Assembly: GCF_016811075.1 (NCBI RefSeq)
Contig: NZ_JAFBGL010000002.1
Location: 455,050-519,049 of the forward strand
Direction: 5' to 3'
DNA length: 64,000 nucleotides
Source: Oceaniferula flava
GTDB lineage: Bacteria; Verrucomicrobiota; Verrucomicrobiia; Verrucomicrobiales; Akkermansiaceae
Positions 1 through 64,000 of the stretch are shown here, piece by piece. Under the pieces are notes generated by a model. It was not told where the DNA came from. It searched no databases and was given only the letters and a program-made list of their open reading frames with translations. Made by a program: the position numbers and the translations under genes. Every line of letters starts with the position of its first letter. Positions within the stretch are counted from its first letter, which is position 1.

Positions 1-1266
1 AAGGTTGGCTGGTAAGCTGCCCAGATCGTAGGCGGTGCTGGTGCTGTCGTTCGTGGTGGAGCTGGCACTGCGCTCCAACTTGTCGCCATAGAGCCCCTGG
101 ACCGTAATCATATCGTCAAACTGCACGCCAACGAAATTAGTGGTCACACTCGGCTCCATCAGCTTGCTGCGATCGACCGGGCAGACGTGGGAGAGTCCCA
201 GGCCGTGTCCGTGCTCATGCGCGATGACGTTGCGGAAGCGTTTTTTGGTGGTGCTGCTGTTGTTGAAATTCAGGCTGTCATCGGTATCGATGACCATGTC
301 TCCAGCATCTGGAAAATAGTTATAGGCCAGAGTGTTCGAGGTGCCGTCGAGGGTGGTGCCGCCAATGCGCACGTCTGGACGCACGCCGATCACGCCTCGG
401 TAGGTATTTCTTGAGCTGGAGCGCCCGTTGATTTCAATGCCGTCATCGTAATCGACATAAACATAGGTATTACCAGTGACTTCCGCCCAGTAGGTGAATG
501 CAGATTCGAATAATTCGAACCATGGAGCGTCTTCGTAGCTGCTGGTGGTCGATGCTCCGAAGGTGGCATTCAGCGTGGCGATCAGATCGCTGGTGCCGCC
601 GGAGAAAGAGCTGGTTGATTCAATGTCTGTGCCATCGGCGACAAATCCCCAAGTGATGGTCACAGGGCTACCGGTAGAGCCCACATTGCCATCGGTGGCG
701 GTGTAGCTCCAGCGATCATCTCCTTGGAAAACAGGAAGCGGCTCCTCCGATTCGCCTTCTTCGATAGCGAGAGCTCTTACGGTGTCCATGGCAGAAGCGA
801 ACATTGGATCAGTCTCCACAGCCCAGCAGAGATGAACGAGCTCATCTGCTTCGTGGTTTTGCACAAATTCGGTGTATTTGACAACGCGTTCCAGCTGCTC
901 TTCGGTGAGCTGCTCGAACTCGGTGTAGCTCACCGAGCGGCTCAGGTGGCGCAATGTTTGGGCGGAGACCTGGTAGGATTTTTCCAGGTGTTCCAGCACG
1001 GCATGGGGCCAGCTACTTTTCCGCTGGTCGGCGAGGACTTGGGCCACGGCGAGCTCTTCTTGCCGGTCGTGTGAGCACCCCTTGCAGCTATGATGGCCTA
1101 CTTGGGGGATTTCCTTGCTATGCGAGGGGTGATCGCAGGGAGCATGATGAACGTGGTCAGGTGTGTGACCGGCTTGTGGCGGGTGATCATCTCCTGCTGC
1201 GTTGTAGAAATACCAAGCGGTTGTGCTTAGAGCTGTGACTCCAGCAAAGAGATAAAGGCGCTTCAT
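1..1266 (-). CDS. Secreted M10/matrixin-like zinc metallopeptidase, C-terminal part beyond the window
   Basis: The minus-strand frame opens with ATG at 1266 and stays open to base 1, giving at least 422 residues. The N-terminus (MKRLYLFAGVTAL...) is a signal peptide or membrane anchor. Residues 28-66 are unusually metal-binding in composition, with ten His and three Cys. After a stretch of about 140 residues that resembles a propeptide, a beta-rich domain ends in HEHGHGLGLSH (residues 350-360), a perfect HExxHxxGxxH zinc motif. The segment LMEPS about 15 residues later fits the Met-turn of metzincins. From family knowledge this is an extracellular zinc endopeptidase of the matrixin type, or a reprolysin-like relative. 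The substrate is not evident. What follows the catalytic domain (Ig-like, TSP3 or anchor domains are common in this phylum) lies outside the window. The metzincin call is secure; the exact family is less so. Confidence 0.85.
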   Translation of the reverse strand, partial: MKRLYLFAGVTALSTTAWYFYNAAGDDHPPQAGHTPDHVHHAPCDHPSHSKEIPQVGHHSCKGCSHDRQEELAVAQVLADQRKSSWPHAVLEHLEKSYQVSAQTLRHLSRSVSYTEFEQLTEEQLERVVKYTEFVQNHEADELVHLCWAVETDPMFASAMDTVRALAIEEGESEEPLPVFQGDDRWSYTATDGNVGSTGSPVTITWGFVADGTDIESTSSFSGGTSDLIATLNATFGASTTSSYEDAPWFELFESAFTYWAEVTGNTYVYVDYDDGIEINGRSSSRNTYRGVIGVRPDVRIGGTTLDGTSNTLAYNYFPDAGDMVIDTDDSLNFNNSSTTKKRFRNVIAHEHGHGLGLSHVCPVDRSKLMEPSVTTNFVGVQFDDMITVQGLYGDKLERSASSTTNDSTSTAYDLGSLPANL

Positions 1267-1475
1267 GGGTTGGATGGAAATAGTTGAAATCTGCTCATTA
1301 CAGAATTCATGTGTGAATTGTAAGCACGTTGTAACTCCAAAACCTAACACGCAAGAGCTAAATTTCTGGAGCGTCTAAATAATTATTTTAGGAAAATACC
1401 CACAATGATCTTTCCACTAAGTCCAAGACCCTTAGCTCCTTCCCTGTTTTTGGAACGGGAGCTGAGTCTAGCTCC

Positions 1476-2555
1476 TTATGCCCGTAGGTATTCGACGGCC
1501 TCCCGGATGTCATCCAGTGTGACCTTCGATGAGACCTCCGCTGCCCCTGGTCCGGTGAGTAGCACAAACTTGATCACGCCACCGGTGAATTTTTTATCCC
1601 GACTGAGCTTATCCATGATTTTTTCGGTCGGGATGGAGTCGGGCAGGGTGAGAGGGAGTTGGAAATTCTCCAGCAGTCCGAGAATGCGAGCGCTCTCGGC
1701 AGGAGAGAACTGGTTGATTTTTTCCGACAGGAAAAGAGCGGCTTTTATACCCAGGGAGATCGCCTCGCCATGCAGCATTTCACCGTAGGGGAGGGAGGCT
1801 TCGATGCCGTGGCCGATGGTGTGACCGAAGTTCAGCAGGGCGCGCACGCCGGACGTTTCTTGTTCGTCCTCTTCAACCACGCGGGCTTTGATCGCAAGGT
1901 TTCTGGCCAGCAGGTCGGCGGACGGATGCTGATCGGCGGGGTCGAGTGTGGCGAGGTCGTCAATCATTGCGGCGTCGCGAATGGCAGCGTGTTTGATGAC
2001 TTCGGCGTATCCTTCGCGGTATTCCCGACCGGGCAGGGAGGCGAGCGTGAGAGGATCGACGATGACCAGGCGTGGCTGGTGGAAGGCTCCGATGAGGTTC
2101 TTGCCCTCGGAGGCATTCACTCCGGTTTTTCCTCCGGCAGAACTGTCCACCTGGGAGACGATGGTGGTGGGGATCTGGACGAAGGGGATGCCGCGGTAGA
2201 AAATGGCTGCGACAAAGCCGGCTAGGTCACCCACGACGCCACCGCCGAGTGCGACCACAAAGGAGCTACGGTCGTGATCGGCACGATTCATCTCGCCGCA
2301 GAGGTCGGCCGTTTGCAGCATCGACTTGCTGGCCTCGCCAGCCCGCACGGTGTGCACGCTGGTCTCGATGCCTGCCTCGCTGAGTCTGTCGACAAGTCGA
2401 TCGGCATAGAGCGCGCCGACATTGCTATCGGTGATGACGGCGGCTTTGCCTTTGAGGCCGAGGCCCGCGATGAGCTCGCCAGCGCGATCTAGCAGGCCAT
2501 CTTCAACGAGGATGTCGTATGAACGATCGGCAAGGTTGACGTGAACGTTTGGCAC
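1476..2555 (-). CDS. aroB: 3-dehydroquinate synthase
   Basis: This 359-residue protein closes the ring of DAHP to 3-dehydroquinate, the second step of the shikimate pathway, in the cytoplasm using NAD+ and a divalent metal. The glycine-rich NAD motif GGGVVGDLAGF lies near residues 103-113. The metal ligands are visible as the Glu in EGYAEVIKHA, the His in NFGHTIGHG and the His in LHGEAISLG. Length and N-terminus (MPNVHVNLADRSYDI) match the family. nadA lies 33 bases upstream on the same strand, so the two are probably cotranscribed with nadA first, although their pathways are unrelated. No frameshift or missing catalytic residue was seen. Confidence 0.95.
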   Translation of the reverse strand: MPNVHVNLADRSYDILVEDGLLDRAGELIAGLGLKGKAAVITDSNVGALYADRLVDRLSEAGIETSVHTVRAGEASKSMLQTADLCGEMNRADHDRSSFVVALGGGVVGDLAGFVAAIFYRGIPFVQIPTTIVSQVDSSAGGKTGVNASEGKNLIGAFHQPRLVIVDPLTLASLPGREYREGYAEVIKHAAIRDAAMIDDLATLDPADQHPSADLLARNLAIKARVVEEDEQETSGVRALLNFGHTIGHGIEASLPYGEMLHGEAISLGIKAALFLSEKINQFSPAESARILGLLENFQLPLTLPDSIPTEKIMDKLSRDKKFTGGVIKFVLLTGPGAAEVSSKVTLDDIREAVEYLRA

Positions 2556-2588
2556 GATACTACAATGGGTGAGTGGTCAATGAGAGGC

Positions 2589-3527
2589 TTACTTGCTCTG
2601 CTCCAACATCTTCAGCAAGGGTGCCTCGGCACGTTTTCTGATGTCTTCCGGAAGTTCCACCTGGGGTTCCAACTTCTCCAAGCAATCGTGCAGCTTCTGC
2701 ATGGTGTTCATTTTCATGAAATGGCAGTCGTTGCAGGCGCAGCGATCGGTGGGGCCGGCGATCAAGTTTTTATCGGGAGCTTCTTTTTGCAGGCGGTGGA
2801 GCATGCCGCTCTCGGTCACCACGATGATGTTTTTCACCGGTGCATTTTGGCAGAAGGCGATCATTTTTTCGGTCGAGCAGACCTCGTCAGCGAGCAGGCG
2901 GACTGCCGTGGTGCATTCTGGGTGGGCCACTACCAACGCGTCTGGATACTCGGATTTGATTTTATTGATCGATTCCCGGGTGAACTCGACGTGCACGTAG
3001 CAGGCACCCTGCCAGAGGTCCATCTTGCGTCCGGTTTGCTCCATCACCCAGGCACCCAAGTTAGCGTCGGGAACGAACAGGATGGGTCGATCGGCTGGGG
3101 CTTTGTTGACGATTTTAACGGCGTTGCCGGAGGTGCAGATGACATCGCACAGGGCCTTCACGCCAGCCGAGCAGTTGATGTAGGCGATGACGTAGTAGTT
3201 CTTCTCCTTGTTGTCGTTGAGGTATTTTTCCAGCTCGTCAGCGGGGCAGGATTCTTCCAGCGAACAGCCGGCGTCTTTGTCGGGGAGCACGACGGTTTTG
3301 TTAGGGTTCACGATCTTGGCGGTCTCCGCCATGAAGTGCACGCCGCAGAACGCGATGACATCGGCGTCGGTTTCCTGGGCGCGGTAGGCCAAGCCCAGAG
3401 AGTCGCCTACGTAGTCGGCAATATCCTGAATGTCGCCGGTTTGGTAGTTGTGAGCGAGAATGACGGCGTTGCGTTCTTTTTTCAGACGCAAGATGTCTTC
3501 ACGAAGATCGAGTGAGGTGGTGGACAT
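2589..3527 (-). CDS. nadA: Quinolinate synthase A
   Basis: NadA condenses iminoaspartate with dihydroxyacetone phosphate to quinolinate in de novo NAD synthesis, using a 4Fe-4S cluster. Three conserved cysteine contexts are visible: INCSAG, HPECTT, and the C-terminal Cys cluster in DRCACNDC. The PDANLGAWV segment is also typical of the family. I place the start at the ATG at 3527 (MSTTSLDLRED, 312 residues). A TTG nine codons upstream would add an atypical MSPPFYLKR. No clear Shine-Dalgarno sequence precedes either. The gene is the likely head of a nadA-aroB operon, and its upstream region is the repeat-rich spacer at 3601-3765. nadB is not in the window. Confidence 0.94.
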   Translation of the reverse strand: MSTTSLDLREDILRLKKERNAVILAHNYQTGDIQDIADYVGDSLGLAYRAQETDADVIAFCGVHFMAETAKIVNPNKTVVLPDKDAGCSLEESCPADELEKYLNDNKEKNYYVIAYINCSAGVKALCDVICTSGNAVKIVNKAPADRPILFVPDANLGAWVMEQTGRKMDLWQGACYVHVEFTRESINKIKSEYPDALVVAHPECTTAVRLLADEVCSTEKMIAFCQNAPVKNIIVVTESGMLHRLQKEAPDKNLIAGPTDRCACNDCHFMKMNTMQKLHDCLEKLEPQVELPEDIRKRAEAPLLKMLEQSK

Positions 3528-3600
3528 GCGTTTAAGGTAAAAGGGCGGAGACAAGAAACAAGTGGATAATGAGCCAGCTGCTCCCTTGATGGAGGGGGAT

Positions 3601-3676
3601 TGGTTGACTGGTTGACTGGTTGACTGGTTGACTGGTGCCGGGTGCCGGGTGCCGGGTGCCGGGTGCCGGGTGCCGG
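3601..3676. repeat. Two adjoining microsatellites: (TGGTTGAC)4 and (TGCCGGG)~6
   Basis: Four exact copies of the 8-mer TGGTTGAC (3601-3632) run, after TGG, into five exact and one partial copy of the 7-mer TGCCGGG (3636-3676). Open frames across them give only low-complexity Pro/Gly/Ser/Gln peptides and I do not consider them genes. The tract lies about 75 bases upstream of the nadA start. Because the units are not multiples of three and are perfect, copy number could vary by replication slippage and change the length of the nadA upstream region. Confidence 0.9.
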
Positions 3677-3680
3677 TGGA

Positions 3681-3765
3681 GACCCGGAGGGTCGTGAGAA
3701 GCTAGCGCGGGGTGAAACCCCGGGAAGAAGAGAGGGATAAGCATCAAGTCCCGGAGGGACGATAG
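3681..3765. repeat. REP-like palindromic intergenic element, two half-units
   Basis: Two related units stand 67 bases apart: GACCCGGAGGGTC at 3681-3693 followed by GTGAGAAGCT, and GTCCCGGAGGGAC at 3748-3760 followed by GATAGAAGCT. Each is a 5-bp stem with a GGA loop. Between them CGGGGTGAAACCCCG (3708-3722) forms a perfect 6-bp stem. The pattern of a GGAGGG hairpin, an AGAAG spacer and a hairpin ending in AACCCCG resembles the extragenic palindromes scattered in many Bacteroidota and Verrucomicrobiota genomes. Only this one locus is present here, so its repetitive nature genome-wide is inferred. The rest of the 3528-3868 spacer shows no gene; a GCCGCC/GGCGGC inverted repeat lies near 3837-3857. 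Confidence 0.55.
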
Positions 3766-3868
3766 AAGCTTCATCGGCCATCGGTCTATCCCACTGTCGA
3801 TAGTATCTCTAGGGGGGACGATCTTGGCGTTCATGCCGCCTTTTCGGTTGGCGGCTCCCGATAGGCGC

Positions 3869-4834
3869 CTACTGCCCAATCGACATCCGGCCGTTGTGGC
3901 GGGCTCCTTCTTCGACGGCCATGGTGGCGACTTTGATGTCGCCAGTGAGGGTGGCTTTTTTCCGGAGAATGAGTTTTCCTGAGCACTCGAAGTGACCGGT
4001 CACATTGCCATCGATGATGGCGTCTTCGCAGTGCACGGCATTGGCAAATTCCACCTGTGCTCTCTTTTCGATGATCAGGCGCTTGCAGCGAACGCGGCCC
4101 ATGATTTTACCGTGGCTGCGGATGGTGAAATCTCCGGAGCAATCGACGCCTCCGGTGAAGTCGCCGTGGGTGGTGAGATGGTGGCAGTGGATGGTGATGC
4201 CGGTGACCGAGGCTTTTTTATGGATCACCACATTGCCGCGGGTTTGGATACGGCGATTCCAGTTGCTGTGGATATCGTAGTCCTTGAGGGCGATGTAGGC
4301 ACCACAGCCAGGGCACAGGGTCGAGCTGGCCTCCGCTGGTGCTTCGTGCTCTCTTTCGCACTCAAAGCACCGCACTTTACGTGGCTGATCCTTACCGTGA
4401 AACAGGCCGGTGCTGGCAGCTGCTTTTTGCACAAAGCTAGCGACATCGGCCTTTGGTTTGGCGAAGGGGAAAGGGGATGTCGGTTTGCTCTTTGGCGTTT
4501 CAGCCTTGGGCTTTTCATCCTCTTTTTTCTCTGCGGCAGGTTGGTCTTTGGATGCTTTGTCCGCCTGGTCGTCGTCTTGTCGTGGACGCAACCGGGGCGC
4601 TTGGCCATCGCTTTTCAGGGTGGCGAATGGATTACTGGGAGCGATCTTGTTAGGCTCCGCTTTGCCATCGACGATTTTGTAATGCACCCCACACCCTCGA
4701 CAGTAGGTGGAGACCGCCATGTTAGACTCTGTTTGCTTAAATCCACAGTCCGGACAGCTTAAGTCCACGGTGTTCTTGCGGGCTGCCGGCTCTTTGGGGG
4801 TGTCGTTTTTCTTTTTCTTAGAAAAAAATGCCAT
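3869..4834 (-). CDS. Bactofilin-family polymer protein with two N-terminal zinc ribbons
   Basis: This 321-residue protein has a Lys-rich N-terminus and a first zinc ribbon (CPDC...CRGC, about residues 27-49). A charged, low-complexity Lys/Asp/Pro linker follows, then a second ribbon (CFEC...CPGC, about residues 155-178). The C-terminal half, from about residue 195, is a right-handed beta-helix with repeating G-x-(V/I) rungs (GNVTGHFECSGKLILRKKATL), the polymer-forming bactofilin fold. Bactofilins assemble into nucleotide-independent filaments or patches that shape cells or anchor wall enzymes. A second bactofilin lies upstream, but a terminator at 4909-4945 separates them, so this gene probably has its own promoter. 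The ribbons suggest metal-dependent partner or nucleic-acid binding; the role is unknown. Confidence 0.8.
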   Translation of the reverse strand: MAFFSKKKKNDTPKEPAARKNTVDLSCPDCGFKQTESNMAVSTYCRGCGVHYKIVDGKAEPNKIAPSNPFATLKSDGQAPRLRPRQDDDQADKASKDQPAAEKKEDEKPKAETPKSKPTSPFPFAKPKADVASFVQKAAASTGLFHGKDQPRKVRCFECEREHEAPAEASSTLCPGCGAYIALKDYDIHSNWNRRIQTRGNVVIHKKASVTGITIHCHHLTTHGDFTGGVDCSGDFTIRSHGKIMGRVRCKRLIIEKRAQVEFANAVHCEDAIIDGNVTGHFECSGKLILRKKATLTGDIKVATMAVEEGARHNGRMSIGQ

Positions 4835-4908
4835 GGCGTGGGTGCGGCGGTCTACGGGCGGTGGTTAAAATTGGGTAAAATCGGAGGTGAAGAATCGGTC
4901 AGGGTGGT

Positions 4909-4945
4909 AAAAAGCCCACTCGCCGGCGAACCTGCGGTGGGCTTT
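4909..4945 (-). terminator. Rho-independent terminator of the 4978-5553 bactofilin gene
   Basis: Read on the minus strand, a 9-bp stem (AAAGCCCAC/GTGGGCTTT) encloses a GC-rich loop and runs directly into five T residues. It lies about 33 bases past the stop codon of the upstream bactofilin. Confidence 0.75.
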
Positions 4946-4977
4946 GAAAGTGTTCGAGAAGATAGCTCGAAAGTAGG

Positions 4978-5553
4978 TTAGGACCGAGCCGCTGCCTGCT
5001 TGGCGCTTGGTTGGCTGCTTCCTTTGTTGGAGCTGGCGGCATTTTTGTTGCTGCTAGCTTGAGGCGAGACGCTTGGTGTGCCGACTGTGGATTTACCCAC
5101 GAAGATGGCTCCAGGCTCGATGGAGAGAGAGGCTGCTTTAATATCGCCGACGAGTTCAGCGTTGGCTTTCAGCTCGACCTTGTCGGTCACTTCGATGTTG
5201 CCGTGCACTTTGCCGTAGACAATGACCGAGCGGGTTTTGACTTCAGCTTTGATGCGGGCGTTTTCACCGATGGTTAATGATCCATCCGAGTTGATGTTGC
5301 CTTCGATCTTACCGTCGACGACGAGATCGTTGGAAAATTTGATGGTGCCTTTGATTTCCACGTCCGAGCTGAGGACGTTGCGTCCGCTGGGTGCAGGGCT
5401 TGCGGAACGAGGCGCCGGACTGCTGCTGACACTAGGGCTTGGACTACTCGGCGCTGCGGGTGCTGGAGCAGAGCTTCTTGGGGTGTCATTACTAGCGGAG
5501 CCGGTGGACGGAGCGGCGGAATCTGGCTTTTGTCCGATTACTTTTTGGAACAC
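4978..5553 (-). CDS. Bactofilin (polymer-forming cytoskeletal protein)
   Basis: This 191-residue protein begins with a GTG codon (MFQKVIGQK). A disordered Ser/Pro/Ala-rich segment covers about residues 10-55. The bactofilin core follows: SSDVEIKGTIKFSND..., IEGNINSDGSLTIGENARIKAEV, VHGNIEVTDKVELKANAELVGDI. The end is another Ser/Ala/Lys-rich tail. This is the classical architecture of disordered tails on a beta-helix of DUF583 type. Bactofilins form cytoskeletal scaffolds at the inner membrane and act in cell shape or local peptidoglycan work. Two palindromes at 5601-5637 sit just upstream and a terminator follows, so it looks like a single-gene unit. Lack of a transmembrane segment means membrane binding, if any, is peripheral. 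Confidence 0.9.
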   Translation of the reverse strand: MFQKVIGQKPDSAAPSTGSASNDTPRSSAPAPAAPSSPSPSVSSSPAPRSASPAPSGRNVLSSDVEIKGTIKFSNDLVVDGKIEGNINSDGSLTIGENARIKAEVKTRSVIVYGKVHGNIEVTDKVELKANAELVGDIKAASLSIEPGAIFVGKSTVGTPSVSPQASSNKNAASSNKGSSQPSAKQAAARS

Positions 5554-5600
5554 GATAAATAGTTGTGGTTGCTAGGTAGATAAGTCGCAAAGGCTGGGTT

Positions 5601-5637
5601 ATTTGCAAGTGCAAATTTTAAAAACTTTGCAAAGTTT
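5601..5637. promoter_or_regulatory. Two adjacent palindromes with TTTGCA cores upstream of bactofilin
   Basis: ATTTGCA-AG-TGCAAAT (5601-5616) is a perfect inverted repeat and AAACTTTGCAAAGTTT (5622-5637) is a perfect 16-bp palindrome. Their centres are 21 bases apart, two helical turns, so two dimers could bind on one face. They lie 48-84 bases upstream of the bactofilin start and just past the stop of the TPR gene. No T-run terminator is associated. They look like an operator; the regulator is not identifiable from the window. Confidence 0.5.
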
Positions 5638-5644
5638 AGCCAAA

Positions 5645-6487
5645 CTATCGAGGTCCTTCATTGAGGTTCTCAGCTGGCTTTTGGGGCTCTTCTGATTGGC
5701 CTTCTGCATCGGGTGCGTCAGCAGGCTGGGTGGCTGGCTGATCTTGATCGGGAGCGACCAGAGGAGGGAGTGTGGGAGCGGGGGATGGTGTGCTGCCGGC
5801 GGCCGCAGGGGCTGCTGGTGGAACGGCGGGAGCTGGAGCGGTTGGTTTGACTTTGGTGGGGGGCACTGCGTTGACCAGTTGCAGTCGGGCGCTGGCGGTA
5901 TCGGCATAGGTGTTGCCTTGGCCGGTATTGTCCTCGGCTGCTTTTTCATACCAGGTCTTGGCTCCTTCTGTGTCGCCGGCGGCCTTGGCAATATCGCCCA
6001 AGGTGATCTGAGCAAGAGGGGCGATGTAAGCGGCGGATTCATCGTTGGCCACTTCGGTCAGGGTGCTGACGGCTTCGTCGTTCTTCCCTTGCGCGAGTTG
6101 GCGCAGTCCGAGGCTGACCTTTGCCGTGGCGGCGGCCGAGTGTTCGGGGTGCTCGGAAATGAAGCTTTGCAAAGTGCTGACGGCTTCGTCTTTGGAGTCT
6201 TCCCACTGGACACCTGCGAGCAGGAGTTGAGCGCTGGCGGCGGCTTCGCTGTCAGGCCACTTGCTGATGACTTCTTGGTATTCTGTCGCCGTGTTGGCTG
6301 CGTAGAGTGCCGATCCTGCTTCTTCTGCTTCGGCCTCGGCCAAACCGGAGTAAATCACGTATCCGATCACTGCGAGGGCAATCAGAATGGCTCCGATCAC
6401 AAGTTTCGGAGTGTGGCGGTCCAGAAATTGATCGAGTTTGCTCGGTCCGTGGTCAATTTCAGCGATGGGATTAGATATTTCAGCCAT
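5645..6487 (-). CDS. Single-span membrane protein with periplasmic TPR-like domain (YfgM/CpoB-like)
   Basis: From the ATG at 6487 the product has 280 residues; a GTG 22 codons upstream is less likely. A short cytoplasmic N-terminus is followed by one membrane helix (LVIGAILIALAVIGYVIYSGL, about residues 31-51). A tetratricopeptide-like region covers about residues 55-210 (YQEVISKWPDSEAAASAQLLLAGV, STLQSFISEHPEHSAAATAKVSLG). The tail is rich in Pro, Ala, Gln and Glu. The layout matches the YfgM family, which in gammaproteobacteria attaches to the SecYEG translocon and periplasmic chaperones. The role here is inferred from architecture only. It is followed on the same strand by the bactofilin gene, but the palindromes between them suggest separate control. 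Confidence 0.7.
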   Translation of the reverse strand: MAEISNPIAEIDHGPSKLDQFLDRHTPKLVIGAILIALAVIGYVIYSGLAEAEAEEAGSALYAANTATEYQEVISKWPDSEAAASAQLLLAGVQWEDSKDEAVSTLQSFISEHPEHSAAATAKVSLGLRQLAQGKNDEAVSTLTEVANDESAAYIAPLAQITLGDIAKAAGDTEGAKTWYEKAAEDNTGQGNTYADTASARLQLVNAVPPTKVKPTAPAPAVPPAAPAAAGSTPSPAPTLPPLVAPDQDQPATQPADAPDAEGQSEEPQKPAENLNEGPR

Positions 6488-6619
6488 AATGTAGTACTTC
6501 TCGGCGGGTGATAGCCGAGGATACCGGGGATGGCAATTGAATTTAGCGTCCACTTTGATGTCGCCTCAGGTCAGTTTGATGTTTGATGTTGGCAGATCTT
6601 GCCCTATGGCGGTGGCGGA

Positions 6620-7291
6620 ATGGAAAGTGACACGATTACAGAAGGTCCGCTGGCTCAGGCGAAACTCTACGGCATCCTCGATACCGGCTATGTGGAGGTG
6701 GAAAACATGATGCATGTTGCTTCCCAGCTGCTCGAAGGTGGAGCCGGTGTGCTGCAGCTGCGTGCCAAGGGCTACGATGCCGAGGGTGTGCTCGCACTGG
6801 CTCGTAAGCACCTCGCCGACTTGCCGGCCCTTTGTCGTAAGCATCAGGTTCCGTTCATCATCAACGATTTTCCCGATGTGGCCGTGGCCTTGGGGGCCGA
6901 TGGTGTGCACATTGGTCAGGACGATGGATCGCTCGCTGCGGTGCGTCAGGTAGTTGGCTCAGAGATGCTGGTTGGCCGCTCGACCCATTCGGTGGAACAG
7001 GCCCAAGGCGCCTTGGCGGAAGGGTTCGATTACATCGGTTTTGGTCCGCTGTTCCCAACCCCCACGAAACAAGGTCGCCCCGGCATCGGTCTGGAGAATA
7101 TCCGCGTGGTTCAGGAAACGGTGGGCTGCGAGATTCCAGTTTTCTGCATCGGTGGGGTGAAGCCGGACAATTTGGAATTGGTGCTTGCCTCCGGTGCGCG
7201 CCGCGTGGTCATTGTTTCCGCGCTCTTGCTGGCCGAGGATGTTCAGTCCTCCACCCGCGAGGTGGTGTCATCACTCGGCGAGAGCTCCTAG
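6620..7291 (+). CDS. thiE: Thiamine-phosphate synthase
   Basis: ThiE joins hydroxymethylpyrimidine diphosphate to the thiazole phosphate to give thiamine phosphate. The 223-residue TIM barrel shows the family signatures: LQLRAKG (substrate Arg/Lys), FIINDFPDVA, LGADGVHIGQDD, VGRSTHS, IGFGPLFPTPTK, and the phosphate-binding FCIGGVKPDN. I start at the ATG at 6620 (MESDTITEG), preceded by GGCGGA as a plausible ribosome site, rather than at an upstream TTG. No TPP riboswitch was recognised in the short upstream region. A PfkB-family kinase lies 61 bases downstream on the same strand and may be cotranscribed. Confidence 0.92.
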   Translation: MESDTITEGPLAQAKLYGILDTGYVEVENMMHVASQLLEGGAGVLQLRAKGYDAEGVLALARKHLADLPALCRKHQVPFIINDFPDVAVALGADGVHIGQDDGSLAAVRQVVGSEMLVGRSTHSVEQAQGALAEGFDYIGFGPLFPTPTKQGRPGIGLENIRVVQETVGCEIPVFCIGGVKPDNLELVLASGARRVVIVSALLLAEDVQSSTREVVSSLGESS

Positions 7292-7352
7292 ACGACTGCC
7301 GGGCCAGAGGTTCAGGCCATTTCATTTTCCCATCACAATTTACCATACCACC

Positions 7353-8273
7353 ATGTCCAACATCATCATCGGCGGAACCATCGCCATCGACAACGTCTCC
7401 ACTCCGAATGCCGAAGCTAAGAACCTCCTCGGAGGATCTGCGGCCTACGCATCTCTCGCTGCCAGCTATTACACCAAGCCAGCTCATCTGGTCGGCGTGG
7501 TCGGTCACGATTACCCGGAGGAACATTTGGAAATGCTCGAAAGTCACGGCGTGGATCTCAGTGGTGTTGAACGCTCCGATAGCGAGTCCTTTACCTGGAC
7601 CGGGGAATACCACGAGAATATGAACGATCGCACCACGCACCGCGTCGGTCTCAACGTGCTGGAAAGCTGGAAGGTCCAGGTGCCTGACGAGATCGCCGAC
7701 AGCCGCATCGTGGTGCCCGCCAACATGTCGCCGGACAACCAGATCGAAATGCTCGATCAGTGCACCGCCGCCGAGAAGTTTGTGGTCGCCGATACCATGG
7801 ATCTCTGGATTGAGATCGCCAACGAACGCCTCCACGAAGTGCTACAGCGCATCGATCTTCTGGTCATCAACGAGTCCGAAGCCCGCGACTTCGCCGGCAC
7901 CAGCAATCTGATCCTCGCCGGTGAGATTCTGTTGGAAAAAGGACCCCGCTACGTCGTCATCAAGCTCGGCGAGTTTGGAGCCATCTTGTTTGGGCCGGAC
8001 AACGCCATCTTCAAGTTCCACGCCTGGCCGCTGCGCGAAATTGTTGACCCCACAGGCGCGGGCGACACCTTCCTCGGAGCCATGGCCGGCTATTTGGCAG
8101 ACCTCGGCGGCGTTGATTTTAGCTTCGCCCAGATCCGCGATGCCATTCTGCGCGGTTCTATCCTCGCCAGCTTCACCTGCGAGGATTTCTCCACTCGCCG
8201 ACTCGAAACCGTCACCGAGCAGGAAATTCAACAACGTCTCGACGGTCTCAAGGCCATGAGTCAGTGGGACTAA
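7353..8273 (+). CDS. PfkB-family carbohydrate/nucleoside kinase
   Basis: The 306-residue product starts at ATG 7353 (MSNIIIGGTIAIDNV). It carries the ribokinase-fold signatures: an N-terminal GG motif in LLGGSAAYASLAAS, an internal VINESEARDF segment, and the C-terminal DPTGAGDTFLGAMAGYL anion-hole/catalytic Asp motif. Members phosphorylate sugars or nucleosides with ATP. The primary sequence does not tell the substrate; ribokinase, adenosine kinase and fructokinase subfamilies remain possible. It lies 61 bases after thiE, but a vitamin-specific role is not supported. Confidence 0.85.
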   Translation: MSNIIIGGTIAIDNVSTPNAEAKNLLGGSAAYASLAASYYTKPAHLVGVVGHDYPEEHLEMLESHGVDLSGVERSDSESFTWTGEYHENMNDRTTHRVGLNVLESWKVQVPDEIADSRIVVPANMSPDNQIEMLDQCTAAEKFVVADTMDLWIEIANERLHEVLQRIDLLVINESEARDFAGTSNLILAGEILLEKGPRYVVIKLGEFGAILFGPDNAIFKFHAWPLREIVDPTGAGDTFLGAMAGYLADLGGVDFSFAQIRDAILRGSILASFTCEDFSTRRLETVTEQEIQQRLDGLKAMSQWD

Positions 8274-8596
8274 AACTGCCCGGAACGGCCTGAAAAAGTG
8301 GTTTTTTGAGCTGTCTAGAATTGTTCAAGCAACGTTCTCCGGTCGCACTTCTCCTGTGGTAACTCTCAGTGGGTCAATTGGCTGATGTATGCTTAGGTTC
8401 TCTGAAATGTGCGCTTAAATGAGTTAAAACGCTCTTTGAACATTGACATCCGAGGCGGCAAACAGCAAATTGCATTCAATCGGAGATAGCTGAAATGTGT
8501 CCATACGGCATGATGAATATAATCCGAGGCTGACGCAGGTGGCATTTCTTGCTTCAAACAAGCTTGCCCCAAGAACCTAATCTCAAACACACTAAG
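8274..8596. promoter_or_regulatory. 323-bp spacer with a candidate promoter for the secreted protein at 8597
   Basis: No gene or convincing terminator is visible after the PfkB stop. A perfect -10 hexamer TATAAT lies at 8518-8523, about 74 bases upstream of the next start codon, without a good -35 at 16-18 bases. A perfect TTGACA at 8443-8448 lies too far upstream to pair with it. The promoter is therefore tentative. Confidence 0.3.
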
Positions 8597-9619
8597 ATGA
8601 AAATTACCACGATCACCACAATGGCCGCCCTGTTGATGGGCGCTGCCAGTGCCGTTGCTCAGGACACGGCTTACACCAAGCCTGCGGGCTTTGTTACTCA
8701 CACTGTTTCACCCGGGTTGAACATGCTGGGACTGACATTGCACGAACCTATCGCTGTTGCTGGTGTGTTAGGCTCTCTGTCTGGTGATGATATAGCCACT
8801 AATATTTCGGATTTGTCAGCATCATTGGGTGATTCAGACTCAGACAGCAAGGTCATCATCGAAATCACGGATGGTGATAACGACGGGTTGATTATTGAAG
8901 CTACTAGTTGGAGTGGAAGTTCCTTCACGAATATTCCGGGGCTTGATGCATCTCTTGAAGGAGATAGCTTTCAAGTAAGGTGGGCTCCTTCTATTTCTGA
9001 CTTGTTTGGTTCTGATAATAGCAAGGGCTTCAAGGCTGGTGATCTACAAACTGCCGATGTCATCTGGATTTCTAATGGAACTGGAGGTTTTGATAAATAT
9101 TACTACAGCGAGGGCGACCCTGGTGCATTTCCTGTGCCTGTGACAGCCGGTTGGAAAAACTCAGTGGGCGGCGATGCTGCAAATACTCGGATCAATTACA
9201 TGGATGGTATTTTTATCCAAAGACGCGAAAATAGTGATTTGGATTTGGTTTTCACAGGTGCAGTCAAAACGACGAAAACGTTGTTGGACCTGAGAGGTGG
9301 AGGTGCATATAATTACTACAGCGGGATTTTTCCTGCATCGACGACGTTGTCTGATAGCAATCTTCAGGCCGTACTTACTCATGGAGATTTGACCAATGGC
9401 GATGTTGTTTGGATGCCAAGTGATGTTGGTGCATGGAATAAGTTTACCTACCGAGATGAAGACCCCGCCGCATTTCCCGTTCCTGTTACTGAGGGCTGGA
9501 AAGATTCCGTGGGTGGGGATGCATCAGATGTTGAAATGACATCTGGCTTCATTATCCAACGACGTGGAGCAGCTGTAAACGCTCCATACGAGCCTAACGA
9601 CTTATATGACAATCTTTAA
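8597..9619 (+). CDS. Secreted protein with internal duplication, resembling the TIGR02597 family
   Basis: The 340-residue product starts at ATG 8597 with a signal peptide (MKITTITTMAALLMGAASAVAQ). The mature start, YTKPAGFVTHTVSPGLNML, and the repeated motifs resemble a verrucomicrobial family of secreted proteins (TIGR02597 as I recall it), but I could not check this. Two homologous units are visible. Residues ~154-211 contain DVIWIS...FPVPVTAGWKNSVGGDA...GIFIQRR. Residues ~269-323 contain DVVWMP...FPVPVTEGWKDSVGGDA...GFIIQRR. There is no PEP-CTERM tail, although the next gene 25 bases downstream encodes one, so the two may form an operon of surface proteins. No enzymatic residues are recognisable. 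Confidence 0.7.
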   Translation: MKITTITTMAALLMGAASAVAQDTAYTKPAGFVTHTVSPGLNMLGLTLHEPIAVAGVLGSLSGDDIATNISDLSASLGDSDSDSKVIIEITDGDNDGLIIEATSWSGSSFTNIPGLDASLEGDSFQVRWAPSISDLFGSDNSKGFKAGDLQTADVIWISNGTGGFDKYYYSEGDPGAFPVPVTAGWKNSVGGDAANTRINYMDGIFIQRRENSDLDLVFTGAVKTTKTLLDLRGGGAYNYYSGIFPASTTLSDSNLQAVLTHGDLTNGDVVWMPSDVGAWNKFTYRDEDPAAFPVPVTEGWKDSVGGDASDVEMTSGFIIQRRGAAVNAPYEPNDLYDNL

Positions 9620-9644
9620 AAACTAGCCTTAGACTATATCTAAT

Positions 9645-10235
9645 ATGAAAAAATTAATAAGCATAACCGCGCTGAGTATCGGAATCTCAGCAATAGCCCA
9701 ATCAGCTACAGTCACTTTAGAGACTAAAGCATTTGTTAATTATAGTGACGGTTCAACTCCTGTCACTGATAACACAGGTACAGTTTCTGTGGGCTTTTAT
9801 GATTCAGAACCAACATTTGGAACTGAGGTATCTACTGCTGATATTTTGTCCGATTACACTGCCTTGGGCAGTGGGGCATTCGAGGATTCTATCGGTAATC
9901 TAGACGGATACTTTAGGTTTGATTTAACCGAAAATATTACCTCTGAATATGCCTCAAAGGATGTTTATATTGTTCTGGGTAATGCTAGCACTCTAGAGGC
10001 ATCTGATGAGTTCCTAGTTTGGAAAGCTACCTCAAATCCAGACGGTAATACTTTTGTTGAAGATGATCCTCTTGGAGGGCCCGGATCCGTGGCTCTTGAC
10101 AATACAACAGGCTCATTGCTCTTGGGTGATTTCGAAAGTGGTGAATTTAATATGATTAGTGTCGTCCCAGAACCATCCTCCACAGCGCTTTTTGGCCTGG
10201 GTGGTTTGGCTTTGCTGATCCGCCGCCGTCGATAG
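9645..10235 (+). CDS. PEP-CTERM anchored secreted protein
   Basis: The 196-residue protein has an N-terminal signal peptide (MKKLISITALSIGISAIAQSA). The mature domain is Thr/Ser/Asp-rich and probably beta-rich (ATVTLETKAFVNYSDG). The C-terminus VVPEPSSTALFGLGGLALLIRRRR is a textbook PEP-CTERM: a PEPSS motif, a hydrophobic helix and an Arg cluster. Such tails are processed by exosortase, and carriers are usually exported with exopolysaccharide. No exosortase gene is in the window. A strong terminator follows at 10256. Confidence 0.85.
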   Translation: MKKLISITALSIGISAIAQSATVTLETKAFVNYSDGSTPVTDNTGTVSVGFYDSEPTFGTEVSTADILSDYTALGSGAFEDSIGNLDGYFRFDLTENITSEYASKDVYIVLGNASTLEASDEFLVWKATSNPDGNTFVEDDPLGGPGSVALDNTTGSLLLGDFESGEFNMISVVPEPSSTALFGLGGLALLIRRRR

Positions 10236-10255
10236 ACTGAGCGAAATTTTTATCA

Positions 10256-10292
10256 ATGGAGTCTTGGAGTGATCCAAGGCTCCATTTTTTTG
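10256..10292 (+). terminator. Rho-independent terminator after the PEP-CTERM gene
   Basis: A 13-bp stem (ATGGAGTCTTGGA with TCCAAGGCTCCAT, one G-T pair) encloses a GTGA loop and is followed by seven T residues, 20 bases past the stop codon. Confidence 0.9.
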
Positions 10293-10526
10293 TGTTGGCA
10301 CAGAGCCTGTAGGGTGGGGGTGAGGATTTTTTCGAGCCGAGGATGAAAATCCTGCTTGATTGCCAACGCCAGATCGTTAGTTTTTGCGCGCCCGAGGAAC
10401 TAAAGTGTCGCCAGCCAAGGATTCACCCCTGCTGCGATGTTCTCCGAAGGCTGACTCTCACTAGTATCGACTGCGAGACCCGAGAGTTCAACATCATGGA
10501 GAGCCAAGCTCTCCGCACAAGTTCCA

Positions 10527-10616
10527 GGAGGGATGGCTGAGTGGTCGAAGGCGCTCGATTCGAAATCGAGTGTGGCAGGAATGTCACCGTGGGTTCGAAT
10601 CCCACTCCCTCTGCCA
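10527..10616 (+). tRNA. tRNA-Ser (anticodon CGA)
   Basis: The sequence folds as a class II tRNA with a long variable arm. The acceptor stem is GGAGGGA with TCCCTCT (first pair G-U). The D arm begins GGCTGAGTGG. The anticodon stem is CTCGA/TCGAG around the loop TTCGAAA, giving anticodon CGA. The variable arm is GTGGCAGGAATGTCAC and the T arm GTGGGTTCGAATCCCAC. A genomic CCA end is encoded at 10614-10616. It reads the serine codon UCG. Isolated from other tRNAs in this window. Confidence 0.95.
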
Positions 10617-10708
10617 CTTGGTGGCATGACCGCCCAATATGCCCGCTAGGTGTCACTTGGCTTTGGCGCTTCAGAACTCGGTGAGAAAAAGGCAGCACCG
10701 GCCTACCT

Positions 10709-12544
10709 TCATTTCAGCGCTTTAAATCGATCACGGTAATAGCTGCCGTCGGGCGTGATCACATCGGCATGCAGGATCAGCAGGTGAGTGCGGCTGGCAC
10801 TGTTCGGATGGCCGAGTTCAACGATGGTGGGTTTGCCATCGGGGATGGTGATGGCTGTTTCAAGGATGATGGAGGTTTTTTCATCGCCCAAAGCTTGGCT
10901 GTGAATGGCAAAACCTAGATCTACCTTCTGGCTGGACTCACTGATAGTAGGCTCCACTTCAAATTCATAATCACGTGAGGTGACTTCTTTTCCTTCCTTA
11001 TTCTTGTAGACGTTGGCAGCCATTTCCTGCCCGCTTGTAGCACGTTCGCCACTCCTTGCTGTGCTTGCATACATCGCCTGCGTTTGCGGGTGACTAAGGG
11101 CAATTTTTTCCAGACTCCACTGAGTGGGTTTGAGTCCCCCGGCATTCACTTCTACGATACGTGCTGTGATTCTCACCATGCGCGCTGTGGAGCTGAAACC
11201 TTTGATGATAGAAACCATGTCTGCTTGAGTAGTAAGGCTTCCGGTGATGATTAGACGGGAGTTTGAACTGTTGAAGTAAATGCTTTCGCCCTGACGTTTG
11301 GTTAATCCTAAGAGGTGGCATTGCGGGGTGATATCAAACACGGTGTCGTCTGGACCTAGATGTTGGGTCGGCTTGTAGTTTTTGATGCGGATGGGCGCTG
11401 GTATTTTTTGCGGCCCTTTCGTATTGGGGCCTGCGCCGAATGGACTATCCTGGCCAAGGTCGTTATGATTCAGTGCGGTTCTCAGCTTCACTAGAAAATC
11501 AGAATCACATCGGAAAGCTTTCGTTTCGAATGGTTTCGGCGTGGCTTTGTGGCCCTTGGGTGTCATGTTGCCTCGCATGGCATATGCTCCTTCGATTTTA
11601 GAAATATGGATGCGATTGATGCGGTGTTCTGAGTGATTTAAGAGGCCTTTGAGTTCACTGGTTTCGGTAATTAACAGGAAATTTCGCCGATCTTGCCCTT
11701 GGATCCCACAATCAAGTATAAGCGGTTTTCCGACAGAAGTGGTAAAAGCTGTATTCTGCATCACTGAAGATTTATGCTCACCAGTCCAAGCCTGAGCATA
11801 CTCGATTCTAACATCTGCGATGATAGCGCTTTCACCCAGGGTGGGCTCAAGAACGAGATAGCTGGTGGGTTCAGGTGCTTTCTTGCGGAACTCAATCAGG
11901 GCTCTTTCTCCACTGCGGCAGACGTTTCCATGACGAGCGTGCACAGTATAATCTAGCTGGAGTAGGCGCTCCATCGTCCAGGCTTGATTGTCCAAGCCTT
12001 GATCTGGAACGGAGACCAATACGCTGCGATGGATGAAGTTGAACGGCCCGCAGCAGTGGTGGACAGCGAAACAAATGGATTCCAGAATGTCGGCATTGCC
12101 CGGATCGAGACAGTAGTAGAGACGATTGTCTCCAGACATGCCTCCGGAGTGAAGCACCCATTGATGTTCTGACACGCGAATCCCCAGCTCATGAACTAGC
12201 TTCGAGATGTCACGATAACCTGGATGCTGGGGAACGCATTGAGGTAGGCGAGCCATGTCTACTATGGGGCCAAGAACTCCTTGGCCAGGTCTTACTCGTA
12301 TTGTGTCCTTGTCGTTTTCACCTCCGAAAGGGTCATCGGCGGTGGCTTCTTTGGGGGATGGTAAAAGTTGGCTGACAAAATCTGGAGCTAACTCGATGAT
12401 TCCAAAATAGAATCCGTTGGTGTTGTCGAGGTCGTATTCCTGCCACGCAGTTTCCGCTTTGGCATCCTTCTTTTCCTCCGCCATGAGGGAGGGGAAGCAC
12501 GATAGGAGTAAACCGATCGCAGCAAGTTGACACATCTTCATCAT
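10709..12544 (-). CDS. Secreted protein with two secretin-like domains, function unknown
   Basis: The 611-residue protein has a signal peptide (MMKMCQLAAIGLLLSCFPSLMAE). Two regions look like related beta domains. The first (residues ~235-320) contains EPTLGESAIIADVRIEYAQ, TTSVGKPLILDCG and FLLITET. The second (~530-600) contains EPTISESSQKVDLGFAI, TITIPDGKPTIVELG-type strands and HLLILHADVI. Before the second lies SNSRLIITGSLTTQADM...RMVRITARIVEV, which closely resembles the N-domain-to-secretin junction of type II/III secretins and PilQ. A full pore-forming secretin domain is not evident. It may be a secretin relative that no longer forms a channel, or an outer-membrane accessory protein. 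No other secretion genes are adjacent. The similarity is my pattern judgement, not a profile hit. Confidence 0.5.
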   Translation of the reverse strand: MMKMCQLAAIGLLLSCFPSLMAEEKKDAKAETAWQEYDLDNTNGFYFGIIELAPDFVSQLLPSPKEATADDPFGGENDKDTIRVRPGQGVLGPIVDMARLPQCVPQHPGYRDISKLVHELGIRVSEHQWVLHSGGMSGDNRLYYCLDPGNADILESICFAVHHCCGPFNFIHRSVLVSVPDQGLDNQAWTMERLLQLDYTVHARHGNVCRSGERALIEFRKKAPEPTSYLVLEPTLGESAIIADVRIEYAQAWTGEHKSSVMQNTAFTTSVGKPLILDCGIQGQDRRNFLLITETSELKGLLNHSEHRINRIHISKIEGAYAMRGNMTPKGHKATPKPFETKAFRCDSDFLVKLRTALNHNDLGQDSPFGAGPNTKGPQKIPAPIRIKNYKPTQHLGPDDTVFDITPQCHLLGLTKRQGESIYFNSSNSRLIITGSLTTQADMVSIIKGFSSTARMVRITARIVEVNAGGLKPTQWSLEKIALSHPQTQAMYASTARSGERATSGQEMAANVYKNKEGKEVTSRDYEFEVEPTISESSQKVDLGFAIHSQALGDEKTSIILETAITIPDGKPTIVELGHPNSASRTHLLILHADVITPDGSYYRDRFKALK

Positions 12545-12677
12545 GCTCGCAGACTAACACTTACCTGACCGTGCTGTAAACAGCGCAAAGTAGGATCACT
12601 TGCTAAGCTGACTTACCTGGCACCTGACGCTGTAAAAGCTTGCAAATCCGCGCGGGTAATGGCTTTTTCCTCCCGTC

Positions 12678-14582
12678 ATGCCTGAAGCGAACGATGCGGC
12701 CAACGAGCCAGCGAAAGAACGGAAAACACTCGATCAACGCCACCAGATGTCCGATCTGGATCGGCTCCGCCACTCCTGTGCCCACGTTTTGGCGACCGCC
12801 GTGCTGCGGATCTGGCCGGACGCTCAATTGGCCGGCGGACCACCGGTGGAAAGTGGTTTCTACTATGACATCGACCTGGATCACTCGATCACTCCGGACG
12901 ATTTCCCCAAAATCGAAGCCGAGATGAAGAAGATCGTGAAGGAGAACCAGCGCTTTGAAAAAGAGGTGGTGACCCGCGATGAGGCCATGGAGCTGGCAAA
13001 GAGCGGTCGTCTCGGTGCTCTGTCCGAGCGCGATGCCGTGAGTCAGTTCAAGGTGGATCTGCTCAACGACATCCCTGAAGGTGAGGAAATTTCTATTTTC
13101 AAAAATGGCGAGTTCTGGGACCTCTGTGCCGGTCCTCACGTCGGCCGCACTGGTAACTGCAAAGCGCACAAGATCATGAGCGTGGCATCGGCCTTCTACA
13201 AAGGCGACAACACCCGCCCGCAGCTTCAGCGTATTTACGGCACCTGTTTCAAAAACAAAACCATGCTCGACGAGCACCTCGAAAAGCTCGAGGAAGCGAA
13301 GAAGCGTGACCACCGTCGCTTAGGTAAAGAGCTTGGCATTTTCCACATCGATGAAGCGGTGGGGCAGGGGCTGATCCTCTGGAAACCCAAGGGCGCACTG
13401 ATGCGCCGTGCGCTGCAGGACTTCATCACCGATGAGCTGGACAAGCAGGGATACTCCCAGGTGTTCACCCCACACATCGGCAAGTTGGACCTCTACCGCA
13501 CCTCCGGCCACTTCCCTTACTATCAAGAAAGCCAATTTCCGGCGATTGCCGAGCGTGATACTCTGGAAAAGTTGGCGGATGAAAATGCCAGCTGCTCGAC
13601 GCTGACCAACGGACTGGAAACTGGCACGATCGAGGGCTACATGCTCAGGCCGATGAACTGCCCCCATCACATTAAGATTTATGCCAGCGATCATCACAGC
13701 TATCGTGATCTGCCAGTGCGCTTGGCCGAGTTCGGCACCGTTTACCGCTGGGAGCAGTCCGGCGAGCTGGGCGGCATGACACGTGTTCGTGGCTTCACCC
13801 AAGATGATGCCCACTTGTTCTGCACCCCCGATCAGGTGGCAGAAGAGGTTCAGAGCTGCCTTGAACTGGTGAAAAAAGTGCTGAAAACGCTCGGCATGAA
13901 CGATTACCGCGTGCGTCTTTCATTGCGTGATCCTGACTCTGACAAATACGTCGGCGAACCAGAAAACTGGGACAAAGCCGAGGACGCCCTGCGTCAGGCG
14001 GTGCAAATTCTCGGTGTTGATTATACTGAGGAAGAGGGTGAAGCTGCTTTCTACGGGCCAAAAATTGACTTTGTGGTGAAGGACGTGATTGGTCGCGACT
14101 GGCAGCTGGGCACGGTGCAGGTGGACTACAACCTGCCTGAGCGCTTTGACCTTACATACATCGGCTCTGACAACAAACCGCACCGTCCGGTGATGATTCA
14201 CCGCGCGCCATTCGGCTCGCTGGAACGCTTTACGGGTCTCTTGATCGAGCACTTCGAGGGCAAGTTCCCGACTTGGCTATCGCCTGAGCAAGTGCGCGTG
14301 CTGCCGATTTCCGAGAAATTCAACGACGCGGCCGATGAAGCGGTGAAAGCGCTCGCCGAAATTGGTGTCCGTGTCTCTGCCGACCGCAATGCGGACAAGG
14401 TGGGTGCCAAGATTCGACTTGCCAGAATGGATCGTGTGCCGTATATGCTAGTCATCGGAGCACGGGAAGCTGAAAGCGGAACCGTCTCTGTGAGACACCG
14501 GGATCGGGATGATCTGGGTGCGATGACTCTCGATGAATTTGTTCAAACCATCCAACAGGAAATTGCCGACCGTGCACTGTGA
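12678..14582 (+). CDS. thrS: Threonyl-tRNA synthetase lacking the N-terminal TGS domain
   Basis: The 634-residue enzyme charges tRNA-Thr. The editing domain starts almost at once with RHSCAH (His32, His36) and has CAGPH as the second half of the editing zinc site. The class II catalytic core shows the aminoacylation zinc ligands in RPMNCPHH, DDAHLFC and MIHRAPFGS. The C-terminal anticodon domain begins near VRVLPISEKF. In E. coli ThrRS the HxxxH motif is at about residue 73, so the ~60-residue N1/TGS domain is missing here. About 25 extra residues sit between motif 1 and the zinc cysteine (AIAERDTLEKL...GLETGTIEG). infC follows as in E. coli, with a 190-base leader between. Confidence 0.95.
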   Translation: MPEANDAANEPAKERKTLDQRHQMSDLDRLRHSCAHVLATAVLRIWPDAQLAGGPPVESGFYYDIDLDHSITPDDFPKIEAEMKKIVKENQRFEKEVVTRDEAMELAKSGRLGALSERDAVSQFKVDLLNDIPEGEEISIFKNGEFWDLCAGPHVGRTGNCKAHKIMSVASAFYKGDNTRPQLQRIYGTCFKNKTMLDEHLEKLEEAKKRDHRRLGKELGIFHIDEAVGQGLILWKPKGALMRRALQDFITDELDKQGYSQVFTPHIGKLDLYRTSGHFPYYQESQFPAIAERDTLEKLADENASCSTLTNGLETGTIEGYMLRPMNCPHHIKIYASDHHSYRDLPVRLAEFGTVYRWEQSGELGGMTRVRGFTQDDAHLFCTPDQVAEEVQSCLELVKKVLKTLGMNDYRVRLSLRDPDSDKYVGEPENWDKAEDALRQAVQILGVDYTEEEGEAAFYGPKIDFVVKDVIGRDWQLGTVQVDYNLPERFDLTYIGSDNKPHRPVMIHRAPFGSLERFTGLLIEHFEGKFPTWLSPEQVRVLPISEKFNDAADEAVKALAEIGVRVSADRNADKVGAKIRLARMDRVPYMLVIGAREAESGTVSVRHRDRDDLGAMTLDEFVQTIQQEIADRAL

Positions 14583-14760
14583 GTCGGCACAAGGATGCCG
14601 CACCTCCGAGTGTGCCCTGTTGATTCCTAGCTGCAGCCCCTGCACCACGCATGAAGCGTATGGAGAATAAGATGGCATACTCGTCTTTTTTACACGTCGT
14701 GATGACGTGTGTCCGATCGACTCCCGCAGTCAGTTAGACACCCCCTTTCCCTAAACAACC

Positions 14761-14775
14761 AAGGAGAATACCATA
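14761..14775 (+). promoter_or_regulatory. Shine-Dalgarno sequence and AUA start codon of infC
   Basis: AAGGAG at 14761-14766 is followed after six bases (AATACC) by ATA at 14773-14775, in frame with the IF-3 reading frame. It is one of the strongest ribosome sites in the window. IF-3 genes are known to use rare AUU/AUA/AUC starts, which let IF-3 repress its own translation. This decides the start 42 bases upstream of the first ATG. Confidence 0.85.
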
Positions 14776-15456
14776 GCAAAACCGAAGAAAAAGCCAAACC
14801 GCAGCCGCCGTGACATGACTCGTGTCAATGAGCGTATCCGTGCACCCAAGGTGCGAGTCGTTTATGAAGATCAACAGCTCGGCGTGATGAGTTCGCGCGT
14901 GGCTGTTGAAAAGGCCAAGTCCGTGGGCTTGGATCTTGTGGAGGTGGCGGCCAATGCCAATCCTCCCGTCTGCCGCGTTTGTGACTATGGGAAATACAAA
15001 TACGAGCAAGCCAAGCTCAAGAAGAAAGCTCCCAAGGTGGCCAATCGAATCAAGGAGATCAAACTCCGGGTGGGAACGGACACACACGATTACAATATCA
15101 AGCTGGCGCGCGCCGAGCAGTTCCTGGATCAAGGGAACAAGGTGCGTGTGCGTCTGCAGTTCCGCGGTCGGGAAAATGCTCACCGCGAGATCGGATTCGA
15201 AGTGCTCACCAAGGTGGGCGAAGATCTGAAGCAGATCGCCAACGTCGATCAGGCGCCACGCTTGGCCGGACGCGCCGTGACGATGATGCTTTCCCCGCTG
15301 CCCAAAGAGCAACGCAAGCGTCACTTCTATCTCAGCCACGGTAACTTGGTGGACCCTGATGACGAGGGTGACGAAGATATCGAGTTTGACGATGACGACG
15401 AGCTCGGCGATGATGTTCAAGCCGACGCCAACGAGGGAGATAAGGCGGGCGAATAA
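14773..15456 (+). CDS. infC: Translation initiation factor IF-3, AUA start
   Basis: With the AUA start the product has 227 residues beginning MAKPKKKPNRSRRDMTRVNERIRAPKV. IF-3 binds the 30S subunit, prevents premature 50S joining and checks the initiator tRNA/start-codon pairing. The N-domain (RVVYEDQQLGVMSSRVAVEKAKSVGLDLVEVAANANPPVCRVCDYGKYKYE) and C-domain (KEIKLRVGTDTHDYNIKLARAEQFL... RFRGRE-type segment) are intact. Beyond the usual end, about 40 residues form a strongly acidic tail (DPDDEGDEDIEFDDDDELGDD). It follows thrS; rpmI and rplT, which often come next, are absent, and a terminator closes the unit. Confidence 0.95.
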   Translation: MAKPKKKPNRSRRDMTRVNERIRAPKVRVVYEDQQLGVMSSRVAVEKAKSVGLDLVEVAANANPPVCRVCDYGKYKYEQAKLKKKAPKVANRIKEIKLRVGTDTHDYNIKLARAEQFLDQGNKVRVRLQFRGRENAHREIGFEVLTKVGEDLKQIANVDQAPRLAGRAVTMMLSPLPKEQRKRHFYLSHGNLVDPDDEGDEDIEFDDDDELGDDVQADANEGDKAGE

Positions 15457-15471
15457 CCCAAATCATTTTTA

Positions 15472-15505
15472 GGGCGGTGTGATCAAGAGTCACACCGCCT
15501 TTTTT
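15472..15505 (+). terminator. Rho-independent terminator after infC
   Basis: GGCGGTGTGA and TCACACCGCC form a 10-bp stem around TCAAGAG, followed by six T residues, about 16 bases past the infC stop. Confidence 0.9.
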
Positions 15506-15510
15506 CAATC

Positions 15511-15771
15511 ATGACGATGCTTTTTTCAACTCTCGCCCAAGCCGAACCCAACGGCAGCATGATGATTCTGCCGGCGCTGCTGTTTTTTGCCATTGGTATT
15601 GCCTTTGTGGTATTCTGGATTTGGACCTTGGTGGACTGTATTAAAAACGAACCCTCGGAGGGTAACGACAAAATCGTCTGGGTGCTCGTGATCGCACTGG
15701 CCGGATGGATCGGCGCCCTGATCTACCTGCTGGCCCGCCGCCCGACGCGCAAACGCGAACTCGGCCGCTAG
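15511..15771 (+). CDS. Small two-helix membrane protein of the PLDc_N family
   Basis: The 86-residue protein contains two membrane helices: ILPALLFFAIGIAFVVFWIW (about residues 19-38) and IVWVLVIALAGWIGALIYLL (about 54-73). Between them is the family-typical TLVDCIKNEP and after them RRPTRKR. This is the module found at the N-terminus of cardiolipin synthases and, as here, alone. Its independent function is unknown. It starts only a few bases past the infC terminator, so it needs its own promoter or readthrough. Two ATGs (15511 and 15517) are possible starts. Confidence 0.75.
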   Translation: MTMLFSTLAQAEPNGSMMILPALLFFAIGIAFVVFWIWTLVDCIKNEPSEGNDKIVWVLVIALAGWIGALIYLLARRPTRKRELGR

Positions 15772-15803
15772 CGCAGTGGTTTTGTCGGTTAAACCGACCG
15801 GCC

Positions 15804-16616
15804 TCACTCGCTGAACAGGTAGCGCTGATCGCGCACCTCAACATTGGGTGGTGTCTTGTGGGTCTCAAACCAATCGTAACCTTCCTTGAGGTTTAGCCAG
15901 AAGGGATGCCAACTGGAGTTTGTCGCCTCGGCCAGGCGGGCGTCGCTCATCCGGAAGGGGAAGGAATGCACCCGGAAGAACGCTTGCCCATTTTCCAGGG
16001 CCAGGGCGCAGAGGGTGTAGATTTCTTCGATCATCAAATCGGTCATGGCGAAGCAGCCGATCGAGACCCGGTTGCCGTGCACCATGATGAATGAGCCGGT
16101 GCGGCTGTGGGCTCGATCGTAGGCATTCGGGTAGCCGATGTTGAAGGCCAGGTGGAAGGTGCTGTCCGGCTTCATTTGGGACGGCCCAACGGCATAAAAA
16201 CCTTCGGGCGCCTGCTGGTCGCCCTCGGCGAGTTTCGGCCCTAGCTTTCCTGACATTGCGGCGATGGTCCAGGTGCGGAAATGCCGGTAGCGGCCGCTGG
16301 CGCTGTGGCGCACCCAGATTTCCAGCTCACGGCTTTCCTTGAAGATGCGGATGAAGACCGGATCGCCGAGTTTCAGATCTCGTTCTGCCAGGGCCTTACT
16401 GAGTCGAGGCGAGCGCCGGGTGATGGCATCTTTGGCGCGTAGGTCTCCTCGACGGTATTCCTCCTCGCTGAGTGTGCTGATGGGGTCCATGGAAATGTTC
16501 GGTGGCTGCAGCTGGAATTCATACCACATCCAGCCGCCGAAAGCGCTGAGGCTTCCCAGCATGATGAGGATGGAGCTGCGGAGAGTCATTGGGGATGATC
16601 TTCTGACTTTTACCAT
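15804..16616 (-). CDS. L,D-transpeptidase catalytic domain protein (YkuD fold, YafK-like)
   Basis: The 270-residue protein has an N-terminal signal anchor (LRSSILIMLGSLSAFGGWMWY). The YkuD domain has the catalytic motif MVHGNRVSIGCFAM, in which His and Cys of HGxxxSxGC are present. The surrounding sequence (APEGFYAVGPSQMKPDS, FNIGYPNAYDRAH) is of the YafK/ErfK type. Such enzymes form 3-3 cross-links in peptidoglycan, attach lipoproteins or hydrolyse such links. ATGs at 16616 and 16589 are both possible starts. It is divergent from a second L,D-transpeptidase, so the pair shares a control region of about 35 bases or more. Confidence 0.85.
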   Translation of the reverse strand: MVKVRRSSPMTLRSSILIMLGSLSAFGGWMWYEFQLQPPNISMDPISTLSEEEYRRGDLRAKDAITRRSPRLSKALAERDLKLGDPVFIRIFKESRELEIWVRHSASGRYRHFRTWTIAAMSGKLGPKLAEGDQQAPEGFYAVGPSQMKPDSTFHLAFNIGYPNAYDRAHSRTGSFIMVHGNRVSIGCFAMTDLMIEEIYTLCALALENGQAFFRVHSFPFRMSDARLAEATNSSWHPFWLNLKEGYDWFETHKTPPNVEVRDQRYLFSE

Positions 16617-16650
16617 TGGAATCCCGGCAGATGAAACTTATTTTGCCGGT

Positions 16651-17277
16651 GTGAGCAAGCTTGTGAAAAATTCCTGCCGAGGTGTGATGATGTTGTTAAT
16701 CACGACCCTGGTATCATGCCAGTGGATGCCTGGCGGTGGCCCCGGCTACGAAGTCAACAAGCCGCTCTACCGCAAGGCGGATGCCGAGCAAACTTCGGTG
16801 AAAATCTCACTCTGGGATCAGAAAGCCTGGCTGCTGGACGGCGAAGGCAGAGTGATCCTGAAAACGGATGTCTCCACCGGTGTGCCAGACCATGAAACCC
16901 CTACGGGGACATTCGCTGTGCTGGAGAAGCTGGAGCACAAACGCTCGAACCTCTACGGCAAGTATGTCGATGCCAAGAGCCGCAAGGTGGTGGTGGAAAA
17001 GAACTGGCTGCACGAAGGACCGCCGCCTGCAGGCACCGTCTACGAGGGCACCGACATGCCCTACTGGCTCCGGCTCACCTGGGATGGCGTGGGCATGCAT
17101 GTGGGTGGTTTCCCGCTGCGCACACGTGCCAGCTTCGGCTGTATCCGAGTCTACAAAAAAGCCCAGCCACTGATCTATCAGAAGGCGCAGATCGGCACGC
17201 CGGTCACCATTTTCCAAAAGAGCCTCGCCGTGGACATGGCGGGGAAAGAGGACTTTGGTGTGCGCAGCAAGTTCTAA
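16651..17277 (+). CDS. L,D-transpeptidase lipoprotein
   Basis: From GTG 16651 the product has 208 residues. The N-terminus MSKLVKNSCRGVMMLLITTLVSC has positive charges, a hydrophobic run and a lipobox (LVSC), so it is probably a lipoprotein. A later GTG (16663) or ATG (16687) could be the true start. The YkuD domain shows ETPTGTFAV and the catalytic MHVGGFPLRTRASFGCIRV, with His, Ser, Gly and Cys in place. It probably modifies or cross-links peptidoglycan from the periplasmic side. The divergent neighbour has the same fold but little sequence similarity, so the two are not recent duplicates. mtnP follows after 33 bases. Confidence 0.85.
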   Translation: MSKLVKNSCRGVMMLLITTLVSCQWMPGGGPGYEVNKPLYRKADAEQTSVKISLWDQKAWLLDGEGRVILKTDVSTGVPDHETPTGTFAVLEKLEHKRSNLYGKYVDAKSRKVVVEKNWLHEGPPPAGTVYEGTDMPYWLRLTWDGVGMHVGGFPLRTRASFGCIRVYKKAQPLIYQKAQIGTPVTIFQKSLAVDMAGKEDFGVRSKF

Positions 17278-17310
17278 TGGTAGCCCCGGGCAACCATCAC
17301 CTCATTATTT

Positions 17311-18183
17311 ATGCATAGTATAGGAATCATCGGAGGCAGTGGCCTTTACGAAATTGAAGGGTTTGAAAAAACCGAGGAACGCAGCATCGAGACACCCTTC
17401 GGGGAACCCTCCGATGTGATCGTCGGCGGAACGATGGCGGGTCGCCAGGTGTGGTTTCTGCCACGGCACGGCAAAGGGCACCGACTGCTGCCTCACGAAA
17501 TCAACCACCGCGCGAACATCTGGGCACTGCGCAGTCTCGGGGTGCGCTGGCTGATCTGTGTCACCGCCGTGGGAAGCCTGAAGGAGGCCTACGAACCGCG
17601 CCACATCGTGCTGCCCGATCAGTATTTCGATCGCACCAGCCGTCGTGATCAGCACACGTTTTTCGGCAATGGGATCTGCGCCCACATTGGCTTTGGCGAT
17701 CCTGTTAGCGCCGGGATGCGCAACATCCTCGCCGAAGCCGCCGAGGCGGAAGCCTGCGTGGTGCACAACGGGGGGACCTACGTCAACATGGACGGTCCCG
17801 CCTTTTCGACCCGTGCGGAAAGTGAGGCGAACCGTCAGCTCGGCTTTGACATCATCGGCATGACGAATCTGCCGGAAGCAAAGCTGGCCAGAGAGGCAGA
17901 GATCGCGCTGGCCACCCTGGGCATGATCACGGATTACGATTGCTGGCATCAGGAGGAAGAAGACGTCAGCGTGCAAACGGTGATTGGTCACCTGATGGCG
18001 AACTCTGCCAAGGCGAAAAAAATCATAGCCCGCGCCATCGCCGAAGTGCCGGAAACTCCAAACTGGCCTGAGCACGATGCCCTGGCGCCCGCGCTGATGA
18101 CGCCCCAGGAATACTGGCCTGAGCAAACGGCTGAAAACCTCAAGCCGCTGCTAGGCAAGTATATGGAATCGAGCGGTAGTTAG
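17311..18183 (+). CDS. mtnP: S-methyl-5'-thioadenosine phosphorylase
   Basis: The 290-residue enzyme is of the purine nucleoside phosphorylase 2/MTAP family: IGIIGGSGLYEIEG at the start, TPFGEPSD, RHGKGHRLLPHEINHRAN, and the substrate-loop motif VNMDGPAFSTRAES. It cleaves methylthioadenosine with phosphate to adenine and methylthioribose-1-phosphate in methionine salvage. A more general purine phosphorylase activity cannot be excluded from sequence alone. Its stop codon overlaps that of the convergent cysteine synthase by four bases. No other salvage genes are nearby. Confidence 0.9.
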   Translation: MHSIGIIGGSGLYEIEGFEKTEERSIETPFGEPSDVIVGGTMAGRQVWFLPRHGKGHRLLPHEINHRANIWALRSLGVRWLICVTAVGSLKEAYEPRHIVLPDQYFDRTSRRDQHTFFGNGICAHIGFGDPVSAGMRNILAEAAEAEACVVHNGGTYVNMDGPAFSTRAESEANRQLGFDIIGMTNLPEAKLAREAEIALATLGMITDYDCWHQEEEDVSVQTVIGHLMANSAKAKKIIARAIAEVPETPNWPEHDALAPALMTPQEYWPEQTAENLKPLLGKYMESSGS

Positions 18184-19094
18184 ACATCGAACAAACCGTC
18201 TACCGAGAGGTAGCGCTGGCCGGTGTCGCAGAAGATGCAGACGATGGTTTTGCCGGCATGCTCCGGCATTTCCGCCAGCCTTTTGGCGACGGCGGCATTC
18301 GCTCCCGAGGTGATGCCCACGAGGATGCCCTCGGTGGCGGCGATCTCACGGCAGGCGGCAAAGGCTTCCTCTTCGGAGATCAGCTCAAAGGCGTCAATCA
18401 CGGTCGCGTCCAGTGCCTCGGGCACAAAGCCGGGTGCTGTGCCCATGATCCGGTGGGGTTGGAATTTCCCCTGGGAGATGTATGGGGCGATATCAGGCTC
18501 GATGGCAATGCACTGGATCTCAGGATTCTGCTCCTTGAGATAGCTGCCCGTGCCGGTGATGGTTCCTCCGGTGCCGAGGGCGGCGACAAATAGATCCACC
18601 TTGCCCTCGGTGGCCTGCCAGATCTCCGGGCCGGTCCCTTGGTAGTGCGCTTTGGGGTTGTCCTTGTTGCGGTGCTGGCCGAGGTAGAAATAGTCCGGGT
18701 TTTCGGCGCAGAGTTCATCGAGCTTGGCCTTGGCTCCTTTGGTGCCGAGTTCCGCCGGGGTGAGGATGAGCTCCGCCCCGAGCGCTCGCATCACCATCTG
18801 GCGTTCGACGCTCTGGATCGCTGACATCACGATGATCACCCGGTAACCGAGACGATTACCGATGGATGCCAGGGCCATGCCGGTGTTTCCGGAGGTTGCC
18901 TCGATGATGGTGTCGCCCTTGTGCAAATCCCCGCGCGCCTCTGCCTGGAGGATGATTTCCCGCACCGGGCGGTCCTTGATGCTAATTGGGTTCATGAACT
19001 CGCATTTGGCGAGGATGTTGGCCCCCGGCGCGTAGGCATTGAGCCGCAGCAAAGGGGTGTTACCGATCAGCTCTGAGAGATTGTCGTAAATCAT
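18180..19094 (-). CDS. cysM: Cysteine synthase (PLP-dependent, CysK/CysM family)
   Basis: The 304-residue protein makes cysteine from an activated serine and sulfide or thiosulfate. The PLP lysine lies in NPISIKDRPVREI, the substrate loop in IEATSGNTGMALA, and the phosphate-binding loop in LGTGGTITGTGSYL. The C-terminus GQRYLSVDGLFDV is typical. The NPISIKDR variant of the usual NPxGSxKDR and the compact length suggest the CysM-type branch; the symbol is tentative within this family. pepA lies six bases upstream on the same strand, indicating a pepA-cysM transcript. Confidence 0.88.
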   Translation of the reverse strand: MIYDNLSELIGNTPLLRLNAYAPGANILAKCEFMNPISIKDRPVREIILQAEARGDLHKGDTIIEATSGNTGMALASIGNRLGYRVIIVMSAIQSVERQMVMRALGAELILTPAELGTKGAKAKLDELCAENPDYFYLGQHRNKDNPKAHYQGTGPEIWQATEGKVDLFVAALGTGGTITGTGSYLKEQNPEIQCIAIEPDIAPYISQGKFQPHRIMGTAPGFVPEALDATVIDAFELISEEEAFAACREIAATEGILVGITSGANAAVAKRLAEMPEHAGKTIVCIFCDTGQRYLSVDGLFDV

Positions 19095-19100
19095 GGCGAA

Positions 19101-20579
19101 TTAGGATTCGTATTGATCGGCAATCCATTGGTTCAGCAAACGGACACCAAATCCGCTGGCAAAGTTCGGAAAGCGCGGGTCCTTGGAGGGCTCCTTATGG
19201 GTCGCGGTGCCTGCGATATCGAGGTGCACCCAGGGGATGTCACCAACGAAACGTTGCAGGAACTGTGCTGCGGTAATCGATCCCGCACCGCCGGCCACGG
19301 AGTTCTTCATGTCGGCGGAAGGGGAGTCTAACAATCGATCGTAAGCCGGTGACATTGGCAGTCTCCAAGTTTTTTCCGTGGAGGCTTTGGATGCGTCCTC
19401 AAAGGCGGATGCGAGCTTGTCCGAATTCGTGAACAGGCCGGCGTGTTCGTGACCGAGGGAGACGATGATGGCTCCTGTGAGCGTGGCGAGGTCGACCATG
19501 GCGCGCGGTTTAAACTTCTCCTTGGCATACCAGAGCGCATCGGCGAGGACGAGTCGACCTTCGGCATCGGTGCTTTGCAGCTCGATGGTTTGTCCGGACA
19601 TCGAGGTGATGATGTCACCCGGGTTCTGAGCTTTGCCGTCCGGCATGTTTTCGGACAGGGCGACAATGCCGATGACATTGGCCTTGGCCTTGCGCAAGGC
19701 GACGGCGTGCATGGCACCGACCACAGCGGCAGAGCCTCCCATGTCCGCCTTCATGTTCCACATCCCTGGAGCCGGTTTGAGCGAAATGCCACCAGTATCG
19801 AAGGTGATGCCCTTGCCCACCAGGCAGACAGGTTCTTCATCCTTCTTGCCACCGAGCCACTTCATTACGACCAGTTGCGATTCGTGCTGGGACCCCAGAC
19901 CTACGCCTACCAGAGCGTGCATGCCCAGAGCGGTCATCTGTTTCTCGCCGAGCACTTCCACTTTCAGGCCGAGCTCGGTCATTTTTTTCAATCGTGCGGC
20001 ATAGGCCTTGGGGAACAGAGTGTTGGATGGTTCGTTGACCAGATCGCGTGCCAGCAGCTGGCCCTCACTCACGGGTCCGTAGAATTGCTTGAAGGCGGCG
20101 CGCGCTTTGGTGGGATCGTCCACGATGATGCGCAGAGTCGTCACGGTGGTCTCGCTGTGCTCGGGGAGCTTGGTGCGGTAGTTGAAAAAATGATACCCGG
20201 CGAGTCGTGCCCCCATGCCGGCGGAGGCTTGCTCTTCCGGTGTTAGATCGAGACCGTCGAGGTGCAGGGTGATAGTTTTGTGCGCGCCAGTGCGATGTTG
20301 TTTCAGCACCTTGGCGGCAAACAGCTCGGCATTGAAGTCGTCCTGCTCGCCCACGCCCTCGAGAAAGAGTCCAGCGACGTCGGATCCTTTGGGGAGGAAT
20401 ACCGGGAGGCTGCTATCGGCCTCGCCGGTGAAGCTGGCGGCCTTGGCGGCGGCGGCAAGCTGGCCTTTGGAGTCGGTCCAATACTGCTTTCCTGCGCCAT
20501 GCAGGCTGTTTTTGTTGAACACGGGGACGACGACCACACCGGAGGTGGCCTTTTGACTAGCGGCAAATGTGATTTTCAA
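19101..20579 (-). CDS. pepA: Leucyl aminopeptidase (M17)
   Basis: The 492-residue protein is a cytosolic di-metal aminopeptidase. The metal ligands are visible in VGKGITFDTGGISLKP, NMKADMGG and the signature STDAEGRLVLADAL (usual form NTDAEGRL). The N-terminal domain (VPVFNKNSLHGAGKQY) is diverged as in all M17 enzymes. The start appears to be TTG at 20579 (MKITFAASQ): no in-frame ATG precedes it in a sensible place and the alignment starts there. It is cotranscribed with cysM six bases downstream. Some M17 proteins also bind DNA; nothing here shows that. Confidence 0.93.
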   Translation of the reverse strand: MKITFAASQKATSGVVVVPVFNKNSLHGAGKQYWTDSKGQLAAAAKAASFTGEADSSLPVFLPKGSDVAGLFLEGVGEQDDFNAELFAAKVLKQHRTGAHKTITLHLDGLDLTPEEQASAGMGARLAGYHFFNYRTKLPEHSETTVTTLRIIVDDPTKARAAFKQFYGPVSEGQLLARDLVNEPSNTLFPKAYAARLKKMTELGLKVEVLGEKQMTALGMHALVGVGLGSQHESQLVVMKWLGGKKDEEPVCLVGKGITFDTGGISLKPAPGMWNMKADMGGSAAVVGAMHAVALRKAKANVIGIVALSENMPDGKAQNPGDIITSMSGQTIELQSTDAEGRLVLADALWYAKEKFKPRAMVDLATLTGAIIVSLGHEHAGLFTNSDKLASAFEDASKASTEKTWRLPMSPAYDRLLDSPSADMKNSVAGGAGSITAAQFLQRFVGDIPWVHLDIAGTATHKEPSKDPRFPNFASGFGVRLLNQWIADQYES

Positions 20580-20755
20580 AATGATGAGAAAAATTGGTTT
20601 CTAAGATATCCACACCTCACCTTCTGCCCCCTTCGAAGTCAATGGGGATTCCAGATATCCGCCCGGATGATGGGTAACAATTCTTACCTTTCCGGCACTT
20701 GCCTGTGTCTGTTTGTTAGGCTTGGCAGGTTTTTGATCCTGTGTATGATTTTGAA

Positions 20756-21178
20756 ATGTCGCGCAATACACTCTATGCCTCGATTGCTCTGATGCTGGTT
20801 GTTCTTATTGGTTCCGCCGGTGCCTATTGGGGAATTAAGAAGTTCCGTCAGAAGCAAAACCAAGAGTTCCGCTTTGAAGGGAAACTCACTGCACGCCAAG
20901 ACGGGGTGGAGCCTGATAAGTTCAAAGAGGCGATCCTCACCGATGCGGTGATGACCAAGGCCATCACCGAGCACGATCTGGTGAGCCGCTGGGGGCTGAG
21001 CGATGAAGTGGCCGCCAAGGTGAAACTGACCGAAAAGTTCAGCGTGAAAGTAGAGGGCCGCGAGATCACTGTGGGATTTCAGGATAAAGACAAATCCCTG
21101 GCTCAAGCTGTCTTAAAGAGCTTGATGGCTTCCTTGTATGAGCAAGCCCATGGTAAGCAAAGTGGCGGAGGCATGTAA
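20756..21178 (+). CDS. Small membrane protein with a Wzz-like periplasmic segment
   Basis: The 140-residue product from ATG 20756 (MSRNTLYASIALMLVVLIGSAGAYWG) has one membrane helix near the N-terminus. The rest resembles the membrane-proximal alpha/beta part of polysaccharide chain-length determinants (VKLTEKFSVKVEGREITVGFQDKDKSLAQAVLKSLMASLYE). It is far shorter than Wzz and lacks a second transmembrane segment and coiled coil. No polysaccharide synthesis genes adjoin it. The likeness is a weak pattern match; it could be an unrelated small anchored protein. Confidence 0.5.
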   Translation: MSRNTLYASIALMLVVLIGSAGAYWGIKKFRQKQNQEFRFEGKLTARQDGVEPDKFKEAILTDAVMTKAITEHDLVSRWGLSDEVAAKVKLTEKFSVKVEGREITVGFQDKDKSLAQAVLKSLMASLYEQAHGKQSGGGM

Positions 21179-21210
21179 TCCGCCCGCCACTTTGGTGTAA
21201 TGAGAGCGGT

Positions 21211-21849
21211 TTAGATCGAGTCGATCACGCTGGCTTTTTCAAAGCGAACTTTGGGGATTTCAGCGTATTTGTCGTTAGCGGATCGGTAACCTAGCGCACA
21301 GGCGACGGTGGTGCAGTAGCCGCTGCCTTCCAGGTTTAAAATACGGTCGTATTCTGCGGGGATGATGCCTTCCATCGGGCAGGCGTCCACGCTGAGGGCT
21401 GCGGCGGATGCCATCAGCTGCCCCAAGGCGATGTAGACTTGGTTCTTGGACCAGGCTAACTTTTGGGCCTCGTCCATATTTCCGAGGAAGCCACGCATCA
21501 TGCCGGCATAGCCATCGAGACTTTCACGGTCGACACCACGGATTTCAACCAAGCGATCCAGCCAGGCATCGATCTCGGTGTCGCCCACTTGGGATCTCGC
21601 GCAGAGCACGACCATGTGGGAGCAGTCGGTCACTTGGTGCTGATTCCACGAGTGGGTGAGTAACTCCTGGCGCACGTGGGCATCGGTGACGGTTAGAAAC
21701 TTCCAAGGCTGGAGGCCGAAGGAGGAAGGTGTGAGGACCAGGCTCTGCTCGATGGTGTCCCAGATGTCAGACGGGATCTTCTTTTCAGCGTCAAATTCCT
21801 TGGTGGCGTAGCGCCAGTTCAGGCTTTGGATTAGTTCTTGTGGTGTCAT
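21211..21849 (-). CDS. Nitroreductase-family FMN oxidoreductase (NfsB-like)
   Basis: The 212-residue protein from ATG 21849 (MTPQELIQSLNWRYATKEF) carries the FMN-binding RYATKEFD segment, the SSFGLQPWKFL motif and the C-terminal CTTVACALGYRS. These match NAD(P)H-dependent NfsB/dihydropteridine-reductase-like enzymes, which reduce nitroaromatics and quinones. The physiological substrate is unknown. It starts 25 bases after the lptD stop and is probably read through from lptD. Confidence 0.85.
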   Translation of the reverse strand: MTPQELIQSLNWRYATKEFDAEKKIPSDIWDTIEQSLVLTPSSFGLQPWKFLTVTDAHVRQELLTHSWNQHQVTDCSHMVVLCARSQVGDTEIDAWLDRLVEIRGVDRESLDGYAGMMRGFLGNMDEAQKLAWSKNQVYIALGQLMASAAALSVDACPMEGIIPAEYDRILNLEGSGYCTTVACALGYRSANDKYAEIPKVRFEKASVIDSI

Positions 21850-21874
21850 GAATGGTATCGGCGGCTGCAAGCGG

Positions 21875-24415
21875 CTATTCGTTATCGACGGAAAGCGGCA
21901 GGTTCATGCGAGGGAATTCCTTCAGGGTGAAATTCAGCACCAGGCCGTATTCATCACTGGCGTCCCGGTTGTCACGCATAAGCAGGCCTAGCGAGCCGGT
22001 CCAGCTATCGAAGTCATGGTGGACGCTGATCTGCTGCACCTCCAGAGTGCCATCGTCAAATTCCCAACGTTGATAAAAGCCCAAGCCCCAAGCCTCACTC
22101 AGGCGGAGGTAGCCCTTGATGTCCACCCGGTCGCTGTCGTTAAGGATCGGGTGATTGTTCAGCTGACGATATCCCAGACTGAGTTCCATTCGCTCATTCG
22201 GCATGAAGTTGATCCAGCTGGAGACCTCACGGAAACCGGACCCACCACCGGCGATAGGGAACTGCGTTTCCAGATCCAAGCTCATCCATGGTAGTGGCTG
22301 CCAGGTGATTTCATTGTAGAGATTGGAAAAATCACGTCCCAGCTCCGGGTCATTGAAGAAGACGTCGATGTAGGTGTTCATGGTCAGCCATTCGTGGGTG
22401 TCGCCATTGCGTTTGGTCATCAGGCGGTTACGCATGCCGAGACGCATGATCGACCAGTCACTCAGGTCATCGATGGCAGTGAAACGGCCGACTTCGAGAG
22501 GACGAGGACGGGTGGATGGCGTCAGCTGATCGATGCCGTAGAATGAGCTGTCCATCCCATTGGTGGAGAGCTGTGAGAAGTTGATGTAGGGCTGGAAGAT
22601 GTGCAGTAAGCCATCGATACCGAGGTCGGCATTCTGGATGTCCGGATAGACTTTGGAGAATTTCATCGAGAGATCCAAGCCCACGGAGAAGTGAGTGCTG
22701 CTGAACGAGTCGGTGTCGTTTTCTAGTCCCCAATAGCGGGTGTGGCCAAAGCCGGCACGAGGGACGATGGCGACGGCGCCGCCGTGGTTGAGCGGCAGGC
22801 TGAACTCGTGGTAGGTGTGGAAGCGGCTGAATCCACGATCGTCTAACACGCTGTTGATTTCCGCGAGGCGCGGGTCTCCGGGGAGCAGGGCATCGGCCTC
22901 GGCCTGGAGTTCGTTTTCATAATAATCTGCTAGATATTCGCGGTAGATACCAAAGCTGGTCTGCCCCTCATGCAGCACAGGGCTGTCCCAAAGTGGCCCC
23001 TTGACCTGATCGAGGAAGATCTCGGGCAGACGGGTGTCGGTGGTGTAGAAATCATTCAAACGCAGACGAGCATAGAGCCCGGCGAGAGCCTTAGGATTAC
23101 GGTGGAAAATTCCGATGTCATTGTCGGGGTTCGGGTTGATTTTGTAAGTGCCCGGTTCGTAATCCTCGAGGAAATAGCGATCGCTGAGGGCGGTGACGTC
23201 GAAATCGAGGAAGGTGCGGCTGTCGCCCTGTTCACGGAGGGTAAGACGATGCTTGAGCTCAAGTTTCCAGCGGTCTTCATTGACGAATCCACGGTCTTCC
23301 GAAGAGCGCTCCAATGACGGGTCCCAATCGTTCAGATAGTAAAGTTTCAGCCAGCCGAGGTTTTCATTCTCTTTGAGACGATAGTCGTAGAGGTCCAGAC
23401 CGGTGCCGATACCGCGACGTGTGCGGATATCGAAATGCCACTGGGAGAGCAACCAGGCATTCTCGCGCTCGCCGGTGACTTCATCGACATCGCCGCCGAG
23501 CATGATGCCGTAGGTGTTCAGCAGGTAGAGGCCCCAGCTGGTTTTCGCTCCGGGGAGGAAGTGGTAACCGAGGTCGGCATCGAGAGGCTGGGAAAGGTAG
23601 GGGAGCCAGAAAATTGAGGTGTCCCCAGCGTAGAGACGCAGGTTCTTGAAGATGACCTTATTCCCCGGATAGATGGTGGTGGTGTCCGAGCGGAGCCAGA
23701 AGTTCGGGTTTTCCACATCGTGCGTGGTGATGCCGGCGTTCTGGCCGACGTAGGCTTTGCGACCATTGTGGTCTTCGAGCTTGAAGCTGTCGGACTCTAA
23801 TAAGATTGGTCCGAGCCGACTCGCCAGGCCTTCGGTCCCGAGCTGGCGGGTGCCGTAGTTGTAGACGGCGCGGTCGCCCCGGTGCAGGGTGGGGCCTTGA
23901 TAGATGCTGACGTTACCTAACAGGGTGACGACTTTCTTTTTGGCGTCGAGGGTGACCCTGTCTGAAAAAAGGTGCATGCCGGGTGCCGGTGTGCCGTCGG
24001 GGTTCTTACCCGCTTTTTGCAGCACGGAGACATTGCCGGTGAGGATGGCCGTTTCGGCCTTGGCATCGACGAGCACCTTGCCGGCTTTTAGCACCAGGCC
24101 ATTGTCGCCTTGGACAATTACTTTTCCAAGAAAGAGGTAGGTTCCTTTTTCCAGATCAAATTCCAGCGTGCCATCGTTATCAACCCGGATACTGCTGGGC
24201 ATCTCAGGCATGCCGGCGAAGTTGCCGCCGAGACCGGCATCGAAGTCTGGCTGAGTGGGGTCGCCACCACGGCCAAGCTGCTGTTCACCCTCTTGACCGG
24301 CAGCGGCGTCCGCGTCAGGACTGGCGGCCGGAAGGTCTTGGGCAGAGAGATGCGACGTGTGCGCAATACACAGGAAACTCAGGGGAAGGAAGATGCTAGA
24401 ACCGAAACGCCTCAT
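21875..24415 (-). CDS. lptD: LPS-assembly protein LptD-like outer-membrane protein
   Basis: From ATG 24415 the product has 846 residues with a signal peptide (MRRFGSSIFLPLSFLCIAHTSHLSAQ). An N-terminal OstA/LptA-like beta-jellyroll follows (EKGTYLFLGKVIVQGDNGLVLKAGKVLVDAKAETAILTGNVSV, LHRGDRAVYNYGTRQL). The large C-terminal part is a beta-barrel with alternating strands typical of LptD (WLPYLSQPLDADLGYHFLPG, RRGIGTGLDLYDYR, FNLTLKEFP-like end). LptD with LptE inserts lipopolysaccharide or related glycolipid into the outer leaflet. The family is right; the Cys residues used for disulfides in E. coli LptD are not evident, as usual outside proteobacteria. An ABC exporter (62165-63901) elsewhere in the window could act upstream. 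Confidence 0.82.
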   Translation of the reverse strand: MRRFGSSIFLPLSFLCIAHTSHLSAQDLPAASPDADAAAGQEGEQQLGRGGDPTQPDFDAGLGGNFAGMPEMPSSIRVDNDGTLEFDLEKGTYLFLGKVIVQGDNGLVLKAGKVLVDAKAETAILTGNVSVLQKAGKNPDGTPAPGMHLFSDRVTLDAKKKVVTLLGNVSIYQGPTLHRGDRAVYNYGTRQLGTEGLASRLGPILLESDSFKLEDHNGRKAYVGQNAGITTHDVENPNFWLRSDTTTIYPGNKVIFKNLRLYAGDTSIFWLPYLSQPLDADLGYHFLPGAKTSWGLYLLNTYGIMLGGDVDEVTGERENAWLLSQWHFDIRTRRGIGTGLDLYDYRLKENENLGWLKLYYLNDWDPSLERSSEDRGFVNEDRWKLELKHRLTLREQGDSRTFLDFDVTALSDRYFLEDYEPGTYKINPNPDNDIGIFHRNPKALAGLYARLRLNDFYTTDTRLPEIFLDQVKGPLWDSPVLHEGQTSFGIYREYLADYYENELQAEADALLPGDPRLAEINSVLDDRGFSRFHTYHEFSLPLNHGGAVAIVPRAGFGHTRYWGLENDTDSFSSTHFSVGLDLSMKFSKVYPDIQNADLGIDGLLHIFQPYINFSQLSTNGMDSSFYGIDQLTPSTRPRPLEVGRFTAIDDLSDWSIMRLGMRNRLMTKRNGDTHEWLTMNTYIDVFFNDPELGRDFSNLYNEITWQPLPWMSLDLETQFPIAGGGSGFREVSSWINFMPNERMELSLGYRQLNNHPILNDSDRVDIKGYLRLSEAWGLGFYQRWEFDDGTLEVQQISVHHDFDSWTGSLGLLMRDNRDASDEYGLVLNFTLKEFPRMNLPLSVDNE

Positions 24416-24476
24416 TGCCTGCACTGTGGCCGAAATGTGCCTATGGAGTAAAGATCAAAGAAAGTTCTGACAGAAA

Positions 24477-24899
24477 TCACCGTGGCTGCGGTGGCGTCGG
24501 TGTTTGGAACTGATCGGGCTCCATGGGGGCGAGGCGGCGTTGGTTCAGAGAGTTCACCTGAGCGACGGCGGCTTTCTTGGCAAAATCGATCAGCCACTTC
24601 TTCGCGGCGGGTTTGATCGCGATCAGCAACCAGCCGAGCAGGATCTTGGTGAAAGGTTTGCGCACCTTGACGGCTTTCACTTTTTTGGGTCGGCGCAGTA
24701 ACAGGGTGGCGGCGAGACCGGTGACGGCCGAGCCGATAAGCAGCTGCTTGGGCTTGCGCTGCATCAAGCCGCGGAACTGCTTCCTGACGTTGAGCTTTTC
24801 TTTCAGCTGGCTACGTCCCTGATCAATCAGCACGCGCGAGTCGGCGAGCTGGGCGATGAGTTCCTGTTTTCTCAGGGCTACTTGTTTCTTTTTAGCCAT
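24477..24899 (-). CDS. Basic membrane-associated protein, YqjK-like position
   Basis: The 140-residue protein is very basic (MAKKKQVALRKQELIAQLADSR...). It has a predicted coiled-coil N-terminus, one hydrophobic segment near LLIGSAVTGLAATLLL (about residues 53-68) and a second near ILLGWLLIAIKPA (about 86-98). It overlaps the upstream holin-like gene by 22 bases, so the two are translationally coupled. By position and by its coiled-coil/basic nature it corresponds to YqjK of the enterobacterial yqjCDEK operon. Sequence similarity to YqjK is weak at best. Function unknown. Confidence 0.6.
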   Translation of the reverse strand: MAKKKQVALRKQELIAQLADSRVLIDQGRSQLKEKLNVRKQFRGLMQRKPKQLLIGSAVTGLAATLLLRRPKKVKAVKVRKPFTKILLGWLLIAIKPAAKKWLIDFAKKAAVAQVNSLNQRRLAPMEPDQFQTPTPPQPR

Positions 24900-25336
24900 T
24901 GTTTATCGTTTTCAAGTTCCTGACGCGTGAGACCGAATAGTTCTTCGCTTGGTTTTTTCTTCAGGCGCATCAGGCAGATGAGGGCGACGATGGCGTGTAA
25001 GAGTGCTAGACCGAAAAGCACTGCACACCAGCCGGGTAACCACGCTACCGAATCCGCCAACCAGCCTCCCACGATGGGCGCGAGCACACCGGTGATTCCG
25101 GCAAGCACCAAGCACCAGATGAAGAATCCACAGGCAGCCATGATCACTGCATGGACGATTTTCTGACTGACAAAGCCGGCAGCTTCCTTGGCTTCGATGC
25201 TTGCCAGCTCAACGCGTGCAGCGAAAAAGCCACTCAGTGCTTGTTTCAAGTCGGATGGAGCGTCAACAGCATTGCCAAGTTCTGGCGTGAAGTCGGACGG
25301 CCGATCGGTGGGATCGGGGTGAGGGTGGGCGGCCAT
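24878..25336 (-). CDS. Holin-superfamily III membrane protein (YqjE-like)
   Basis: The 152-residue protein starts with a soluble, Pro-rich N-terminus. The family-typical DLKQALSGFFAARVELASIEAKEA comes next, then two membrane helices (VIMAACGFFIWCLVLAGITGVL and WCAVLFGLALLHAIVALICLM) and a charged tail. This is the PF07332-type holin-like family that includes E. coli YqjE. Despite the name there is no phage context here. The gene overlaps its downstream neighbour by 22 bases. With the DUF883-like gene upstream it forms a YqjD-YqjE-YqjK-like set. Confidence 0.78.
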   Translation of the reverse strand: MAAHPHPDPTDRPSDFTPELGNAVDAPSDLKQALSGFFAARVELASIEAKEAAGFVSQKIVHAVIMAACGFFIWCLVLAGITGVLAPIVGGWLADSVAWLPGWCAVLFGLALLHAIVALICLMRLKKKPSEELFGLTRQELENDKQWLKRNK

Positions 25337-25548
25337 GGATCGATGGGCGGTTCTCTAATAATCGAAGGATGCGATGCAAATTGCCGGAAGCGATGTTGGG
25401 AAACGTGACACTGCGTTGTCTGCGGAGACAAGTCCGGACACGGCGAGGTTTCCTATTTCACTCCAGCAAACAGCAAGGAAACGAGGAAAGCGGGAGCTAC
25501 ACAGAGGTAGTTCCCGACTTTCCTACGTTCGAATGATTGCTTGATCAA

Positions 25549-25986
25549 TTAGCGGCGAACGATGATTCCGAGGACGAAGCCAACTCCCAGTGCCGTGAGC
25601 ACGGATTTGGTGGGGTTCTGGCGGATGTATTCCTCGGTGTCAGCGTGCACGGCACGGGCTTTGACGCGGCCGTGTTGCACTTGCTCGCCAGCCACTTGCT
25701 TGAACTGCTGGGCCTTGGCTCCGGCGGTGTCCTTGATGCCGGTGGCCTTGGTGCCAGCGTATTCGCGGAACTGCTGGGCTTTGTCCACCGCAGTCTGCTT
25801 GAGTTGCTGGGCCTTGACGCTGGCTTCATTGGCCAGGTGCTTGGCTTTGTCACCAGCTTCGTGGGCGATTTGCTTGGCCTTGTCTCCCGCAGCGGCGCGA
25901 AGATCGTTGGCGGCACCGTGGGATGGTGGTGTCTCACTGAAAGGTGATTCGGAGGTTAGATTGGGGTCTGCGTATGTCTCTTCCAT
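25549..25986 (-). CDS. YqjD/ElaB-like (DUF883) inner-membrane-anchored protein with amphipathic repeats
   Basis: The 145-residue protein has a disordered N-terminus, then about 75 residues of Ala/Lys/Gln-rich amphipathic repeats of roughly 11 residues (DKAKQIAHEAG, DKAKHLANEAS, VKAQQLKQTAV, DKAQQFREYAG). The C-terminal YIRQNPTKSVLTALGVGFVLGIIVRR is the classic DUF883 membrane anchor of YqjD, ElaB and YgaM. In E. coli these tail-anchored proteins bind ribosomes at the membrane in stationary phase under RpoS. The 11-mer repeats also resemble LEA or apolipoprotein helices. It is 212 bases upstream of the YqjE-like gene and probably part of the same stress regulon, perhaps under its own promoter. 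Confidence 0.78.
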   Translation of the reverse strand: MEETYADPNLTSESPFSETPPSHGAANDLRAAAGDKAKQIAHEAGDKAKHLANEASVKAQQLKQTAVDKAQQFREYAGTKATGIKDTAGAKAQQFKQVAGEQVQHGRVKARAVHADTEEYIRQNPTKSVLTALGVGFVLGIIVRR

Positions 25987-26279
25987 GGTTTTGTTAGGTG
26001 ACTGGGTTTGTAATTCGTGTGTTTGCGAGACACATCAGGCAGCCGTTTCAGGCCTCTGGGATGACTCTCGCGATGCGGTTATCGAAGGGCGGAAGTCACT
26101 GCTGGCTTGCCTGTCTCGATAAGCAATGCTCGACTTTCTGTCCTTAGGCATAGGTTGGCACCAAACCAGAGGGAACGCAAGAGAGCGTACAAGGAAAATG
26201 AAGAATGTTGGAGCGTGGGCGACTGCTGTTTTTTGTCGGGTCTGTTAGTTTTGAGCCGGTCATCGATCGCTAACAGCTC

Positions 26280-26900
26280 TTAGAGGAAGGGATTGCCCGA
26301 TCGTTCTCTGCCGATGCTGGTCTCGAATCCATGTCCGGGGAAAATCCGGGTGTCTTCAGGCAGGGTGAGCAATTTCTCACGGATGCCGGTCAGCAGCAGT
26401 TTCTGGTCACCGCCGGGGAGGTCCGGACGACCAATGCTGTCGGCAAATAGAGTGTCACCGACAAAGGCCAAAGCCGGCCCTGAGTCATCGTTCTCACCGG
26501 TGATGAAAACAATGCTGTCCGGCGAGTGCCCGGGCACATGTTCGATGCGGAAAGTCATGCCCCCCGAAGTCAGTTCACGGCTGTCGACGAGCACATCGTC
26601 GATCCGGTAAGGAGCCACTTCAATCGGCATGCCCCATTGCTCACGAAAGTTCTCCAAGGTCAAATCTTTGGAATACTCGGCAAAGGCGCGGATTTTCACT
26701 CCCTTGGCGGCCAGTCGGGCGACGTCCTCGACGTGATCGTAGTGCTGGTGGGTCAGCAGCAGTTCGCCTGGAAGTTCGCCTTCTTGCTCCAGCCAATCAG
26801 TGACGCCCGATGGCGCGTCGATTAACACGCTGTGCTCGCCCTCGCCCAGGAGGTAGCCGTTGGTCATCACCATGCCGCCGATGTATTTTCTAATCTTCAT
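26280..26900 (-). CDS. MBL-fold metallo-hydrolase (glyoxalase II-like)
   Basis: The 206-residue protein from ATG 26900 ([19 protein letters not shown]) has the binuclear zinc motif [10 protein letters not shown]. Further metal ligands are in [28 protein letters not shown] and PGHGFET. The size and the GDTLFxxSIGRxDLPGG segment put it in the YcbL/glyoxalase II-like branch. Substrates range from S-lactoylglutathione to persulfides; none can be assigned. Upstream ATGs at 26939 and 26966 would add residues not typical of the family. It is divergent from recA, sharing the 189-base intergenic region. Confidence 0.85.
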
Positions 26901-26998
26901 GTGCGGCGGAAGCATGCGCAGGATGGCGCGCCGGGTCATGCTAATTTTTGGGGGAAATGTGTGCACTTAAGCGATTCGATCCGGCATTCAGGTGAACC

Positions 26999-27012
26999 TG
27001 TTCTCTATAACA
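26999..27012 (+). promoter_or_regulatory. Candidate LexA (SOS) box upstream of recA
   Basis: TGTTC-TCTA-TAACA matches TGTTC-N4-GAACA, the LexA motif I recall being described for Verrucomicrobia, at nine of ten fixed positions. It lies 77 bases upstream of the recA start. A separate GAACA occurs at 27023. recA is the most regularly LexA-controlled gene known. No lexA gene is in the window. Confidence 0.5.
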
Positions 27013-27089
27013 CTAATCTAGTGAACAGTTTTTTATTGACGCGTCCGAATCGCGATGGCAGGCTTCGGAAAACCAAAAACACCATTGTC

Positions 27090-28241
27090 ATGAGCACAGC
27101 AGCCGCTAAACCTAATTCCGCATCCGCCGCCGATCTTGCCTCTCCCACCCAGGACGCCAAGCCGGCCAAAAAATCAACCACTGCCGACAAGGCATCACCG
27201 AAAAAATCCATGGCTACCAAATCCAATGACGCCGACGACAAACTCGCCGCAGCCCGTAAGAAAAATCTCGATCTTGCAATCTCTCAAATCCAAAAAGACT
27301 TCGGCGAGACCGCCATCATGCGCATGGGCGACGGCCACCGGGTCGATGTCGATGTCATCCCCACTGGCAACTTGCTGATCGACCGTGCTCTCGGTGTCGG
27401 TGGTTTCCCTCGTGGACGGATCGTGGAAGTTTACGGCCCAGAATCCTCCGGTAAAACCACCCTCACCCTGACTGCCATTGCCCAGGCCCAGAAAAAGGGA
27501 GGTCTGGCTGCCTTCATCGATGTTGAGCACGCACTGGACCCCGCCTACGCCGCCAAGCTCGGGGTGAATATTGACGATCTCTTAGTTTCCCAGCCGAACT
27601 CCGGTGAGGAAGCCCTGCAAATTTGTGAAACCCTGGTGCGCTCCAATGCCATCGATGTGGTGGTTCTGGACTCCGTGGCCGCGCTGGTCACCAAGCAGGA
27701 ACTGGCCGGGGAAATTGGCGACAGCACCGTCGGCACCCAAGCGCGCTTGATGAGTGCCGCCATGCGGAAGCTCACCGCCTTCATTGCCAAGGCCCGCACC
27801 ACCTGCATCTTCACCAACCAGATTCGTGAAAAAATCGGCGTCATGTTCGGTAGCCCGGAGACCACCCCAGGTGGCCGTGCGCTGAAGTTCTTCGCCTCTG
27901 TGCGCGTGGACATCCGCCGTATTTCCCAGATCAAAGCGACCGATGGCACCATCCAAGGTAGCCGCACCCGCATCAAGGTGGTGAAAAACAAGGTGGCCGC
28001 CCCCTTCAAGGAAGCGGAATTCGATATCATGTATAACGAGGGAATCTCCTCAGTCGGTTCCCTTCTGGACCTCGCACTCGAGTTCGACATCGTGCAAAAA
28101 CGCGGCAGCTGGTTCAGTTATTCAGGCAACCAACTGGCGCAAGGACGCGACGGCGCCAAGCTGGCGTTGAAAGAAGATGCCGCGCTCTACGAAGAAATCG
28201 AGACCAAGGTGAAGGAAGCCATGGCTGCCGACAAAGACTAA
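27090..28241 (+). CDS. recA: Recombinase RecA with a ~50-residue N-terminal extension
   Basis: RecA polymerises on single-stranded DNA, drives strand exchange and triggers LexA self-cleavage. The core is intact: Walker A GPESSGKT at residues 116-123, [10 protein letters not shown], Walker [10 protein letters not shown], and the L1/L2 loops ending in [22 protein letters not shown]. The product has 383 residues from ATG 27090 ([16 protein letters not shown]). The first ~52 residues are a low-complexity Ala/Lys/Ser/Thr/Asp segment absent from E. coli RecA, whose Walker A starts at residue 66. Longer upstream frames reach back to 26832, but their sequence overlaps the divergent gene and promoter. 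A LexA-like box lies upstream and a strong terminator follows. Confidence 0.96.
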
Positions 28242-28270
28242 ACGGCTCGACATCATTCAGTTTCATTGAC

Positions 28271-28302
28271 CCGCCTCCTTGCCTGCAAGGAGGCGGTTTT
28301 TT
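28271..28302 (+). terminator. Rho-independent terminator after recA
   Basis: CCGCCTCCTTG and CAAGGAGGCGG form a perfect 11-bp stem around CCTG, followed by six T residues, about 30 bases past the recA stop. Confidence 0.92.
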
Positions 28303-28532
28303 GCATTCGGGCTGCAGGCTGGAAAAACGATCCATGCAGCATCTCGCCCCGTAGCGAAGCCATTGCTGGCTTTGTGTACACCGGCTATCTCGAACCCAGA
28401 ATATTGAAGATCAAGTAAGAGGTCATGAGCGAACTCATGCAACGATTATCGAGGGCCGATCCACGGTTGTGATGATGTGCGTGAGGGTTGTTTGATTCGG
28501 GACGATCTACATTTACTCCCCCTCATACTTCA

Positions 28533-30113
28533 TTATTCATCCAGTGTGACTTCAATTCGGAAGAAACGTTCGCTTCCTGATGGGGCCAAGGTCAGGGTCA
28601 CTTGTTCGTATTCCGCATTGATCGCTGAGATGCTGGTGTTGCTGATCATTGCGCTGGCGTCGGAAAAACTATCGATCGCCAAGGTGCTGGATGAAGTGAG
28701 TTGATAGGTGATAGCTCGGTCGGCATAATCGATCCGACGCACATAGCTCAGCGTGTAGCTTCCGCCGACAAGCTGGAATTGGGGCAGCAAGCTGATGTTT
28801 TCTCCAGCGACCAAGCGCGAAGCTACCGCAGGATCGCCACCGAATACGTATTCTAACAAATTACTCACGCCGTCGTGATCATCATCACCGGTCACCGAGG
28901 GGTCGCTGAGTCCCAAGGACCAGCTGAGAAAGGATTCCATCACATCGATGGTGAAACTTTCGCTGACTTCGGAAGACTGGTCGGAACGATAAGTCACCGT
29001 GTGAGTGTGGCTCCCAGCGATGGGGATGGAGAGTGTGAGACTGTAATCGGTATTTTCACTCGTGTCGATGGAGGCCCGTCTCGCAGCAATGAGCGTGTTA
29101 GTTGATTCATCAAACCAGCTGCTACCTGACGCAGAGCTCACGGAGTAGCTGGTGGAGAGGCTGTTCTCAAGCTTCACATTCTCAGCCATGGAGCTGCCCG
29201 TATTTCCGAGGTTCAAGCCGATGGTGAAGTCATGGCCGGCTCGGATGGTTGTGCTCGGTGGAGTGTGGCTTAGAACTAGCGTGGTACTGCCGGGGATGGC
29301 CTTGGTCATTCGGTAGCCCGTGCTCTCCATCACCACGTTGAGTTTATCGACGTAGTGGGGAATGAAGTTCGAGTAATTGAGGTAGTTTGTCCCTGCTGGT
29401 GTAGTGACCGAGGATAATAAACTGTTGGTTCCGACGATTGCCGCGACTCCATTTTGATCAACAAAGACGGGACTACCGGAGTCTCCCGTTTCGAAATAGC
29501 AGCCGTCTTCGTCATTGCTGCGGACAAGATAATCGAACCTCAATACCCGCGTTGTGTTTAGGTTACTGACTGGAGAGTCAGTGATTTGAGCAATCGTGCC
29601 AGCTCCTCCTCGAGTGGTTTTGCCAAGCACGATCAGAGACTTGTTGTAGTATGATAACTCTCGATCGTAGTTCAGGTATGGATGGTAAGTGATGGCGTCG
29701 CTGTCTGTGATCGCGGTGTTAAGTGTTCCGATGAATAAATCGGAGTTCTCTCCTTCGTCATTGGTGATATTAGTCTGAGTTGCCACCGTGTAATCTCGAA
29801 GGACTCCATTCTTATCCAAGAATCTTAGCGTGGCACCCACACCGGGTCTGTAGTGGTTCGCTCCTACAAAATGTAGTGGAGAAACCATGGCCAGTTGCCG
29901 TGATGTGGTCGTGGTGTGCCAGGCCACTCCTGTGAGGTCATAAGCCGCATGGATAAAGTTGGCGTTATGACTCGGAGCACTTGAAAAGTTGAGAAAACGC
30001 AGATGTTTGCTTGCATCATATTCCGGCATCACCAGAGCGTGACTAGTCGAGCTAGCCAAGAGAGGGATGCTGATGATCAAGTGTCGTGTGTGTGAAAACA
30101 CCTTCGATCGCAT
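28533..30113 (-). CDS. Secreted trypsin-like (S1) serine protease with C-terminal accessory domain
   Basis: The 526-residue protein has a signal peptide (HLIISIPLLASSTSHA). A chymotrypsin-fold domain covers about residues 30-260. The catalytic His is probably in MVSPLHFVGANHY, the Asp in NSDLFIGTL and the Ser in ETGDSGSPVF. A CARDB-like beta domain (~280-395) follows. The C-terminal part begins with DDDHDGVSNLLEYVFGGDP, a calcium-type motif common before the last beta domain of secreted verrucomicrobial proteins. It probably acts outside the cell or at its surface. No PEP-CTERM or sortase-like tail is present. Confidence 0.75.
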   Translation of the reverse strand: MRSKVFSHTRHLIISIPLLASSTSHALVMPEYDASKHLRFLNFSSAPSHNANFIHAAYDLTGVAWHTTTTSRQLAMVSPLHFVGANHYRPGVGATLRFLDKNGVLRDYTVATQTNITNDEGENSDLFIGTLNTAITDSDAITYHPYLNYDRELSYYNKSLIVLGKTTRGGAGTIAQITDSPVSNLNTTRVLRFDYLVRSNDEDGCYFETGDSGSPVFVDQNGVAAIVGTNSLLSSVTTPAGTNYLNYSNFIPHYVDKLNVVMESTGYRMTKAIPGSTTLVLSHTPPSTTIRAGHDFTIGLNLGNTGSSMAENVKLENSLSTSYSVSSASGSSWFDESTNTLIAARRASIDTSENTDYSLTLSIPIAGSHTHTVTYRSDQSSEVSESFTIDVMESFLSWSLGLSDPSVTGDDDHDGVSNLLEYVFGGDPAVASRLVAGENISLLPQFQLVGGSYTLSYVRRIDYADRAITYQLTSSSTLAIDSFSDASAMISNTSISAINAEYEQVTLTLAPSGSERFFRIEVTLDE

Positions 30114-30180
30114 TCTTTGAGATTACAAAGTATGTATATCGAAGCAAAACATATTTTGTTAAGAGTTGATGATTTTTCAG

Positions 30181-30624
30181 CTAGGGTAACATCTTTTTCC
30201 GGAAGGACTCATCAGGGATGAGGCAATGGGGCTGGCCGGATGTGAGTCGGTGGCGGTGTCTGGCGACCCAACGGTAGCTGGGCGACTTGAGCCATTGCGG
30301 CAGGAAATGGAGTAACCAGAAGAGCTTGGAAATCCCGCCGCAATGATAGAGCGCGCGCAGGATCGCATCGACTCCGCGCCAGTGAGTTTGCTTATTGGTG
30401 CCGTAGTGTTCGGTAAGCACAGCGGCACCGGAAGCCTGCTGGTTTTCATCTGTGAGTTGTCGCCAGGCTTGGGGTAACAGCTCGGCTGTTTCACCCTGAA
30501 GCGGGGCAAAATGAAGCCGGTCATACCGATCCCACCGATGTAGTAAGGTGGCCGATTTCTGACAGAACACGCAGTCGCCATCGAGGAAGAGGATGGGGCT
30601 GGCTTGAAGTTTGGGATCCGTCAT
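30181..30624 (-). CDS. DCC1-like thiol-disulfide oxidoreductase family protein (DUF393)
   Basis: The 147-residue protein carries the family signature ILFLDGDCVFCQKSA (DxDCxxC) near the N-terminus, then LHFAPLQGE and the aromatic C-terminal half (YHCGGISKLFWLLHFLPQWL). This predicts a thioredoxin-like fold with a CxxC site. The cellular role of the family is poorly known. It stands alone, divergent from the moxR-bat operon. Confidence 0.82.
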   Translation of the reverse strand: MTDPKLQASPILFLDGDCVFCQKSATLLHRWDRYDRLHFAPLQGETAELLPQAWRQLTDENQQASGAAVLTEHYGTNKQTHWRGVDAILRALYHCGGISKLFWLLHFLPQWLKSPSYRWVARHRHRLTSGQPHCLIPDESFRKKMLP

Positions 30625-30805
30625 GGCTGCTTGTTGGGTAGCGTAGCTGAACCAGCATCGCTTGTCATGGACGGATGATTTGTTTTTCTCCGCATCCTAA
30701 AGCGATCGATTTAGGCGCTGTTTTCGAGATTTTCCAACGATCCGATGAAATTCCGGGGGAATTAAAACGTTTACGTGATTGGACAGAGTCCGATAATTGA
30801 CCACA

Positions 30806-31795
30806 ATGAGCACCTTGACGACGAACACATCATTTACAGAAGAAAACCGCCAACTCACCGAGGTGCGCGAGGAGATTGGCAAGGTGGTGGTGGGCCTGGG
30901 AGATTTGGTTGATCGCTTACTGATCTCTCTGCTGTGCAACGGCCACGTGCTCATCGAGGGTGTTCCTGGCTTGGCGAAAACCCTGACCGTGAGCACCATG
31001 GCGCAGACGTTGGGGGGTGATTTCAGTCGGATCCAGTTCACTCCTGATCTGCTGCCCGGCGATCTCATCGGCACCTTGATTTACAACCAGCAAACTGGCG
31101 ACTTCACTCCGCACAAGGGGCCGGTGTTTTCCAACATCGTCTTGGCGGATGAGATCAACCGGTCGCCGGCGAAGGTTCAGAGTGCTTTGTTAGAGGCGAT
31201 GCAGGAAAAGCAGGTGACCATTGGCACCGATAGTTACGCTCTGGACGAACCCTTCCTCGTACTGGCGACGCAGAACCCGATCGAGCAAGAAGGCACCTAC
31301 CCACTCCCTGAGGCGCAGCTCGATCGCTTTATGCTGAAGGTGATGGTGCAATACCCGACGATGCAGGAAGAGCACGAGATCATGAAACGCATGTCGGTGA
31401 ATGCGCCGAAAATGAAAGTGCGCCCAATCATGACGGGGGATCAGATTTTGAAAATGCGCGAGTCGCTCGATGGCATTCATGCCAATGAGGCGATCGAAAA
31501 ATACGTGCTGCGATTGGTCGATGCCACCCGCAACCCGGCGAACTACGGGCTGGAAGAATTGGTGCCGCTGATCAACCACGGCGTGTCACCGCGGGCGAGT
31601 ATTTTCCTGATGAAGGGGGCGCGTGCACATGCATTGTTAGAAGGGCGCGATTACGTTACCCCTCACGACGTCAAATGGATTGCGATGGACGTGCTGCGGC
31701 ATCGGGTATCGATCACTTACAAAGCGGAAGCCGAAGGGAAAGACGTGGAGTATATTCTCCAGCGTATCTTATCGACGGTGGAAACGGTGGAATAA
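30806..31795 (+). CDS. MoxR-family AAA+ ATPase
   Basis: The 329-residue protein starts at ATG 30806 (MSTLTTNTSFTEENRQL). It has Walker A GVPGLAKT, the MoxR signature FTPDLLPGDLIGT, Walker B NIVLADEINRSPAK and the sensor segment LATQNPIEQEGTYPLPEAQLDRF. MoxR ATPases act as chaperone-like activators of VWA-domain proteins encoded next to them. Here it is the first gene of a seven-gene unit with DUF58 and Bat proteins, only 12 bases before the DUF58 gene. Confidence 0.93.
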   Translation: MSTLTTNTSFTEENRQLTEVREEIGKVVVGLGDLVDRLLISLLCNGHVLIEGVPGLAKTLTVSTMAQTLGGDFSRIQFTPDLLPGDLIGTLIYNQQTGDFTPHKGPVFSNIVLADEINRSPAKVQSALLEAMQEKQVTIGTDSYALDEPFLVLATQNPIEQEGTYPLPEAQLDRFMLKVMVQYPTMQEEHEIMKRMSVNAPKMKVRPIMTGDQILKMRESLDGIHANEAIEKYVLRLVDATRNPANYGLEELVPLINHGVSPRASIFLMKGARAHALLEGRDYVTPHDVKWIAMDVLRHRVSITYKAEAEGKDVEYILQRILSTVETVE

Positions 31796-31807
31796 ACTGC
31801 AAGGCTC

Positions 31808-32695
31808 ATGATCAATCAGAGCGAGCTCGAAAGTAAGGTGCGCCACATTCAGGTGCACAGTCGGAAGGCCGTGCTTGAATTGCTGGCTGGCGAATACCGG
31901 AGCTGCTTCAAGGGCATGGGTATTGAGTTCGAGGACGTGCGCGAGTACAGCCACGGCGATGATGTGCGGACCATCGATTGGAATGTCACTGCCCGCACCG
32001 GAAAGCCGCATGTGAAAACCTTCATGGAAGAGCGCGAGCTATCGCTCTATTTCTTGCTCGATGTTTCAGGCTCTGGCGATTTTGGCAGTGGTGTGTTCAC
32101 CAAGCGGGAGATGGCGGCGAACATTTTTGCTCTCTTGGCCTTTGCCTCGGCACACAACCACGACAACGTGGGGCTGATTCTTTTCAGCGACCAGATCGAA
32201 CTCCACATCAAGGCGCGCAAGGGGCAGAACCATGTGATGCGGATGATCGATCTAATCATGCGCCACGAGCCGAAGTCTCAGGGAACCGACATCGCCGGCG
32301 CGCTGGACTACTTAAACCAAGTGCGTAGCCGTCGCTGCATCGCCTTTGTGCTCTCTGATTTTATCGATCAATCCTACAGTGACGCACTTCGGCAGTCGGC
32401 TCAACAGCACGACCTGATCTGCGTTTCGCTCAGTGATGTTAGGGAACGTGAACTTCCGAAAAGTGGCATGCTGGAAATGGTGGATGCGGAAACGGGGGAA
32501 ATGCGCAGCATCGATTGCAGCGACAGCCGACTCCGAAAGTTGGTCAAAAGCCGCTCAGCCGGTCATCAATCGCAGTTGCAGGACCTCTGCCGTGAAGTGA
32601 ATGCCGACCTGCTACCGCTGGATACGGAAGACGATTTCCTGCACGAAATCATCCAATTTTTCAGAGACCGGATGAACCGGAGTGCCGACGCATGA
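31808..32695 (+). CDS. DUF58 domain protein of the Bat operon
   Basis: The 295-residue soluble protein has the diagnostic DUF58 segment EDVREYSHGDDVRTIDWNVTARTGKPHVKTF. A VWA-like region follows, with LLDVSGSGDFG (DxSxS metal site) and GTDIAGALDYL. In moxR-bat clusters DUF58 proteins are partners of the MoxR ATPase. No membrane segment is present. It overlaps the next gene by four bases (ATGA). Confidence 0.9.
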   Translation: MINQSELESKVRHIQVHSRKAVLELLAGEYRSCFKGMGIEFEDVREYSHGDDVRTIDWNVTARTGKPHVKTFMEERELSLYFLLDVSGSGDFGSGVFTKREMAANIFALLAFASAHNHDNVGLILFSDQIELHIKARKGQNHVMRMIDLIMRHEPKSQGTDIAGALDYLNQVRSRRCIAFVLSDFIDQSYSDALRQSAQQHDLICVSLSDVRERELPKSGMLEMVDAETGEMRSIDCSDSRLRKLVKSRSAGHQSQLQDLCREVNADLLPLDTEDDFLHEIIQFFRDRMNRSADA

Positions 32696-33606
32696 TGAGC
32701 TGGAAACAAGTCAACATCTTGCTCGCAGCTTGCCTCGCTGTGCTGCTGGTCGCTTGTCAGAAACAAGAGACCGGCAAGCCTGCGGGCACCACTTCCACGG
32801 TCGCGGCCGACGGGCTTGAGCTCACCGTGCATCTCACGGATCAGGAAATCAGCACCAGCGAAATGCTTGAGGTGGAGGTGGTGGTGCGCGCCGAGGAATC
32901 GATCAAGGTGCAGATGCCGGCCTTTGCCGAGCCGATGGGGCAGTGGGGCGACTTCACCATTTTCGAATCGCACGCAGATCCTCCTGTGCTTGATGCCGAT
33001 GGCTGGGTGCGGCAGCGGCGGGTTTTTCTGCTAGAGCCCGATTTGCCGGGCGATAGTGTGCTCTCCGCAGTGACCGTGCAAGCGGTGGATGGTCAGGGTC
33101 AGTCACGCGTAGTTCGTTCCCAAGAACATCGCGTCAAGGTGCTCTCGGTGCTGACGCAGGCTGATCAGCCGCTGCGTGACATCGCCCCCATCGACCGACC
33201 GGAGGAAAAACAGCAAGGTTCTTGGTGGTGGGCCGTTGGGATTGGAAGTGTAATTCTATTAGTTATTGGATGGTGGTTATTGCGTGACCGCACTCTAACG
33301 GATGAGGTCAGTCCGTGCGGTCGGGAATTTGAGAAACTTCAAACAGCCGAGTCCGGAGAGGTCCTGCAGCGGTTGGAAAAAAGTTTCTGTCGCGCCCTGT
33401 CAGATCGGCTCGGTGAGCCCCTCGAGAAACACGATTTTTCAGGGCTTCAGCAAGTGGTGGATGTGGACGCAGAGTTGGGCGATGCCATTGCCGACTACGA
33501 CCGGATGCGCTATGCCGCCCGACCAGCCGATGCCGCTGCGGTCGGTCAGCTGTATCAACGCTTTGCCCGAATTTTGGACCGGACAGGAAAGGAGGTCGGG
33601 TCATGA
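32692..33606 (+). CDS. Bat-operon lipoprotein with one membrane helix (DUF4381/BatD-like arrangement)
   Basis: The 304-residue product begins with a lipoprotein-like signal (LLAACLAVLLVAC, Cys near residue 20). A periplasmic beta domain (ELTVHLTDQEISTSEMLEVEVVVRAEESI) is followed by a central transmembrane helix (WWWAVGIGSVILLVIGWWLL, about residues 178-197). A cytoplasmic helical domain ends the protein. A lipidated N-terminus plus a later membrane helix is unusual but possible; the first segment may be a plain signal peptide. Position between DUF58 and BatA matches the DUF4381-type gene in such operons. Both ends overlap their neighbours by four bases, so translation is coupled. Confidence 0.68.
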   Translation: MMSWKQVNILLAACLAVLLVACQKQETGKPAGTTSTVAADGLELTVHLTDQEISTSEMLEVEVVVRAEESIKVQMPAFAEPMGQWGDFTIFESHADPPVLDADGWVRQRRVFLLEPDLPGDSVLSAVTVQAVDGQGQSRVVRSQEHRVKVLSVLTQADQPLRDIAPIDRPEEKQQGSWWWAVGIGSVILLVIGWWLLRDRTLTDEVSPCGREFEKLQTAESGEVLQRLEKSFCRALSDRLGEPLEKHDFSGLQQVVDVDAELGDAIADYDRMRYAARPADAAAVGQLYQRFARILDRTGKEVGS

Positions 33607-34631
33607 CTCTAACCGAACCCTACTATCTGCTGCTTTTGTTGCTCCTGCCCGTGTTGATGATCTATCAGCGCAGGCAGCGGCGTAAGGAGGCGATCCGTTA
33701 CCCGTCGTTTGTTTTCTTCGAGGACAGTGGTCGCACCTGGCGGCAGTGCTTGTTATTCCTGCCGCCGCTCTGTCTGTATCTGGCGCTCGCTTGTTTGATT
33801 GTTTGCCTGGCGCGGCCGCAGGTGGAATCGACCGGGCAACGTGAAGACCGGGAGGGGATTGCCATTCAGATGTTAGTCGATGTTTCCACCAGCATGGACA
33901 CCAACATCAAGACGCCCGAGGGAGCGATGACGCGCATGGAGGTGGCGAAACGCGTGATGGAGGAATTTGTCGCCGGCGATGGCGACGAGTTGTCGGGTCG
34001 GCCCGATGATATGATAGGAGTCATCTCCTTTGCCCGCTACTCGGATAGCATCTGCCCGATGACCTTGGGGCATGATGCGCTGGTTTACATGATTCAGGAA
34101 CTGACGATCAACGATCGGCCGAACGAAGATGGCACTGCCTACGGTGACGCCACCGCCCTGGCTGCCGCCCAACTCAAGGAGCGTGAGGATCAGGTGGGGC
34201 AGTTAAAAAGCAAGATCATCCTGCTGCTCACCGATGGCGAAAATAACAGCGGCGAACAAATGCCCCTGCAGGCCGCGGCCATGGCCAAGGAGTGGGGGAT
34301 TAGGATTTATACCATCAGCCTGCAGGATGAAAACGAACCCAAGGTGGTGAAAACCGACAACGGCACCTTTCTTCAACCACAGGCCAGCTCAGAATCCGAC
34401 CAGGTCTTGGAAAAGATGGCGCAGCACACCGGCGGCATTTTCCGCACCGCGCACGACATGGATTCACTGCAAGCGGTGTATGAGGAGATCAATGAGCTGG
34501 AAAAAACCAAGGTGCAGGAAGTCGAGTTCATGGAATATGATGAGGCCTTTGCTCACTTTGCCGTCGCGGCTCTCTTGTTGCTCTTACTGCGATATTTATT
34601 AACTTCCACCCTGCTCCGGATTTCACCCTGA
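33603..34631 (+). CDS. batA: VWA-domain membrane protein BatA
   Basis: The 342-residue protein has N-terminal membrane helices (YYLLLLLLLPVLMIYQ and LFLPPLCLYLALACLIVCLA) and a C-terminal one (FAVAALLLLLLRYLL). The von Willebrand A domain between has an intact metal site (LVDVSTSMDTN, DxSxS). The length and topology are those of BatA from the Bacteroides aerotolerance operon. It overlaps the upstream gene by four bases and is followed after four bases by the BatB-BatC fusion. Confidence 0.88.
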   Translation: MTLTEPYYLLLLLLLPVLMIYQRRQRRKEAIRYPSFVFFEDSGRTWRQCLLFLPPLCLYLALACLIVCLARPQVESTGQREDREGIAIQMLVDVSTSMDTNIKTPEGAMTRMEVAKRVMEEFVAGDGDELSGRPDDMIGVISFARYSDSICPMTLGHDALVYMIQELTINDRPNEDGTAYGDATALAAAQLKEREDQVGQLKSKIILLLTDGENNSGEQMPLQAAAMAKEWGIRIYTISLQDENEPKVVKTDNGTFLQPQASSESDQVLEKMAQHTGGIFRTAHDMDSLQAVYEEINELEKTKVQEVEFMEYDEAFAHFAVAALLLLLLRYLLTSTLLRISP

Positions 34632-34635
34632 TGTT

Positions 34636-36807
34636 ATGATGAGTGAGATGATTTTCCAGAAACCTGCGATGCTGTGGCTGCTGCCTTCGGTGGGGCTGCT
34701 TCTGCTCATCTACCGGGTGCGTGTGGCGCGACGAAAAAAAGATATCCGCGCCTTCGGTGAGGACGCTGCTTGGCGGGGGCTGGAGCACCACTCGATGGAA
34801 TGGTGGCGCTTGTTGCTGTTAGTCGGCGCATGTGCTCTGGTGATCCTGGCTCTCGCCCGACCTGCCGCCAATCCTCACCCGCGCATGCTCCAGCGCGAGG
34901 GACGTGATGTGGTTTTCCTACTGGATGTTTCCAAGAGTATGCTGGCGGAGGATCGATTGCCGAACCGCTTGCAGTCGGCCAAGACATCCATCGCCGAGTG
35001 TGTCAGTGAGCTGGACGATCACCGCTTGGGTTTGGTGGTTTTTGCCGGCTCCTCTTCGATTGCCTGTCCGCTGACTGAAGACAAAGACTTTTTCCTCAAC
35101 AGCCTGGATCGTGTGGGACCGGACACCGTTGCGCACGGTGGCACCCGGGTTGGTGATGCCCTGCTCAAGGTGTGCGATAAGTTGTTCTCCGATTCGGCTC
35201 AGGGATACAAAGATATCGTTCTGCTAACAGATGGTGGCGAGCAGGGTGAAAACCTGGACTACGCTCTCGAGGTGGTGAATGAAAAGCAGGTGAAGTTGAT
35301 CGCGATTGGTTTAGGTGACGCCTCCGCTGGTGCTCGGATTCCCCAGGTCGGTGAGCAATCGGATTACATGACTTACAAGGGGCAGGAGGTGTGGTCGAAG
35401 CTCGATGTGGTGCAGCTGCGGAACATGGTGAAGCAGGCAGACCGCGGAGCCTTTCTCGCCGTTGGAACCCGGCAAATGAAGCTCGGCGATATCTATCAGC
35501 GCATCAGTGATCAGGAAGGAAAACAGCAGCTCGCTGAGGAATCGGTGATTGATTACGATGAACTCTACCAGTGGCTGATCGCATTGGCTTTTATTCTGTT
35601 AGTGGTGATGATTCTGATGCCACACAGTATGACGCGGCGGACGAAAAAAAATTGGCTCACAGCGGCGGTATTGATGCTGGCGGGGCTGCCTGATGCACAA
35701 GCCGCCGGGGTGGAGGGGGGCGACGCCGCCTACGCCCGTGGAGACTTTCAGCAAGCATTGGAAATCTATCAGTCGGCCGCCACAAGCTCAGCGGCTGCGC
35801 GGCTGTGGTATAAGAAAGGTAATGCTGAGTATCGCTTGGAACTTTATGAGTCAGCCCAGCAAAGTTTCGCGGAAGCCTTGGGGCGGCAGCCGGGCAGTGG
35901 ACTGATCAGGGACATCACTTACAACCTGGGGAATACTTATTACCGCCTGTCAGGCAAGGCGGAGGACTCCTACACGGCACTCTCTCTGGTGAGCGAAAGT
36001 GTGCGTATGTATCGCCGCGTTCTTTTGCAAAACCCACAAGACCGTGATGCCGCGATGAACATGGAGTTGGCCAAAATAGAACGCCACAAACTGCAGCAGA
36101 AGATCCAAAAAGAAGAACAACGACGGGCTGAGCTAAAGCAGGCGCTGGAAGATTTGAAAACCGCCATCGAGAAAGCTGCCGCTGCGCAGGCCAAGACCTT
36201 GAAATTGACCGATGCTCATCTCATCGACGACCAGGCCGAGCAGAACTGGGAGCAGACGATGCAAAAGGAGGAGCAGGAAATCATCAGCCTGACTGAAAAA
36301 GCGGTCGAACTCGTCGATGCCACTTCGAAGAAGTTTTTCGACGGCATTCCCGCCGAAGCCAGCCCTCTGCGAGCCAGCAGGGATCACCTAAACCAGGCGG
36401 AAGAATTTGAATCGGCTGCGGAGGCCTACCTCATCCACAACCCACACGCGGCACACGTGGAGGAAGGCTTGGCTTTGGAAAACTTGCATGCAGCGTTGGA
36501 CGCTCTGCCGTCCGACCCGGATGACGCGGAGCAGCAGGCGGAAGACGGTGAGGCCGGCGACGAAGAGGGGGAAGGTGAAGAAGGTGATGAAGAAGGAGAA
36601 GAGGGCGACCAGGAAAGCGAAGGCGACAGCGAAGCGCAGAGCGACTCCGAACCGGCCGACGCCAATCAGATGAATCTCGAATCCATGGAACTGCCACCGC
36701 CGAACGACACCCCCGAAGATGTGATCCGGAAAAATGCCACGATGCAAGAAGCGCGGCAGGCGCAGGGCGCCAAAAAGAAAGGCAACCCGGTCGAGAAAGA
36801 TTGGTAA
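34636..36807 (+). CDS. BatB-BatC fusion: VWA membrane domain plus TPR domain
   Basis: The 723-residue protein starts with a BatB-like module: N-terminal helices, the VWA domain with FLLDVSKSMLAEDRLPNRL and VVFAGSSSIACPLTED, and a membrane helix near residues 313-332. A second hydrophobic stretch (NWLTAAVLMLAGLPDAQA) follows immediately, like a buried signal peptide, and leads to the BatC-like TPR region (GDAAYARGDFQQALEIYQ, LWYKKGNAEYRLELYESAQQSFAEAL). Long charged helices and a very acidic Glu/Asp/Gly tract (~residues 630-675) complete it. In many genomes batB and batC are separate, so the internal signal-like segment marks the fusion point near residue 340. Confidence 0.85.
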   Translation: MMSEMIFQKPAMLWLLPSVGLLLLIYRVRVARRKKDIRAFGEDAAWRGLEHHSMEWWRLLLLVGACALVILALARPAANPHPRMLQREGRDVVFLLDVSKSMLAEDRLPNRLQSAKTSIAECVSELDDHRLGLVVFAGSSSIACPLTEDKDFFLNSLDRVGPDTVAHGGTRVGDALLKVCDKLFSDSAQGYKDIVLLTDGGEQGENLDYALEVVNEKQVKLIAIGLGDASAGARIPQVGEQSDYMTYKGQEVWSKLDVVQLRNMVKQADRGAFLAVGTRQMKLGDIYQRISDQEGKQQLAEESVIDYDELYQWLIALAFILLVVMILMPHSMTRRTKKNWLTAAVLMLAGLPDAQAAGVEGGDAAYARGDFQQALEIYQSAATSSAAARLWYKKGNAEYRLELYESAQQSFAEALGRQPGSGLIRDITYNLGNTYYRLSGKAEDSYTALSLVSESVRMYRRVLLQNPQDRDAAMNMELAKIERHKLQQKIQKEEQRRAELKQALEDLKTAIEKAAAAQAKTLKLTDAHLIDDQAEQNWEQTMQKEEQEIISLTEKAVELVDATSKKFFDGIPAEASPLRASRDHLNQAEEFESAAEAYLIHNPHAAHVEEGLALENLHAALDALPSDPDDAEQQAEDGEAGDEEGEGEEGDEEGEEGDQESEGDSEAQSDSEPADANQMNLESMELPPPNDTPEDVIRKNATMQEARQAQGAKKKGNPVEKDW

Positions 36808-36824
36808 CGACGACAAGCACCAGC

Positions 36825-38657
36825 ATGAATATCTACAAACAACTCATCCTCGCTATGGCGATGTTAGGGACTGTGATCACGGCGATCGCGGCACCCGAGG
36901 TTAGCCTGCACAGCTCAATGTCGGCGAAGACATTTTTTGTCGGTGAGGAGTTCCAATTTGAAATCCTCGTCAGCCCCGCAGATCGCGTGGACATCGAAGA
37001 AGTCGAGAGCACTGACGATTTGGCCATCCAGTTCGTTAAAAAGGAAGTGGTCAAAGGAGATGCATTTTCCACCGTCGCGTTACGCTACCGGATGATGCCG
37101 ATGAGTGCCGGCATGGTGGCCATTCCACCGATTTCCGTGGAGGTGGGTGACCAGGTTTTGAGCACGGATGAGGAAATGTTCATTCAGGTGAAGCAGGCAC
37201 AAACCTATCCAGGGTTGGAGATCGTCAGGGAGATCCCTGATCGAGATTTCTACGTCGGCGAACCTTTCATGGTCGATTACACATGGCGGTCGCCGTTGCC
37301 GCTCAATGGCTTTCGCGCGGTGAAATTGAACCTGCCTTTGTTCTACGATCCAGCCTTTAAAATCCGGAACCCCTTCGACTGGATTGATGGCGACGACAAG
37401 GCGGCGATCGGTCTGCCGGTGGCCAACACGCGCTTGATTGGGAGATATAACCTGCTCAACGAAGCCGAGCGAAATGTGCACAGCGTATCCTTTGCCAAAA
37501 TCGTCATCCCAGTGAAGACCGGTGAGTTTGAGTGGTCGCCAAGCACCCTGCTGATCTCCTACGTTGCCCCGCCCGCCGCGCGCAATCGCAATGCACGCTG
37601 GCGAACCAACTACCCGAGCTACTTCAATAACAACTTCTTCGCGGAGGCTGACGGGGACGAGTATCAGAAGTATTTCGCCGCTTCCAGCTCCCAAACTGTG
37701 CGCGTGCTGCCGCTGCCGGATGCCGGCAAGCCTCACGACTTTGCCGGAGTGGTTGGCTCCTGCAAGGTGACGGTCACCGCCACCCCCACGGTGCTGCAGG
37801 CAGGGGATCCGATCACTCTGACGATCGTGGTCGATGACTATGCCTTCCCTGAGGTGTTAGATTTTCCTGACCTCTCGTCGCAGCCCGCCTTTACCCGCCA
37901 GTTTGCCATTCCGCCCCGGCAGTCGTCAGGCCGGATCGTGGGGAAAAGGAAAACCTACATCCGCACGCTTCGCCCACTGGCTCAGGACGCGACATCCATT
38001 CCGGCAGTTCGGATTCCGTATTTTGATCCTCAGACGAAGTCCTACGCGGTGGCCGAATCCGCACCGATACCGATCACGGTGAAGGCCGCCGAGGTGGTGA
38101 CCGCCTTCGACGCGGATATGACGGGAGTGGGGCCCTTGAAGAATCGGTTGGCGAAAAATCCGGAAGGGATCCGCGCCAATGCCACCTCGCTCAGCGCGAT
38201 CCGGCCCGCTGCTTTTTCTCCCGGCGCCTGGCTGCTGCTCTGTCTGTTTTTACCGCCGGCCGCGTTTCTGGTTTTCTATTTCGCCACGGCCCAACGCCGA
38301 CTGATGCAAAACGATCCGGTGCGTGCCAGATCGATGCGTGCGATGGCCCGCTTCAGCAAGCGACTGCGTGCGCTTGAACAAGCTGCTCCGAAGCTTCAGC
38401 CGGAGCAGGGGATCGGTCGGCTCGACGACATCGTGAGGAGCTACTTTGCCGAAAAACTCAACCTCGTCCGACACGCACACACCTTCGAGGAGCTTGAACT
38501 CCAGCTGGGAGATCGTGTTTCGTTAGATGCGATTCGCGAAATCTACGGCCGCTGTGAAGCGCAGGCTTACCGAGCCGACAGTCCCACGCCCGACCTATCC
38601 ACCATGATCGCACAAGCTCGCCAAGCGGTCCAAACCATCAACGCCGCCTTATCATGA
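36825..38657 (+). CDS. batD: BatD-family membrane protein
   Basis: The 610-residue protein from ATG 36825 has a signal peptide (LILAMAMLGTVITAIAA). Tandem beta domains follow (PEVSLHSSMSAKTFFVGEEFQFEI, GLEIVREIPDRDFYVGEPFMVDY, CKVTVTATPTVLQAGDPITLTI). One membrane helix (WLLLCLFLPPAAFLVFYFA, about residues 470-490) precedes a cytoplasmic helical domain. This is the BatD layout. Its role in the complex is unknown beyond a link to oxidative or envelope stress in some species. The stop overlaps the batE start (ATGA). Confidence 0.85.
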   Translation: MNIYKQLILAMAMLGTVITAIAAPEVSLHSSMSAKTFFVGEEFQFEILVSPADRVDIEEVESTDDLAIQFVKKEVVKGDAFSTVALRYRMMPMSAGMVAIPPISVEVGDQVLSTDEEMFIQVKQAQTYPGLEIVREIPDRDFYVGEPFMVDYTWRSPLPLNGFRAVKLNLPLFYDPAFKIRNPFDWIDGDDKAAIGLPVANTRLIGRYNLLNEAERNVHSVSFAKIVIPVKTGEFEWSPSTLLISYVAPPAARNRNARWRTNYPSYFNNNFFAEADGDEYQKYFAASSSQTVRVLPLPDAGKPHDFAGVVGSCKVTVTATPTVLQAGDPITLTIVVDDYAFPEVLDFPDLSSQPAFTRQFAIPPRQSSGRIVGKRKTYIRTLRPLAQDATSIPAVRIPYFDPQTKSYAVAESAPIPITVKAAEVVTAFDADMTGVGPLKNRLAKNPEGIRANATSLSAIRPAAFSPGAWLLLCLFLPPAAFLVFYFATAQRRLMQNDPVRARSMRAMARFSKRLRALEQAAPKLQPEQGIGRLDDIVRSYFAEKLNLVRHAHTFEELELQLGDRVSLDAIREIYGRCEAQAYRADSPTPDLSTMIAQARQAVQTINAALS

Positions 38658-39448
38658 GACGATTGTTCCTCCTTATTCTCACTATGCTTCCGCTCGGCTT
38701 GCTGGCCGCGGAGCAAGACGACCAGCGCCTTTTCACCGAGGCCAACGACCTCTTTGCCCGCGCCAATGCCGAAGCCCTGGTGAATCCCAGCAAGGCTCAG
38801 GAACTCTATCAGGCATCGATTCTCAAATACCAATTCCTGATCGAGCAGAGAAAACTCAACTCCGCCGAGCTGCAAATGAACTTGGGAAATGCCTACTTTT
38901 CCTCCGGTGAAACTGGTCGGGCAATGTTGCACTACCAGCGGGCTCAGGCCTTGGACCCTTTGAATGATGAGGTCCGACACAATCTCGAATACGTGAGATC
39001 GCTCACCATTGATGAACTGCCTGAAACCACCATGCAGCGGGTGAAACATGCACTGAGCTTTTGGCACCGCTGGCCGGTGGCGCTGAGGGGATCCTTGTTT
39101 GCTGTCGGTCACCTGAGCTTTTGGGCGCTGGTGGCGTGGTCGCTCTACCGCCGTGGCCGCTGGCTCTACGGTGGCTTGGCTGTTAGTGGATTGCTGAGCG
39201 TGCTCTTTGGCGTGTCGCTGCTCGTCAGTCACCAGGCCTGGGACAATCCGGTGGATGGAGTAGTGGTCGAGCGCGAGGTGATCGCGCGTCAGGGGGATGG
39301 TATCATCTACGACAATGCCTTCAGCTCGCCGCTGCATGCCGGCACCGAGTTCGAGGTGTTAGAAAGACGAGGTGACTGGTATCACATCCAGTTGCTCAAC
39401 GGCGACAGCTGTTGGCTTCCGACGAATAGTTCGGAGTTAGTTCGCTAG
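38654..39448 (+). CDS. batE: BatE-like TPR and SH3 membrane protein
   Basis: The 264-residue protein has a signal peptide (LFLLILTMLPLGLLAA) and a short TPR region (LNSAELQMNLGNAYFSSGETGRAMLHYQRAQALDPLNDEVRHNL). Two membrane helices (FAVGHLSFWALVAWSLY and LYGGLAVSGLLSVLFGVSLLV) follow, then a C-terminal bacterial SH3 domain (EFEVLERRGDWYHIQLLNGDSCWLP). It closes the Bat operon. A decayed second copy of this SH3 end is found at 43371-43496. Confidence 0.82.
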   Translation: MRRLFLLILTMLPLGLLAAEQDDQRLFTEANDLFARANAEALVNPSKAQELYQASILKYQFLIEQRKLNSAELQMNLGNAYFSSGETGRAMLHYQRAQALDPLNDEVRHNLEYVRSLTIDELPETTMQRVKHALSFWHRWPVALRGSLFAVGHLSFWALVAWSLYRRGRWLYGGLAVSGLLSVLFGVSLLVSHQAWDNPVDGVVVEREVIARQGDGIIYDNAFSSPLHAGTEFEVLERRGDWYHIQLLNGDSCWLPTNSSELVR

Positions 39449-39587
39449 AGCTCTCTGTTATGGATCCTGCCTCGATTTGACTTTAAAGTCATCAGCTCAA
39501 TCATTGTGGTGAATGCAGGTGCAGTCAAGGTTAGCGGTCGCATCTCGGCTCAGCCTCTTTTCATGGGAGACCGAGCTTTTGACGAGT

Positions 39588-39631
39588 AAAAAAAATGCGT
39601 GTACACGATCTAGTTAGACCATGTGCACGCA
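39588..39631 (-). terminator. Terminator of the minus-strand PEP-CTERM gene
   Basis: Read on the minus strand, TGCGTGCACA and TGTACACGCA form a 10-bp stem (one G-T pair) directly followed by eight T residues. It lies 34 bases past the stop codon at 39665. The loop is rather long (16 bases). Confidence 0.7.
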
Positions 39632-39664
39632 AAAATGCCCTCAGTAAAGAAGACTCTTGCAGAA

Positions 39665-40225
39665 TTAGGCTGCTTTTTTACGTTGGCGGCGGGTGAGGAG
39701 GCCCGCGGAGCCGAGTGCGAGGAGCGCGAGGCTGGAAGGCTCTGGGACACTGTCAATCATGGCTTTGCCTTCAGAGATACTTAGAGCCTCTCCTGTATCG
39801 TTGGTGGCAACGGCGACCAGATAACCTCCACCCAGTCCATCGAAGTAGAATTGGGCGACGGCTTCATAGACATTGTCGTTTCCATCGAATGAGAGGTTTG
39901 CGTAGTTTTGGTCTCCTGCGCTAGCTCCGTAGCCTAAGCTGCCAATGAAGTAATAGCCCATGCCGTTTCCAGATCCTACAGCGAGGTCAGTACCACTCGT
40001 GAAGTATGTACCACCAGAGAAGTTAATACGAGTTACGTATCCGCCGTCCAGCGCTAGGCCATTACTGGGCTTCCGGATACTGATCCCGGTGGGGGTAGCT
40101 GGGTCCGATGTGATGTTTTGTGCTCCGGGCCCATAGAAGGTGATCGCTCCTTCAGCCATGCTGGCCGCACAACCAACCCCAGCAGTCATGGTGAGGTAGG
40201 TTCTTAGTGTATTTGTTTTGTTCAT
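39665..40225 (-). CDS. PEP-CTERM anchored secreted protein
   Basis: From ATG 40225 the product has 186 residues with a signal peptide (TYLTMTAGVGCAASMAEGA). The mature domain is Gly/Tyr/Asn-rich (ITFYGPGAQNITSDPATPTG) and the C-terminus is SVPEPSSLALLALGSAGLLTRRQRKKAA. It is an exosortase-type surface or exported protein of unknown function. A perfect 10-bp hairpin lies 27-47 bases upstream of the start codon in the presumed leader. Confidence 0.82.
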   Translation of the reverse strand: MNKTNTLRTYLTMTAGVGCAASMAEGAITFYGPGAQNITSDPATPTGISIRKPSNGLALDGGYVTRINFSGGTYFTSGTDLAVGSGNGMGYYFIGSLGYGASAGDQNYANLSFDGNDNVYEAVAQFYFDGLGGGYLVAVATNDTGEALSISEGKAMIDSVPEPSSLALLALGSAGLLTRRQRKKAA

Positions 40226-40249
40226 TTTTTTGTTTTGCTTTTTTATAGT

Positions 40250-40272
40250 CCCTCCTCCGTGCATCGGAGGAG
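40250..40272 (-). promoter_or_regulatory. Leader hairpin upstream of the PEP-CTERM gene
   Basis: CCCTCCTCCG and CGGAGGAGGG form a 10-bp stem around a five-base loop. No T-run follows on either strand, so it is not a normal terminator. On the minus strand its 3' arm contains purine-rich GGAGGAGGG, a strong anti-Shine-Dalgarno match held in the stem, but it is about 27 bases from the start codon, too far for direct use. Confidence 0.4.
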
Positions 40273-40434
40273 GGGAGATTGGTGTTGAGAATGTCATCCA
40301 GCGGCTTAGCCCTTAGCGTAGGGGCTGGGAGAGCCTGTCGGTTGCTTTCAGTGATCCGCTATGGCCAGACCAACAGCAGTGGGAGAAGTCGCGCGGTGTT
40401 GAGGTGAGGGAAAGTGCCTTTCTTGACATGATGT

Positions 40435-43137
40435 TCAGGACATGGCCGGTGCCACTTTATTTCGATGGAGATCGGGACGGATGGCTGACACGAGTTTTTC
40501 GGGAGCCGAGACATCTTCTCCGAGAAACGCGATGAGTCGTGGGATTTGCTCCATCGGGTTTGCGACGAGCTCAGGGTAGTCGATTTCGAGAAGATCCACA
40601 TCCTGGCGTTGGCGTAGTCGGGTAAGGATTTGGTCCTTGTGGGTTTGTTGCGTTTGGATGAGGTGTTGTTTATCGGAACGGGGGGCACTGCCTTGTCGCT
40701 CGAGCATTTTCCATTGGGAATCGACGACCTCCTCGACCGGGCGCTTCATGAAGATGATGCGGTAGTGGTGGCGGGGAGGGAGTTGAGGGATGAGGGCGGA
40801 GATGACTTTGATGGCCTTGCCATTGGCTTGCTCGATGAGACGGGGATTTTTTTTGAGCGATTTGATTTCTTCCCATTCCCAGTATCCTTCGAGGTTGTCT
40901 TCATCGGCGTGGCGCTTGCCATCGTGCATGAGTTCCATGCCGGCAGCGCGGAGCATCTGCATCATCAGCGAGGTGCCGGAGCGCGGCAGGCCTGAGACGA
41001 TGGTGAAGGAGCATGGCTCACTGGCGGCTTCCTCGGCTGCTTTTTTGGCGGCTGCTGCCCGCAGAGCCTTACGTTCTGCGTGGCGTTCTTTGGCGCGGGC
41101 GGCGATGCCGTGACGGAGGGATTGGAGGTGTTTTTTGTATTCGGAGGCTTGTTTGATTTTGATGCGGACTGCGTTGGCTTCGAGCGTTTGGGCTTTTTCT
41201 GTGTTACCCTGCCGTTGGTAAACGGTGATGAGGGATCGAGTGGCGACAGGGTGGTCTGCGTCGAGTGTCAGGGTGTTTACGAAGGCGTGTTCTGCTCCCT
41301 CGAGATCGTTCAGTGCAAGAAGGGCGGTTCCCAGGATGGTGTGGGCACGGGGGGAGGCAAACTGAAGGCTGATAGCGGCGAGGGCGGTTTCTGCGGCAGC
41401 GCTGTAGTCTTTTTGGATGAGTTGGCAGCGGGCGCGGGTGAAGTGGGCCTGGATGTTGTTAGGATCTAATCGGAAAAGGGTATCGGATAGTTCGCTGGCT
41501 TTTTCAACCTGCTCTAAAGCAATGTAAGCACGACACATCAGCTCAAGAACGGGAACTTCCTCCGGAGCCTGGGCGAGGGCAGCTTCGAGGTGCTTGAGGG
41601 CGGATTCGGGATGACCTTTCTCAAGTTCGATATGGCCCTGTAGGATCAGTGCGGCAATATTTTTACCAAAGGCTTCGAGGCAGATTTCCAGAGTTTCCTC
41701 CGCCTCGGTGGTGAGGCCGAGGGAGAGTTGGCACTTGGCAAGGGTTTGAGAGTAGTCGGTGCGTTCCGGCGAGGCATTGAAGCAGTCTTCCAAGAGCGGA
41801 AGGGCTCCTTCGTATTTACCGCTGTAGAGAAAGGCGCGGGCCATGTTCCACTTGTTCTCGCGATTGGTCTCGGCCGCGGCTTCAGTGGGGTCGGAGGAAA
41901 CTTCGTCAATGTATCCAAGGTCGACGAATTGTTGAAGCAGGGCTTCACTTTCTTGCTTGCTGAGGGAGCCACGCTGCTGCTGGATGCCATTGGGATCTTC
42001 CCAGGTGGGGATGCTTTGAATGGGGCGCTGCTGTTCGAAGAGTTCGTTGAGGACACGGCCTTCCATGTCATCTCCGCAGGGGAGATCGAAGTGGTGGAGG
42101 ATCGTGGGAGCGATATCGAGGAGGCGTGCGCCGTGGATTTCTTGTTGGGATTTGATCCCCGGGCCTTTTGCCAAAAGAACGCCCTGCTCGCGGTGCCATA
42201 CGGTGATGCCCGCAGGGATGCGGGGAGTGAACTTCGGGCGCAAGTGGTCTGAGTGAAAGCCGTGGTCGGAAACGAGGATGACGGTGGTCTCCGGTCCGGC
42301 GAGCTGGAGTAGGCGTTGCAACATCATGTCGTGTGCGCGATACGTGCTCTTAACGACGTGCTGATAAATCTCGAAGTCCTCGTCGGGAATGCCTTCCATC
42401 TGAGGAGGATGGTAGTGCATGAAGTGATGAGAGATCTCGTCGATGGCCCGGTAGTAGACGGCCATGAATTCCCACTCCGGATCGGTTTCCATGACGTGAG
42501 TAGCCGCAGAGTGAACCGAGTAAGCTTCGGCGAGGTGTTCGCGCAGACTGTTGAGGCGCTTGTCGCGAGATTGATCGATCTTGTGAGCGTCTGGGATAAA
42601 GGGCTTTAGCATCTCCTCGTCAATCTCGTGGGGACTGACGCGCAGCTCGTTCATCGTCTCCGCGAGATCCTCAGGCCAGTAGGTGCCGGGCATGGGTGCA
42701 GGCCAATCGGCAGGCTCTTGATCAGCAGTCGAGCCCTTGAGATGGCCGAACATATTAGAGACCATTTTGCCATTAAGGTTTTGCTCGCCCTGGGTGGCAA
42801 ACCAAGAGACTACATGAGAGCGAAGATCCTTCTCCCCCAACATTTCCCAGAGGGTTTTGCATTTGCGGGTAGCCGCGGAGACGGGGACGATCTGACCACT
42901 CACTGGATCGACCTCGGTAAAGCCCTGCACACCATGATGATAGGCCATTTTACCAGTGGCAATGGAGGCCCACAGCATGGGCGAAAGCTGGGGTTCCAAG
43001 GTCGCTAAATTACCATAAGTGCCACCATCCATAAGACTACGGATGCCGTTCATTCCTCCTTCTTCGAGCAGGGTATTGATAATTTTCCAGTCTGCAGAAT
43101 CCCAGCCTACCAGTAGAACTTTTTTGTTCGTAAACAT
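40435..43137 (-). CDS. Fusion of alkaline-phosphatase-superfamily phosphodiesterase, TPR repeats and sulfotransferase
   Basis: From ATG 43137 the protein has 900 residues; an ATG ten codons upstream is also possible. Residues ~1-400 form a type I phosphodiesterase/nucleotide pyrophosphatase-like domain: KVLLVGWDSADW (metal Asp), LSPMLWASIATGK (nucleophile region), SDHGFHSDH. About 430-660 is a TPR array (ALPLLEDCFNASPERTDY, ALKHLEAALAQAPEEVPV). From ~705 a sulfotransferase domain starts with the PAPS-binding P-loop TIVSGLPRSGTSLMMQML and continues with the 3'-phosphate site IIFMKRPVEEVVDSQWKML. No signal peptide is visible, so it is probably cytoplasmic. A sulfate- or phospho-group transfer to glycans or proteins is plausible; substrate unknown. 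The neighbours are a PEP-CTERM gene and the duplication scar. Confidence 0.82.
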   Translation of the reverse strand: MFTNKKVLLVGWDSADWKIINTLLEEGGMNGIRSLMDGGTYGNLATLEPQLSPMLWASIATGKMAYHHGVQGFTEVDPVSGQIVPVSAATRKCKTLWEMLGEKDLRSHVVSWFATQGEQNLNGKMVSNMFGHLKGSTADQEPADWPAPMPGTYWPEDLAETMNELRVSPHEIDEEMLKPFIPDAHKIDQSRDKRLNSLREHLAEAYSVHSAATHVMETDPEWEFMAVYYRAIDEISHHFMHYHPPQMEGIPDEDFEIYQHVVKSTYRAHDMMLQRLLQLAGPETTVILVSDHGFHSDHLRPKFTPRIPAGITVWHREQGVLLAKGPGIKSQQEIHGARLLDIAPTILHHFDLPCGDDMEGRVLNELFEQQRPIQSIPTWEDPNGIQQQRGSLSKQESEALLQQFVDLGYIDEVSSDPTEAAAETNRENKWNMARAFLYSGKYEGALPLLEDCFNASPERTDYSQTLAKCQLSLGLTTEAEETLEICLEAFGKNIAALILQGHIELEKGHPESALKHLEAALAQAPEEVPVLELMCRAYIALEQVEKASELSDTLFRLDPNNIQAHFTRARCQLIQKDYSAAAETALAAISLQFASPRAHTILGTALLALNDLEGAEHAFVNTLTLDADHPVATRSLITVYQRQGNTEKAQTLEANAVRIKIKQASEYKKHLQSLRHGIAARAKERHAERKALRAAAAKKAAEEAASEPCSFTIVSGLPRSGTSLMMQMLRAAGMELMHDGKRHADEDNLEGYWEWEEIKSLKKNPRLIEQANGKAIKVISALIPQLPPRHHYRIIFMKRPVEEVVDSQWKMLERQGSAPRSDKQHLIQTQQTHKDQILTRLRQRQDVDLLEIDYPELVANPMEQIPRLIAFLGEDVSAPEKLVSAIRPDLHRNKVAPAMS

Positions 43138-43269
43138 GATGTTGGGCAAATTATTGGAGTCTCCCATGGTCAGTGTCGAGAGTTTAAAAAAAAGATTGGC
43201 AGGTAGTTAAATGGCTCATTATTATGATTAAAGAAGTGATGATTTTTAAGGGGGGGAGCGGGCTGATTT

Positions 43270-43365
43270 CTACCAATTTTTCTGATCGTCTCGATTGTAG
43301 GACGGCCAGACGAGTAAGGATCTTGATGTCTTTTCATAAAGGTTTGATGAGCTCGTTCTTAAACT
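43270..43365 (-). pseudogene. Decayed C-terminal end of the 45877-48303 ATPase gene
   Basis: On the minus strand one frame reads NELIKPL*KDIKI, matching NEVIKPYKKDIDV near the C-terminus of the ATPase. At DNA level TACCAA-N2-TTTCTGA-N-CGTC, GTAGG, GATGTCTTTT and AAGGTTTGAT recur in the same order as at 45878-45970, with small gaps. Similarity continues past the stop into GGGGGGAGC and the preceding GATTTTT run. There are an in-frame stop and a deletion, so it is a remnant. It abuts the batE remnant. Confidence 0.75.
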
Positions 43366-43370
43366 AAATA

Positions 43371-43496
43371 GTGCTGGCATCAAACAGGTCACCCGGGGAC
43401 GAGGTGTCAGGAAAGCGAGGGGAATAGTATCACAATCGGCTGCTCAATGGCGATACCTGCTGGCTGCCTCTCAACAGTGTGGCTCTGGTGCGCTGA
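43371..43496 (+). pseudogene. Decayed C-terminal SH3 end of batE
   Basis: The frame reads RGE*YHNRLLNGDTCWLP and ends LNSVALVR before TGA, against RGDWYHIQLLNGDSCWLP...NSSELVR at the end of BatE (39340-39448). An in-frame TAG replaces the Trp of DWYH and the upstream part cannot be followed past about 43371, where the ATPase remnant begins. No start codon or ribosome site is present. Confidence 0.8.
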
Positions 43497-43653
43497 GACT
43501 TTTTTCAAACTGGGTAGTTTCTCAGGGTTTAAAAAATTAGCTTAGGCTAATTTAAGGCTTGCGCATCTTTTGTGTTTTTGCCAAACAAGCCTCGAGAATT
43601 ATCCGGGGCTAATAATATACCTCTAAGCTATAACTCAAACCCATTACCCTATT
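43497..43653. other. Leader region of the TonB receptor gene
   Basis: Between the batE remnant and the receptor start the DNA is AT-rich. It contains TTAGCTTAGGCTAATTTAA, an imperfect inverted repeat around 43538-43556 (TTAGC...GCTAA). No Fur-type box or known riboswitch could be recognised. Upstream, 43138-43269 holds no gene; its last ~30 bases resemble the region after the ATPase stop. Confidence 0.4.
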
Positions 43654-45792
43654 ATGAAAAGACATCAACGAACTCGAAAACGAACAACGGCGGCTATGGT
43701 AGTTGCCGGGCTGAATTTGGCCGTGCATACTCAGGCGCAGGAAATCCTCGGGGGGCTGGAGCCCTTGGTGGTGACCGGCTCTCACTTTGTCGAGCCACTG
43801 CGAAATGCCCCGGTCCGCACTGAGGTCTATAGCGCGGAGCTCATCGCCAAGGCGGCGGCTCGAAATCTTGCGGAAGCCATTGAAGCGTCTCCCGGCGTCC
43901 GGGTGGCGACCGATTGTGGCAATTGCAACACGCAGCAGATTCAGATGCTTGGCATGCCCCAACAATACATCGGCATCCTCAGCGATGGATTACCGAACTT
44001 TACAGGGCTAGCCGGTGTCTATGGCATCGAGCAGATCCCGGCCGGATTGATTGGTGGCATTGAGGTGGTCAAAGGTGGCGGGTCGGTGTTGTATGGCCCG
44101 AATGCGGTGGCAGGGGTGATCAACCTTCTGCCCCGTGACCCGAATGAAAGCGGCACCATCTTACGAGGACAGATGAGCAATTTCACCGAAGGGAACTCCT
44201 TTGGTCGGGGGCCATCCTACTCTGCTATGTTGCTGCATGATTACGTCAATGAGGATGCCAGTTTCAAGGCGACGATTTACTACAATCACGATTACCTCCA
44301 GCCCGTGGATCTCAATGGCGACGGTTTCACGGACATTTCCGAGCGTCGGCTGCACGCAGCCGGCTTGCGTCTGGTCTGGCAGCCGGCGGATGACCAAACC
44401 TTGAGTTTCGACTACATGTTGACGGATGAAGAGCGTCGTGGTGGTGACGCCGGAGCGGCATTTGAGCGCAGCCCGGACACAAACATCATAGCGGAGGAGC
44501 TGTTTTCCATGCGTCAGGTTGCCACGGTGAAGTGGGACGGTCAACTCAACGAAAACTGGGCTGGCACCTTGGCTTACTCCTTTTCCCAAACCGACCGCGA
44601 CAGTTACTACGGCGGACTCGGTGCCTTTAATACGCCCGATGGTTACCATCCAAACGGCACCCCATTCTGGGCCCCCGGAAGTAGCACGGGCGACACCGGT
44701 TATGGCGAAACCTTGGACCAGCTGCACTTCATCAATGCCCTGGCGATCCATCAGGTGCACGATCAGAACCGTTTCACCTACGGCGCGCAATACCGCTACG
44801 AGAAAATCGAAGACACGGCGGCGAGTGCCACACCACTCACGGATTCGTTTTCCGATGTCGGCATTCTTGCCCAGCACCGCTACACGCCGAACGAATTGTG
44901 GACCTTCGAATACGGCGGGCGAATGGACTTCCACTCGAACTTGGATCAGCCGGTGTTCTCGCCTCGCGGATCGGTGCTCTACACACACAACCAAGACCTC
45001 CGAATCCGAGGTGCTGTTTCGACCGGTTTCCGTGCTCCGGAAGTATTCGACGAAGACCTTCACATCAGTGTCGTCGGTGGTGATGTCCAGGCGATACGGA
45101 ATGCGTCCGATCTCGATGAGGAAAAATCCCTGACCTTCTCGATCTCACCAGAGTGGCAGATCAATGACCAGTGGCGGGTTGAGACCAGCGTTTTCCACAC
45201 CAGTCTCAGCGATACCTTTGTGGTCGGTGGCCCTGACTCCGGTGGTGCTGGTGTCCAGCTGCGCGAAAATGGCAGCGACTCCGCGGTCTACGGGCTCGAG
45301 TTCAACCTCGGCTACTTTGCGGACAACTGGGATGTGCAGTTCTCCTGGGTCGAACAACGTGCCCGCCACGATGATCCCTTTGAGGTGTTTGAAGCGGACG
45401 GAGGGATCGATGCGATTTTCACCGATCGATACACGCGCTCGCCGGAATCGATGGGGCAGCTTCGCTTCACCCACAGGGGAAGCTGGTGTGACACCTACAT
45501 GAACCTCAAACTCACCGGTCCGATGGATGTTCCGCGTCAGCAATTTGCCAGCGACGGCAGCTTGGTGGACCAGAGCCTGGAACGGAGCGACTGGTTCTTC
45601 AACGTCGACATTGGCTTGCGCAAGGAAATCCAATTGGCAAACGATGACTCACTGACCTTGAGTCTGGGCATCAAGAATCTGCTCAATGATTTTCAGGACG
45701 ATTTACCCTCCGGTGCCTACCGTGACCCCGGCTACATCTACGGCCCGGCATTCCCTCGCTCGATCTACGCTGGTGTGAGCTACGAGTTCTAA
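43654..45792 (+). CDS. TonB-dependent outer-membrane receptor
   Basis: The 712-residue protein has a basic, then hydrophobic signal segment (KRTTAAMVVAGLNLAVHTQAQ). A TonB-box-like EPLVVTGS is followed by the plug domain (residues ~45-150: PVRTEVYSAELI, LAEAIEASPGVRV, IGGIEVVKGGGSVLYGPNAVAGVINLL). A 22-strand-type barrel runs to the C-terminal aromatic SIYAGVSYEF. The plug motif DCGNCNTQQIQMLGM resembles Cys-containing plugs of a siderophore/heme/metal receptor branch. The ligand cannot be stated. No transporter genes adjoin. A terminator follows. Confidence 0.9.
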   Translation: MKRHQRTRKRTTAAMVVAGLNLAVHTQAQEILGGLEPLVVTGSHFVEPLRNAPVRTEVYSAELIAKAAARNLAEAIEASPGVRVATDCGNCNTQQIQMLGMPQQYIGILSDGLPNFTGLAGVYGIEQIPAGLIGGIEVVKGGGSVLYGPNAVAGVINLLPRDPNESGTILRGQMSNFTEGNSFGRGPSYSAMLLHDYVNEDASFKATIYYNHDYLQPVDLNGDGFTDISERRLHAAGLRLVWQPADDQTLSFDYMLTDEERRGGDAGAAFERSPDTNIIAEELFSMRQVATVKWDGQLNENWAGTLAYSFSQTDRDSYYGGLGAFNTPDGYHPNGTPFWAPGSSTGDTGYGETLDQLHFINALAIHQVHDQNRFTYGAQYRYEKIEDTAASATPLTDSFSDVGILAQHRYTPNELWTFEYGGRMDFHSNLDQPVFSPRGSVLYTHNQDLRIRGAVSTGFRAPEVFDEDLHISVVGGDVQAIRNASDLDEEKSLTFSISPEWQINDQWRVETSVFHTSLSDTFVVGGPDSGGAGVQLRENGSDSAVYGLEFNLGYFADNWDVQFSWVEQRARHDDPFEVFEADGGIDAIFTDRYTRSPESMGQLRFTHRGSWCDTYMNLKLTGPMDVPRQQFASDGSLVDQSLERSDWFFNVDIGLRKEIQLANDDSLTLSLGIKNLLNDFQDDLPSGAYRDPGYIYGPAFPRSIYAGVSYEF

Positions 45793-45812
45793 ACCCCCTA
45801 CTAAAACCCCCA

Positions 45813-45846
45813 ATCCACCGTCCCGTTCATGGGCGGTGGATTTTTT
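45813..45846 (+). terminator. Rho-independent terminator after the TonB receptor gene
   Basis: ATCCACCG-T-CCC and GGG-CGGTGGAT pair with a one-base bulge around GTTCAT, followed by six T residues. It lies between the convergent receptor and ATPase genes. Confidence 0.85.
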
Positions 45847-45876
45847 GTTAGGGGGGAGCTCGGTGAGAGACGGGCT

Positions 45877-48303
45877 TTACCAAGCTTTCTGACCGTCCTG
45901 ATCGTAGGGGAGCCAGAGTAGCGCGACGGTGCGGACATCGATGTCTTTTTTGTAAGGTTTGATCACCTCATTTTCGAGTTTCACCGTGGCGGGGTTGAAC
46001 TGCTCATCGAGCTCACCGATTTCCTCGTTGAGCTCGGCTTCGAGTTCGGCGATGTCCTCCTCGAGATCAGCGATCTTTTTCTCGGCGATTTTGACATCGC
46101 GGCGTTGTTTGTAAGCGCGGCCGGCGCTGGTTACCGCACTGCTGGATGAACTGCTCCTGCGACCTCCGAAAAGACTGCCTAACAGACCTCCGATGACTTT
46201 GGCTCCGATGTCCCAGGTGGCACTGCTGGCTTCCGCTTCTTCCTTGGCGAGGCTGTTCTCTGCGCGGTCGACTTGGCCTTCCTTGGTTTTAATCTTGGCC
46301 TCGTATTTATCGCGCATTTTTTCCACTGCTTCGTCACGGACTTCACGCGCCTGCGTAGCGAGACGACCACGGAACTCGCCTTCACTCTCGCCTAACTTTG
46401 AGTAGCTCTTAAACAGGGGACAGTAGAAAATTTTCACCCGTTCATTGCGGTAGATGTGATCGGCGAAGTCCTTCTCCACCTGCTTGTAGTTATCCTTGTT
46501 CATGGCAAAGCCGGGGAGCTCACCGAAGTTGCAGCCTTGGCGGGGTTTGGACTTCAGTGATTTGACAGGGTGGGTGCAGCCGGCGTCGTGATCCCAGTCG
46601 ATCCCTTTTTCGCTGATGGCATTGGTGAAGCGCATCAGGCGGGAGTCGTCGATATCACATTTGGACGAGGAGAAATGCACACTCGCCTCCCTGAGCAAGG
46701 CCGGTTTGTAAGTGATGTCATCGGCTTCTCCGGCGAAGGGGACAAAGTACTCGGTGACGCCGGTGCCGACCACTGGACGTTCGCTGGCTCCGCTCTGCGA
46801 GGAGGCGCTGGGCATGGCCATCGGGTTGGACGATTGCGGGGCGGTCTTTTGCTGATCTTTGGCAGCAGGAAATTGGTCACGCTTGGGATCCATCAACTGC
46901 TTGATCTTGGTGCGTGTCAGAGGTCCACAGAGGTAACTCATCACCCAGCGGACGTGGAACACCTCGGGGGCGTCTTCGTGCACGTTGTTCATCAGGAAAA
47001 CACGCGAGCCGAGACCGGCCAGCAGCTCCTCCATGCGGCTACGGTTGAAGCCTCCTTCTTGTGAAGCGGCGGCTCCTTCCAGGCCGTCTAACACACGCGC
47101 CTTGTCTCGCTCGGTTTGCAGTCGACCCAGCCACCAGGTTCCGATGTTAGACAGCGCCTTGTAATCCAGATCCACCGGGTTCTGGGTGGCTAACAGACAG
47201 CCGAGACCGAACGCCCGACCCTGTTTCAGCATGGTCATCATCGGTTTTTTACTCGGTGGATTTGCCGAGGGTGGCAGGAAGCCGTAGATCTCATCCATGT
47301 AGAGCATGGCGCGCAGGCTGGTGGTGCCGCTCTGCGAGCGCATCCACCCTAACATCTGGTTCAGCAACAGGCTGACGAAGAACATGCGCTCGGAGTCGCT
47401 GAGGTGGGCGATGGAGAAAATCGAGATGCGCGGTTTGCCCTCCGGCGTATGCATCATCTTGGCAATGTCCAGTGCCGGGCCTTCCATCCAGGTGGAGAAG
47501 CCAGGGGAGGCGAGCAGGGAGTTGAACTTGAGGGCGAGCTTCTGCCGCTCCTTGGCATTCATGAAGGAATTGATATCGATGACCCCCACCTTATCGAAGG
47601 GTGGCTTTTGCAAATGACGGATCAACGATTCCAGTGAGAGGTCTTGCCCAGCCTGCCAGCAATGGCCGAACAGGGTGCCTAACAAGACAGCTTCAGGGCT
47701 TTGAATCGGGTCGGCATCCACCCCCACCAGGGAGAGCAGCGAGCTGACAGTGCTCTCGATGCGGTCGCCGAGCAGTTCGCCATCGTCCATCACCTCGAAT
47801 GGCGGGCACTCCAGCGAGCTGAGAATGGACACGGGGATGCCGGCCTTGCTGCCGGGAGTGAAGATGTTGATATCGCACTTGTCCTTGAACTGCTGCACGC
47901 GCTCGGGCGACTGCCCCCAGGAGCCGATGCCCTCCTTCCACATCTTGGCCGTTTTCTCCGCATACTCATCCGGACTGGTTCCTTTTTTTGCCGCGTCGTC
48001 CTCATTGATCCAGGGGCGGAAATCGGAACCTTGGAAATCTGGGAAGGTCAGCATCAGGTTTGCAATGTCGCCTTTGGGGTCGATGATGATGGCCGGCACG
48101 TTGTCCATCGCCGCTTCCTCCAGGATGGAAAGGCAGAGGCCGGTTTTTCCTGAACCGGTCATGCCCAGCACCACACCGTGGGTGACGAGATCCTTGGAAT
48201 CATACAGCACCAGATCTTCTTCCAGCTGGCTTTTTTTCAGATCATAACTGCGGCCCAGATAGAATGAACCCAGTTTCTCGTAATCGCTTGTCTTGATTTC
48301 CAT
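45877..48303 (-). CDS. Large HerA/DUF87-type ATPase with C-terminal coiled coil
   Basis: The 808-residue protein carries Walker A GMTGSGKT at residues 47-54, the IIDPKGD segment soon after and Walker B AMLYMDEIYGFLP (~340). LLATQNPVDLDYKALSN is a sensor-like motif typical of HerA/FtsK-type DUF87 ATPases. Residues ~650-770 form Lys/Glu-rich coiled coils (KIKTKEGQVDRAENSLAKEEAE, KKIADLEEDIAELEAELNEEI) with a Gly/Ser patch between. No NurA-like nuclease gene or restriction gene adjoins, so a DNA-end-processing or conflict role cannot be claimed. It starts at ATG 48303. Decayed duplicate of its last ~30 codons: 43270-43365. Confidence 0.78.
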   Translation of the reverse strand: MEIKTSDYEKLGSFYLGRSYDLKKSQLEEDLVLYDSKDLVTHGVVLGMTGSGKTGLCLSILEEAAMDNVPAIIIDPKGDIANLMLTFPDFQGSDFRPWINEDDAAKKGTSPDEYAEKTAKMWKEGIGSWGQSPERVQQFKDKCDINIFTPGSKAGIPVSILSSLECPPFEVMDDGELLGDRIESTVSSLLSLVGVDADPIQSPEAVLLGTLFGHCWQAGQDLSLESLIRHLQKPPFDKVGVIDINSFMNAKERQKLALKFNSLLASPGFSTWMEGPALDIAKMMHTPEGKPRISIFSIAHLSDSERMFFVSLLLNQMLGWMRSQSGTTSLRAMLYMDEIYGFLPPSANPPSKKPMMTMLKQGRAFGLGCLLATQNPVDLDYKALSNIGTWWLGRLQTERDKARVLDGLEGAAASQEGGFNRSRMEELLAGLGSRVFLMNNVHEDAPEVFHVRWVMSYLCGPLTRTKIKQLMDPKRDQFPAAKDQQKTAPQSSNPMAMPSASSQSGASERPVVGTGVTEYFVPFAGEADDITYKPALLREASVHFSSSKCDIDDSRLMRFTNAISEKGIDWDHDAGCTHPVKSLKSKPRQGCNFGELPGFAMNKDNYKQVEKDFADHIYRNERVKIFYCPLFKSYSKLGESEGEFRGRLATQAREVRDEAVEKMRDKYEAKIKTKEGQVDRAENSLAKEEAEASSATWDIGAKVIGGLLGSLFGGRRSSSSSSAVTSAGRAYKQRRDVKIAEKKIADLEEDIAELEAELNEEIGELDEQFNPATVKLENEVIKPYKKDIDVRTVALLWLPYDQDGQKAW

Positions 48304-48496
48304 ATGCGCTATTTGAGAGGGCGCAGGGGGGCTTGAAAAGTCACAAGTTGTGAAAATACTAAAATAAATTTTGAACGTGGTTTGGCTTGAAAAGTCGCTA
48401 ATAGTCAGTCTTTTAAGTGATTTGGTTTAGCGAATTGTTAAGTTTTCTTAAACTTTCGCTTGTCAAAATAAAAGTTTTTAGAATAATGGGGCTGTT

Positions 48497-49345
48497 ATGA
48501 AAACCATCGCCCTAATCTCCACCATGATTGCTCTTCCGGCCGCTTCCCTTTTGGCCCAAGGACAGAGTGAACTCGAAGCTCTGCGTTCCAGAGTCAGCTC
48601 CACCGAGCGTCGAATCGATCTTCTTGAGCGCGAGCTCAGATCTTTGCGATCCGGCACGACCGGTGAACGTGCCGTCGCTCCTGAAAAGGCCGCTCCCGCG
48701 GCCAAGTCGGGCGAATACATCGTGGTTAAAGGTGATATCCTCAGCCGCATCGCCAAGCGTCACAACACCAGTGTGGCCACGCTGAAAAAAGCCAACAATC
48801 TCCGCTCGGACAACATCAGCATCGGGCAAAAACTGCGCATCCCCGGCGCTACGACGAGTCACGCCCCCCGTCCACAAAATCACCAAGCCATTGCCAGCAA
48901 GGCTCCTGCAGCTTCCGGCAAACACGTGGTGCAACGTGGTGAGACCTTCTATTCCATTGCTCGCAAGCACAAGGTGAGCACTCAGTCGCTGATCGCTGCC
49001 AACCCCAAGGTGAGCCCGACCAGCCTGCGTGTGGGCCAGCAGCTGAAAATCGACGGCAATGCCAAAGCTGCGCCGAGCCGTCAGGCGGTAGCCAGTCACA
49101 AGTCGGCTCCCAAAGCCAAGTCGTCCAAGCCAGCTCCATCAAGAAAGCCAGCCAGCACACCCGTGAGCTCCAAGGCACCTGAGCCAGCGATCCGCACCAT
49201 CACGGTGCACGATCAGATGACTTACGGTCAGTTCGCCAGCAAATACGGTGCCAGCACCACACAGCTGAATGCCCTGAACGGCCTGAGCCTGAGCAAGAGC
49301 ACCATGCTCGCCAAAGGATCCGAACTCTACGTGCCGAAAAACTAG
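48497..49345 (+). CDS. Secreted LysM peptidoglycan-binding protein
   Basis: The 282-residue protein has a signal peptide (TIALISTMIALPAASLLAQ) and a short coiled coil (ELEALRSRVSSTERRIDLLERELRSL). Two clear LysM domains follow: EYIVVKGDILSRIAKRHNTS (~residues 74-119) and HVVQRGETFYSIARKHKVS (~137-182). A Lys/Pro/Ser linker and a diverged third LysM-like repeat (TITVHDQMTYGQFASKYGAS) come after. No catalytic domain is present, so it probably binds peptidoglycan as a structural or targeting protein. A strong terminator follows. Confidence 0.88.
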   Translation: MKTIALISTMIALPAASLLAQGQSELEALRSRVSSTERRIDLLERELRSLRSGTTGERAVAPEKAAPAAKSGEYIVVKGDILSRIAKRHNTSVATLKKANNLRSDNISIGQKLRIPGATTSHAPRPQNHQAIASKAPAASGKHVVQRGETFYSIARKHKVSTQSLIAANPKVSPTSLRVGQQLKIDGNAKAAPSRQAVASHKSAPKAKSSKPAPSRKPASTPVSSKAPEPAIRTITVHDQMTYGQFASKYGASTTQLNALNGLSLSKSTMLAKGSELYVPKN

Positions 49346-49436
49346 TCGGGGCACGATCGAGTCATCTATTTCTGCCGACCACCATGGCCGGCAACAGGAA
49401 ACAACTTCTCCTCAGGAGAACATAACGACGAAAAAG

Positions 49437-49484
49437 GGCTGGGCGTCTGGTGGTAGTGATACCGCCAGGCGCCCTTCCTTTTTG
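49437..49484 (+). terminator. Rho-independent terminator after the LysM gene
   Basis: A 15-bp stem (GGGCGTCTGGTGGTA with TACCGCCAGGCGCCC, two G-T pairs) around GTGA is followed by TTCCTTTTT. It stands about 95 bases past the stop. Confidence 0.85.
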
Positions 49485-49507
49485 TATGTGGTGACTTCAT
49501 TCTTTAC

Positions 49508-49521
49508 GGACAGTTATGTTA
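49508..49521. promoter_or_regulatory. Candidate BlaI operator upstream of blaI-like gene
   Basis: GGACA-GTTA-TGTTA is an imperfect dyad with an ACA-N4-TGT core, 16 bases upstream of the repressor start codon. It agrees with the perfect dyad at 51881-51894 in 11 of 14 bases. BlaI/MecI operators known from Firmicutes are built on ACA...TGT dyads, though usually with shorter spacing. Confidence 0.45.
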
Positions 49522-49537
49522 GCTTTAAAATGAAAAC

Positions 49538-49933
49538 ATGGCGGCCCGACCAGATTTGTCCCAATTATCCATGCGGGAGCGACAAGCTATGTTTCTCATC
49601 CATGAGGTGGGAGAGATGAGTGTGCAGCAACTACAGGAGCGGCTCGATCCACCTGCAACTGAGGCTGGTGCACGACGTTTGATGGGGATCCTGTATAAAA
49701 AGGGCGTGGTGAGAATGCATAAGGATGGTCGGAAAAAAATCTACAGCCCTGTGGAGTCGAGTCTGGATACGGGTATCAAGGCCTTGCGTGACGTGCTGAG
49801 CAGCTTTTTTAAAGGTTCGCCATCACTAGGCATCTCCAAGCTATTGGATACCGACGCGTCAAAGTATTCCGATAAAGAGCTGGATGCGATTGAGGATGCT
49901 CTGACGGAGATCAGGAAGCGCAATAAGGATTGA
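49538..49933 (+). CDS. BlaI/MecI/CopY-family transcriptional repressor
   Basis: The 131-residue protein has an N-terminal winged helix: LSMRERQAMFLIHEVGEMSVQQLQERLDPP, then LMGILYKKGVVRMHKDGRKKIYSPV as the recognition helix and wing. A C-terminal helical dimerisation part with the acidic KLLDTDASKYSDKELDAIEDALTEIRKR follows. In Firmicutes such repressors are cleaved or released after activation of the BlaR1/MecR1 M56 peptidase encoded beside them. Exactly such a partner follows 94 bases downstream. The pair is common in Verrucomicrobiota and Planctomycetota without any beta-lactamase. Confidence 0.88.
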   Translation: MAARPDLSQLSMRERQAMFLIHEVGEMSVQQLQERLDPPATEAGARRLMGILYKKGVVRMHKDGRKKIYSPVESSLDTGIKALRDVLSSFFKGSPSLGISKLLDTDASKYSDKELDAIEDALTEIRKRNKD

Positions 49934-50027
49934 AGGAAATCGGTGGTTGCCCGATAATGCCTAGCTGTGAAATTTAGTGATTAGGTGTTTATGTCTGATG
50001 GGACCCTGACATCATGACTCATCTTCA

Positions 50028-51824
50028 ATGGAACCTATCTATTCATGGCTCGTCCAAGCAGCTCTCGGTATTATTATTCCGGCTCTGCTCGTTCTTGGTG
50101 TTCTGGTCGTCAGTAAGGGGAACTCAGCGTCGGCACGCAGTGCGATTTTATGGGGCGCGGCTCTTTTGTTAATAGTCGCGCCTTTATTGCGATCATCATT
50201 TCCTGTGTTTCATTGGACGATTCCAGCCTTGGATGGTTTGCATGCGTTTTCGGAAGAAAACGAAGTGCTGAATGAAGCGCTTCAGAAGGACGCCGCATTC
50301 CGAAAGCTAGAGGCTCCTCCAGCTGTAGCCACGAATGAGCAGGAGGATGTTGGCCTTCCCATTGGGGTGATTGTTGTTTTCTGGATCTGGTTGGGTGGGG
50401 TGTTGGTTTCTATAGGTAGGCATCTCTGGCTCTACTTCAAGAGTCTTCAGATCCTCACGGCAGCTCGAATACCTGAGGGGGAGGGGGGACTGCAAGCGAT
50501 CAACCTATCAGCAGAAAAGCTCAATATCACCCCGGCTCCTGTGGTGCTTGTCAGTGAAAAATGCCACGCTCCCTTCGCTGGTGGATTGATACGACCTGTT
50601 GTTGTTATCCCTGAACGCTTGTTGAGTGGGAGTCGAGAGGCTCTAGAGATGGTGCTCGTGCATGAGTTTGCCCATCTGAGGCGGCGTGATGTCGTCCGGC
50701 AATTACCGATGATATGGCTTCAGGTGGTATTTTGGTTTCACCCCTTGATCTGGTTTTTATCCAGGCGAGGTTATGTTGAGACTGAAAAAGCGTGTGATGA
50801 TGCTGTGATCCTGGCCGGGTATTCGGCGGTCGATTACTCGGAGCTTCTCGTGGCCATGAGTCCCGGACGTGATCGATTTCTGCAGGAGCGTCTACTTGCT
50901 CTGACTTCAGTGGATCGTTGGCGCACACCCTTGGGGGCAAGGCTTCGTTGGCTGGTGGTAGGTGGAACTTTCACCGTGCTGTTGTTTACCGCGTTGATCC
51001 AGCTGACGCCTTGGCCCGAGGATCAACCGATCATTCCTGTTCGGGTAGATGGGTTGGTCGCTCACTGGAAATTTGAACGTGGCCGCGGGACAATCGTTGC
51101 TGATTGGTCAGGTCATGAATGTCACGGGCGTATTCAGGGGGCAAAGTGGGATAGCGATCCGGATAAGGGCGAGGTGCTGCGTTTTGATGGTCGGGATGAT
51201 TACGTTTTATTTCGTGCTCCTGGGATGGATTTCAGTCGGGATGATTTTACAGTTTCACTTTGGTTGAAACTCGATGCCGACTCAGACGGAGGTGGGTTGA
51301 TCATGAAGGGCGATCGAAATGGAGTGTGGAACGGAGGGTCCCAGAGATTTGCAGGCAAGTATGTTAAATATGGCGAACAGGCTCTGCTTCTATCTGGGAA
51401 CGAAGGCATTCCCTTGCATCCGTCGCCAGGTTATTTTCCTAGCTTTGCAAGTTATGGAAATGCCTTTGTCCAGGCCTCCGAAGCTGTGCCTACGGGGGAA
51501 TGGGTGAATCTGACCTTTTTCTGTCGTCATGATACACTGGCGGACGGTGAGCGAGGTCCGAAAGCTTGGTTTCGCGTCTACTTGAATGGCGAAAAGGTTT
51601 CAGATTACCGGGGGGTGAACGGTGGCACCAATCACATTCATATGAAGAGCTTGGATTGGGTGACTGATGTTTGGTATGTGGGGGTTGGGGAGGCCTATGT
51701 GGTGAAAGATAATCATTTCGAGGGCCTCCTGCATCAGCTGTCCGTTTTTAATCGAGCTCTGACCGCCAAGGAGATCAAGGCATTTTATGCCCATGGCGTT
51801 GAATCACTCAAGACGGGGAATTGA
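50028..51824 (+). CDS. BlaR1-like M56 membrane peptidase with C-terminal LamG-type sensor domain
   Basis: The 598-residue protein has N-terminal membrane helices (LGIIIPALLVLGVLVV, SAILWGAALLLIVAPLL, IGVIVVFWIWLGGVLVSI). The M56 zinc motif LVHEFAHLRRRD (HEFAH, residues 212-216) follows, then WFHPLIWFLSRRGYVETEKACDDAVI and a last helix (WLVVGGTFTVLLFTALIQL, ~305-323). In place of the penicillin-binding sensor of BlaR1, residues ~340-590 form a concanavalin/LamG-type jellyroll: VAHWKFERGRGTIVADWSG, LRFDGRDDYVLF, DFTVSLWLKLDAD, GLLHQLSVFNRALTAKEIKAFY. LamG-like domains usually bind carbohydrate. I infer a glycan- or wall-sensing signal that makes the peptidase inactivate the upstream repressor. 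Confidence 0.85.
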   Translation: MEPIYSWLVQAALGIIIPALLVLGVLVVSKGNSASARSAILWGAALLLIVAPLLRSSFPVFHWTIPALDGLHAFSEENEVLNEALQKDAAFRKLEAPPAVATNEQEDVGLPIGVIVVFWIWLGGVLVSIGRHLWLYFKSLQILTAARIPEGEGGLQAINLSAEKLNITPAPVVLVSEKCHAPFAGGLIRPVVVIPERLLSGSREALEMVLVHEFAHLRRRDVVRQLPMIWLQVVFWFHPLIWFLSRRGYVETEKACDDAVILAGYSAVDYSELLVAMSPGRDRFLQERLLALTSVDRWRTPLGARLRWLVVGGTFTVLLFTALIQLTPWPEDQPIIPVRVDGLVAHWKFERGRGTIVADWSGHECHGRIQGAKWDSDPDKGEVLRFDGRDDYVLFRAPGMDFSRDDFTVSLWLKLDADSDGGGLIMKGDRNGVWNGGSQRFAGKYVKYGEQALLLSGNEGIPLHPSPGYFPSFASYGNAFVQASEAVPTGEWVNLTFFCRHDTLADGERGPKAWFRVYLNGEKVSDYRGVNGGTNHIHMKSLDWVTDVWYVGVGEAYVVKDNHFEGLLHQLSVFNRALTAKEIKAFYAHGVESLKTGN

Positions 51825-51880
51825 TGCGGAGCTGGGAGTGAAGACTTTTCCTCGATCCAGTGTAATTTTGATGATTTATC

Positions 51881-51894
51881 GAACAATTATGTTC
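51881..51894. promoter_or_regulatory. Perfect dyad GAACA-ATTA-TGTTC, candidate BlaI operator
   Basis: This is an inverted repeat with five-base arms and a four-base spacer, 100 bases upstream of the PEP-CTERM gene and 56 bases after the sensor-peptidase stop. It resembles the weaker dyad upstream of the repressor gene. The arm order (GAACA first) is opposite to the LexA motif, so it is not an SOS box. Confidence 0.45.
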
Positions 51895-51993
51895 TTTTAG
51901 ATTGCGTTCGCAAAATCTTGTCGTTACTTTGTCCATCAACACAATATTTTTTGATCCTCAGAAGCTATTGTTCATTAAACCCACACACACGAT

Positions 51994-52674
51994 ATGAAAC
52001 TGAAAACGACAGCCGTCATGTTAACGTCCATCGCTTCGCTAGCTGCCACAGCCAATGCGGCTGTGGTATTAGGTGATATCATTGCCATTGACTTCGGAGC
52101 CACGACCACAACCACAGCAAATTACAACCACAGCACGCATGCTACGAATACAGGTGATGTCGCTGATTTGATTCGTCTGTCTGATGGCGCCGCTACAGGA
52201 GTGAGCTTTACCTTGGACGGCTCTTCACAGGATAACATAAATTATGTAGCCGGTAACGGAGGAAACACCACTGATGCTACCATCTATGCAGACGGAATTA
52301 TTGCTAATACTTCTAATGGAGCCTCCGGTAATCCTACTTCTTTGACCCTCACTTTCAATAACCTGGATGATTCTCTGGCTTATGATCTGGTCGTTGGATC
52401 TACAAGAGCTGATACACAGGCTAATCCTCAGAACTTCGAGGTAAATTGGACGGCTGGTGGTAATACTGTATTATCTAGCGGAATAGCTCCAGACGGTTAC
52501 GTAAGTTTCAATGGATTGAAATCTACAGGTGGTGAACTAGTCATTACTGTAGATGGAACAAACCAATACAGCCCCATTGCACAACTCGAACTCACAGCCG
52601 TTGTTCCTGAGCCATCCTCCGCAGCACTTCTCGGCCTTGGCGGACTTGCTTTGATCCTGCGTCGCCGCAAGTAA
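51994..52674 (+). CDS. PEP-CTERM anchored secreted protein
   Basis: The 226-residue protein has a signal peptide (TAVMLTSIASLAATANA). A beta-rich, Thr/Asn/Gly-rich mature domain (VLGDIIAIDFGATTTTTANYNHS) is followed by the tail VVPEPSSAALLGLGGLALILRRRK. The mature part contains LTLTFNNLDDSLAYDLVVGS and ends in a sandwich-like region, a carbohydrate-binding-type fold being possible but unproven. It follows the BlaI/M56-LamG pair, has a candidate operator upstream and its own terminator downstream. Confidence 0.85.
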   Translation: MKLKTTAVMLTSIASLAATANAAVVLGDIIAIDFGATTTTTANYNHSTHATNTGDVADLIRLSDGAATGVSFTLDGSSQDNINYVAGNGGNTTDATIYADGIIANTSNGASGNPTSLTLTFNNLDDSLAYDLVVGSTRADTQANPQNFEVNWTAGGNTVLSSGIAPDGYVSFNGLKSTGGELVITVDGTNQYSPIAQLELTAVVPEPSSAALLGLGGLALILRRRK

Positions 52675-52708
52675 TTGCGTCGCGAAACCCATCTTTTAAA
52701 AATTCAAG

Positions 52709-52738
52709 CCCGCTCTCTTCGTAGAGAGCGGGTTTTTT
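52709..52738 (+). terminator. Rho-independent terminator after the PEP-CTERM gene
   Basis: CCCGCTCTCT and AGAGAGCGGG form a perfect 10-bp stem around TCGT with six T residues following. Confidence 0.92.
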
Positions 52739-52796
52739 GTTCAATTCTACCTGTAGCCCTGAGTCTTTTCTTGGATAGTTACAACACACAATAACG

Positions 52797-55211
52797 ATGA
52801 AAAAACCCATCTTCATAATCGCCGCGTCCGCCATGGGGCTGTTTGCCTCTCAGGGAGCGATCACGTCATCTTTGGACAATGCCAAAGTGCTCACGATTGA
52901 GGCCAAAACGTCAGAAAATTTTAACCAGACCTTTACGGATAGCAATGGTGTCTCCGTGACGCTCAATTTTCAATTTACCGCCAGCGAATCGCCAAACACC
53001 TTGGGGAACCCCTCCTTCGATATACAGGCAGTTACGGGCTCTGGACGATTGGGGATCGACTCGATAAACGGGAATGATACCGGTGCAAGTGCCAATACTT
53101 CCTTCGAAGAGAACGAGGTATTCACTCTTACCGTGAGTTACGTTTCCGCCACAGGGTTACCAGTAGGAAAGACGCTTCAGGCGGTGAATTTCAATTTCAA
53201 TAATATTGATACTTACCGTGCCGGATCTTCGAATGGAAGTGTGACCTATGATTGGGATTCCAATGCTCGAAGTGCTACACAGTCGCAAACAACCTCAAGC
53301 GGAGCGAGCGGCGCAATCGCTGGTCTGAGCGATGACCAGACCTTCGATCTCTTGACGGGGGATTATACCGGGACGCTGTCAATTAGTGCTCAAACAGGCT
53401 CTAATTTATCCGGTATGCGCATCGGCACTGATGGCTTTGATGTGGCTCTCGATACAATCGCAGCCTCATCAGGATCCACGCATTATGATGTCTACATCCT
53501 GGCAGGGCAGTCGAATGGCAATGGTCGTGGGTGGGCTGCCGACTTTGGCACCGGCACCAGTCATCCCCAGTTTGAATTTTACAAAACGGCGCAGAGCGAT
53601 GTCCGGTTCTACTATCATAAAACCCAAACGGCGACGAATCAGGTATTACCGGAGAATGAGTGGATCGACCTCGCCCCGGGCAGTGGTCACGGCACGGTGA
53701 GCCCCGAGAATTCTCCGGAAATGGGCCCTGAAGTTAGCTTCGGCGATGCCATGGCGGACGAGTATCCGGGGGAGAATATTGCCATCTTGAAATACTGTCA
53801 CGGAGGCACCAATCTGCACACCAACTGGAGTGCCTCAGGTGATCGCTACGCATCACTTCTGGCCACGGTAGCAGCAGCCACCACGGCGCTCAGAGATGCT
53901 GGGCATACCTACACCTTGAGGGGTTTTCTCTGGCAGCAGGGGGAGGCGGACTGCACCAGCACGACCCATGCGAATAACTACGAGGCCAATCTGACTTCAC
54001 TGGTCAATCGGGTGCGTGCCGATATTTTTGGCGGATTGTCCCGGCCCTTTGTCATTGGCAAGCTCTCCGATAATCAGAGTTCGATCACCGGCAATGCGGG
54101 CTTTGCCACCGTGCGTGGCGCCCAGGACAATGTTGCAGCAAACCTGCCCAATGTGACCACCGTCAACACCGACGACGACGCCAAGTTTCCCATGCGTGGC
54201 GACGCCATCCACTTCACTGGTGTCGGGCAGGTGGAACTCGGTCTGGGGCATTTTCAAGCGATGAAAACTCTGCTGACCAACGACAGCGATCAAGATGGTC
54301 TCTTGGACACGGAGGAAGCCACGCTAGGCACCGACCCGAACAATGCGGACAGCGATCATGACGGCTCGGAAGACGGCACCGAGATCGCCATGGGGACGGC
54401 TCCGCTTGACGGCAACAGCTTTTTCAAAGTGAGTTCCATCGTGGCTGAAGAAGAGGGCGACTACACCCTCGAATGGCCGGCGAAGTCCGGAGCCACCTAC
54501 ATCGTGGAAAGCTCCACCACTTTGGAGCCGGGAAGTTGGACCGAAGTGGCACAAGTCACCGCAGACAGTGCGGTCGGCAGCTGGACAGGCCAGTCTGTTT
54601 TCTCGGAAACCATCGCCTTCTACGGTGCTGAGGGGGCGACGGGTGGTGATTTCGACACCGCGTCCTATGATTCGGTGGATTCAGAGCCCGACACCCAGGC
54701 TTCCCGTCTCAGCCAAGGGGGCGGCCTCACGGGCGGAGGGGCGAATTTGAGAATCATCAATAACGGGATCTTCTCGCCCTCAAGCTCGGGGAACAATGGT
54801 TTCAACCTTGCCGGCTGCACCGAGGCCAGTCGACAAGCTGCAATCACCGCGGGGGACTACTTCTCATTCACGATCTCAGGCACCGGTCAGGAGATCACCT
54901 ATGATCAACTTGTTTTCTATGCCAATCAGTTTGAATCGACGGCGAAAGTCGACATCACTTATCGCATCGGCACCGGTGCCGAGCAAGACGCGCTGGTTGA
55001 TTACTCGCCGGCAGCGGGGAATGTGAACGTGACAGAGGTCACCGTTGATCTGCCTGATTTCACCACCAGCGAGGACGTGACCTTCACCTACTATCTTTAC
55101 CTGAGTGCTGAGGAGTCGCACGGTATCCGTTTCGATGATATCGCCGTTCGCGCCTCGCCATCCACAGCGGACGATGGTAAGCTGTTCTTCCGAATCAGGC
55201 ATTCCAACTGA
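52797..55211 (+). CDS. Secreted SASA-type carbohydrate esterase with TSP3-like repeats
   Basis: The 804-residue protein has a signal peptide (IFIIAASAMGLFASQGA) and an N-terminal beta domain (~20-220). The esterase domain (sialate O-acetylesterase/CE6-like SGNH fold) starts at YDVYILAGQSNGNGRG with the Ser in GQSN. It continues with LKYCHGGTNL, GFLWQQGEADC and the Asp/His end DAIHFTGVGQ. Calcium-binding TSP3-like repeats follow (DSDQDGLLDTEEATLGTDPNNADSDHDG), then two C-terminal beta domains. Such enzymes remove acetyl groups from polysaccharides. It is followed 25 bases later by a sulfatase with the same kind of TSP3 segment, so the two probably act together on a decorated glycan outside the cell. 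Confidence 0.82.
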   Translation: MKKPIFIIAASAMGLFASQGAITSSLDNAKVLTIEAKTSENFNQTFTDSNGVSVTLNFQFTASESPNTLGNPSFDIQAVTGSGRLGIDSINGNDTGASANTSFEENEVFTLTVSYVSATGLPVGKTLQAVNFNFNNIDTYRAGSSNGSVTYDWDSNARSATQSQTTSSGASGAIAGLSDDQTFDLLTGDYTGTLSISAQTGSNLSGMRIGTDGFDVALDTIAASSGSTHYDVYILAGQSNGNGRGWAADFGTGTSHPQFEFYKTAQSDVRFYYHKTQTATNQVLPENEWIDLAPGSGHGTVSPENSPEMGPEVSFGDAMADEYPGENIAILKYCHGGTNLHTNWSASGDRYASLLATVAAATTALRDAGHTYTLRGFLWQQGEADCTSTTHANNYEANLTSLVNRVRADIFGGLSRPFVIGKLSDNQSSITGNAGFATVRGAQDNVAANLPNVTTVNTDDDAKFPMRGDAIHFTGVGQVELGLGHFQAMKTLLTNDSDQDGLLDTEEATLGTDPNNADSDHDGSEDGTEIAMGTAPLDGNSFFKVSSIVAEEEGDYTLEWPAKSGATYIVESSTTLEPGSWTEVAQVTADSAVGSWTGQSVFSETIAFYGAEGATGGDFDTASYDSVDSEPDTQASRLSQGGGLTGGGANLRIINNGIFSPSSSGNNGFNLAGCTEASRQAAITAGDYFSFTISGTGQEITYDQLVFYANQFESTAKVDITYRIGTGAEQDALVDYSPAAGNVNVTEVTVDLPDFTTSEDVTFTYYLYLSAEESHGIRFDDIAVRASPSTADDGKLFFRIRHSN

Positions 55212-55236
55212 TTCATTCCAACCCTACCCCCTAATT

Positions 55237-58053
55237 ATGAAACGTCTTTTACCATGGATCGCATGCCTTGGTCTCACCGCCGCCGCACAGGCTGAAACAC
55301 CAAACATCATTGTGATCCTGGTCGATGATCTTGGTTATGGTGACATTCAATCGTATAACCCCAACGCTCAGACGAGCACTCCTCACCTCGATGCTCTGGC
55401 TGGCGCGGGCATGAGTCTGACCGATTTTCATACCAACTCGGCGGTCTGCACTCCCACGCGCTATGGCCTGCTCACCGGGCGTTACGCGTGGAGAACACGC
55501 TTGAAATCCGGTGTGCTCAATGGATCGAGTCGACGCCTCATCGCCGCGGATCGCGATACCATTCCCAAGCTGCTGAAGCGCAAAAATTACCGCACCGCGA
55601 ACATCGGCAAATGGCACCTGGGGATGACGGAGAATGACGGCCTGACCAGTATTTACCAAACCAGCACCGATGCCCAACGCCAGCTCGGCACCAATGATGT
55701 GGGTTTCGATTACTGGTATGGCCTGCCTGCTTCCCTTGATCATATTCCTTACTGCATCGTGGATGACGGAAATCTAGTGAACATGGCTGATGATACCGAC
55801 AGTCCGGACTACAGCACCTGGCCGACTCAGCCAGCGAGCCCTTCACCGCGCTTTATCCGCTCGGGTAAAATTGCGCCCGGTTTTGATTTCGAGAAATTGA
55901 TGGGTCGGCTGGAAGTCAAGCTGAGCGATTACATCACCGATCACGTGGCAAACCACAGCAGTCAGCCATTTTTCATCTATCATCCTCTGCCTGCACCGCA
56001 CGCGCCGTGGGTGCCGGATATTGACACGACGGGCATGACACCGGAGGAAATATACATCGCCTACGTGAATCAGATCGATACCCATGTGGGCAACATCATC
56101 GCGCATCTGGAAGACCCCAATGGGGATGGCAACACCGCGGACTCGATCAGCGATAACAGCCTGATTATTTTCACCAGTGACAACGGGGCTGACTCTAAGC
56201 ATTTCGACGAAGCGTCATCTGGTCATGATATGAACCTGAATCTTAAATGGCGGGGGCAAAAAGGGGACATCCATGAGGCAGGGCATCGCGTTCCTTTTAT
56301 TGCCAAGTGGCCTGGTCACATCACCGCCGCCTCTGTCTCGGATGAGTCAGTCTGTATGACGGATCTGTTTGCCACCATCGCCGATATTGTGGATGAGGGA
56401 TACACTCTTGACGCGGGTGCCGATTCCTATTCGGTCAAAAAAGTGTTGCTCGGAGAAGCTTTCACCAGCCCCATTCGTGGACCAATCGTGCATCACAGTC
56501 TCGATGGAGTGTTTGCGATCCGAGAAGGGAAATGGAAACTGATCTTCGGCACTGGTTCGGGTGGCTTCAGTGGAGCCGCAGGCGAGGGGAGCGATACCAG
56601 AACCGATGACACACCGCAGCGCCTCTACGACCTCTATGCCAACCCTGGCGAGGTTTTTGCCCAGGACCAGCTATCGACGGAAACCGCCATTGTCACCGAC
56701 CTGCATGCGAAGCTCGATGCGATCCGTGACAACGACCGCAGCGCGCCGCATCCGGATTTGGAGGATGACGATAACGACGGCATGAACAACGGTTTTGAAA
56801 ACCTCTATGGGCTCGATAAGGATGACCCCAACGATGCCAACATCGACGGGCCGGACGGCGATGGGCTGACCAACCTGCAGGAGTTCAATCTCGGCACCGA
56901 TCCCACCAAGGCTGACTCCGATGGCGACCTCCGTCCAGACGGGCTGGAGGATGCTAACCAGAATGGTCTAGTCGATGCCGGCGAAAGCGATCCGGCAAAA
57001 AGCGATACCGATGGCGATGGGATGGATGATCTCGTGGAAAGTGCGTTTGGCACGGATTTCAACGATGAGCAAAGCCTGCCAGATCCGGCCGGCCGTCTGG
57101 CGCAGAGCCTGATTGTGGATGCTTTTGAAAATGGCAACGTGGCCACTGCCGATGAGGGCGATCACGGAGGGGTGCAGCTTGTTTCCAACACCGTGGCATC
57201 TGGAGGGACCTTGCTGGAGGCGAACAACCAGCTCAAGATCAACACTGGCAGTGGTGGCAGCGGCAATGTGGGGGCTGCGAGCCTGACGGCGATCGATTTT
57301 GCCGGAGCTGACAATGGTGTTAGGTTGAGCTGGGAGGTTGCTGCGGTATCGGATAAGCCGGAGGCCAATGGCCTGTTCCTCGGGTTCTCAACCGGAACAG
57401 GCTTCTACCGCAGTGCCAACAACCTGGGGCTGGTCTTTTTCGGTAAAAGTCAGACCGGCAGTGTCAATGGCTTCTCCCTGGTGAGAAATGATGGCGACTC
57501 TCCGGCAGGCACTATTTTGGATCTCGGGGCGGATTTGCAACAAAGTTCGTTGTTGGATGGCTTCGTCGCGACCTTGGATATCACTCCCAGCGGCTACGCC
57601 TATTCGCTCACCGGGCTGAATGATACAGCCGGAACTCCAACGACTTTCACCAACGCGAATACCTGGCTCGCCTCTGGACTGCCTGCGAATTTCTACGATA
57701 CCCTGGGCACCAACGACCGACATCTCAGCAGTGTCCAGATGGGCACGACCGCGGTAGAGCTGACCTTGAACCAAATCAAGGTGGAGAAGATTCAGCCGAG
57801 TGCCTTCCGGGTGCTCGCAGCGCTCACCTCGGAGCCGGGCACCTCGTCGCTTGTGTTGGTGTGGAACTCGGAAGTCGGAGCTAGTTACCGAGTGGAACGC
57901 TCGATGGATTTGGTCGATTGGTCGGACGTCGTCGCCACGGGAGTTCCCGGCGCAGCAGCACGCACAGCCTTCCTGCATCAAGACAGCGATCTTCCTCCCG
58001 GCGCTTCGGCGCAGCGCCGTTGGTTCTATCGGATCGTGCTGGAGGAGTCTTAG
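55237..58053 (+). CDS. Secreted arylsulfatase-family sulfatase with TSP3-like and C-terminal beta domains
   Basis: From ATG 55237 the product has 938 residues with a signal peptide (LLPWIACLGLTAAAQA). The S1-type sulfatase fold begins with NIIVILVDDLGYGD (calcium ligands). The formylglycine site is in SAVCTPTRYGLLTGR (CxPxR), so maturation needs a formylglycine-generating enzyme or anaerobic maturase, not seen here. GKWHLG and FTSDNGAD complete the active site. From ~500 come TSP3-like repeats (DDDNDGMNNGFENLYGLD, DSDGDLRPDGLED), then a lectin-like jellyroll and a last beta domain (LVLVWNSEVGASYRVERSMDLVDW). The esterase is 25 bases upstream. Confidence 0.9.
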   Translation: MKRLLPWIACLGLTAAAQAETPNIIVILVDDLGYGDIQSYNPNAQTSTPHLDALAGAGMSLTDFHTNSAVCTPTRYGLLTGRYAWRTRLKSGVLNGSSRRLIAADRDTIPKLLKRKNYRTANIGKWHLGMTENDGLTSIYQTSTDAQRQLGTNDVGFDYWYGLPASLDHIPYCIVDDGNLVNMADDTDSPDYSTWPTQPASPSPRFIRSGKIAPGFDFEKLMGRLEVKLSDYITDHVANHSSQPFFIYHPLPAPHAPWVPDIDTTGMTPEEIYIAYVNQIDTHVGNIIAHLEDPNGDGNTADSISDNSLIIFTSDNGADSKHFDEASSGHDMNLNLKWRGQKGDIHEAGHRVPFIAKWPGHITAASVSDESVCMTDLFATIADIVDEGYTLDAGADSYSVKKVLLGEAFTSPIRGPIVHHSLDGVFAIREGKWKLIFGTGSGGFSGAAGEGSDTRTDDTPQRLYDLYANPGEVFAQDQLSTETAIVTDLHAKLDAIRDNDRSAPHPDLEDDDNDGMNNGFENLYGLDKDDPNDANIDGPDGDGLTNLQEFNLGTDPTKADSDGDLRPDGLEDANQNGLVDAGESDPAKSDTDGDGMDDLVESAFGTDFNDEQSLPDPAGRLAQSLIVDAFENGNVATADEGDHGGVQLVSNTVASGGTLLEANNQLKINTGSGGSGNVGAASLTAIDFAGADNGVRLSWEVAAVSDKPEANGLFLGFSTGTGFYRSANNLGLVFFGKSQTGSVNGFSLVRNDGDSPAGTILDLGADLQQSSLLDGFVATLDITPSGYAYSLTGLNDTAGTPTTFTNANTWLASGLPANFYDTLGTNDRHLSSVQMGTTAVELTLNQIKVEKIQPSAFRVLAALTSEPGTSSLVLVWNSEVGASYRVERSMDLVDWSDVVATGVPGAAARTAFLHQDSDLPPGASAQRRWFYRIVLEES

Positions 58054-58060
58054 CCTAAGA

Positions 58061-58094
58061 AAAAAGCGGCAAACCGTTTCCGGATTGCCGCTTT
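58061..58094. terminator. Terminator between the convergent sulfatase and GH109-like genes
   Basis: AAAGCGGCAAACCG pairs with CGGATTGCCGCTTT (one A-A mismatch) around a TTTC loop. A- and T-tracts at the two ends could let it act in both directions. Confidence 0.65.
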
Positions 58095-58117
58095 GCAAAT
58101 GGTAGCCGTGAGATCGT

Positions 58118-59533
58118 CTAGCTGACGATCGGCAGTGGCTTGGTGGACTGCCACTGGCCGCGGGTGAAATCAGGGAAGACCTGGGGCATGCCGTCTTCCT
58201 TCACCGACTTGATGCTCAGTGGGGTCACTGCGGACCACAGAGCGCCTTCGTAGACATTCTGGTCGAGCGGTTGGCCCTCGCGAAGGCATTCGATCACGCG
58301 GAAGTTCATCATGGCGTCCATGCCGCCGTGACCGCCGTGTTCTTTGGCGACTTCCACCATGCGCTTGTAGAGCGGGTGATCGTATTTTTCATACATTTCT
58401 TTCAGCCCGTCGCCGGTCGCCCAGCTGTGGTGGTTTTTGGCCCCGCCGGGGACTCCGCCCTCGAGTGCAACGCGTGTGGGGAATCCGGCACCCGTGCCCT
58501 TGGTTCCCTGGATCAAGTTGTGTCGGGAGTATGGACGTGGGCTGCTCTCGTCCCACTGCACCATGATCGTGCGGCCGAGGTGTGTCTTGATAATTGAGGT
58601 GTTGATGTCGCCACCGGCAAACTCGATCTTCTTGAGCTTGCTGTCCGCTTTGGCGTGCTTGTCCACCCAGAGCTGGTGGTTGCGTGCCTGGGATGAGAAG
58701 GAGACGATGCGGTTGAAGGTGTCGTCAGTGCGCGCGATGTTCATATACTGTGCCACCGGTCCGAGTCCGTGAGTCGGGTAGAGGTTGCCGCTTTTCTTTG
58801 CCCAGTGGTAGGTGCGCCAGCTGCCGGTGCCGCGTCCGTTATCGACGTGGTTCATCTGCCCTCGCAGTTCGTGGATGTAGGCGGCCTCGGCGTGCAGTAG
58901 CTCACCAAAGAGATTTTGGCGGCACATGTTGAGGAACATCAGCTCATCGCGACCGTAGTTCACGTTTTCGAGCATCATGCAGTGTTTCTTGGTTTTTTCC
59001 GAGGTGTTGACGACATCCCAGCATTCGGCGATGGAGGTGGTCAGCGGCACTTCCACACAGACGTGAGCGCCGGCATTCATGGCATCAATGGCCATGGGGG
59101 CATGCCATTCCCAAGGGGTGACGACGTAAACGAGGTCCGGCTTGGTCTCGGCGAGCATCTTTTTGTAGGCATGTTGGTCCCCGCTGTAGAGCTTCACCTG
59201 CTGGTGGCGTTTGCCTTTGCCGTTGGCCAGCACCTTCTTTTTCGCCTTCTCGGCCAAGTCTGGGTAGAGATCGCAAATACCGACAAATTCGGTCCCTTCA
59301 AAAGCGGAGAGCTGGGAGTAATGCGTGCGGCCACGAGCACCACAGCCGATGATGGCGACCTTGACCGTTTTTAATTTCGGAGCGACAAATCCTCCCATAT
59401 ACTGAGCGCCTTCCAAGCGGGTCGGGCTGCCGGTTTCCTGTGGACCTGCAAAGGTGCGGGCAGCGGTGAGGCCGGCTCCGACACCTCCCAGAGTCTTGAG
59501 AAATTTTCTGCGTGAGTTACTATTGTCTTTCAT
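58118..59533 (-). CDS. Tat-exported Gfo/Idh/MocA protein of the GH109 type (probable alpha-N-acetylgalactosaminidase)
   Basis: The 471-residue protein has a twin-arginine signal (SRRKFLKTLGGVGAGL). The NAD-binding fold follows: VKVAIIGCGARGRTHYSQL, CDLYPDLAEKA, YVVTPWEWHAPMAI, HVCVEVPLTTS. Then comes the family-specific GTGSWRTYHW and NLYPTHGLGPVAQYMN. This combination matches GH109 enzymes, which use tightly bound NAD to cleave alpha-N-acetylgalactosamine by an elimination/addition route; Akkermansia has several. Exact substrate is not fixed, as many GH109-like proteins are uncharacterised. It is convergent with the esterase-sulfatase pair and probably acts on the same or a related glycan. 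Confidence 0.85.
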   Translation of the reverse strand: MKDNSNSRRKFLKTLGGVGAGLTAARTFAGPQETGSPTRLEGAQYMGGFVAPKLKTVKVAIIGCGARGRTHYSQLSAFEGTEFVGICDLYPDLAEKAKKKVLANGKGKRHQQVKLYSGDQHAYKKMLAETKPDLVYVVTPWEWHAPMAIDAMNAGAHVCVEVPLTTSIAECWDVVNTSEKTKKHCMMLENVNYGRDELMFLNMCRQNLFGELLHAEAAYIHELRGQMNHVDNGRGTGSWRTYHWAKKSGNLYPTHGLGPVAQYMNIARTDDTFNRIVSFSSQARNHQLWVDKHAKADSKLKKIEFAGGDINTSIIKTHLGRTIMVQWDESSPRPYSRHNLIQGTKGTGAGFPTRVALEGGVPGGAKNHHSWATGDGLKEMYEKYDHPLYKRMVEVAKEHGGHGGMDAMMNFRVIECLREGQPLDQNVYEGALWSAVTPLSIKSVKEDGMPQVFPDFTRGQWQSTKPLPIVS

Positions 59534-59861
59534 AGTGATGTCCTAGAATGCGCGCAGAACTGGCGGTGGACAATCGCTTAACACTCAATCAGGAAATATG
59601 ACGCTGAGCTGATAAACATGACCCGTGCGGCGGGGGATCCCGACCTGTCACCGGACTGGGCTGTGAAAAAAAATGACCTGTGTGTTTGACATGAGCCCTT
59701 GGCAAAGGCTTTATTGCTAAAAATAAAACCACATTTTTGTCGCCGTGTCTGAGCACTTGGTTTCCTCTAACGATTCTATCTCAGCAGCACCAAATCAATC
59801 GACGATGCAGCGACGCCGTCAACAACACACCACACCTACCTATACAACCAACTAAGATCTT
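59534..59861. promoter_or_regulatory. 328-bp spacer with a candidate promoter
   Basis: No gene is visible. A perfect TTGACA (59686-59691) is followed after 17 bases by CTTTAT (59709-59714), a poor -10; the following DNA is AT-rich. It could serve the gene at 59862, giving a leader of about 140 bases. The remainder shows nothing recognisable. Confidence 0.3.
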
Positions 59862-60485
59862 ATGAGCGACGAACAAGACCAGAAGCCATCAAAGAAAACC
59901 TCAGCGGTCCCTCTTCGTAAGGAAACCGTGCGTGTTACCCTCAAGTCCACTCCAGGGGATAACAAAGCACCCGCTCCTCCAGCGCCTAGCGCGCCCAAGG
60001 CTCCTGCACCGAGCGCACCCAAGCCTCCTGCACCAGCTCCTACTATTCCTTTGAAAACACCTGGTGCTGGCGCACCCAAGCCACCGGCACCGGCTCCTAC
60101 CGTGCCTCTGAATACTCCAGGCGCAGCAGGAACCAAGCCTGCTGTCCCAGCACCGGCTCCTACTGTCAAACTTAACACTCCAGGTAGCGCCAGTGGCCCT
60201 GGCACCGTGCCTCTCGTGGGTGGTGCAGCAGCAGGCCAGAGCCAGCCTCTGCCGAAAGCAACCGTTCAACTGCAGCAGACCCAGCCTATGGGGACGCCAG
60301 CAACTCCATCACAAGCCGCAACCATCCGCACCGCAGATGACGACGACTCAGATGAAACAAGTGGCGAAGGCGCAGCAGCCGGACTTTCTGTCGTGGCTCT
60401 CGTCGCAGCCCTGATCGTGCTCGGTGTCCAGCTTGCTACCGCCAGCGTTTGGGTGAACGGAGAATGGGGTAAACTCTTTGAGTAA
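59862..60485 (+). CDS. Pro/Ala-rich repeat protein with C-terminal membrane anchor
   Basis: The 207-residue protein begins with charged MSDEQDQKPSKKTSAVPLRKETVRVTLKS. A disordered repeat region follows in which PAPAPT(I/V)-(P/K)L(K/N)TPG recurs three times with a period of about 21 residues (near residues 58-112). A Gln-rich stretch, an acidic DDDDSDE patch and a single C-terminal helix (VVALVAALIVLGVQLATASVWV) complete it. There is no signal peptide, so the long repeat region is probably cytoplasmic and tail-anchored. I do not recognise a function. A 25-codon frame for a membrane peptide follows after 58 bases. Confidence 0.7.
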   Translation: MSDEQDQKPSKKTSAVPLRKETVRVTLKSTPGDNKAPAPPAPSAPKAPAPSAPKPPAPAPTIPLKTPGAGAPKPPAPAPTVPLNTPGAAGTKPAVPAPAPTVKLNTPGSASGPGTVPLVGGAAAGQSQPLPKATVQLQQTQPMGTPATPSQAATIRTADDDDSDETSGEGAAAGLSVVALVAALIVLGVQLATASVWVNGEWGKLFE

Positions 60486-60543
60486 TCGGCCGCAATTCCC
60501 GATCCTTCCCATCACCTAAAAAACAAACTCACAATTTACGACA

Positions 60544-60621
60544 ATGGTATTACAAATCATCCTGCTCATCATCGGAGGTCTCGTGGCTTGGTTGGCATTT
60601 TCAACCGGCACCATGTCCTAG
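60544..60621 (+). CDS. Possible 25-residue single-helix membrane peptide
   Basis: ATG 60544 opens a 26-codon frame (MVLQIILLIIGGLVAWLAFS, then TGTMS) ending at TAG 60621. It is almost entirely one membrane helix with GG in the middle. It follows the membrane-anchored repeat protein by 58 bases on the same strand. No convincing ribosome site precedes it, so whether it is translated is uncertain. Confidence 0.4.
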   Translation: MVLQIILLIIGGLVAWLAFSTGTMS

Positions 60622-60703
60622 TTTCCCAATTGGAAAACTGACCGACTGATGCGTGGCTGACTGAGGAGCTGAGTTCCCGTTCGCCACCTGCCATCAAATT
60701 AAC

Positions 60704-60775
60704 GAGCCGTCCATGGATTTTTTACCATGGGCGGCTCTTGACGTACTCGATAGCGCGTACATAGTCCGCCCATGG
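60704..60775 (+). promoter_or_regulatory. trxA promoter framed by three copies of an inverted repeat
   Basis: TTGACG (60738-60743) and CATAGT (60760-60765), 16 bases apart, form a plausible promoter whose start point would fall at or near the trxA ATG (60772), so the mRNA may be nearly leaderless. CCATGGGCGG at 60725-60734 and its exact reverse complement CCGCCCATGG at 60766-60775 flank the promoter; the right copy contains the start codon. A third arm, GAGCCGTCCATGG (60704-60716), can pair with the middle arm in a 13-bp stem with an AT-rich loop. Confidence 0.45.
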
Positions 60776-61092
60776 CAAATGCATATAATGAAGCTAACTT
60801 TGAAGCCGAGGTTCTGAAATCAGACAAACCTGTGCTTGTGGACTTTTGGGCAGAATGGTGTGGTCCTTGTAAAATGATCTCTCCGCTCATCGATCAACTG
60901 GCTGAGGCTGTCGAAGGCACCGCCAACGTCGGTAAAGTGGAAGTTGACACCAATCAAGCGCTGGCCGCCAAGTATGGTGTGCGTTCCATCCCTTGCCTCC
61001 TGTTCTTCAAGGATGGTGAAGTGAAGGAAACCATCACAGGTGCCAATGTCACTCTGGATCAGTTGAAATCCACCCTCGAAGGTCTCGCCTAA
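60772..61092 (+). CDS. trxA: Thioredoxin
   Basis: The 106-residue protein is a classical thioredoxin: PVLVDFWAEWCGPCKMISP with redox Cys30 and Cys33, VDTNQALAAKYGVRSIPCLLFFKDG with the cis-proline, and LDQLKSTLEGLA at the end. It reduces protein disulfides in the cytoplasm with electrons from thioredoxin reductase. An extra Cys (RSIPCLLFF) follows the cis-proline, where many thioredoxins have Thr. The VanZ-like gene follows after 36 bases. Confidence 0.96.
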   Translation: MANAYNEANFEAEVLKSDKPVLVDFWAEWCGPCKMISPLIDQLAEAVEGTANVGKVEVDTNQALAAKYGVRSIPCLLFFKDGEVKETITGANVTLDQLKSTLEGLA

Positions 61093-61128
61093 TCCGCGAA
61101 CCCTCATCGAACATTCACAAGATCACCG

Positions 61129-61620
61129 ATGCGAAATCCATTTTCCATGGTGATCGACTTTTCAGCCGCGTGGCTTCCTCGGAAGTCCGCGGCTTATTTG
61201 TGCCTGTATGTCGCCTGGCTGGTGACGCTGTGGTTCCTCTCGGCAGGAAACCCGGGACCGAAAGAGGGGCCGGAAATTCCCCATTTGGATAAGATTGCCC
61301 ACTTCGGCTATTTCTTCGGCGGCGGTGGACTGCTCACGGGGTATTTGGCCTTGCGCCGACCGTGGACATCACGCTTTCCTTGGCGAGTATTCCTCTGCGT
61401 TGTGCTCGTTGGCACCGTGGTTGGTCGCTTGGACGAGTATCATCAGACATTTACTCCCGGCCGAACCGGCAATGACAATTACGACTGGCTGGCTGATATT
61501 TTAGGCACGCTGGTCGGCTTCTGGGTGATGATTCGCTGGGTGCTTCCCAGGCTGATGGCGCGGAAAAAGCGGTCGTCTGAGGCTTTAGAAGCAGAAATTG
61601 TCGCGAATACCCTTGACTGA
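61129..61620 (+). CDS. VanZ-like membrane protein
   Basis: The 163-residue protein has several membrane helices (YLCLYVAWLVTLWFLSAG, ALRRP-flanked segment, WRVFLCVVLVGTVVG, WLADILGTLVGFWVMIRWVL). It also has the family-typical PHLDKIAHFGYFF and the acidic RLDEYHQTFTPGRTGNDNYDWLADILGT. VanZ relatives are linked to teicoplanin resistance in enterococci, but most, as probably here, are of unknown function. It probably shares a transcript with trxA. Confidence 0.82.
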   Translation: MRNPFSMVIDFSAAWLPRKSAAYLCLYVAWLVTLWFLSAGNPGPKEGPEIPHLDKIAHFGYFFGGGGLLTGYLALRRPWTSRFPWRVFLCVVLVGTVVGRLDEYHQTFTPGRTGNDNYDWLADILGTLVGFWVMIRWVLPRLMARKKRSSEALEAEIVANTLD

Positions 61621-61718
61621 TAGTCGCTGGAGTGTATTTCTCCCCGCCCACAAGCAGCGCATTACTGTGTTGCCGCGATGTATCAGCAATTAATTTTCAG
61701 ACTTAACTTTTTAGAACA

Positions 61719-61982
61719 ATGGCCAGAGTATGCAGTATCAGAGGTTCCCGTGTCCGTGTCGGTGGTAGAATTCACCGTTCCGGTCTCGCGAAGAAGAAGG
61801 GTGGTATCGGACGTCACGTCACCAAGGTCGTGAAACGCACCGTTTCTCCCAACCTGCACACCAAGCGCATCTACGTTCCAGAACTGGGTCGCACTGTGAA
61901 AGTCAAATTGAGCGCCAAGGCGATCAAGACCATCAACAAAAACGGCGCATTCGCCACGCTGAAGAAGGCCGGGTTGATCTAA
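61719..61982 (+). CDS. rpmB: Ribosomal protein bL28
   Basis: The 87-residue basic protein starts MARVCSIRGSRVRVGGRIHRSG and contains the L28 hallmarks: NLHTKRIYVPELGRTVKVKLSAKAIKTINKNG. One Cys is present and no CxxC pairs, so it is a zinc-free form. It is a component of the 50S subunit. rpmG does not adjoin. A strong terminator follows. Confidence 0.93.
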   Translation: MARVCSIRGSRVRVGGRIHRSGLAKKKGGIGRHVTKVVKRTVSPNLHTKRIYVPELGRTVKVKLSAKAIKTINKNGAFATLKKAGLI

Positions 61983-62011
61983 CTCGACGACTTCATCGTT
62001 ATTGATTTTTG

Positions 62012-62040
62012 AAAACGACGGCATTCGTGCCGTCGTTTTT
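62012..62040 (+). terminator. Rho-independent terminator after rpmB
   Basis: AAAACGACGGCA and TGCCGTCGTTTT form a 12-bp stem around TTCG with T residues following, about 30 bases past the stop. The A-tract on the other side would also allow function in reverse. Confidence 0.92.
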
Positions 62041-62164
62041 GCGTCCCGATGGGGAGGACATAGCTTGTGTGTTCTCGTTATCTCGGGTAAAGATTCTGAC
62101 GCCAGAGCGACTTGGGCTGCCACCGCAGTGATTCCTTGTAGTTTCGGCACTTTCCAGAAAATCT

Positions 62165-63901
62165 ATGAAGCGCTTTTTGCCCTACTACAAATACCTCCTG
62201 CGCGTCAGGTGGCATTTCATCGCCGCCTTGATCGCCGGCGCCATCTTCGGAGCGGCCTCAGGGGCCGGTCTGCCGTGGATGATGAAAAAGGTGCTTCCCG
62301 AAGTCTTCGGACGCGGTGACGAGGTGCCTCTGATGGAGCTGCTCATGGTGGCGCTGATCATGCCGGCGGTATTTTTCGTCCGCGGCCTCAGCCAGTTTAT
62401 CAACAACTACCTGATCCAATACTGTGGCCTGCGAGTGCTGGAGTTCATTCAGGTGGATGTCTTTTCCCGCTTGCAAAAGCTGCCGCTGAAGTTTTTCCAA
62501 AAACATAAAAGTGGCGACCTGCTAAGCCGCCTGATGGGGGACACCCAGATGATGCGGATGGCCTTGGTGGAGATTTCCAACGATATCATCATTCAGCCGA
62601 TGCAGATGCTGGGAGCGCTTGGCTTCCTGATCTACATGTCGTCCCAGAAGAGCGAGTTCTTCTTCCTCTACATCTGTCTGGCAACCATTCCGCTCTGCGT
62701 CATGCCGATCCAGTTGATCGGAAAGAAGCTGTTCAAGAAGGCGAAGTCCGTGCAGGAGCAAACTGGTGATCTTACGGCCTCGGTGACCGATGGCTTGCAG
62801 GCGCCGATGGAAATCCGTTCGTACAACATGCAGGGCGGTATTGTGAGCACCTTCCAAAACCAAGTGATCCGCCTGTTCAAGGCGCGGATGAAGGTGGTGA
62901 AGTATGACAAAATGTTAGGGCCGACCATTGAGTTCGTTTCCGCCTGTGGCGTCGCCGTGGCCATCGTCTACGCCGGTCGCGCCGGCTTGGATTTTGAATC
63001 CGACATGATGCCGCTGCTGATGGCACTCTACATGTGTTACGATCCGATCAAGCGACTGGGTAAAATCCACACCAAGATTCAGCGGGGGAACGCATCGCTG
63101 GACAGGATCGAATACCTGCTGCACTACGAAGACGAACTGCCCGAGGCTGAGAAGCCTGTGCCCTTCGAGAACGTCAGCGGACGCATCCGCTTCGAGAACA
63201 TTCAATTCGCCTACGAGGACCAACTCGCGCTGGACGGCGTCGATTTGGAAATCCCTTCCGGTCAGGTGGTGGCTCTGGTCGGACCCAGCGGTGCCGGCAA
63301 GAGCACCTTCGCCAGCTTGATTCCGCGTTTCTACGATGTCAACGAGGGCTGCGTCTACGTCGATGGTCATGACGTCCGCGCCGTGCGCAAGAGCGACCTG
63401 AGAAGTGCCATTGCCGTCGTCTCCCAGCAGCCCGTCCTGTTCAATGCCACGGTGCTGGAAAATATCCGCATCGGTAATCCTGAGGCGAGCGATCTGGAGG
63501 TGATCGAAGCCGCGAAAAAGGCACATGCACACGATTTCATCGAGAAGACGCTGGACGATTCCTATCAGACCATGGTCGGGGAAAAAGGCACCCGTCTCTC
63601 CGGCGGCCAGCGTCAACGCATTGCCATCGCCCGCGCCTTCCTGAAGAATGCCCCCATCCTGATCCTGGACGAAGCCACCTCGGCACTCGATAGCGAGAGC
63701 GAGGCGAAGATCCAGCAGGCGCTGGAGGAGCTGGTCAAAGGGCGCACCACCTTCATCATTGCGCACCGCTTCAGCACCATCAAGATCGCCGACCGTATTT
63801 TGGTCTTCGATCAAGGGAAGATCGTGGCCGATGGCGCACACGCAGAGATCTACGATAGCAGCGGACTGTATCGCGACCTCTACGATCGCCAAAGCGGCTA
63901 G
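62165..63901 (+). CDS. ABC exporter half-transporter, MsbA-like
   Basis: The 578-residue protein fuses a six-helix type I exporter domain to an ATPase. The membrane part (~1-320) starts KRFLPYYKYLLRVRWHFIAALIAGAIFG; FFQKHKSGDLLSRLMGDTQMM is a typical coupling-helix region. The nucleotide domain has Walker A GPSGAGKST, the Q-loop VVSQQPVLFN, the signature LSGGQRQRIAIARAF, Walker B ILILDEATSALD and the switch His in FIIAHRFSTI. Homodimers of this type flip lipid A or related glycolipids in MsbA, but drug, peptide and polysaccharide exporters look alike. A role with the LptD of this window is possible, not shown. Confidence 0.88.
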   Translation: MKRFLPYYKYLLRVRWHFIAALIAGAIFGAASGAGLPWMMKKVLPEVFGRGDEVPLMELLMVALIMPAVFFVRGLSQFINNYLIQYCGLRVLEFIQVDVFSRLQKLPLKFFQKHKSGDLLSRLMGDTQMMRMALVEISNDIIIQPMQMLGALGFLIYMSSQKSEFFFLYICLATIPLCVMPIQLIGKKLFKKAKSVQEQTGDLTASVTDGLQAPMEIRSYNMQGGIVSTFQNQVIRLFKARMKVVKYDKMLGPTIEFVSACGVAVAIVYAGRAGLDFESDMMPLLMALYMCYDPIKRLGKIHTKIQRGNASLDRIEYLLHYEDELPEAEKPVPFENVSGRIRFENIQFAYEDQLALDGVDLEIPSGQVVALVGPSGAGKSTFASLIPRFYDVNEGCVYVDGHDVRAVRKSDLRSAIAVVSQQPVLFNATVLENIRIGNPEASDLEVIEAAKKAHAHDFIEKTLDDSYQTMVGEKGTRLSGGQRQRIAIARAFLKNAPILILDEATSALDSESEAKIQQALEELVKGRTTFIIAHRFSTIKIADRILVFDQGKIVADGAHAEIYDSSGLYRDLYDRQSG

Positions 63902-64000
63902 GCTCCCCGTAGCGAAGATTGAATGAGAAGGTAGTCGAGGCCGAGCCAACGGTTTCTGTAGAATGCTACCACCTTATGAACAATAGTATCAAACATCAGA

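Follow-up and report, generated by a model that had tools for sequence, protein, structure and literature searches.

A scar of two decayed gene ends between batE and a HerA-like ATPase gene of Oceaniferula flava, probably the join of an old tandem duplication

The window analysed here is a stretch of 64,000 nucleotides from the genome of Oceaniferula flava, the assembly of which comprises 3,953,077 bases in 51 contigs; Oceaniferula flavus 5K15T is described as an isolate from kelp (PMC9865893). Within the window, batE and a gene for a HerA-like ATPase face each other with stop codons 6428 bp apart. Their convergence and their ends, at 39448 for batE and 45877 for the ATPase, had been given in an earlier sequence-only reading, and match the coordinates obtained from open reading frames and Pfam. 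Between the two genes lie two blocks of cargo, which we call X1 and X2, and fragments of the 3' ends of both flanking genes. The features are listed below, with the evidence for each in brackets.

38654..39448, plus strand: batE, intact, encoding TPR and SH3-like domains (ORF, Pfam, alignment); the last ~106 bp (from 39343, plus strand) are one parent of the scar (alignment)
39665..40297, minus strand: PEP-CTERM protein gene of X1 (Pfam PF07589)
40435..43167, minus strand: phosphodiesterase-TPR-sulfotransferase fusion gene of X1 (Pfam PF01663, TPR families, PF13469)
43238..43391, minus strand: decayed ATPase 3' end with ~32 bp past its stop codon, the stop being at 43270-43272 (alignments)
43388..43394 (approximate), no strand: join between both remnants (alignments)
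43390..43496, plus strand: decayed batE 3' end, with TAG for Trp and the stop codon TGA at 43494-43496 (alignment, six-frame search)
43654..45792, plus strand: TonB-dependent receptor gene of X2 (Pfam PF00593, PF07715)
45812..45842, plus strand: terminator-like hairpin and T-run 3' of the TonB gene (alignment, hairpin search)
45877..48303, minus strand: HerA-like ATPase gene, intact (ORF, Pfam, alignments); the last ~136 bp (45877-46012, minus strand) are the second parent of the scar (alignments)

Local alignment of the region 43200-43510 with the two intact gene ends identified both fragments. The batE remnant (43393-43497 against 39345-39450) showed 74 identities in 106 columns with a score of 81, which was reached by none of 1000 dinucleotide shuffles, the best of these scoring 39. 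For the ATPase remnant (43238-43357 against 45839-45972), 88 identities were found in 135 columns including gaps, and the score of 82 was again reached by 0 of 1000 shuffles (best, 38). Chance similarity as the source of the remnants was rejected by these shuffles. A six-frame search with BatE detected the batE remnant independently (E = 3.3e-6, 65%, one TAG codon), and the ATPase remnant is decayed, being frameshifted and carrying small deletions and an in-frame stop upstream of the stop at 43270-43272. The scar is real, and the two gene-end remnants pointed out in the sequence-only reading are confirmed, together with their order and strands.

That reading had placed the inner ends of the remnants at 43365 and 43371. 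When the ATPase ends of 11 genomes, including its own, were aligned with it, the ATPase remnant could be traced to ~43391, and the batE remnant begins at ~43390; both boundaries therefore shift inward until the two remnants touch. There is no foreign DNA at the join, and the remnants meet without a spacer. With respect to the intact genes, the strands are kept, the order is swapped and the interiors meet, which is the arrangement of a tandem-duplication join. Around the join, 8 of 10 bases are identical in the parental sequences, and 146 of 5000 random zones do equally well; a weak, short homology at this position is plausible. Homology past the ATPase stop (a T-run and a G-run), which had also been claimed, holds as part of the significant alignment and is weak when taken alone, being equalled by 14 of 500 simple shuffles. 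The T-run of the hairpin at 45812..45842 and the G-run that follows it recur before the ATPase remnant.

We asked how often gene ends are found copied nearby, using the last 45 residues of 374 ORFs of at least 100 codons (51 from the window and 323 from 400 kb of contig C1) as queries within 12 kb. Seven matches were obtained, and only the copy of the batE tail lay outside another ORF, the other six being inside ORFs. A control scan with the first 45 residues gave 10 matches, with 2 outside ORFs, both of a single ORF at the cut end of its stretch. The tail scan undercounts, as the frameshifted ATPase remnant was missed. When the genome itself was searched with 43200-43660, just short matches were found besides the query region, a result that excludes only close copies, since the parental ends were not listed either. 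With the same restriction to close copies, no second scar was seen in 14 genomes of the genus; 10 of these showed some match at E<=1, and the matches were pieces of the ATPase end (G006, G004, G013), a piece of the batE end (G005) or short stretches.

In two other genomes of the genus, G005 and G011, the bat operon and the same ATPase gene are present in the facing order seen in the window. The sequence-only reading had allowed for an old multi-gene interval between the two genes, which is not what these relatives contain: the facing stop codons of the batE-ending operon and the ATPase are 63 bp apart in G005 and 10 bp apart in G011, with no gene in either gap, and these were the only two batE-ATPase genomes found. 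The ATPase gene of G011 is split, leaving one contig with its remainder on another. An ATPase match was present in 11 of the 14 genus genomes and a close batE in four (G000, G011, G005 and G001), with the two genes on separate contigs in G001. Three genomes of the genus have the facing arrangement in common; the interval of 6.4 kb is particular to the window genome. G009, G006, G004 and G012 have one or both of two genes from the left flank of the window (28533-30113 and 26832-28241) close to the ATPase, and a bat operon was not seen there. Among 145 genomes sampled from the family, four batE relatives outside the genus were found at E<1e-40 (G093, G047, G079 and G030, mostly drafts), none of which was seen beside an ATPase match. 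Among loci of reduced-genome members of the genus (L033, L035, L037 and L039), no bat operon was seen beside the ATPase; at L033, from G009, ORFs that by eye resemble pieces of a transposase lie at the ATPase 3' end.

The contents of the two cargo blocks, with PEP-CTERM and sulfotransferase genes in X1 and a TonB receptor gene in X2, agree with Pfam, as had been claimed. No sequence common to X1 and X2 was detectable when each was searched in the other (best E, 0.31 and 0.55), and ten comparisons of their flanks yielded nothing convincing, the best being reached by 8, 14 and 27 of 500 simple shuffles and consisting of A/T- or G-rich stretches. Relatives of the X1 genes are neighbours at different loci of two further genomes, G013, where two PEP-CTERM genes are present along with a third gene, and G128, where the order is the same, indicating that X1 could arrive as a unit. 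Homologues of the sulfotransferase gene are patchy, occurring at E<=1e-150 in 24 of 260 family genomes, including its own, with two in the genus. Those of G050, G139, G092 and G347 adjoin ORFs with similar-looking first residues, as judged by eye, and G042 holds a 90-residue piece of the sulfotransferase (87%), the whole gene being present in G050, which has like flanking ORFs. The TonB receptor of X2 has homologues of 50-56% at E<=1e-100 in 8 other genomes of the 260, two of them in the genus (G003 and G007), and its best relative in the protein collection is at 69%. Because the sister boundaries in G005 and G011 are gene-free, X1 and X2 are most likely gains rather than remains of an old multi-gene interval. 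Of the earlier proposal that each copy had kept or gained different genes, the gain is thus upheld; that genes were kept finds no support in view of the gene-free sister gaps, the lack of detectable common sequence between X1 and X2 and the patchiness of the homologues, those inspected being at other loci.

Among the six proteins encoded from 38654 to 49345, none had a Pfam domain of a transposase or integrase. There is no tRNA gene at the site, the sole one in the window being at 10527-10616, and no Rfam match at the gathering threshold in 39000-46500. An RNA or tRNA integration site was rejected, as neither a tRNA nor an Rfam match was present at the locus.

The descent of the remnants was examined in alignments of the gene ends, taken in full for batE. 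At the batE end, 13 columns were common to the remnant and the window batE alone, compared to 6, 1 and 0 shared exclusively with G001, G005 and G011, respectively, which favours a duplication later than the divergence from the lineages of G005 and G011; under a different alignment setting the counts were 14 columns against 5, 2 and 2. Departures from the majority base of the relatives were found in 17 columns of the intact batE end and 16 of the remnant. By this count the intact batE end has diverged about as often as the dead copy, which is odd for a working gene. Further, the residues KRGE, T and PLNSV of the remnant, at which the window BatE differs, are found in the BatE of Oceaniferula spumae. 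At the ATPase end, no column was exclusive to the remnant and the window ATPase and one was shared with G012 alone; grouping of the remnant, which has a long branch, with the window gene had an AU p value of 0.45. The ATPase remnant departed from the majority base in 29 columns and the intact gene in 8, a difference that decay would produce. Divergence of the remnants roughly equals that between copies from different species of the genus, so that the scar dates the rearrangement, as the sequence-only reading had suggested, only loosely.

We consider it probable that the batE-ATPase boundary was duplicated in tandem long ago in this lineage and that 43238-43496 is the resulting join, with cargo now in both copies of the gap. 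The swapped order and kept strands, the contact of the remnants and the closeness of the batE remnant to its own batE support this reading of the join, which had been put forward from the sequence. The ancestral boundary would have been a short gap between facing stop codons, like the gaps of G005 and G011. The likely event is a head-to-tail repetition of a segment that began ~106 bp ahead of the batE stop and reached ~136 bp into the ATPase 3' end, with short homology as a possible basis. This would have left both genes whole and produced one redundant join of ATPase end and batE end, free to decay, with unrelated cargo now occupying what would be the first copy of the gap (X1) and the second (X2). 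If both copies began alike, at least one cargo would have entered after the duplication, because X1 and X2 share no detectable sequence. The scar requires no function of its own. Recombination between the copies usually removes tandem duplications again, and the join may have survived and stayed readable because unrelated cargo keeps the repeats apart.

By simple arithmetic, two random insertions would strike the separate gaps of 32-63 bp, and not the 242-bp scar, in 2-6% of cases. This makes it less likely that both cargos were inserted after the duplication, and is the main reason why two other explanations stay live. One of these, which we regard as possible and rather unlikely, is a merger of two alleles, in which uptake of DNA from a relative added the relative's interval, with its own cargo, to a resident chromosome whose batE-ATPase interval had the other, the scar being the illegitimate side; integration of a circle and a transformation merodiploid are two routes to such a merger. 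It would place both cargos exactly in the two copies of the gap without coincidence, and it fits the observations that the intact batE end departs from its relatives as much as the remnant does and that the O. spumae BatE agrees with the remnant at positions where the window BatE does not. However, neither batE-X1-ATPase nor batE-X2-ATPase was found among the 14 genomes of the genus, and the 13 batE columns exclusive to remnant and intact gene mean that the donor must be a near sister. There is a minor chance that each interval is the allele of a different lineage and that both have been preserved next to each other as a fossil merodiploid formed by DNA uptake. In that case, a boundary of facing housekeeping genes would be an entry site that stacks accessory genes with no integrase or transposon involved, and a single dead pair of gene ends would be the price. 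The other is the explanation offered in the sequence-only reading, that one or both cargos were already present when the whole interval (2.7-6.5 kb) was repeated, after which the copies lost or exchanged different genes. Placement of the cargos needs no coincidence here either, and a redundant gene copy would, by reasoning, be a large neutral target for replacement. We nonetheless hold it to be improbable, as the gaps of G005 and G011 are without cargo and no trace of TonB was found in X1 or of X1 in X2, even though copies deleted long ago would leave none.

The same order and strands would also result if a longer stretch, comprising the ATPase gene together with much of the bat operon, had been repeated and everything between the ATPase end and the batE end then deleted, making the join a deletion scar. 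Large changes do occur around this ATPase, as seen in the four genomes in which no bat operon was found beside it, but this course needs one more large event, and a search of the own genome with BatE revealed no close copy beyond the tail; we think it very unlikely. That the boundary was never duplicated, and that two independent gene-end fragments or chance similarities lie here, might be argued from the shortness of each remnant alone (~110-150 bp). The shuffles, the contact in the order expected of a join and the rarity of such fragments leave this barely credible.

Some integrative elements insert at gene 3' ends and leave a 3'-end fragment behind, and the fragment of a host gene on the far side of added DNA is also seen here; in contrast, the six proteins of the locus have no integrase domain and the ends of two different genes are involved. 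In insertion with long target duplication, the insert reportedly lies between both copies of the target, whereas here the join is empty and each copy has cargo within it. Such insertion has been reported for restriction-modification genes (Nobusato et al. 2000, as cited in PMC3031569 and PMC4978471) and, as these sources cite it, is similar in that the foreign genes adjoin long direct repeats derived from host genes. Closer are bacterial tandem duplications at short homology, with a head-to-tail repeat, a join linking the interiors of flanking genes and a short similar stretch; in one example the borders are described as having a 9-bp microhomology (PMC11111574). The present case differs in being old and decayed, with its copies parted by unrelated cargo and a homology of only 8 of 10 bases that is weakly significant. 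The scar is new as an instance and ordinary in kind. It makes a case for asking whether genes are gained at facing gene ends, without a mobile element, by duplication or merging of alleles; beyond that question it is ordinary genome wear.

The start of the TonB gene showed a further feature. A perfect 17-bp inverted repeat pairs the ATPase remnant at 43323-43339 with the TonB start codon region at 43652-43668. An inverted repeat of this length was found in 0 of 5000 random sequences of the 471-base stretch, and in 2 of 1000 of the whole 6.4 kb. In likeness to the TonB start, the remnant was beaten by just 2 of 2000 random sequences, and the intact ATPase end by 544 of 2000. RNA of 43310-43690 has a predicted fold with a z-score of -4.1 in which both arms of the repeat are paired, and the N-termini of ten TonB relatives differ, as judged by eye. 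The repeat may be the footprint of a template switch or a chance match. A promoter-like site at 43196-43225 was no better than chance (6 found, 3.4 expected).

The X1 genes belong to a recurring neighbourhood of the Akkermansiaceae, in which the phosphodiesterase-TPR-sulfotransferase fusion is accompanied by one or two short PEP-CTERM genes and often by a third gene without an NCBIfam match. It was seen at 39665-43167 of the window and at loci L137 and L177 and, by eye, at L134, L176, L179 and L180, and its PEP-CTERM genes share an N-terminal stretch of the LGxYLAxTxG kind. The neighbourhood perhaps unites an enzyme with its substrates; a literature search found no paper on a pairing of sulfotransferase and PEP-CTERM genes. 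An Akkermansiaceae MAG encodes a relative (P0241) of the fusion protein of the window (40435-43167) at 91%, the best for batE being 68% among the matches listed. Shortened ATPase genes were also observed in the genus g9 (G033, G139, G133, G042 and G050), where approximately residues 5-82 adjoin 748-808 and the middle is missing. The one at G033:C56:4952-5365 is a single open frame of 144 codons, and several of the others contain stop codons.
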